Shown piece after piece: positions 1 through 24,375 of a stretch of DNA of 24,375 nt. Numbering within the stretch: position 1 is the first letter of the stretch; the number at the start of each line of letters is the position of its first letter. Under the pieces are notes generated by a model. That model did not search any database, was not told the DNA's origin, and saw only the letters and a program-made list of their open reading frames with translations. Source of the stretch: a virus; the IMG/VR virus record IMGVR_UViG_3300036945_001187, positions 1 to 24,375 of that record; one strand, written 5' to 3'. Both the position numbers and the translations under genes were made by a program.

Positions 1-2
1 CG

Positions 3-326
3 CCCGAATTTCGGGCAAATGTGGCTCTGTGCCTTGGGCTGACAGAAACGGAAATGAGCGAATTTATAGCTCAAGAGGTTTTTTTCTTTTTGGAGGAAAA
101 TGATGCCCAAAGAAAAGGCGCAATGCTGGATAGCATTAAGTTTTGGGCTTGGGTATATGGCAGATTGCACCCCGTAAATATCTCGATTGTAGCTATGGGG
201 CTGAATGGCACAAAAGACCCTATGATACTGCGCCAGCAATGGAAACAAGGCGTATCTCGCCGTTTGGCGAGTTATGAAACCAGCGTGAGTTATTTGCATC
301 ATTTCCCTAAATATTACCAAGGATGA
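3..326 (+). CDS. Hypothetical early phage protein, 5'-truncated by window edge
   Basis: The frame is open from base 3 to the TGA at 324-326 and has no ATG near its left end. The first possible start is a GTG at 21, and the codons before it (reading P-E-F-R-A-N) are also open, so the gene probably begins left of the window. About 108 residues are visible. It looks soluble and helical, with FIAQEVFFFLEEN early and a C-terminus ending HHFPKYYQG. I do not recognise the family. Its stop overlaps the start of the next gene in an ATGA, which places it in the early rightward operon. Confidence 0.6.
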   Translation, partial: PEFRANVALCLGLTETEMSEFIAQEVFFFLEENDAQRKGAMLDSIKFWAWVYGRLHPVNISIVAMGLNGTKDPMILRQQWKQGVSRRLASYETSVSYLHHFPKYYQG

Positions 327-703
327 AACACCGCATAAGAAACCAGGGCAGAAAGCAGCGAGTAAGGTTGCAGAAACTACAAACTGAGATGAATGGATTG
401 CGCAGCCAATTAGAGCATCGTGAAATGGAATTGGATGAATCTGATGACGAATTAGCGAAAACCATAGAAGAGCTGGAGGAGATTGAAAACAAGTTGGAAG
501 AGGCAGAAAAAGAGCTGAAAGAATGGGAGGGTTGTAATCCCGAAAATCCACACGAATATGACTTGAGCAGTTGGTTGCCTAATATTCCACAAATTCACTA
601 TGAAGATGTTTTGGAAACTATTGATGAAATAGCTTTTAAAATCGGGGCTGTTAGAGCTTTGAATTTTTTAAAAAATGCTGAACAATCTTTACCAAAAAGG
701 TAA
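323..703 (+). CDS. Hypothetical coiled-coil early protein
   Basis: This 126-residue protein starts with ATG inside an ATGA overlap with the previous gene. The N-terminus is basic (KHRIRNQGRKQRVR). Residues of about 16-68 form a long, highly charged heptad-like helix rich in E, L and K (for example ELAKTIEELEEIENKLEEAE), which is a clear coiled coil. A non-coiled tail follows. Function is unknown. The translational coupling and position suggest a small early phage protein. Confidence 0.7.
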   Translation: MKHRIRNQGRKQRVRLQKLQTEMNGLRSQLEHREMELDESDDELAKTIEELEEIENKLEEAEKELKEWEGCNPENPHEYDLSSWLPNIPQIHYEDVLETIDEIAFKIGAVRALNFLKNAEQSLPKR

Positions 704-721
704 AAGCAAAACACAAAAATA

Positions 722-913
722 ATGACTTTCCAACCCCGCCGCATCAGGCTCCTAATAACCATCTGCGCCAATGATGCTACTGACTTACTAGCTGGGCGAG
801 TCCATTGGACTTGCCCACCGCCCGAAGGCATAAAAGGCGGGGTTTGGGTATGGTCTGAATCTGTAAAGGAAGCCATCTTCCTTACAATGAACGAGTATCA
901 ATTTATCACTTAA
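722..913 (+). CDS. Small hypothetical early protein
   Basis: This 63-residue ORF fills the gap between two better supported genes, with an 18-nt spacer on the left and a 16-nt spacer on the right. Both spacers are A-rich, as is usual before phage genes of this window. The sequence includes GRVHWTCPPPEGIKGGVWVW followed by a short helical tail. It has no recognised domain. It could be spurious, but the strand, spacing and lack of any competing frame favour a real gene. Confidence 0.5.
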   Translation: MTFQPRRIRLLITICANDATDLLAGRVHWTCPPPEGIKGGVWVWSESVKEAIFLTMNEYQFIT

Positions 914-929
914 AAAACAACTACCAATC

Positions 930-1493
930 ATGGCAAAAACTAAAAGTATCAATGCGTTTCTTGATAGAAATGGTCAGGCTCTGACAGATGAGCAAGTGCA
1001 AAAACTCCTTACAGACATGGAATACAAGCACGTTTCTCGCTTGGTTTCTATGCTGATGCAAGGGCAAAAAATAGGGAATAACAAAGAGTTGGTTGCTGCG
1101 CTGGCGGTGTATGGTGTGAAGGTGAAGGAGGGCAAAGAGGAGGATAAGCAAGAGGAATTTAAACAAATTGCTGTACAGCACCGCAACGATATTGAGGTGC
1201 ATAAATTTAATGTTCCACTGGGTTTGGCGGATTGGATTAATGAAGCTAAACAAACGATAGATATGCTTTGTGGGGATATTGGAACGCTGCAAAATCGTAT
1301 TGCTGGTTTAGAACGCATTTCAGCAAAAGAAGCCGAAGAATTGATAGAAATCAAAGTAACAATGAATGAAGGCGAAGAGCCTCGCATCTACAATGTTACG
1401 AAAGATGTCGCCGAGCTTATCGACACAATGAACAAGGTTATTAAAATGGGCATGGACAAAGTTCAAGAATTGGAAAATGAGCAGCGTTCTTGA
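930..1493 (+). CDS. Hypothetical early phage protein
   Basis: This 187-residue protein has ATG preceded by an A-rich leader. It looks soluble and mostly helical: an N-terminal part (AFLDRNGQALTDEQVQKLL) that could be a small helical bundle, a charged middle (KVKEGKEEDKQEEFKQ), and a C-terminal helical half with LQNRIAGLERISAKEAEEL. I do not recognise a family; the position would suit a Gam-like or other DNA-associated early protein of Mu-like phages, but no motif proves that. Its end overlaps the next gene by 17 nt, so the two are probably translationally coupled. Confidence 0.65.
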   Translation: MAKTKSINAFLDRNGQALTDEQVQKLLTDMEYKHVSRLVSMLMQGQKIGNNKELVAALAVYGVKVKEGKEEDKQEEFKQIAVQHRNDIEVHKFNVPLGLADWINEAKQTIDMLCGDIGTLQNRIAGLERISAKEAEELIEIKVTMNEGEEPRIYNVTKDVAELIDTMNKVIKMGMDKVQELENEQRS

Positions 1494-1713
1494 AATAGCT
1501 GATACGCCCATCAAACGGGACTTACTGCAAAAGGCTGTGAATATGTACTTATCGAATCTCAAATGCCAACTAAAGCGCACCCGCATAGGCTTTGAGGATA
1601 AGAAAGTAGTGATTGCTAATGATGGAACAAACGCCGTGGAACGACTGACAGAGAAAGTACGCCAGTGCAATGAAATGGCGGAAATGCTTCGAGATGAATT
1701 GTTTGTTGATTAA
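1477..1713 (+). CDS. Small hypothetical early protein
   Basis: This 78-residue ORF begins within the last codons of the preceding gene and ends just before a hairpin terminator. It is basic in the middle (LSNLKCQLKRTRIGFEDKK) and helical at the C-terminus (VERLTEKVRQCNEMAEMLRDEL). No family is recognised. The overlap and the following terminator mark it as the last gene of the first early transcription unit. Confidence 0.6.
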   Translation: MSSVLEIADTPIKRDLLQKAVNMYLSNLKCQLKRTRIGFEDKKVVIANDGTNAVERLTEKVRQCNEMAEMLRDELFVD

Positions 1714-1718
1714 TATTT

Positions 1719-1754
1719 GGGCAACATTTTACAAGAGTGTTGCCCTCTTTTTTT
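1719..1754 (+). terminator. Rho-independent terminator in the early region
   Basis: GGGCAACA at 1719-1726 pairs perfectly with TGTTGCCC at 1738-1745. The loop is 11 nt, and a T-rich run follows (1746-1754). It lies right after the TAA at 1711-1713. It explains why the next gene should start at the ATG at 1774 rather than at a TTG inside the hairpin. Confidence 0.85.
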
Positions 1755-1773
1755 ACCCTTAAAATACTGTTTT

Positions 1774-2118
1774 ATGGATAAGTTGGAAAAGGTTCTTTTG
1801 GAAACAAAAGCAAGGCTGGAAAAAACGATTGCTATTCATAAACATTGGATATTTGGCAATTTTTCACAGCCGCTTTTTGACTGGATGGAGACTATGAAAA
1901 AAAAGGTAATTGCAGGCACGTATAAGCTGAATATTGCTGAATACGATGAGGATTACTCAAAAATGCTAAAGTTGGAAGGTCAATTTAAAACCCACAAAAA
2001 AAGAACGTTTAACGAGCGATACAAAAATGAGCTAGTAAACGCTGAAAGGGAATTGAATGAAGTAAATGAGCAACTTTATTACATTGGCAGGCAAAAAGAA
2101 AAGGAGGCTGGGAAATGA
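1774..2118 (+). CDS. Hypothetical helical early protein
   Basis: The gene encodes 114 residues from the ATG at 1774; a longer frame beginning with TTG at 1717 would start inside the terminator and is rejected. The N-terminus (MDKLEKVLLETKARLEKTIAIH) and the C-terminal third (ERYKNELVNAERELNEVNEQ) are helical and probably coiled coil. A more globular part lies between them. No family is recognised. It ends in an ATGA overlap with the next gene. Confidence 0.65.
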   Translation: MDKLEKVLLETKARLEKTIAIHKHWIFGNFSQPLFDWMETMKKKVIAGTYKLNIAEYDEDYSKMLKLEGQFKTHKKRTFNERYKNELVNAERELNEVNEQLYYIGRQKEKEAGK

Positions 2119-2330
2119 GAGATAGACTGTTAATTATGCAACCCATTCTTTTTTATGCTATTTCGCAAATACATACTCATATTGGATATATTGATGAACC
2201 AAAGCCTAAATCAGTGTTTCCTACATTTGATTTTTCGGCTAAAATTTTTGAATATAATCCTATTTGGGATAAACCTTTTGAGCGTGTTGGTTGGGCGAAA
2301 ATCTCTAAACGAAAAACTAAAAAACGATGA
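2115..2330 (+). CDS. Small hypothetical early protein
   Basis: This 71-residue ORF is joined by ATGA overlaps to both neighbours (2115-2118 and 2327-2330), which is good evidence that it is translated and that an overlapping ORF in another frame (2155-2376) is not. The protein has a mildly hydrophobic N-terminus (LLIMQPILFYAISQI), aromatic residues in the middle and a very basic end (KISKRKTKKR). No known domain is visible. Confidence 0.6.
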   Translation: MRDRLLIMQPILFYAISQIHTHIGYIDEPKPKSVFPTFDFSAKIFEYNPIWDKPFERVGWAKISKRKTKKR

Positions 2331-2749
2331 AAAAGTACATCATCCGAAAAGACCAAACAGACTTGATAGAAATTGAGTACAACCCAGATTCTATCGTACC
2401 AGTAAGCATGAAAATTATATCCGAATTGAAGCCAGACCAGCGCAAATGGTTATTTATACAATTGGCTAATGAGGATATAAAAACAGTTGCCCAATGGATG
2501 GGGAGTAAGGGCAAAGTTGAAATAGTAGAAGTCCCAACGGATTTGAGTTTTGAAGTTTTTTGGGAAGCCTATGCCTACAAAGTGGGCAAAAAGGAACGGG
2601 TAAAAAAGAAGTGGGAAGCAATGCCAGAGGGCGAACGCACCAAGGCACTCGCCCACATAAAGAAGTATAACCACTTCCTTTCCGAGCGTCCACACATGGA
2701 GCGCAAATATGCCGAAACCTATTTAAACTGTGCAGAATGGAACAATTAA
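2327..2749 (+). CDS. Phage protein with replication-initiator-like C-terminal domain
   Basis: This 140-residue protein has two parts. Residues 1 to about 68 are unrecognised. Residues of about 74-140 contain FWEAYAYKVGKKERVKKKWE, then ERTKALAHIKKYNHFL and a final YAETYLNCAEWNN. This pattern (FW-x-AY-x-KVGKK followed by a helix and P/AxTYLN-x-xxW) is a familiar C-terminal module of phage and plasmid replication or helicase-loader proteins. I infer a role in early DNA metabolism. The domain is usually attached to a larger N-terminal part, so this is a short version. Confidence 0.65.
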   Translation: MKKYIIRKDQTDLIEIEYNPDSIVPVSMKIISELKPDQRKWLFIQLANEDIKTVAQWMGSKGKVEIVEVPTDLSFEVFWEAYAYKVGKKERVKKKWEAMPEGERTKALAHIKKYNHFLSERPHMERKYAETYLNCAEWNN

Positions 2750-2934
2750 CCAAGCTACGAAGCCGATTGTATAAACTGCTTTTGAACAATCATCTAATCC
2801 ATTGGCAACGGACATTGTGTAAGGAACAGGGCGTGTTTGAGTTGAACCAACTGGAAGAGCAGCAAGCACAGAGTATCATTGATAAAGTACAACGCCATGT
2901 TAAAAACAGAAAAGCACATCACACTAAGCCTTGA
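2737..2934 (+). CDS. Small hypothetical early protein
   Basis: This 65-residue ORF overlaps the end of the previous gene by 13 nt and the start of the next by 38 nt. It is basic and probably helical throughout, with LEEQQAQSIIDKVQRHVKNR near the end. The family is not recognised. The consistent strand and overlap pattern support it. Confidence 0.5.
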   Translation: MEQLTKLRSRLYKLLLNNHLIHWQRTLCKEQGVFELNQLEEQQAQSIIDKVQRHVKNRKAHHTKP

Positions 2935-3283
2935 GCAGTTCCAAGCCCTGTTGCTACAAATCGGGGAGGAAATAAAGTTTTGGAAAGACTTTGATTTCCA
3001 CAAGTACCTACCCGATGCAGAACCCGAAGAGATGAGCAAGGCGGTTGCTACGCTGGGCTATGAACCGCCTGACAGTTTTGCCGAAATTTGTTACATGGAG
3101 GTGCTTCGCGAATTATACAGAGACCAGGTGAAGCGGCTACATGATAAAAGGGATAAGTACCAACTGCACATAAAGTCTTACCATCGCGCCGCATTGTTAC
3201 AGTTTATTTACTCTAAAGATTGGATAGAATATGATGCGTATATCTATGCTTTATTTAACAAAATAAGTGAAGCAATACGCTAA
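2897..3283 (+). CDS. Hypothetical phage protein, last gene of early operon
   Basis: The frame is open from a TTG at 2879, but the ATG at 2897 gives the more natural start MLKTEKHITLSLEQ and a 128-residue product. It is probably all-helical, with an acidic middle (YLPDAEPEEMSKAV) and a helical C-terminus (DKRDKYQLHIKSYHRAALLQF). No domain is recognised. It ends 7 nt before a strong terminator and therefore closes the early unit. Confidence 0.65.
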   Translation: MLKTEKHITLSLEQFQALLLQIGEEIKFWKDFDFHKYLPDAEPEEMSKAVATLGYEPPDSFAEICYMEVLRELYRDQVKRLHDKRDKYQLHIKSYHRAALLQFIYSKDWIEYDAYIYALFNKISEAIR

Positions 3284-3289
3284 AATCAG

Positions 3290-3322
3290 CCCCAGCCTAC
3301 ATAGGTTGGGGTTTCTTATTTT
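3290..3322 (+). terminator. Rho-independent terminator ending early operon
   Basis: CCCCAGCCT (3290-3298) pairs with AGGTTGGGG (3303-3311) through one G-U pair, around a four-base loop. It is followed by a T-rich stretch at 3312-3322. It lies between the early genes and the next promoter region. Confidence 0.85.
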
Positions 3323-3325
3323 TAG

Positions 3326-3375
3326 CAACATTTTGTTTTAGAATTTCGTTATTAAAACAAAATGTTGTATCTTTA
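3326..3375 (+). promoter_or_regulatory. Dyad operator/promoter ahead of the gpG-like gene
   Basis: A perfect 15-bp inverted repeat is formed by CAACATTTTGTTTTA (3326-3340) and TAAAACAAAATGTTG (3353-3367) with a 12-nt AT-rich spacer. It is not followed by a T-run, so it is unlikely to be a terminator. Immediately downstream, TATCTTTA at 3368-3375 resembles the Bacteroidetes -7 box TAnnTTTG, 23 nt before the ATG at 3399. I infer a regulated middle or late promoter. A related arrangement precedes the gene at 5482. Confidence 0.6.
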
Positions 3376-3398
3376 ATGCAACAAAAAGCACTGATAAC

Positions 3399-3935
3399 AT
3401 GGTAAAGCAAAGAGGCGGGGCATTTCCTGACTTCCAAAAAATCATCAAAGATTTGGAGGATGTAAAAAAGCAGTTGAAAAAACTGCCTACTTATGCAGGT
3501 ACAGAGGCTTTGAATTTTTTTAAACAGAGCTTCAAACGGCAAGGCTTCATTGATGAAGCTTATGAGCCTTGGAAGCCCCGAAAAGAGCGCACAGCAGGGC
3601 GCAAGATGCGGCGCGAAGGTCGCAGGGCTGTATTGGTTAAATCGGGTAGATTACGGCGCAGCCTACGGAAAAAGGTAACAGGCACAGTAATAGAGATTTT
3701 GACCGATGTGCCCTATGCAGAAATACACAATGAAGGCGGTACGATACAAACGACTGCCAATGTCCGAAACCATGACAGACGTACCAAGCGCGGCAAAACA
3801 CAGGTGAGCGCACACACGCGCAGGGTAAATATGAAGATACCCAAACGGCAATTTATGGGCGAATCAGCCTTCTTGAATAAAAGGTTTATATTTCAGTTTG
3901 AACGCCTGCTTAGGGCAATACCAATTTTCAAATAA
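3399..3935 (+). CDS. Virion morphogenesis protein, Mu gpG-like
   Basis: This 178-residue basic protein matches the Mu G / P2 S type tail completion family. It has an N-terminal helix (FQKIIKDLEDVKKQLKKL), then WKPRK, the signature LVKSGRLRRSLR at about residues 79-90, YAEIHNEGG at about 106-114, and near the end PKRQFMG. Known members act in joining tail to head or in finishing the tail. It is the first gene after the dyad promoter and overlaps the next gene by one base at TAATG. Confidence 0.8.
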   Translation: MVKQRGGAFPDFQKIIKDLEDVKKQLKKLPTYAGTEALNFFKQSFKRQGFIDEAYEPWKPRKERTAGRKMRREGRRAVLVKSGRLRRSLRKKVTGTVIEILTDVPYAEIHNEGGTIQTTANVRNHDRRTKRGKTQVSAHTRRVNMKIPKRQFMGESAFLNKRFIFQFERLLRAIPIFK

Positions 3936-4474
3936 TGATACTCGAGTATTATCAAATTATCAAAGCCAGACTCCAAGAAATCACCCAACTAAAAGAGGTG
4001 GATTGGTACTATGCACAGGAAGAGCAAGCGGAGGAAAACACCTTGTTTGTAGATTGTGGTGCTTATATAGAATTTGAGGCAATTGACTGGGCTACGATGG
4101 GCACGGGTATTCAACAAGCCACGCTCGGCTTTAATATCCATGTGGTAAGCGAATCTATGTATGATAACGACCAAAGAGTATTAGACCCAACCACCAACCA
4201 TCTAGGGCTTAACGCCTTGGTATATCAAAAGCTGCACAAATACGGGGCTTGGCTCTCTTCGTTGCCCGCCTTTGCTGCCTTGGCAAATACAGGCAACGAT
4301 AAAAGGGTGGTAAATGAAATAGTGCGCACGAGCACCACGCCCGACCATCGGCTCAGTAACCTAATGGTTACGGTGCAACGGTTCCAAAGTACCGTGCTGG
4401 ATGTGAGCGCGACCCCAGCCTACATACAGACTTTAATCAATAATCTAAATATTACTGCCAGCTATGACAACTAA
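3935..4474 (+). CDS. Probable tail terminator / minor tail protein
   Basis: This 179-residue protein starts in a one-base overlap with the gpG-like gene. The layout is an N-terminal helix (YYQIIKARLQEITQLKEVDW), a run of beta-like segments (FVDCGAYIEFEAIDW, ATLGFNIHVVSE), and a helical stretch before FQSTVLDVS. This order is typical of tail terminator and tail completion proteins that sit next to gpG. I infer a structural role; the exact family is not certain. It overlaps the following small gene. Confidence 0.55.
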   Translation: MILEYYQIIKARLQEITQLKEVDWYYAQEEQAEENTLFVDCGAYIEFEAIDWATMGTGIQQATLGFNIHVVSESMYDNDQRVLDPTTNHLGLNALVYQKLHKYGAWLSSLPAFAALANTGNDKRVVNEIVRTSTTPDHRLSNLMVTVQRFQSTVLDVSATPAYIQTLINNLNITASYDN

Positions 4475-4664
4475 CGCAGCATCAATGACCCGCCACGAGC
4501 GGCGCAAAGCAAACACCGCCCAGCGCAATGCTCAAATAACTACGATGTTCAGCGAATTGTACCACAAAAATAGAGTTCGTTTGGATGATGTAATAGATAC
4601 GCTTTCTTCACGGTTCGCGCTTTCGGGTAAAACTATCGAGCGAATTTTATCAAAAAAACGCTAA
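4464..4664 (+). CDS. Small basic helix-turn-helix-like protein
   Basis: This 66-residue protein overlaps the previous gene by 11 nt and is followed with no gap by the next ATG. After a basic N-terminus (TRHERRKANTAQRN) it has two helices: FSELYHKNRVRLDDVIDTLS, then SRFALSGKTIERILSKK, where the last helix looks like the recognition helix of a small HTH. Short proteins of this pattern occur in Bacteroidetes phages. It may bind DNA and regulate late genes, which is inference. Confidence 0.6.
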   Translation: MTTNAASMTRHERRKANTAQRNAQITTMFSELYHKNRVRLDDVIDTLSSRFALSGKTIERILSKKR

Positions 4665-4892
4665 ATGGCAAACGAATTTTCATTAGGGCAAAAGCTATTT
4701 TGGTTGGATGTTACCGAAAGCTCGAAAACTGCTAAATATGGTTGGGTGGCAGAAATAACCAATACCAATGGCGATTACAGCTATACGATGCGAGATGCAA
4801 GCGGTAACGCTGTATCAAAAGAAGCATCAGAGTTGAGCGACATAGAAAACCCCATTATAGAACAGCTTAACGAAGCGGAGGAGGAGGAATAA
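4665..4892 (+). CDS. Small hypothetical structural-type protein
   Basis: This 75-residue protein starts directly after the preceding stop. It has a beta-rich core resembling a small barrel (LFWLDVTESSKTAKYGWVAE, YSYTMRDASGN) and a strongly acidic C-terminus (LNEAEEEE). The next gene is similar in shape, so the pair may be distant relatives or paralogues. Its function is unknown. The overlap with the next gene is one base (TAATG). Confidence 0.6.
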   Translation: MANEFSLGQKLFWLDVTESSKTAKYGWVAEITNTNGDYSYTMRDASGNAVSKEASELSDIENPIIEQLNEAEEEE

Positions 4893-5185
4893 TGGCTACT
4901 ACTGCAAATCCACAACTTACATTAGGCACTAATGTCTTTGTAGTGGCACTGGGCAACGGCGAGATTGAACGGCACAAGGGAGCCGTTTTTTTTAGGGCTG
5001 TTGTAGAAGAAATTACTTGGGGTGATACGGAAAACCAATACCGTTATAGGTTGGTAGGAGCCAAGCGAACGGTTTGGATGCCCGAAACGAAGCTAAATAT
5101 AGGTACTGTTGGCGAATATTTTAGCACGAATCAAAATAATGCGCGGGCTGCTTTCCGTACGCTTTCAGATTCGCAGTATCCATAA
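4892..5185 (+). CDS. Small hypothetical structural-type protein
   Basis: This 97-residue protein follows a purine-rich GGAGGAGGAGG stretch, one of the few convincing Shine-Dalgarno-like sequences in the window. It is beta-rich (LGTNVFVVALGNGEIERHKG, RYRLVGAKRTVWMPETKL) and ends with a short helix (NNARAAFRTLSDSQYP). The layout of a G-x-x-VF/LF start, a GW/TW core and a charged loop recalls the preceding small protein. No named family was recognised. It is the last gene before the terminator at 5301. Confidence 0.6.
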   Translation: MATTANPQLTLGTNVFVVALGNGEIERHKGAVFFRAVVEEITWGDTENQYRYRLVGAKRTVWMPETKLNIGTVGEYFSTNQNNARAAFRTLSDSQYP

Positions 5186-5200
5186 AATTATACTTTGGCG

Positions 5201-5290
5201 ATGCTGCTGGGCGAGTTAGGTAGAGGAGGCAAGTACCGCTACGAGCCTTATTAAGCAGCAAAGCGACTGAAGAACCTTGCCCGATATTAG
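5201..5290 (+). other. Untranslated stretch with possible RNA structure or a 17-codon ORF
   Basis: Between the stop at 5185 and the terminator at 5301 there is no gene of normal size. A 17-codon ORF runs from ATG 5201 to TAA 5254 (MLLGELGRGGKYRYEPY). The same bases can fold: TGCTGCT (5202-5208) pairs with AGCAGCA (5254-5260), enclosing AGGC/GCCT (5227-5230 with 5245-5248). It could be a structured 3' end, a small RNA released by the terminator, or a tiny peptide gene. None is proved. Confidence 0.2.
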
Positions 5291-5300
5291 GAGTATTTAA

Positions 5301-5328
5301 AAAGCCCCGCCAGTGATGGTGGGGCTTT
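5301..5328 (+). terminator. Strong rho-independent terminator
   Basis: AAAGCCCCGCCA (5301-5312) pairs with TGGTGGGGCTTT (5317-5328) through 12 positions with one G-U pair and a four-base loop. A-runs upstream and T bases downstream suit termination in either direction. It isolates the cassette that follows from the 3399-5185 unit. Confidence 0.9.
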
Positions 5329-5352
5329 GGTGTTAAAAAACAAAAAAATGTA

Positions 5353-5425
5353 CAACTTTTTGTTGTTAAATTCGTTAGAATAAAAAACAAAATGTAATAA
5401 CAAAATAGTAACATTTTGTTTTTTA
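5353..5425 (+). promoter_or_regulatory. Triple half-site operator region upstream of the two-gene cassette
   Basis: Three copies of an ACATTTTGTT-like half-site are present: an imperfect one at 5353-5367 (CAACTTTTTGTTGTT), an inverted one at 5381-5395 (TAAAAAACAAAATGT), and a direct one at 5411-5425 (ACATTTTGTTTTTTA). The last two form a perfect 15-bp inverted repeat with a 15-nt spacer. The first two plus their spacer, which contains AATTCGTTA, look like a diverged copy of the dyad at 3326-3367. I infer a shared regulator binding site. Confidence 0.55.
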
Positions 5426-5442
5426 CTTTTAAATGTGTTTTA

Positions 5443-5479
5443 TATCTTGCATTCATTTGAAACACTTAACTGAATGCAA
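5443..5479 (+). promoter_or_regulatory. Probable promoter and start-site dyad of the cassette
   Basis: TATCTTG at 5443-5449 is close to the -7 box TAnnTTTG and matches the TATCTTTA seen before gene 3399. A 9-bp perfect inverted repeat, TTGCATTCA (5447-5455) and TGAATGCAA (5471-5479), overlaps the putative -7 box and runs to two bases before the ATG at 5482. It could be an operator or an mRNA hairpin hiding the start site. Confidence 0.45.
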
Positions 5480-5481
5480 TT

Positions 5482-5970
5482 ATGACTCCACAAGAATTAG
5501 CAGTAATCTTTAATCTAAAAAAGATTCCTACAAATTTGTCTCTTTTGCTTAATTTTCCATCTCAAGGAGGATTACTAACTATCGATTTACAGGATTCAAG
5601 AAATGGGCGAATAAAGTTTAATGCCGATGTAAATAGAAAAAACAAGATAAATGATAAACTCACACTAAATCTTCGATACCAAGAAAGCATCTTTATTAGA
5701 AGATTAGATTTTATGGGGTCGCATAGAAACCCTGTAGCTCCAGCCCCCGATGCTATGTTTGAAGGATTTGAGGATTATGAATTTATTCGGGAAGACCATT
5801 TGCATTTTTATATTGAAGGATACCATGAAAAATGGGCATTGCCATTAACTCATGTGAAAGGACTAGATATATTGCCTTCAGATGATTTATACGACAAAAT
5901 GGCTAAATTTTTTGACTATTGCAATATTGATAATATATTGCCAATATTACCTAAACCTTTAATTATATAA
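5482..5970 (+). CDS. Accessory protein, DUF6978-like, partner of DUF1828 protein
   Basis: This 162-residue soluble protein is AT-rich compared with its phage neighbours. It starts with a helix (TPQELAVIFNLKKIP) and continues as a mixed beta sheet, including GRIKFNADVNRKNKINDKLT, LNLRYQESIFIRRLDF, and the conserved-looking HRNP at about residues 81-84 followed by GFEDYEFIREDHLHFYIEGY. The pattern RRLD-x-x-G-x-HxNP and its place next to a DUF1828 gene recall the DUF6978 family of unknown function; this is from memory and moderate. It lies 13 nt before the next gene in the same unit. The cassette sits between two terminators and has its own promoter, like a moron. A defence, counter-defence or immunity role is inference only. 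Confidence 0.6.
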   Translation: MTPQELAVIFNLKKIPTNLSLLLNFPSQGGLLTIDLQDSRNGRIKFNADVNRKNKINDKLTLNLRYQESIFIRRLDFMGSHRNPVAPAPDAMFEGFEDYEFIREDHLHFYIEGYHEKWALPLTHVKGLDILPSDDLYDKMAKFFDYCNIDNILPILPKPLII

Positions 5971-5983
5971 AACATCTCTTTCT

Positions 5984-6745
5984 ATGAAAGAACTAATTGA
6001 TGCCTATATAGAATGGCTCAAAAATGGAATACATATTCGTGAATTAGATAATGGTTGGTCAGAAATAATCACACCGTTTCTTAATCATCGCAATGATATG
6101 ATAGAAATATATGCTAAAAAAAATGGCGATGAAATTTTGCTATCAGATGCGTGTGTTACTATCACAGACCTTGGTTTAATGGGAGTAGATTTCAATACCC
6201 GTTCCCAAAAAAGGCTGGATGAACTTAACGTAGTCCTAAATTCTTTTGGTGTTACTAAAAATTCAGATAATGAGCTAATCATTAAAACTAGCGTTTCAAA
6301 TTTTGCAAGAGATAAACACCGTTTTTTACAAGCGATAATGAGTGTAGATGATATGTTCATTTTGTCTAAACAAAAGGTAGAAAATTTCTTTTTAGAGGAT
6401 GTTGCTACATTTTTAGACACCTATGAAATACCATATGCAAAAGATGCTTTTTTCACTGGAAAAAGTGGCTTAATGCACAAGTTCGATTTTATTATCCCCA
6501 AAGGAAAAAGACAAAGTGATACAATTATTAGAGCAATTAATTACCCTAAAAAGGATGTAATTGTAAATGCCATGTTTATGATAAGTGACACTCAAGAAGT
6601 AAGAGAAAAAACGCAGGGAGTTCTTATCTTAAATGATTCGCACGGAGTGTCCCCCGAAATTAAGACTGCGCTAGAAGAGTACGATATATTTTCCGTTAAT
6701 TGGTCTGAAAGGCAAGAGATTTTGCCGTTTTTAGCTAGAGCATGA
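5984..6745 (+). CDS. DUF1828/DUF1829 domain protein
   Basis: This 253-residue protein shows the two-domain layout of DUF1828 plus DUF1829. Residues of about 23-115 carry the DUF1828 pattern: GWSEIITPFLNHRNDMIEIY, LLSDACVTITDLGLMGVDF, then an R-x-x-x-L-x-x-x-LNSFGV helix, and later KHRFLQAIMSVDDM. The C-terminal half (from about residue 130, with FFTGKSGLMHKFDFIIPKGK) fits DUF1829. The conserved acidic residues and the H-K-F-D-F-I-I-P strand resemble a nuclease-like fold, but no catalytic motif can be proved. Function is unknown. These genes are often carried by phages and mobile elements. It is co-transcribed with the upstream partner and ends just before a bidirectional terminator. Confidence 0.75.
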   Translation: MKELIDAYIEWLKNGIHIRELDNGWSEIITPFLNHRNDMIEIYAKKNGDEILLSDACVTITDLGLMGVDFNTRSQKRLDELNVVLNSFGVTKNSDNELIIKTSVSNFARDKHRFLQAIMSVDDMFILSKQKVENFFLEDVATFLDTYEIPYAKDAFFTGKSGLMHKFDFIIPKGKRQSDTIIRAINYPKKDVIVNAMFMISDTQEVREKTQGVLILNDSHGVSPEIKTALEEYDIFSVNWSERQEILPFLARA

Positions 6746-6749
6746 TTCT

Positions 6750-6790
6750 AAAAAAGCCCCGTATTACTCACGTAGTACGGGGCTTCATTA
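6750..6790. terminator. Bidirectional terminator between convergent units
   Basis: AAGCCCCGTA (6754-6763) pairs with TACGGGGCTT (6776-6785), with a further inner TAC/GTA pairing. Upstream A-runs and T-rich flanks let it work on both strands. It separates the rightward cassette from the leftward portal gene, whose stop is at 6806. Confidence 0.9.
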
Positions 6791-6805
6791 TTAATACATT
6801 CGCCA

Positions 6806-8770
6806 TTACTCTTTCGGCTTTATTTTGTTCATAGCCTTTAAAATTTTGTCTTTGGTTTCTTTCGGCACATCCGTAAAATACGGATGTTTTTCGCCAAATA
6901 AATCACCGTCCTTGCCTGCATTATGTCTAAATGTCATCGGCACTTCTTCTGTGCTGGGCAATGATTCAGGCTGTACCTCGTCAGCCTCAGCCAAAGCGAT
7001 AACATCGCAACGGCAATTCCAACCGTTGGGCGGGAAAAAGCTATTCCAAAAACTATCGGTGATGGGCAATGTAACACCATCAAGAGCGGCATGGGCTTCG
7101 CGTGTGCGCTCGTCATTGATAGCCACATATTGCAAATAAGGGAAATCTTCGCGCTCTGCCCAAAGTTCGCCCCAACGGGCTGCCATTTGTGCTGTGCCTA
7201 TGCTGGTGTTATATTCGGACTCCAGCCAAGTTTCATTGTAGATGGTATTGATGCCCTGTGCTACTTCTTTGAAGTCGCTGAAGCTCCTTACCACATCGTT
7301 TTCATCTGTCATCGCATCCACCATATCGGCTATGTTATGGTAGTTTTTGAATGCCGCAAAACTGTAAACGCTTTCGCGTAGTTGTTGCATCATTTTGTAG
7401 TCTTTATCTTCTTTGTCGATTTTCAACCAGCTTTTGCCTGTGCCTTTTTCTACGGCTTTCCAAAGCTCTTGCACATTGTAAAGCCAAAGAGCTGCATCCA
7501 AGTCTCCTTTTTTGAGTTTGCCGTCATAGACATTTTTAGCAGCTTTTTGGTACAACTCATCCAAGGTCTTAGGCTTTGCCAAGGCATATTTCTTGGGTGA
7601 GCAGCACAGAGAGCCAAGAGGATAGAACTCTTTAGTTAGCTTTTTTTTTTGCGGCTCAGGTGTAGGTATGCTTTTGCTATCCTCTTTATCTTTCTGCTCC
7701 AGTTCCAAGAATTGGATTTTATAGCCATCCAAAGGATAACCAAAGCCTATTAAAAAAGGGATAAGCTCATCATTGACATGAAACTGCAAATCTCGGAGAA
7801 TGGAAGCCACAAATACTTCAAACACGCTTTTGTGTACATCAGCCGTACCTGCATAGGCTTCGTTGCTGCTTGTGCCTGTTTGACCCACAACGACTTTACT
7901 ATTGCTGTTATCGCTGTAATCGATAAGCTCTAGGTATATTTTGTAGGCATCTGTATTGCCACTTTCAATAAATTCTAGCTCATCATTTTCATCCAGCACA
8001 GCCCAAGAATTACTACCAAGGTTGGCAAGCATCTCGCCTCTTCTATCTACTTCGGTTTGGTCGCTGGTATCAGTTTTAGCGATGGTAATTGGCATTCCAA
8101 ATTTTTCACTTCTACGGCTCCAGTCGCCCAGCGCATAGCGTTTGCGGATAACATCTTGGCTTGCAATCTGCAAAAGCCCAAGATCAAATTTGCCGCCCAT
8201 TTCCATTAGCCACTTGCCAATATCTGTATCTCGGTACGGAATGCCCTTGGTGTCGCTTGGAGTGATAAGGATTTCGCCCGTTTCGGGGCGTACGTGTTCG
8301 CGTGGCATAAGGGTTATTTCTGAAAACTCGCCGCTTTTTTTGTTCTGTTCTCCAAACTCTACCAAGCTATGTCCCCAAAAATAGGTATCAACAAATGTGC
8401 GGATATAGTCTATAAACCATTTGCGTTGCAGCAAGTCCGTTGCCACTTTGTTTTCTTTGCCTTTGCTGTCTCGCAATTGGAATCCAGCAGCCACCACGCT
8501 TTCGCGTAGTAGCCGCATTTGACTGAATAAATGCCCATCCCGCCATACTTCTCGGTAAATGGCATATAGGTTACGTCTATCAGGGCGCAGCGGGTTCTCG
8601 GCTGAAAGAATCGCATCCCCCAGCGTTTTTAGTTGCAGTTCTACTCTGTAGTTATGCAGCCGCTTTATTTGCGGAAACATTCTACGACCCTTCGGGCTGG
8701 CTAAAGAGGCGGATTTATTGGCTCCAAAAATGGAGCGAAAACCACTGGCTATTCTTTGAAAAAAATTCAT
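6806..8770 (-). CDS. Portal protein (DUF935) fused to Mu gpF-like head morphogenesis domain
   Basis: This 654-residue protein joins two Mu proteins. Residues of about 35-365 match DUF935, the Mu gp29 portal (RRNLYAIYREVWRDGHLFSQ, FVDTYFWGHSLVEF, RRGEMLANLGSNSWAVL, GQTGTSS). Residues of about 400-654 match the Mu F head morphogenesis family, with YLQYVAINDERTREAHAALD at 545-564, FWNSFFPPNGWNCRCDV at 574-590 and a final HPYF. The portal would be the DNA channel at one capsid vertex; gpF acts early in head assembly. The linker (370-400) is rich in K, P and S and contains CCSPKKYA, encoded by a 27-bp sequence repeated in the DUF6046 gene. The gene is last in the leftward packaging module and follows a 114-bp spacer with repeats. 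Confidence 0.9.
   Translation of the reverse strand: MNFFQRIASGFRSIFGANKSASLASPKGRRMFPQIKRLHNYRVELQLKTLGDAILSAENPLRPDRRNLYAIYREVWRDGHLFSQMRLLRESVVAAGFQLRDSKGKENKVATDLLQRKWFIDYIRTFVDTYFWGHSLVEFGEQNKKSGEFSEITLMPREHVRPETGEILITPSDTKGIPYRDTDIGKWLMEMGGKFDLGLLQIASQDVIRKRYALGDWSRRSEKFGMPITIAKTDTSDQTEVDRRGEMLANLGSNSWAVLDENDELEFIESGNTDAYKIYLELIDYSDNSNSKVVVGQTGTSSNEAYAGTADVHKSVFEVFVASILRDLQFHVNDELIPFLIGFGYPLDGYKIQFLELEQKDKEDSKSIPTPEPQKKKLTKEFYPLGSLCCSPKKYALAKPKTLDELYQKAAKNVYDGKLKKGDLDAALWLYNVQELWKAVEKGTGKSWLKIDKEDKDYKMMQQLRESVYSFAAFKNYHNIADMVDAMTDENDVVRSFSDFKEVAQGINTIYNETWLESEYNTSIGTAQMAARWGELWAEREDFPYLQYVAINDERTREAHAALDGVTLPITDSFWNSFFPPNGWNCRCDVIALAEADEVQPESLPSTEEVPMTFRHNAGKDGDLFGEKHPYFTDVPKETKDKILKAMNKIKPKE
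7579..7605. repeat. 27-bp dispersed direct repeat, copy 1
   Basis: The 27-bp string whose core is GGCATATTTCTTGGGTGAGC occurs exactly here and at 18736-18762, in the same + orientation. Here it is read antisense inside the linker of the portal-F fusion. It contains the short dyad CCAAG...CTTGG. The exact boundaries were checked base by base: the bases on either side differ between the two copies. Confidence 0.85.
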
Positions 8771-8832
8771 GCTATAAAAAGGCTTAATTTAAAAGCGTTA
8801 GTGCTAAATGTGGGATTGTGCGATTTTACCCG

Positions 8833-8871
8833 ATTCGTTCAAATTAAACGAATTTAAACGGGTTTTAAACG
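8833..8871 (-). promoter_or_regulatory. Repeat cluster upstream of the portal gene
   Basis: In the 114-bp gap between the portal gene and the gp36-like gene, TTAAACG occurs three times on the + strand at 8844, 8854 and 8865, i.e. 10 and 11 bp apart, so on one face of the helix. An inverted repeat ATTCGTT/AACGAAT (8833-8839 and 8847-8853) overlaps the first copy. I infer an internal operator or promoter for the leftward portal transcript. No clear -7 box was found. Confidence 0.35.
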
Positions 8872-8884
8872 GTGTTTTTTGATG

Positions 8885-9304
8885 CTAGTATAAGTCGTGT
8901 GTTCTTGGTGTGTTCCCACCATAAATGAACTTCGTTTTTGGTTTATCATCCACCGTTTTTCTTGGTAGCTCGCTGTCCCGTTTGCCATCTTCCAAATCCT
9001 TTAGATATTCAAGCGTAATTTCATAATTATTCTTGATGCGTTCGGGCATTATATTATCGGGAATCCGCTCATATAAGAAATACAACACCAGCGTAACCAT
9101 CCAGCGCACTACCTGCGCAGGGCGGTCTGTGCCAGTGGTGGCAAAAATAGCATCCACATCGTATCTGCTATGCAGCGCATCCCGCACAATTTGCAAGGCT
9201 GTGCCTTCGGCTTCATCTAAAATGATGGGCGTGCTGTCTATGATTTGAGTGAGGCGATTGGTGCGAATAGGTACTTCGTAGTCGCCAGGTGTGAGAAAAG
9301 CCAT
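8885..9304 (-). CDS. Mu gp36-like protein (DUF1320)
   Basis: This 139-residue protein fits the gp36/DUF1320 pattern: MAFLTPGDYEVPIRTNRLTQ at the start, a helix with ILDEAEGTALQIVRDAL, SRYDVDAIF at about residues 47-55, a helix VVRWMVTLVLYFLYERIP, then EYLKDLEDGKRDSELPRK. Family members are head-tail connector-type proteins of Mu-like phages. The start is directly next to the TerL stop on the minus strand, which supports one packaging operon. Its 3' side is the repeat-bearing 114-bp spacer. Confidence 0.75.
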   Translation of the reverse strand: MAFLTPGDYEVPIRTNRLTQIIDSTPIILDEAEGTALQIVRDALHSRYDVDAIFATTGTDRPAQVVRWMVTLVLYFLYERIPDNIMPERIKNNYEITLEYLKDLEDGKRDSELPRKTVDDKPKTKFIYGGNTPRTHDLY

Positions 9305-10873
9305 TTAGTATCTTCTTTTGTCGTGTGAATAATTGCCAACTGCATAGGTGGCATTTTTATTTCGGTGTTTCTTTTGGAGCTTGGATATAGCACCCTCCAG
9401 CGCATCGGGCGCATCATCGTGTACACCTGAATTACCGAATCCGAGTAGCTGGGAAAGAAAAACCTGCATATCGGGGTTGTTCTTTTCCTCCTCAGCAATT
9501 GTTATTAAACCGCGCTCGAATAGTGGTGTAATATTTTCTATGCGCTCGAATTTGTTGGGCTTGCTTTCTTTATCGCCTCTGATGGGTAGGCTTTGCTTTC
9601 GCTCTTCGGCTGCTCGGTCAAATTCAGCCAATAGCAAATCTTGTAAAAAGTTGGCTTCCATGTAGTATTTAGCCCATCGCCCAAATAAATCATACATATC
9701 ATAAAAGCCGTTCACCATTGCTGTAGGCGAGCATTGCCGTACAAATGCTTTTCTGATTTGGAATGTATGCCCTTTTCTGCCAACTGCCATTATAGACTTA
9801 AAATCTGAATTTTTGGTATCTTTGAAAGAAGGGTCGCAGTAGCAAACCAAAGCATCATAGTCATCTATTCTAATAGCTGGAGTGTAATGAATCCACTCGT
9901 TTTTGAACAAAATCCCCTCCTCTATATGATTGTGGAAATATTCACGCTGGGCAGAGCGATAGCCCATTTTTTGCATTTTGGCTATGAGTTTATCCCACTT
10001 ATGAAATGCTTTCCAAGCGAGGCGAGCTTCGGGATGGTTTGGCTCGCAGGCGTTATGGTTTTTATCTTCAATAGCAAATACTTTTATATGTACCAAGCCC
10101 TTTCGTTTGGGCTTGCCATCAATATCCCCAACTATATGCGCCAACACACTTTTTTTGTGAATGCGGTTTCCTGCGCCAATTAAACGCCCTCCATCAATAG
10201 CCAAACAGCCATAAACATCCTCCAAGATATAATCCACTGTTTCCAATACCCTAGTTTGGTTCTTAACCAAATCTTTATCGTCTATGTCGTCAAACACAGC
10301 ATAATTTGGGCGGTTGTTCCCGTTTCGGATACCGCGTGGAGATTGCCCACGCCCAAAAGCCCAAAAGCCACAACCATCTTTTGTGGTAAAATTGCCTGTG
10401 CGCCAGTCCCCGAATGCCGCTTGTTCCCCAAAATCAGCAATGAATCTTTGGTTCTCAAGCAATTCCGCTTGTATGTCCCCAAGTAGTTTATTAGCCTTCT
10501 TTTCATTAGAGGATACCGTAACCATGCCTGTTAGTTCGCCTTTTGCCTTTAGTATCATAGGTATAAAAACCCCAGATATTACGCTTTTGGCGTGTTCCCT
10601 TGCCCATTCCAATACCGCAAAGCAGTCGCGGTCTTTTAATATTTTATCAAATGCTTCTAAATGGAACCAACCAAAATCAATTATTTTGCCTGTTTCCTTA
10701 TCAGTCATATAGTGAGGGAAATAATATTGGCAAAATTTAGCTGGATTAGCCAATAGCTTTTTTATTCGGCTCTCTTTATCTTTTGCACTTTCATTGACAT
10801 TTACGGTGGTTTCCGATTTTATTCGCTTGCACAGTTCGAGCCACTGTAAATACTCACGGTCTTGGTTGTTCAT
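9305..10873 (-). CDS. Terminase large subunit, Mu gp28-like
   Basis: This 522-residue protein is the DNA packaging ATPase and nuclease. The ATPase half has an atypical Walker A, AREHAKS, at about residues 91-97 and a Walker B, YAVFDDIDD, at about 191-199. The nuclease half has CYCDPSFKDTKNSDFKS at about 344-360 and HDDAPDAL at about 485-492, whose aspartates should bind metal. Length is normal for Mu-type TerL. It is coupled to TerS by an ATGA overlap at 10870-10873 and abuts the gp36-like gene. Confidence 0.92.
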   Translation of the reverse strand: MNNQDREYLQWLELCKRIKSETTVNVNESAKDKESRIKKLLANPAKFCQYYFPHYMTDKETGKIIDFGWFHLEAFDKILKDRDCFAVLEWAREHAKSVISGVFIPMILKAKGELTGMVTVSSNEKKANKLLGDIQAELLENQRFIADFGEQAAFGDWRTGNFTTKDGCGFWAFGRGQSPRGIRNGNNRPNYAVFDDIDDKDLVKNQTRVLETVDYILEDVYGCLAIDGGRLIGAGNRIHKKSVLAHIVGDIDGKPKRKGLVHIKVFAIEDKNHNACEPNHPEARLAWKAFHKWDKLIAKMQKMGYRSAQREYFHNHIEEGILFKNEWIHYTPAIRIDDYDALVCYCDPSFKDTKNSDFKSIMAVGRKGHTFQIRKAFVRQCSPTAMVNGFYDMYDLFGRWAKYYMEANFLQDLLLAEFDRAAEERKQSLPIRGDKESKPNKFERIENITPLFERGLITIAEEEKNNPDMQVFLSQLLGFGNSGVHDDAPDALEGAISKLQKKHRNKNATYAVGNYSHDKRRY

Positions 10874-11313
10874 AGAGCCTCTCGTTTATGATTGATAAAG
10901 TCGTTTGCCACTCCTATTACTTCTTTTGCTAAAGAAGGGTTTACTTCAGCTATGTGTTGGGTGAACTCCCTGATTATTTTTACATAATCAGCCCACACAG
11001 TATCTTTTTTCTTTATGGTAGAATACAACTTAGAAAGGGCATCCACATCGCCTTTACTGATTAATTTACCCGTGTTGTTTTCTTTCCACTCCTTTATTTG
11101 AGCAAGCAGTGTTTGCTGCTGGTAATGTATAAGCTCTTCCATCGTTTCTGAATTTGTCATTGATAGAAGATTCTTTCGGGTTCGTTCGCTTTCCCACGCC
11201 CCATCTTTTTTCCACGCTCCTATTGTGGTTTCAGTAGTGCCTAATAATTTGGCTATTTCTTTCTGTGCCATACCTTCCATGTAAAGGATTTTGGCGGCTG
11301 TTTTTGTTTCCAT
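10870..11313 (-). CDS. Terminase small subunit
   Basis: This 147-residue protein has an N-terminal helix-turn-helix, AAKILYMEGMAQKEIAKLLG and then TTETTIGAWKKDGAWE (residues of about 6-41). A helical oligomerisation region follows. This is the usual design of small terminases of the Mu gp27 / phBC6A51 kind, which select viral DNA and hand it to TerL. It is the first gene of the leftward late operon, starting 31 nt from the big palindrome, and it overlaps terL by four bases. Confidence 0.85.
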   Translation of the reverse strand: METKTAAKILYMEGMAQKEIAKLLGTTETTIGAWKKDGAWESERTRKNLLSMTNSETMEELIHYQQQTLLAQIKEWKENNTGKLISKGDVDALSKLYSTIKKKDTVWADYVKIIREFTQHIAEVNPSLAKEVIGVANDFINHKREAL

Positions 11314-11344
11314 ACCTCAAAAATCCATTAAAAAAAGCCCGTTT

Positions 11345-11423
11345 TCAAGTGCTTATTTATTAACAATCGACAAACGTGTATTAATAATACTCATTCGTTG
11401 ATTGTTGATAATTAAGCACTTGA
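11345..11423. promoter_or_regulatory. 79-bp near-perfect palindrome between divergent late operons
   Basis: Two 39-bp arms (11345-11383 and 11385-11423) match at 33 positions around A11384. The outer 11 bp, TCAAGTGCTTA, are identical, as is the centre GTATTA/TAATAC. The arms also share the heptamer AACAATC. It lies between TerS (leftward) and the protease (rightward). It is too far from any T-run to be a normal terminator. I infer a symmetric binding site controlling both late operons. A cruciform or gyrase/nucleoid-protein site is another option. Confidence 0.7.
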
Positions 11424-11435
11424 TTTCTATGTTTT
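11402..11435 (+). promoter_or_regulatory. Candidate promoter for the capsid operon
   Basis: TATGTTTT at 11428-11435 resembles the Bacteroidetes -7 box TAnnTTTG. A TTG at 11405-11407 lies 20 bp upstream, the expected spacing for a -33 element, and overlaps the right arm of the palindrome. It is about 65 nt before the ATG at 11502. A half-site-like TAAAACAAAAT at 11483-11493 lies in the leader. Confidence 0.4.
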
Positions 11436-11501
11436 TCTATCTCATTTTTGTAATCACAACGCAGGTAATTGCACTTTAACACTAAAACAAAATATCATGT
11501 A

Positions 11502-12482
11502 ATGGCTACCAAACCACTAGATTTTGTCCTGAGCGATGAGTCTATAAACGATTGCGGCTTTTGGGTTCCTACTGATGGGATAGACCTTAGCCAATTCCAA
11601 AAGAATCCTATTATGCTATATGCGCACAACTGGGATAAGGTAATTGGTAAATGGGATAATATCCGTAAGGAAAGCGGAAAGTTGATTGCTACGGCTGTTT
11701 TTGATGAAAAGGATGAAGAGGCTGTAAAAATCAAAAACAAGGTGGAACAGGGGATGATGAACGCTACTTCGGTGGGCGTTGATATGCTGGAATTTTCTAC
11801 TGATACGGTATGGCTTAAACCAGGGCAAACACGCCCAACACCAATAAAAACGCAAATTTTTGAAGCGAGTATATTGCCATTTGGCTCCAATAAAAACGCT
11901 TTGCGTTTGCGGCATCAGGGGCAAATGACTACGCTCGGAACAGGTGGAAACACCGATTTTTTAAACATCATTTTACCGAAATTTCCAACCAAAGCAACTA
12001 TGAAACTATTGCTTAAAAAAATGGGACTGAGCGAAGATGCAACTGAAGAACAGGCACTGAAAGCCTTGGAAAAGCTGCAACTTGCTCGCATCAAATTCCT
12101 GATTGAACTTGGCAAAAACAAAGGGGTTATCACTGAAAAGACTGAAGCCCATTTTACCAAGCTCGCCGAAAACGACTACGAAAACACGGCTGCGCTCATT
12201 GAATCGGCTGAATTGACAAAGCCCGTAGCACCCGTAAAAAATGCTGAGTCTGATGGCAACAAAGCACCTGAAACCATTCCCGTTGTGGATAAACAAGGGG
12301 AATTGGTAAAGGCTATCCAAGAGCTTTCAAAGGGCAGCCAACAAGGCGATTCCAACGACAAAAGCCAATGGACTTATGCCGATTGGCAAGAAAAAGACCA
12401 GAAGGGCTTGGCGGAGCTTCGCAAAACGGATTTCCAAAAATACCAAGAACTTGCAAAGGGCTATCTTGGCAAAAAGAAGTAA
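11502..12482 (+). CDS. Head maturation protease (S78-type) with C-terminal scaffold region
   Basis: The ATG at 11502 gives 326 residues; an upstream TTG at 11469 would add residues without a family match. Residues 1 to about 140 resemble the HK97-type prohead protease: NPIMLYAHNWDKVIGKW with His42, a DEKDEEAVKIKNKVEQG helix, ATSVGVDM with Ser90, and FEASILPFGSNKNALRL. His42 and Ser90 are the expected catalytic pair. Residues 165-326 are helical and charged, ending WTYADWQEKDQ...KYQELAKGYLGKKK, typical of a scaffold. Met167 (ATG at 12000) could start a separate scaffold in the same frame, as Mu Z lies within I. It precedes the major capsid gene by 39 bp. Confidence 0.85.
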   Translation: MATKPLDFVLSDESINDCGFWVPTDGIDLSQFQKNPIMLYAHNWDKVIGKWDNIRKESGKLIATAVFDEKDEEAVKIKNKVEQGMMNATSVGVDMLEFSTDTVWLKPGQTRPTPIKTQIFEASILPFGSNKNALRLRHQGQMTTLGTGGNTDFLNIILPKFPTKATMKLLLKKMGLSEDATEEQALKALEKLQLARIKFLIELGKNKGVITEKTEAHFTKLAENDYENTAALIESAELTKPVAPVKNAESDGNKAPETIPVVDKQGELVKAIQELSKGSQQGDSNDKSQWTYADWQEKDQKGLAELRKTDFQKYQELAKGYLGKKK

Positions 12483-12521
12483 CCCGATTCCTCTAATAAA
12501 ATTAAAAATTGCTAATTAAAA

Positions 12522-13430
12522 ATGGCACTTATCAAAGAAATTTGGGCGCAGGACATTGCAGCCAATCTTTTTCGGGATAGCAGCTTTTTCATGCGCTCGA
12601 AAGACTATAGTCCGTTTGCCGATGAATACGGCGTTGTGCATCTGCCTAATGCGGGTGCTGTCCCTACCATCAATGTAAATGCTGGCGTACCTGGCACGCC
12701 CGCACAACGCACTGATGCGGACAATACCTTCAATTTGGATACCTTCCGTACCACGCCTATCTATATTACCGATGTAGAGCAAATGGAAACTAGCTATGAC
12801 AAACGCATGGCTGTTTTGGAGGAACATATCAATGCTCTTGAATCTGCTGTTGGTGATTGGATGGGCTATCGCTGGGCAACCACAGTAGCAGGGCAACAAG
12901 TTCGTACCACTGGAGCGAACCGAACGCCTTTTCTTTCGGGTGCTACTGGTACTCGGAAAAAAGCTACTAAAGAGGATGTTTTGGCAGTAAAACGCATTAT
13001 GGACAGCCAAGATGTTCCCCAAGAAGGGCGTTATTGTTGCTTGCCTGCGGAAATGTACAATGACTTGCTCGAAGATGAAGACTTGCTCAATTCGCAATTG
13101 ATGGGTACTGCGAACCTACCCAGCGGCGCAGTAAATCGCCTGTATGGTTTTACGGTCTATATCCGAAGTTTTGTAACTCGATATGACAATGCAGGAACCC
13201 CAGCACCCAAAGCCCCTAATGCCGCTGCCGCTGCCGCTGATAATGCGGGCGGTTTATTTTGGCACGAATCGCATGCTGCGCACTCAAAAGGAGGGGTTAA
13301 GATTTTTGAAAATAATGCCGATGCGGTTTATTTTGGCGATGTCATTAGTGCGCAGTTGCGCGGCGGTGGTGCTAAAGCCTATAACAGCCAAATTGGTATT
13401 GTAGCCCTCATTGAAGCGGCTGGAGTATAG
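12522..13430 (+). CDS. Major capsid protein
   Basis: This 302-residue protein directly follows the protease-scaffold gene and is followed by a strong terminator, as expected for an abundant product. It starts MALIKEIWAQDIAANLF, has an N-terminal arm, a beta-rich E-loop-like stretch (HLPNAGAVPTINVNAGVPGT), and a long helix (YDKRMAVLEEHINALESAVG) as in HK97-fold capsids of Bacteroidetes phages. An unusual Ala-rich loop, APKAPNAAAAAADNAGG, lies at about residues 226-242 and may be surface-exposed. The fold is inferred from position and layout. Confidence 0.82.
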   Translation: MALIKEIWAQDIAANLFRDSSFFMRSKDYSPFADEYGVVHLPNAGAVPTINVNAGVPGTPAQRTDADNTFNLDTFRTTPIYITDVEQMETSYDKRMAVLEEHINALESAVGDWMGYRWATTVAGQQVRTTGANRTPFLSGATGTRKKATKEDVLAVKRIMDSQDVPQEGRYCCLPAEMYNDLLEDEDLLNSQLMGTANLPSGAVNRLYGFTVYIRSFVTRYDNAGTPAPKAPNAAAAAADNAGGLFWHESHAAHSKGGVKIFENNADAVYFGDVISAQLRGGGAKAYNSQIGIVALIEAAGV

Positions 13431-13455
13431 TAACAAACAACCCAATCATTTTTAT

Positions 13456-13493
13456 AAAAGCCTGCCGAGGCTTTGTGCACAGCAGGCTTTTTT
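13456..13493 (+). terminator. Rho-independent terminator after major capsid gene
   Basis: AAAAGCCTGC (13456-13465) pairs with GCAGGCTTTT (13482-13491), with a 16-nt loop and a T-run that continues to 13493. It may attenuate transcription from capsid into tail genes and so give more capsid than tail message. It also rules out a start at the TTG at 13473, which lies inside the loop. Confidence 0.88.
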
Positions 13494-13529
13494 CCTTTCA
13501 TTCAATTGTTATCTAACAGTTTTTTAATT

Positions 13530-14075
13530 ATGAAAATCTTTCTTAAAGTATTTCTTGGGGCTTTCCTAGCCTATATTGTTTTCGCAAATCCTTTCAAATC
13601 TTGCCATCCCGTAGAACCCGATGAGGGCAGTATCTTGCCTCAAAAAATGGAAATTGCACCTGTCATTGCAGATACCGAAGTAGCCGAAAAAGTCTATTAC
13701 ACCGAAAAAATGGATTTTGAAATTCCACGCGCAAAAGTGCGAGCGATAACGGTGCAAGATATGCCGCAAAATTACACCGAAGTACCATTGCCCCCATTGC
13801 CTAATGCAGCACCAACGCAAAGCGGCGATATATCACAGCAAAGGCAACAAAATACTAATCCTTGGGATTCGCTTATTAATGGTGGGCTTGGCGTGGGTAT
13901 ATTGGGGCTGTTAGGCTTTGTAGTGAAATCAGATAGGGAAACCTTAAAAAAGTTCAGCGAAGCAGTAGACCAACTAGCCGATTCCAACAGCAATACGCTC
14001 AAGCTTTTGGATGAAAATAGGCAAGCGCAAATGCGTATAGAAACCAAATTGGACAACCTTATTAACAAACCTTAG
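13530..14075 (+). CDS. Membrane-anchored phage protein of unknown function
   Basis: The ATG at 13530 gives 181 residues. An N-terminal hydrophobic stretch (MKIFLKVFLGAFLAYIVFAN) is a signal anchor or signal peptide, followed by a Cys at residue 25 (KSC) that is only a poor lipobox. A proline-rich region (PLPPLPNAAP) follows, then a second hydrophobic segment GGLGVGILGLLGFVV at about 118-132, then a coiled-coil C-terminus ending IETKLDNLINKP. It sits between capsid and sheath genes after a terminator. It might be a lysis or superinfection protein, but no such motif is visible. Confidence 0.65.
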   Translation: MKIFLKVFLGAFLAYIVFANPFKSCHPVEPDEGSILPQKMEIAPVIADTEVAEKVYYTEKMDFEIPRAKVRAITVQDMPQNYTEVPLPPLPNAAPTQSGDISQQRQQNTNPWDSLINGGLGVGILGLLGFVVKSDRETLKKFSEAVDQLADSNSNTLKLLDENRQAQMRIETKLDNLINKP

Positions 14076-14078
14076 TCT

Positions 14079-14558
14079 ATGCCACTGGTTATTCCCCCAA
14101 AAATAGGGCAGTTTTTTGCATTATATCCTAATGCCAACTCTGCCCTTTGCCGCACAGATGGAACGTGCTACATGGCACACTATGAGGAAAAAGCTACGGC
14201 AGACGCGAAGGCGGCAGGCGAAAAGCTTTATGAATTTACTGCTGCCGACGAGTTTACGCAAATTTATCCACCTTACGGGATTAATACTACACCGACATAT
14301 ATCTATGAAGGTGCAAATATAGATGTAATTAAATCAGTAGAGGTGAATGGAGAAGCTTTTGATTTAGCTTCCCCCAATTCAGCATCACTCACCGCCGCTA
14401 CTAAACAGGCTGCAAATAGTGCTGGTCTTGCCCTCTTCAAAATTACGGCATCAATAGCCCCAAATGATTGGGATATTGAAATGTCTCTCAATGAAGAGGC
14501 TGTGGTAAGAGTGAAGGATGAAAATGGTGTGTGGACAACTTTAACTTTAGTAAGCTAA
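14079..14558 (+). CDS. Hypothetical virion-region protein
   Basis: This 159-residue protein lies 3 nt after the previous stop and overlaps the sheath gene by one base (TAATG). The first part has FALYPNANSALCRTDGTCYM then a helix (YEEKATADAKAAGEKLYEFT), recalling small head-tail joining proteins of Bacteroidetes phages. The second part is beta-rich and ends VVRVKDENGVWTTLTLVS. No named family is assigned. Its coupling to the sheath gene suggests a structural or assembly role. Confidence 0.6.
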   Translation: MPLVIPPKIGQFFALYPNANSALCRTDGTCYMAHYEEKATADAKAAGEKLYEFTAADEFTQIYPPYGINTTPTYIYEGANIDVIKSVEVNGEAFDLASPNSASLTAATKQAANSAGLALFKITASIAPNDWDIEMSLNEEAVVRVKDENGVWTTLTLVS

Positions 14559-15682
14559 TGAACCAAATTACATTTAACAAGCAAAAAGGCGGTCTTGCCA
14601 GAACTTTGGCAAATGAAGACCACGTAAGCGGAATCATTGTTCCTTTTGATGCACCTGCATCATGGGCGACCAATATTCGCGAGTTCAAAAGTATTCAACA
14701 AGTAGAAGCTGCTGAAATATTGGAATATGACCTTGTTTTCGGTTTGGTGCACTACCACGCTCAAGAGTTTTTTCGCAAACAGCCAAACGGGAATTTGTTC
14801 TTGGCTTTCGCACCTGAGTCTGGCAATGAAGTGCGTAATAAAACGGCTGGACGTGTGCGCCAATGGGCATTGTGGGGTACAGAAGCAGGTATGGAAACGG
14901 CGCAAACTTTTATGGATGCATTAGAGGCATTATATGCTCCAGCCTTAATGGTTTTTGGTATCCAACAAGCTACTGCGCCTGTATTGGCTAGTTTAGTTGA
15001 TTTGAATACCGTGAACTATCCATCCGTTTCATTTCTGATTGCTGGCGATGGGGACAACGAAGGCAAGGACATTGCCGATAGCTTGGGCTTGGCGTATATT
15101 CCATCTGTTGGTGCTGCGCTGGGGGCTGTAGCTTTGGCGGCTGTTCATGAATCTATTGCTTGGGTGCAAAAGTTCCGCATGGACAAAGCGGAGCTAGAAA
15201 GCCCTGTAATGGCAGATGGTATTTTGTTGGCTGATATGCTGGAGGCTGATTTGGAGTTGCTGAATGACAAACGGTATTTGTTTTTCCGCCGTCATGTAGG
15301 CATTGCTGGCGTGTATTTCAATGACAGCCATACAGCCATTATCAGCACGGATGACTATTCCACTATCGAAAACAACCGTGCCATGCAAAAGGCAATGCGC
15401 AATCTGCGCACTGCGCTTTTGCCCCAACTCGCTGCTCCAGCTTATGTGGATGCTGAAACGGGCAAACTTTCATTGACAACTATCGAATACTTTAAATCTA
15501 TTGGCGAAAAGCCTTTGGAGCAGATGGTAAAAGATGGTGAGCTTTCGGGCTTTGCTTTGGATATTGACCCCGACCAAAACATTCTTTCTACTTCTACTTT
15601 AGAAGTGGTGGTGCAACTTGTGCCTGTTGGTGTTGCACGTAACATTGTGGTAAATATTGGTTTCACCCTTCAAATCGCTTAA
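14558..15682 (+). CDS. Contractile tail sheath protein (DUF2586-like)
   Basis: The ATG at 14558 overlaps the previous TAA and gives 374 residues; a GTG at 14531 in the same frame lies inside the upstream gene and is less likely. The sequence fits the DUF2586 sheath family of Bacteroidetes phages: GGLARTLANEDHVSGIIVPF at the start, SIQQVEAAEI, an Asp-rich FLIAGDGDNEGK region, and a C-terminal sheath part with TIENNRAMQKAMRNLRTALLP. The C-terminus (STLEVVVQLVPVGVARNIVV) is the usual interlocking strand. It shows that the phage has a contractile tail and is followed within 3 nt by the tube gene. Confidence 0.88.
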   Translation: MNQITFNKQKGGLARTLANEDHVSGIIVPFDAPASWATNIREFKSIQQVEAAEILEYDLVFGLVHYHAQEFFRKQPNGNLFLAFAPESGNEVRNKTAGRVRQWALWGTEAGMETAQTFMDALEALYAPALMVFGIQQATAPVLASLVDLNTVNYPSVSFLIAGDGDNEGKDIADSLGLAYIPSVGAALGAVALAAVHESIAWVQKFRMDKAELESPVMADGILLADMLEADLELLNDKRYLFFRRHVGIAGVYFNDSHTAIISTDDYSTIENNRAMQKAMRNLRTALLPQLAAPAYVDAETGKLSLTTIEYFKSIGEKPLEQMVKDGELSGFALDIDPDQNILSTSTLEVVVQLVPVGVARNIVVNIGFTLQIA

Positions 15683-15685
15683 AAA

Positions 15686-16108
15686 ATGGCTTTTACACCA
15701 TTAGTAAATGGACAGTCTTATAGCTGGTCTCAGATTACTTGTAATATCCTTGGGGTGGACATAGCAGGTATTACCGCAATATCCTACACAGATACCCAAG
15801 AAAAACAGGACAATTTTGGAGCGGGCAATCGCCCCGTTTCCCGTGGGCGTGGCAATATCACCACTACGGGCAGCGTAACGCTCGAGATGGCGGAGGTAGA
15901 AGCCTTGCAAAATGTGGCTCCAAACCGTAATATCTTAGAGATTCCTCCTTTTGATATTATTGTATCCTACCTACCTGTTGGCGGCACGGGCACTGTTACC
16001 CACAAGCTGCGCAATTGCGAATTTAAAACCAACGGGCGCGAAGTCAATCAAAACGATATGACTATCCCTGTGCAGTTGGAATTGCTCATTTCTCATATCA
16101 CTTGGTAA
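15686..16108 (+). CDS. Tail tube protein
   Basis: This 140-residue protein follows the sheath gene after three bases. It has the order of beta segments typical of contractile tail tubes, with SYSWSQITCNILGVDIAGIT, a loop with NFGAGNRPVSRGRGNITTTG, a helix (LEMAEVEALQNVAPN) and a closing beta hairpin ending QLELLISHITW. The conserved Y/V-x-x-W start and R-G-x-G loop match Mu M-type and Bacteroidetes tube proteins. It forms the rigid tube inside the sheath. Confidence 0.85.
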   Translation: MAFTPLVNGQSYSWSQITCNILGVDIAGITAISYTDTQEKQDNFGAGNRPVSRGRGNITTTGSVTLEMAEVEALQNVAPNRNILEIPPFDIIVSYLPVGGTGTVTHKLRNCEFKTNGREVNQNDMTIPVQLELLISHITW

Positions 16109-16110
16109 CC

Positions 16111-16425
16111 ATGCCAAAACTCACAGACAAAGAGCGTGACGCTCTCAAAAAACAGCATCCCAACGGATTGCTTTTGGTCTCATTGAAAGCAGAAAAAGAC
16201 AAAGAAGCAGAAGACTTTGTATTCAAAAAGCCTAGCATGGCAACGGTGGCTGCTTCGGCAACTTGTCAAGAAGCAGACCCTGTAAGAGCAAACCTTATCA
16301 TCTTCAATGATTGCCTTGTTTTTGGCGATAAGACAGCCGCAAACGACCCAGACCGTTTCTTGTCTATTTCTCCGAATCTTAGCAACCTGGTTAAAACACG
16401 GCAAGTAGAAGTGGGGGAGCTTTAG
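16111..16425 (+). CDS. Tail assembly chaperone, short form (Mu gp41-like)
   Basis: The ATG at 16111 gives 104 residues; a TTG at 16102 would overlap the tube gene stop and is less likely. The protein reads LTDKERDALKKQHPNGLLLV then FVFKKPSMATVAASATC and LIIFNDCLVFGD, a pattern common to tail assembly chaperones of contractile and lambda-like phages. It lies between tube and tape measure, the expected place. Near its 3' end a run of five G (16413-16417) precedes the stop at 16425 and could allow ribosome slippage into the next frame. Confidence 0.82.
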   Translation: MPKLTDKERDALKKQHPNGLLLVSLKAEKDKEAEDFVFKKPSMATVAASATCQEADPVRANLIIFNDCLVFGDKTAANDPDRFLSISPNLSNLVKTRQVEVGEL

Positions 16426-16610
16426 CCCGTACCGAAATAAAGGACGGGAATGGCTACGACATCGCAAAGGGCAACGCCCTGATTCGATTTTATCATCATC
16501 AAGACCCATCGCTGCTCGATGCTGAACAGTGGGCTACCCAAGTGAACGAAATATTTTGGGTACTCAAAAAACAGCTAGAGTGGCAAACACCTATTCAAAA
16601 TGGAAAATAG
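16111..16610 (+). CDS. Predicted -1 frameshift product of tail assembly chaperone (G-GT type)
   Basis: The -1 frame is open from just after a TAA at about 16390 to a TAG at 16608-16610, and encodes a sensible protein, ARTEIKDGNGYDIAKGNALI then HHQDPSLLDAEQWATQVNEI. It has no ATG, GTG or TTG start near its beginning, so it is unlikely to be translated alone. A slip at GTG GGG GAG (16411-16419), where the Gly tRNA can move back one base within the G5 run, would give a fusion of about 166 residues. Such frameshifts are known for tail chaperones in lambda, P2 and Mu. The next gene overlaps its end by 11 nt. Confidence 0.75.
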
Positions 16611-16902
16611 CGATTTAGTTATTGACCCTAAAGCAAAGCCCAAGGTTGGGCAAAAAGTCTATTTGCCCGACCTTGATTGCTTTGGCGAAGTGGTAGAAAT
16701 ACATGACCGTGTAAAGTCGTGGATTACTAAAATCAAAGTAACAAATGCCGATGGCAGTACATCGTTTTTAGAGGTTTCTAATCTCGCAGTAGAAGCCCTT
16801 GTAATTATCAATGATGTGGTCGCTTCTGAGGCGTTTAAAACGCTTTGGACTTGGCTTAAAAACCTGTTCAAAAAGAAGAAAAATAAACAGCCCAAACAGT
16901 AA
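16600..16902 (+). CDS. Small hypothetical protein between chaperone and tape measure
   Basis: This 100-residue protein starts 11 nt before the stop of the -1 frame and ends 2 nt before the tape measure ATG. The N-terminal part has a small beta fold (PKVGQKVYLPDLDCFGEVVE and WITKIKVTNADGSTSFLEV), resembling an SH3-type barrel. The C-terminal part is an amphipathic helix (FKTLWTWLKNLF) and a very basic tail, KKKKNKQPKQ. Function is unknown; translational coupling suggests a tail assembly role. Confidence 0.6.
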   Translation: MENSDLVIDPKAKPKVGQKVYLPDLDCFGEVVEIHDRVKSWITKIKVTNADGSTSFLEVSNLAVEALVIINDVVASEAFKTLWTWLKNLFKKKKNKQPKQ

Positions 16903-16904
16903 AA

Positions 16905-18680
16905 ATGGCAAAGACTTACAGCTTTCGTTTATCGTTTTTAGATGGTATTTCAAAACCTATCGGAGGTGCAAAAAGCTCTGTATTGGGCTTTAATAAAATC
17001 ATTGACACATCTGAAAAGAGCATTGAAGGTTTAGAATCATCCATCAAAGACCTTACGCGGGTGATGGCTGTAATGGGTAGCCAAATGACTGGCGAGGCGA
17101 TGAGCAAAGCCACTAAAAACACAAGCCAATTAAACAAAAATGTTCTAACTCTGACGGGTTCTACTTTGGGGCTTAATCGTGGCTTGGGGCGGCTGGCTGG
17201 GAGCGTAGGAGCCGCTTTTGCGGTGGGTGCTACGCTTCGGGCTGCTGTTGGTGGTTTGGTGGAAATGGAAAGCGCACAGGTTAAATTTTCCATGCTGCTG
17301 GGGCGCAACCAAGAGGCTACTCAAGAGGCTTTCCAAAAGATACAAACCTTTGCGGTACAAACACCATTCAGCATCGCCGATTCTACGAAGGCTTTTGAAA
17401 TGCTACTTCGCCAAGGACTTAACCCAACGGTTAATGAATTGGCTGCAATGGGCGATATTGCTGCATTTAGCGGCAAAAGCATGGAGGACTTTGCAGGGAT
17501 ATTGGAACGTGCCCAAAAGCTAGATTTTGCGGCATTAGAAGAACTCGGAGTAAAGGCAGAGGAAAGTGGAAATAAGGTAAAACTTACCTTCCAAGGGCAA
17601 ACCACTACCATAGAGCAAAGCAGCGAAGCAATGCGGCAATATGTGATGAGCATGGCAAATAACAGCACCGTAGCAGGTGCGATGGCTTTGCAAAGTGAAA
17701 CCACAAGCGGCAAGATTGAAACCCTGAAGGATAAATTTACGGTATTAACTCAAACGCTTGGCGAAGCATTGAAACCAGCAATTGATGCGGGTATAGCTGG
17801 GCTTACTTGGATAAGCGAAGCTGTATCTGGACTTACTATTTGGGTGCAAGAAAATTGGAATTGGTTGGGTGTTTGGGTGGAGGGTATTGGGAGGGTAACG
17901 CTTGCACTCGGAGCCGCTTGGCTTGGAATGAAAGTCTTTAATGGTGCAGGTGCTATTATAAAAAATGCTATCGTTGGCTTTACAGGTCTGACCAAGGGAA
18001 TAAACTTGGCTAAAATTGCAACGGCTGCTTTTAATGCAGTATCTAAGATAAGTCCGTTTGGGTGGATAGGTATTGTTGTTGGGGCTGTTATTAGTCTTTG
18101 GGATTATCTATCTGATTTTACAAATTGGATGAGCAAGAATTTCGGTCCCGTCATTGAAGCAATAACATTGCCGCTGCGCACTCTTTGGTGGACTATCAAA
18201 AAGATAGGCGAAGGTATAGTTTGGGTGATGGACTTGATGAACCCAGCGGCTGCGGCAGCTCGCACCGCAAAAGAAGATGCGGTTCGCGGACTTCGGGCGG
18301 GCATGGGCGATAAGGTTTTTTTTGAAAAAATAAAGACTGATGCCGATTTCAGGGCTAAAATAGAAGCCCTGACTGGCGAAAACCTGAGCACAGAGGAAAC
18401 CCCGAACGGCAATATGGAAATGGGAGCAATGCCTAACGGCACTTTTGCACCGCCAACTATGCCCACTATCAATGAAAACGCCAAAACCAAAACCGTATCA
18501 CAGGGCTTGGCTGGGGTGCAGGGTGATAGCGGAGCCGCTAAAAACATTACAATACAAATAGCAAAACAAATAGAAACCCTGATTGTGCAAGTCACTAATT
18601 TGAAAGAGGCTCCAGCCAAAATCAAAGAAGAAATAGAAAAAGTGATGCTGCAAGCCGTGAACGATGTAAATGCGATGTAA
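16905..18680 (+). CDS. Tail tape measure protein
   Basis: This 591-residue protein shows the design of a tape measure: a helical N-terminal third (SEKSIEGLESSIKDLTRVMA and the glycine-rich GLGRLAGSVGAAFAVGA), the tape-measure domain FSMLLGRNQEATQEAFQKIQ followed by FAVQTPFSIADSTKAFEMLL (about residues 128-168), hydrophobic segments at about 328-346 and 383-400, and a helical C-terminus (LKEAPAKIKEEIEKVML). It sets tail length and may enter the host envelope. Using the usual 0.15 nm per residue, a tail of about 85-90 nm is expected. Confidence 0.9.
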   Translation: MAKTYSFRLSFLDGISKPIGGAKSSVLGFNKIIDTSEKSIEGLESSIKDLTRVMAVMGSQMTGEAMSKATKNTSQLNKNVLTLTGSTLGLNRGLGRLAGSVGAAFAVGATLRAAVGGLVEMESAQVKFSMLLGRNQEATQEAFQKIQTFAVQTPFSIADSTKAFEMLLRQGLNPTVNELAAMGDIAAFSGKSMEDFAGILERAQKLDFAALEELGVKAEESGNKVKLTFQGQTTTIEQSSEAMRQYVMSMANNSTVAGAMALQSETTSGKIETLKDKFTVLTQTLGEALKPAIDAGIAGLTWISEAVSGLTIWVQENWNWLGVWVEGIGRVTLALGAAWLGMKVFNGAGAIIKNAIVGFTGLTKGINLAKIATAAFNAVSKISPFGWIGIVVGAVISLWDYLSDFTNWMSKNFGPVIEAITLPLRTLWWTIKKIGEGIVWVMDLMNPAAAAARTAKEDAVRGLRAGMGDKVFFEKIKTDADFRAKIEALTGENLSTEETPNGNMEMGAMPNGTFAPPTMPTINENAKTKTVSQGLAGVQGDSGAAKNITIQIAKQIETLIVQVTNLKEAPAKIKEEIEKVMLQAVNDVNAM

Positions 18681-19301
18681 ATGCCTTCTAAATTCAAAAT
18701 CATATTAACCCAGAACGGGCTGCAAAACTTCAAACCCAAGGCATATTTCTTGGGTGAGCAGCCACCCGTGCGCAGTTCGGACATACAAAATCCGAACTCC
18801 ACCGACTTGCCTGTAGGCAGTTCTGATGTTCAATTAGTTAATATAGCGAATGAGGGCGACACACCCAATGGCGTATCATTGCTTGGTACGCCTGTGTTTT
18901 CAAATCTCATTTTATATCTGCCTTCCAATGCTGATATTGCATTGCGCATTGATACAGTATTGATAACGGTTTCAATGACAAAGAACATCGTAAAAACAGC
19001 CATACAAGGGCGAAATGGAACTTTCAAAGAATACGTAAGCGATGGCGATTATTCCATCAGCATACGCGGCATTTTGACCACCAATAATGCCAACCAATAT
19101 CCCAAAGCCGATATGCAAGTTCTGTATGACTTATTAACAGCATCAGAACCTTTGGAAGCGGTGAGCGATTATTTGGCGGTGTTTGGTGTGCAAAATTTGG
19201 TAGTAGAAAGTTTCAATATACCTCAAGTAGAAGCATTCTACAATACACAACCTTTTGAAATAACCTGCTCAAGCGATGAGCCTTTAGAGCTTTTTTTATA
19301 A
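18681..19301 (+). CDS. DUF6046 family tail/baseplate protein
   Basis: This 206-residue protein starts directly after the tape measure stop. From about residue 70 it follows the DUF6046 pattern: LLGTPVFSNLIL, SMTKNIVKTAIQGRNGTFKE, YVSDGDYSISIRGIL, ANQYPKADMQVLYDL, then FGVQNLVVESFNIPQVE and a final FEITCSSDEPLEL. This family is common next to tape measure genes in Bacteroidetes phages and is like the N-type or LysM-linking proteins. Residues 20-55 contain an insertion-like stretch (AYFLGEQPPVRSSDIQNPNS) encoded by the 27-bp repeat and a hairpin, and may be disordered. It overlaps the hub gene by one base. Confidence 0.8.
   Translation: MPSKFKIILTQNGLQNFKPKAYFLGEQPPVRSSDIQNPNSTDLPVGSSDVQLVNIANEGDTPNGVSLLGTPVFSNLILYLPSNADIALRIDTVLITVSMTKNIVKTAIQGRNGTFKEYVSDGDYSISIRGILTTNNANQYPKADMQVLYDLLTASEPLEAVSDYLAVFGVQNLVVESFNIPQVEAFYNTQPFEITCSSDEPLELFL
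18736..18762. repeat. 27-bp dispersed direct repeat, copy 2
   Basis: This copy is identical over 27 bp to 7579-7605 and in the same orientation. Here it is read sense and encodes AYFLGEQ near the N-terminus of the DUF6046 protein. Directly downstream lies the hairpin at 18774-18798. Confidence 0.85.
18774..18798. repeat. Palindrome inside the DUF6046 gene
   Basis: AGTTCGGA (18774-18781) and TCCGAACT (18791-18798) form a perfect 8-bp inverted repeat with a 9-nt loop. A similar but weaker motif, GGCAGTTCTGAT, recurs about 40 bp further on and gives the repeated SSDIQ / SSDVQ in the protein. Together with the adjacent 27-bp repeat this looks like an inserted short repeat element. Confidence 0.6.
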
Positions 19302-20245
19302 TGGTTCGCCTTACTTCAAAAATCACTGTTGGAGAATACCTGCTCGCTGGATGCGTACAGGCTGATATTGAAAGTAGTTGGGATACCCTAACAGATACTT
19401 GCAATATCACTTTGCCGAGCTTCATAAAGCACAAAGGCAAAAGCGTAAGCCTAGCAGAATCGAACATCATCAAACGCGGCGATGCCATTAAGGTAGAACT
19501 TGGTTATGATGGCAATAATGAGGTGGTTTTTGAAGGGTTTGTGCGCAGTGTACAAACAGGCTCGCCCGTAGTTGTTGAATGTGAGGATTATGCTTATTTA
19601 TTGAAACGGGATACCAAAACGGTTTCTTTTACCTCTATTTCGCTGCAAAGTCTGCTTGAGCAAATTGTTCCGCCTACGATAGAAGTCCGTGCGGCTGATG
19701 TGAATTTGGGGCAATTCCGTATATCAAAAGCGACTCCAGCGCAGGTTTTAGATGAGATTAAAAAAACGTATAGCCTTGTTTCTTGGATGCGTGGGCGCAC
19801 GCTCTATGCTGGGCTGGCTTATTTTGATGTGCCGACTATTACTAAAAAATTTGCCTTCCAAGAAAATATAGTGGAGGATGGATTGCAATACAGCAAAAAG
19901 GAGGAAATTAAAATAAAAGTGAAGGCTATTTCAATGATGCCTGATAACAGTAAAATTGAAACGGAGGTGGGCGATACTGAAGGCGAGCAGCGCACATTAC
20001 ACTTTTATAACTTGCCTCTAGCTGACTTAAAAAAGGCGGCTGAAGCTGAAATAGAAAAGCTGCGCTACGATGGCTATCGTGGCGATTTTACTGCCTTTGG
20101 GCAGCCCTTTGTGCGCCATGGTGATATTGTAGAGATTAGCGATAATCGTTATAATCGCAAAGGGAACTACTATGTAAAGGCTGTTACACGCTCATTTGGC
20201 TTTGGTGGTTATCGCCAAGCAATAACACTCGATAAATCAGTATAA
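19301..20245 (+). CDS. Baseplate hub protein (gpD / Mu gp44-type)
   Basis: This 314-residue protein has the fold order of contractile tail hubs: an early beta domain with SWDTLTDTCNITLPSFIKHK, RGDAIKVELGYDG and VVFEGFVRSV, a swivel domain VVVECEDYAYLLKRDTK, a helix (PAQVLDEIKKTYSLVSWMRG), and a late barrel with RHGDIVEISDNRYNRKGNYY and VKAVTRSFGFGGYRQAITLD. It is like P2 D and T4 gp27 and would carry the spike. It overlaps DUF6046 by one base and abuts the spike gene. Confidence 0.85.
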   Translation: MVRLTSKITVGEYLLAGCVQADIESSWDTLTDTCNITLPSFIKHKGKSVSLAESNIIKRGDAIKVELGYDGNNEVVFEGFVRSVQTGSPVVVECEDYAYLLKRDTKTVSFTSISLQSLLEQIVPPTIEVRAADVNLGQFRISKATPAQVLDEIKKTYSLVSWMRGRTLYAGLAYFDVPTITKKFAFQENIVEDGLQYSKKEEIKIKVKAISMMPDNSKIETEVGDTEGEQRTLHFYNLPLADLKKAAEAEIEKLRYDGYRGDFTAFGQPFVRHGDIVEISDNRYNRKGNYYVKAVTRSFGFGGYRQAITLDKSV

Positions 20246-20752
20246 ATGGGACTTCGGGAATTAATGCAAGAACTAGCCAAGAGTGGGCAAGAAGTATATA
20301 GCTTGGTGGGTAAGGTAAAAAGCATTGACGATACCAAGCGCACTTGTGTAGTGCAGCCCACCAACGGCGATGCTGATTTGTTGGATGTGCGTTTGCAAGC
20401 CAAACAAGAAGGTAGCACAGGCATATATACTAAACCTACAATAAACAGCGATGTATTGGTTACTTTTTTAAGTAAGAATACAGCTTATATCGCACTTTGC
20501 AGCGAAATACAGGAAATTGAAATAAAGGTAGGAAGCCAAACACTTAAAATAAATGGCTCTTTGGGGCTTGATATTTCGGGCTTTCTGAAAGTGGCTTCCC
20601 AAACCAGCGACTTAAAAAGTGCGGTGAGTGAATTAATAGATGCAATCGGCTCTTTAGTGCTTATTACGCCTGCTGGTGCTGGCTCTGTCAATCCTAGTTC
20701 AGTTGCTCAATTACAGCTTATAAAAGCGAAATTCAACACATTTTTACAATAG
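20246..20752 (+). CDS. Baseplate spike / assembly protein (gpV / Mu gp45-like)
   Basis: This 168-residue protein starts directly after the hub stop. It has an N-terminal helix (LRELMQELAKSGQ), an OB-like domain with LVGKVKSIDDTKRTCVVQPT and NSDVLVTFLSKNTAYIALCS, then short repeated beta strands (IEIKVGSQTLKINGSLGLDI) as in the spike helix, and a helical tail. It is the candidate membrane-piercing tip. No metal-binding HxH tip is seen, so a separate tip may be missing or the protein may be short. Confidence 0.75.
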   Translation: MGLRELMQELAKSGQEVYSLVGKVKSIDDTKRTCVVQPTNGDADLLDVRLQAKQEGSTGIYTKPTINSDVLVTFLSKNTAYIALCSEIQEIEIKVGSQTLKINGSLGLDISGFLKVASQTSDLKSAVSELIDAIGSLVLITPAGAGSVNPSSVAQLQLIKAKFNTFLQ

Positions 20753-20759
20753 TTTGAAC

Positions 20760-21035
20760 ATGGATTTATTATTAGATGAAGATAACGACCTCACTATCGT
20801 GGATGGTGATTTTGAGATAGGCGAAGATACTGCGCAGCGTGTGGAGCTTATTTTACAGGCGCAACAAGGGCATTTTAAACAAAATCCTTTGACTGGTGCA
20901 GGGTTGCGCCAAGCCATCGCTGGCACTCTTACGGGCGCACTAAAAAGAACTATTCAACTGCAATTGGAAGCTGATGGTATCAACCTAGCATCCATTCGGC
21001 AAAATGGGGAACAAATAAATATAGACCTTCGATAA
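20760..21035 (+). CDS. Baseplate sheath initiator, gp25/gpW/Mu gp46-like
   Basis: The ATG at 20760 gives 91 residues; a TTG at 20754 is also open but less likely. The start MDLLLDEDNDLTIVDGDFEI followed by DTAQRVELILQAQQGHFKQN and a helical then beta C-terminus (LQLEADGINLASIRQNGEQI) is the typical gp25/W layout. Proteins of this type start sheath polymerisation at the baseplate. It overlaps the next gene by one base at TAATG. Confidence 0.72.
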   Translation: MDLLLDEDNDLTIVDGDFEIGEDTAQRVELILQAQQGHFKQNPLTGAGLRQAIAGTLTGALKRTIQLQLEADGINLASIRQNGEQINIDLR

Positions 21036-21262
21036 TGGCTTTTTTGGAAATAGAGGTTAAGCGCGGTCAAACCGTGCTAGACATTGCGCTCCAGCAGTAT
21101 GGAAATGTTGAGGGCATAGATTGGATATTGCAAGATAATCCAACTCTCCAGCTACATTCAGTAGCGGAGGGCGATATTATTCAAATAAGAAAGGAGACCT
21201 ATAAAGACAAATCTATTGTTCAATATTATAACAAACGGGCATATACCCCAACAACCACCTAA
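21035..21262 (+). CDS. Tail protein X-like LysM protein
   Basis: This 75-residue protein reads EVKRGQTVLDIALQQYGNVE then GIDWILQDNPTLQLHSVAEG and DIIQIRKE, a clear LysM domain as in P2 gpX. Such proteins bind the hub or peptidoglycan and link the tube end to the baseplate. It lies three bases before the wedge gene, in the same operon. Confidence 0.8.
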   Translation: MAFLEIEVKRGQTVLDIALQQYGNVEGIDWILQDNPTLQLHSVAEGDIIQIRKETYKDKSIVQYYNKRAYTPTTT

Positions 21263-21265
21263 GCT

Positions 21266-22114
21266 ATGGCACGCACTATACAAGAGATTTATGATAGCAT
21301 CATAACAGAAAAGCAAACATTATCTTCTCTAAATGGGCTTACTCCAAATCCTGAGACTTATGTTAATTTTCTTTCGCAATTGGCAAGCAGTAGCCGAGTG
21401 GCTATTTGGAGGCTATTTGCCTATATTGTGGCTGTAGCTATCTATACAACGGAGGTTCTTTGGGATGTATTCAAAGCAGAAATAGAGAATATTGCGGCCC
21501 AGGCGGAGGCTGGCACGGTGCGGTGGTATCAAGAAAAGGTACTTGATTTTCAGTATGGCGATGTCTTAATTTATCAAGATGGGGTGTATCAATATGCCCT
21601 TATTGATGAATCATTGAAAGTGGTAAAACGCTGTGCAGTAGTAGAACGCCCAGACGGTGTTGTTTTTATCAAAACGGCAAAGCTAGACAACGCAGGGCTT
21701 CCAATTCCTTTGGATGCTCCTGAGTTGGTTGGACTTACTGCTTATATGCAGCAAGTTAAATTCGCAGGCACATTTCTTTATGTGAATAGCTTTAATGCGG
21801 ATACGCTGAAACTATACTACGATATTTATTACAGTGCCGAGCTAGATTTAGGGAGCGTACAAGCGGCGGTTTATGCTGCCGTGCAATCTTTCATAGCGAA
21901 TTTGCCCTTTAATGGGGCATTAAATATTAATAAATTAACTGATGCTTTGCAATCAGTTACGGGCGTAATAGACCCCAAATTCGTTAGCGCGGAGGCTACA
22001 TATGGCGCGCTTCCTTATACAGCATTTGACCGCGAATATCTGAGTAATGCTGGATATTTGGAAATAGATGGTGCGTTTCCTCTTTCTTCTACCTTCAATT
22101 TTATAGCCCTTTAG
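21266..22114 (+). CDS. Baseplate wedge protein, gpJ/Mu gp47-like
   Basis: This 282-residue protein begins with a helical region (TIQEIYDSIITEKQTLSSLN), then VAIWRLFAYIVAVAIYTTEV, and a beta middle (YGDVLIYQDGVYQYALIDES). Near the C-terminus LNINKLTDALQSVTGVIDPK is the usual gpJ feature. The order hub, spike, gp25, LysM, J matches known baseplates. Sequence is divergent from Proteobacterial J, so the call rests on position and layout. Confidence 0.72.
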   Translation: MARTIQEIYDSIITEKQTLSSLNGLTPNPETYVNFLSQLASSSRVAIWRLFAYIVAVAIYTTEVLWDVFKAEIENIAAQAEAGTVRWYQEKVLDFQYGDVLIYQDGVYQYALIDESLKVVKRCAVVERPDGVVFIKTAKLDNAGLPIPLDAPELVGLTAYMQQVKFAGTFLYVNSFNADTLKLYYDIYYSAELDLGSVQAAVYAAVQSFIANLPFNGALNINKLTDALQSVTGVIDPKFVSAEATYGALPYTAFDREYLSNAGYLEIDGAFPLSSTFNFIAL

Positions 22115-22115
22115 T

Positions 22116-22607
22116 ATGCGTTATATCGTTGTTTTTTATCTGTATTGCTTAGGTCTTTTGCCCTCTTTTTTAAGGGGGCAAAGAACACGGGATTACATGA
22201 AGTCTTTGCTCAAGCCCCTACAAGACTTCAATGATGCTTTTGTTATTTATGTTAATGAGACCTTTTATCTCACGAGTTTTACGGGGCAAGTCATTTATTT
22301 AGAGCATATTCTAAATGATTTGTACGACCCTACCAATCGCCTGATTTATATTTCAGATGGTTATAATTTGCCTTTGCCACCTTACATTTACAATAAGATA
22401 GAGGAGCGACCTCGGTTCATTTACAATAAAGCCGAAGCATCGCCCAATAAAACCTATTTATATAATAAATCCGAGTATTATTCAAATTTGGATTTTATTG
22501 TAAATATCCCTTTATCTGCTTATAGCCCAGCTATTGAGGTAAGAATAAAGGCTATTGTTCGCCGCTACAAATTGGCTGGAAAACGTTTTGCTGTTGATAC
22601 TTTTTAA
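22116..22607 (+). CDS. Baseplate/tail protein, gpI/Mu gp48-like position
   Basis: This 163-residue protein lies two bases after the wedge gene. It has a hydrophobic N-terminus (MRYIVVFYLYCLGLLPSFLR), a helix (YMKSLLKPLQDFNDAFVIYV), then QVIYLEHILNDLYDPTNRLI and a run of similar short units, PPYIYNKIE, PRFIYNKAE and KTYLYNKSE, at about residues 88-120. These IYNK repeats look like a short beta repeat. The C-terminus is a helical VRIKAIVRRYKLAGKRF. The position before the fibre fits an I/gp48-type protein. Confidence 0.6.
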   Translation: MRYIVVFYLYCLGLLPSFLRGQRTRDYMKSLLKPLQDFNDAFVIYVNETFYLTSFTGQVIYLEHILNDLYDPTNRLIYISDGYNLPLPPYIYNKIEERPRFIYNKAEASPNKTYLYNKSEYYSNLDFIVNIPLSAYSPAIEVRIKAIVRRYKLAGKRFAVDTF

Positions 22608-22616
22608 CCAATAATT

Positions 22617-23414
22617 ATGCAAAGATTACTCACGCCCAACGGTGGTATGCCGTTGGAATTAGACGATTTTAATTTTATCCAAGATGCCTATAAAGAGGCT
22701 ATTGGAGGGCTGCTACGGGCTTATGTCAGCACGTATGATGGCAACTGTATTTTGTCGGGCTGTGTGCCTACTGAAACATCTCCAAACGTTTATACTATTA
22801 CGGCTGGTTTTGTAATGCTGGGTTACGAAATCCGTTATTATCCTGGTCAAACGGGTGTAAGTATTCCGATTCCAGGACAAAGGTTTTTCGTAGAAGATAA
22901 TTACAATGACCCCGCAGGTTTTGAAATTTTTGAAGATACGGTGGGGCGCGATACTTACCAAAAGCGGGACGCTAAACTGCAAAATTTCACTGTTTCGCCT
23001 CCAGCTAACTCAGTACCCGCAATATTACAAGAACCTGTGCGCTTAGAAAACATGATACCGCGCACAGATTTTATTCCTGAGTATGATTCTTTGAGCTATT
23101 TGAATAGCTTTACTCCGCAAACAGTTGGTGGTTTATTGCCTGCTGCTGATGAAGTTTTGGTAGAACGAGCTTTTGGGCGGGTGCAGTTTCGTGGGCAAAT
23201 TGCAGGTGGTACAATACCAAATCAAATGTTTGTTGTTGCTGCAAGGTTTAGACCTTCTATACAAGGAATGGATTTTACTTGCCCTTATGGTATAGATGGG
23301 CTTTGCCGAGTACAGGTAACTAGCACAGGCTCCGTGAGCGTTACTAAGGTTGTTGTTGCGCCTACATCGGGGACTATTATTGATTTATCACAGATTTCTT
23401 ATACAGTTAAATAG
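22617..23414 (+). CDS. Tail fibre / receptor-binding protein
   Basis: This 265-residue protein is the last of the tail operon. Its N-terminal region (LTPNGGMPLELDDFNFIQDA) is the baseplate-attaching part seen in Bacteroidetes fibre proteins, followed by YTITAGFVMLGYEIRYYPGQ. The C-terminal third is beta-rich, with RVQFRGQIAGGTIPNQMFVV and VQVTSTGSVSVTKVVVAPTSGT and a final hydrophobic strand, as in trimeric fibre tips. It is short for a fibre, so a separate fibre or adhesin may be missing. Confidence 0.72.
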   Translation: MQRLLTPNGGMPLELDDFNFIQDAYKEAIGGLLRAYVSTYDGNCILSGCVPTETSPNVYTITAGFVMLGYEIRYYPGQTGVSIPIPGQRFFVEDNYNDPAGFEIFEDTVGRDTYQKRDAKLQNFTVSPPANSVPAILQEPVRLENMIPRTDFIPEYDSLSYLNSFTPQTVGGLLPAADEVLVERAFGRVQFRGQIAGGTIPNQMFVVAARFRPSIQGMDFTCPYGIDGLCRVQVTSTGSVSVTKVVVAPTSGTIIDLSQISYTVK

Positions 23415-23495
23415 CTTTTATGGTCTGAATATTCTTTTTTGATGATTCATGATTTTTTAATTATTTTTTATTTTTTAACTTAAAAACAACTACAA
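23415..23495 (+). promoter_or_regulatory. AT-rich leader before the methylase
   Basis: These 81 bp hold no gene. They are almost all A and T, with repeated TTTTTTA tracts at about 23452-23477 and an A-rich stretch just before the ATG at 23496. A promoter or attenuator for the methylase is likely, but no clear -7 box was found. Confidence 0.3.
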
Positions 23496-24281
23496 ATGAA
23501 AACGCCTATCACCTACTACGGAGGCAAGCAACTAATGGTTAAATCCATCTTACCACTTATCCCTAAGCACTGACTATATTGTGAGCCGTTTGCTGGCGGC
23601 GGTGCGGTGTTCTTTGCTAAAGACAAATCTGAAGTAGAAGTATTGAATGATACCAATAGAATGGTAATCAACTTTTATGAACAAGCAAAGACTAATTTTG
23701 AAGCATTGCAGCAGGCAATAAAAGCTACACCAATGAGCCGAGCAGCGCATGAAGATGCAATTGTGATTTACAACCACCCTCATTTGTTTACATCATTGCA
23801 GGCGGCGTGAGCATTTTGGGTTCTTACTCAGCAGGGTTTTGCTGGTATGATTTCCGAAACATGGGGCTACGGCGTAGCCAATAACAAAAGCGAATTGAGG
23901 TTGAACAATAAACGCGAAGCCTTTTTAAAGGATTATGAACAGCGTTTAAATATTGTTCAATTGGAGTGCAGAGATGCTTTAAAAGTTATTCAAAGCAGAG
24001 ACCGCGAAAATTCATTTTTCTATATTGACCCACCTTATTTTAATAGCGATTGCGCTCACTATGGAGGCTATACGAAAGATGATTTTAGAGCGTTACTTTT
24101 GCTTTTGTCTAATATCAAAGGTAAGTTTTTGCTTAGTTCTTATCCCAGTGATGTGCTGGGTGAGTTCCAAAAACGATTTGGTTGGCATCAAATCAGCTTT
24201 GATAAGACTTTATCAGTTGGCAAATCGGGCAAGCGTAAGGTTGAGGTTTTAACAGCCAATTACCCTATCGCACTGCCTTAG
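23496..24281 (+). pseudogene. Dam-type D12 adenine N6-methyltransferase with two in-frame TGA codons
   Basis: The frame from ATG 23496 to TAG 24279-24281 encodes one D12 class methylase of about 261 codons, interrupted by TGA at 23571-23573 and at 23808-23810 with no frameshift. It has the N-terminal ITYYGGKQLMVKSILPLIP, the SAM-binding LYCEPFAGGGAVFF just after the first TGA, and the catalytic FFYIDPPYF, then GKFLLSSYPSDVL. The second TGA is where family members usually have Trp (A-x-AFWVLTQQGF), consistent with TGG to TGA. The protein would be inactive unless UGA is read through. It stands where Mu carries its modification genes and could protect phage DNA. Confidence 0.85.
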
Positions 24282-24285
24282 ATGT

Positions 24286-24330
24286 AAAAACGAATTGCGG
24301 CATTTTGTTTGCTGCAATTCGTTTTTGATT
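24286..24330 (+). terminator. Strong terminator after methylase
   Basis: AAAAACGAATTGC (24286-24298) pairs perfectly with GCAATTCGTTTTT (24314-24326) over 13 bp, ending in a T-run. The inner bases can extend it. The 45 bases after it to the window end are AT-rich with no gene. Confidence 0.9.
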
Positions 24331-24375
24331 TTTGAAACGTTTTGTTTTTGTCTTTTTACATAGCTATTTATTAAA

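Follow-up and report, generated by a model that had tools for sequence, protein, structure and literature searches.

A phage-borne member of the candidate defence system PDC-M24 in a Mu-like phage of Bacteroidota

Introduction

Several described systems bear on how temperate phages and their hosts may carry paired defence genes. In DS-6/HipAD, a HipA-like kinase is accompanied by a DUF3037-DUF1829 protein; the system protected E. coli against phage, and a toxin-antitoxin mode of action has been proposed for it (PMC13092281). The anticodon nuclease PrrC is kept silent by the type I restriction enzyme to which it is linked until a phage anti-restriction factor brings about its release (PMC2610378). 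P2/P4 phages have cargo hotspots for defence genes (PMC9122126). The PDC systems are unpublished candidates that belong to the series of Payne et al. 2021 (PMC11811056). One of them, PDC-M24, has so far been only a name in a defence catalogue, and our literature search found no paper describing the function of PDC-M24, DUF1828 or DUF6978. The occurrence of DUF1829 in DS-6/HipAD is the one functional lead for the families considered here.

We analyzed a cassette of two genes, A and B, in a virus record of 24,375 bases (the window, meaning the whole stretch of DNA under analysis) from a Mu-like phage related to the Winoviridae of Flavobacteriia. A sequence-only reading of this DNA had described both families as being of unknown function. 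The pair has in fact already been catalogued, as PADLOC PDC-M24. We conclude that the window pair is a new phage-borne member of this catalogued but unstudied candidate system, and that it most likely serves the prophage as a weapon against rival phages.

Results

Gene A (5482-5970, 162 aa) and gene B (5984-6745, 253 aa) both lie on the plus strand, exactly where the sequence-only reading had placed them, and are separated by a gap of 13 nt. To the left of the cassette lies a tail-completion/neck gene (3399-3935) and to the right a fusion of the Mu portal and F genes (6806-8770), which bears out the proposal that the cassette lies between two structural modules. It is also AT-rich, as had been claimed, with 31-34% GC compared to about 38-46% in the flanks. 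Near the end of the record, an ORF of about 144 aa (23847-24281) matches phage DNA methyltransferase families (phrog_56, 6e-27).

The operator-like repeats that had been noticed upstream of gene A hold up against randomized sequence. A perfect 15-nt inverted repeat, TAAAAAACAAAATGT-N15-ACATTTTGTTTTTTA, spans 5381-5425 (arms 5381-5395 and 5411-5425), and an arm of this length was reached in none of 500 dinucleotide shuffles, for which the mean was 7.3 and the maximum 14. The second repeat, at 5447-5479 (arms 5447-5458 and 5468-5479), has 12-nt arms with one mismatch, was matched in 2 of 500 shuffles and immediately precedes the gene A start codon. By their sequence, the two repeats are candidate operators, and such palindromes would allow the cassette to regulate itself. 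Sigma-70-like promoters were as numerous in the region as in shuffled sequence, in a scan that does not cover Bacteroidota promoters, and the intergenic region gave only sub-threshold, chance-like matches to Rfam and no known RNA.

Strong hairpins bracket the cassette on both sides. The right one (6754-6785) has 14 pairs and a z-score of -6.1, closes the cassette and is common to the convergent portal transcript. It had been taken for a bidirectional terminator; the hairpin itself is confirmed, but only the leftward (portal) transcript has a good U-run. The earlier description of the cassette's closure was likewise correct on this side while missing a second strong hairpin on the left, AAAGCCCCGCCA..TGGTGGGGCTTT (5301-5328, plus strand), which is of the Rho-independent type (z=-4.05 for 5285-5345). 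Arms of AAGCCCC/GGGGCTT are common to both hairpins, and homologous terminators at the two ends could help cassette exchange.

The sole Pfam match of gene A is PF22398 DUF6978 (E=2.9e-20). Gene B matches PF08861 DUF1828 (E=1.3e-25; residues 30-121, 6071-6346, plus strand) and then PF08862 DUF1829 (E=5.6e-24; residues 159-243, 6458-6712, plus strand), so that the ORF calls and Pfam together confirm the families and spacing that had been suggested. Among the PADLOC models, A matches PDC-M24A (PDLC04538) with E=1.3e-30 over residues 2-152, and B matches PDC-M24B (PDLC04539) with E=1.1e-84 over residues 2-247. On these profile matches, the pair belongs to the catalogued candidate system PDC-M24 and is hence not unclassified.

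We gathered further loci with B as the query, from genomes and viral contigs and by tblastn of phage and plasmid records. An intact A adjoins B in 117 of the 137 loci found in this way, a count that takes in the window itself and its copies as well as two viral contigs (L126:1510-2750 and L127:1254-2460) in which A and B are convergent, with overlapping 3' ends, and still adjacent. The commonest arrangement in the chromosomal set is a 4-nt overlap between A and B. The remaining loci fall at contig ends, belong to viral contigs that have the DUF1828 half alone, or have a broken or missing A. Among 369 genomes sampled at class level, DUF1828 gave 16 matches and DUF6978 gave 7, each of the latter next to a DUF1828 gene; a divergent A-like ORF lies upstream of several other DUF1828 genes. 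Conserved pairing of the two genes elsewhere, on which the earlier proposal depended, is thus borne out, and homologues acting as virion or replication genes were not found. At several loci, A is broken or fragmented next to an intact B. In a search seeded with B, where assembly errors may also account for some cases, this fits a view of A as the costly partner.

The viral contigs that have the DUF1828 half only, with neither DUF1829 nor A, are L034:7992-8387, L035:2943-3371, L132:4954-5388, L133:7986-8363 and L135:7989-8438. These solo genes might act as decoys for the full system or inhibit it. In the family search, DUF1828 also has a match in the E. coli control genome, so a laboratory-tractable relative may exist.

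To describe the chromosomal surroundings of the pair, we used 80 genome loci (L036-L115; 77 non-redundant) from many phyla, which were not randomly sampled but match the Gram-negative branch of B best. Genes for hsdR and/or hsdS lie within the flanks (up to 8 kb) in 31 of the 77 loci, and both are present in 20. At 7 loci, the start of hsdR lies within the 3' end of B, and in 6 of these the overlap is 4 nt. Pfam confirmed HsdM, HsdS and HsdR at three loci (L057, L079 and L103), and in the first of these, the genes form a seven-gene operon of overlapping ORFs, hsdM-hsdS-ORF-AbiJ-A-B-hsdR (L057:320-9401). The AbiJ gene there occupies the slot between hsdS and hsdR together with the pair.

As a control, neighboring genes were compared with a matched set located more than 4.5 kb from the pair. 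The PADLOC type I specificity subunit (hsdS) was found in 12/117 near genes versus 1/117 far genes (p=0.0027), and the type I REase in 8 near versus 1 far. By Pfam, Mrr (2) and TOTE conflict primases (4) are also found among the near neighbors, and the far set has no comparable cluster. With TOTE primase genes (AEP-TOTE) adjoining it in 4 loci, the pair has a second link to defence apart from type I restriction. The enrichment near defence genes that had been named as a supporting observation is therefore present, mainly as type I restriction-modification operons. When the labels are mapped on the B tree, well-supported branches force a minimum of 10 changes for restriction linkage and of 4 for occurrence in phages, which indicates that both associations were repeatedly gained or lost. 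The branch of the window is long and its placement is unsupported. We consider the linkage to type I restriction operons to be the notable part of these results and the one most worth following.

This linkage also bears on whether the pair might be an addiction module only, with A a toxin and B an antitoxin kept for stabilizing the prophage or element, and with phage defence secondary or absent. Like type II toxin-antitoxin modules, the cassette encodes two small proteins in one operon and has a palindromic control region of its own. The pair is found on plasmids and prophages, B can persist beside a broken A, and a DUF1829-bearing protein is the partner of the HipA kinase toxin in HipAD (PMC13092281). 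However, HipAD is itself a defence system, and recurrent embedding in type I restriction operons, together with the phage cargo sites described below, points to conflict between elements. We regard addiction alone as unlikely, and favor a defence module with A as effector under the control of B.

Sequence searches found no solved relatives for either A or B. AlphaFold2 gave confident single-chain models of the two proteins. A fold search with the model of A (pLDDT 91) found nothing significant in either the PDB or viral models, and the model suggests a small beta-sheet of a fold without solved relatives. Several positions are almost fixed across 111 sequences of A: R74 (98%), H81 (100%), N83 (96%) and H106/H108 (97%). 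In a 47-sequence alignment, H81, H106 and H108 are invariant. In the model, R74, D76, H81, N83, H106 and H108, encoded within 5701-5805 on the plus strand, sit on or beside two consecutive long strands. This placement suggests that the conserved residues form an active site, although any chemistry assigned to it is a guess; it is residue conservation that points to a possible enzymatic role for A. By eye, A has a superficial R-x-D ... H ... H-x-H string like that of the TumE toxin (PF20126), but profile comparison supports no homology, with an hhalign probability of 0.2% against one member.

In the model of B (pLDDT 93), the DUF1829 part has the element order alpha-beta-beta-beta-alpha-beta-alpha-beta, and the best Foldseek match of the model is AF1548 (E=6.4e-4), followed at lower significance (E about 0.003-0.05) by the nucleases PspGI, BbvCI, Can2, R2 endonuclease and NucS. 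These similarities suggest that DUF1829 adopts a restriction-endonuclease-like (PD-(D/E)XK) fold. On strand 3, however, there is no conserved (D/E)xK motif, as the family reads A/T-I-N and the window R-A-I-N. The nuclease-like active site that had been named as possible support is thus not confirmed in a domain that is predicted to have kept the fold, and a role in binding is likelier than one in cutting. Matches of DUF1828 to the secretion chaperones SicP and InvB (E about 0.14-0.27) were too weak to make it chaperone-like.

These features also bear on a second alternative, in which B would be the effector, with DUF1829 cutting invading DNA as a functional PD-(D/E)XK nuclease, and A would be a sensor or inhibitor. 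The resemblance of the model to restriction-endonuclease-like proteins argues for this possibility, as does the strong conservation of D168 (mostly kept) and D202. Without a conserved acid-x-lysine on strand 3, and with Foldseek matches that are mostly weak, an active nuclease is disfavored and we find this account decidedly doubtful. The assignment of A as effector and B as its controller remains the one that we prefer.

Relatives of the phage were traced with the baseplate protein; terminase and portal queries yielded little. Winoviridae and metagenomic Mu-like relatives have the portal-F module and lack the pair; in FPSV-S1, a Dcm methylase lies directly behind F. In another Mu-like phage, with a terminase nearest to those of Helicobacter phages (IMGVR_UViG_2823250113_000002; L117/L159), a diverged pair with 43% identity in B occupies the same kind of place, convergent with the portal-F-G module, and other Helicobacter Mu-like phages have different genes at that site. 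The contig of this Helicobacter-type phage also has two consecutive portal-like ORFs with identical N-terminal sequence (L159:3555-4403 and 4450-5829), which may be a duplication or an assembly artefact. Because the junction is empty or holds other genes in the relatives, while a Helicobacter-type Mu-like phage has the pair there, sequence comparison identifies the pair as cargo of the moron type that related phages lack at this junction, much as had been proposed. We would expect the prophage to express such cargo. Gram-positive temperate phages have the pair between the repressor and the integrase.

Counter-defence, in which the phage's pair, or B alone, would neutralize a host defence, for instance by mimicking a component of a host PDC-M24 or type I restriction operon, could draw on the decoy-like solo DUF1828 genes, but the window has a complete pair like the chromosomal copies and no fragment, and Gram-positive phages keep the pair in the lysogeny module, the place of prophage-expressed genes, making this reading very improbable. 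Among the functions that the sequence-only reading had offered, an anti-phage role is the best supported, while nothing but those solo genes speaks for lysogenic conversion or counter-defence.

Discussion

Our main reading, to which we give a probability of roughly 0.6, is that the cassette is an accessory anti-phage module of the PDC-M24 kind, with A as effector and with B in the role of both controller and sensor. The cassette would probably be expressed in the lysogen from its own AT-rich, palindrome-bearing promoter region. A, a predicted small beta-sheet protein with the R-x-D ... H-x-N ... H-x-H cluster, would be the effector enzyme and might act on RNA or perhaps another nucleic acid. 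B would bind and control A and sense infection, with DUF1829 as an inactivated restriction-endonuclease fold retained for binding. In toxin-antitoxin operons, the antitoxin gene often comes first. A comes first in the cassette, and we count this against the reading of A as effector and B as controller.

In bacteria, the frequent position of the pair between hsdS and hsdR, as with PrrC, suggests that the chromosomal copies may be a back-up that fires when restriction is attacked. The phage-borne pair would act alone to exclude superinfecting phages. A more ambitious version, which we put forward tentatively as a possibility short of an even chance, is that DUF6978-DUF1828/1829 constitutes a new class of effector and controller guarding type I restriction. 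Here, A would be an enzyme of a fold without solved relative and B an inactive-nuclease sensor that restrains A and releases it upon inhibition of restriction, and Mu-like and other temperate phages would have captured the pair for stand-alone superinfection exclusion.

The analysis gives the catalogue entry PDC-M24 a testable shape: the genes are a near-obligate pair, A has an invariant cluster, the nuclease domain of B is degenerate, and in many bacterial phyla the pair recurs within type I restriction operons. A Mu-like phage with the pair at a cargo site implies that a prophage may deploy its own restriction-linked defence. If the proposed role is confirmed, the pair would represent a back-up layer for type I restriction, comparable to PrrC.

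The window pair resembles PDC-M24 in every feature tested: both component models are matched strongly, the genes are adjacent and their order is identical. The window copy is set in a Mu-like Bacteroidota phage and has no restriction genes nearby. Its site recalls the hotspots of P2/P4 phages in that accessory genes are swapped at a fixed site between structural modules, although in Mu-like phages the site is the convergent junction that follows the portal-F module. HipAD, for which defence has been demonstrated, is likewise a two-gene unit in which one protein has DUF1829. Unlike HipAD, the window pair has no HipA kinase, as A matches only DUF6978 in Pfam, and B has DUF1828 as its N-terminal domain and lacks DUF3037. 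PrrC is a parallel in arrangement, as relatives of the pair are likewise found between hsdS and hsdR within type I restriction operons. In contrast to PrrC, A and B have no ABC ATPase, anticodon-nuclease or PrrC homology in Pfam, the pair consists of two proteins, and the window copy is unlinked to restriction genes. The likeness to PrrC is thus an analogy of arrangement and not of descent.
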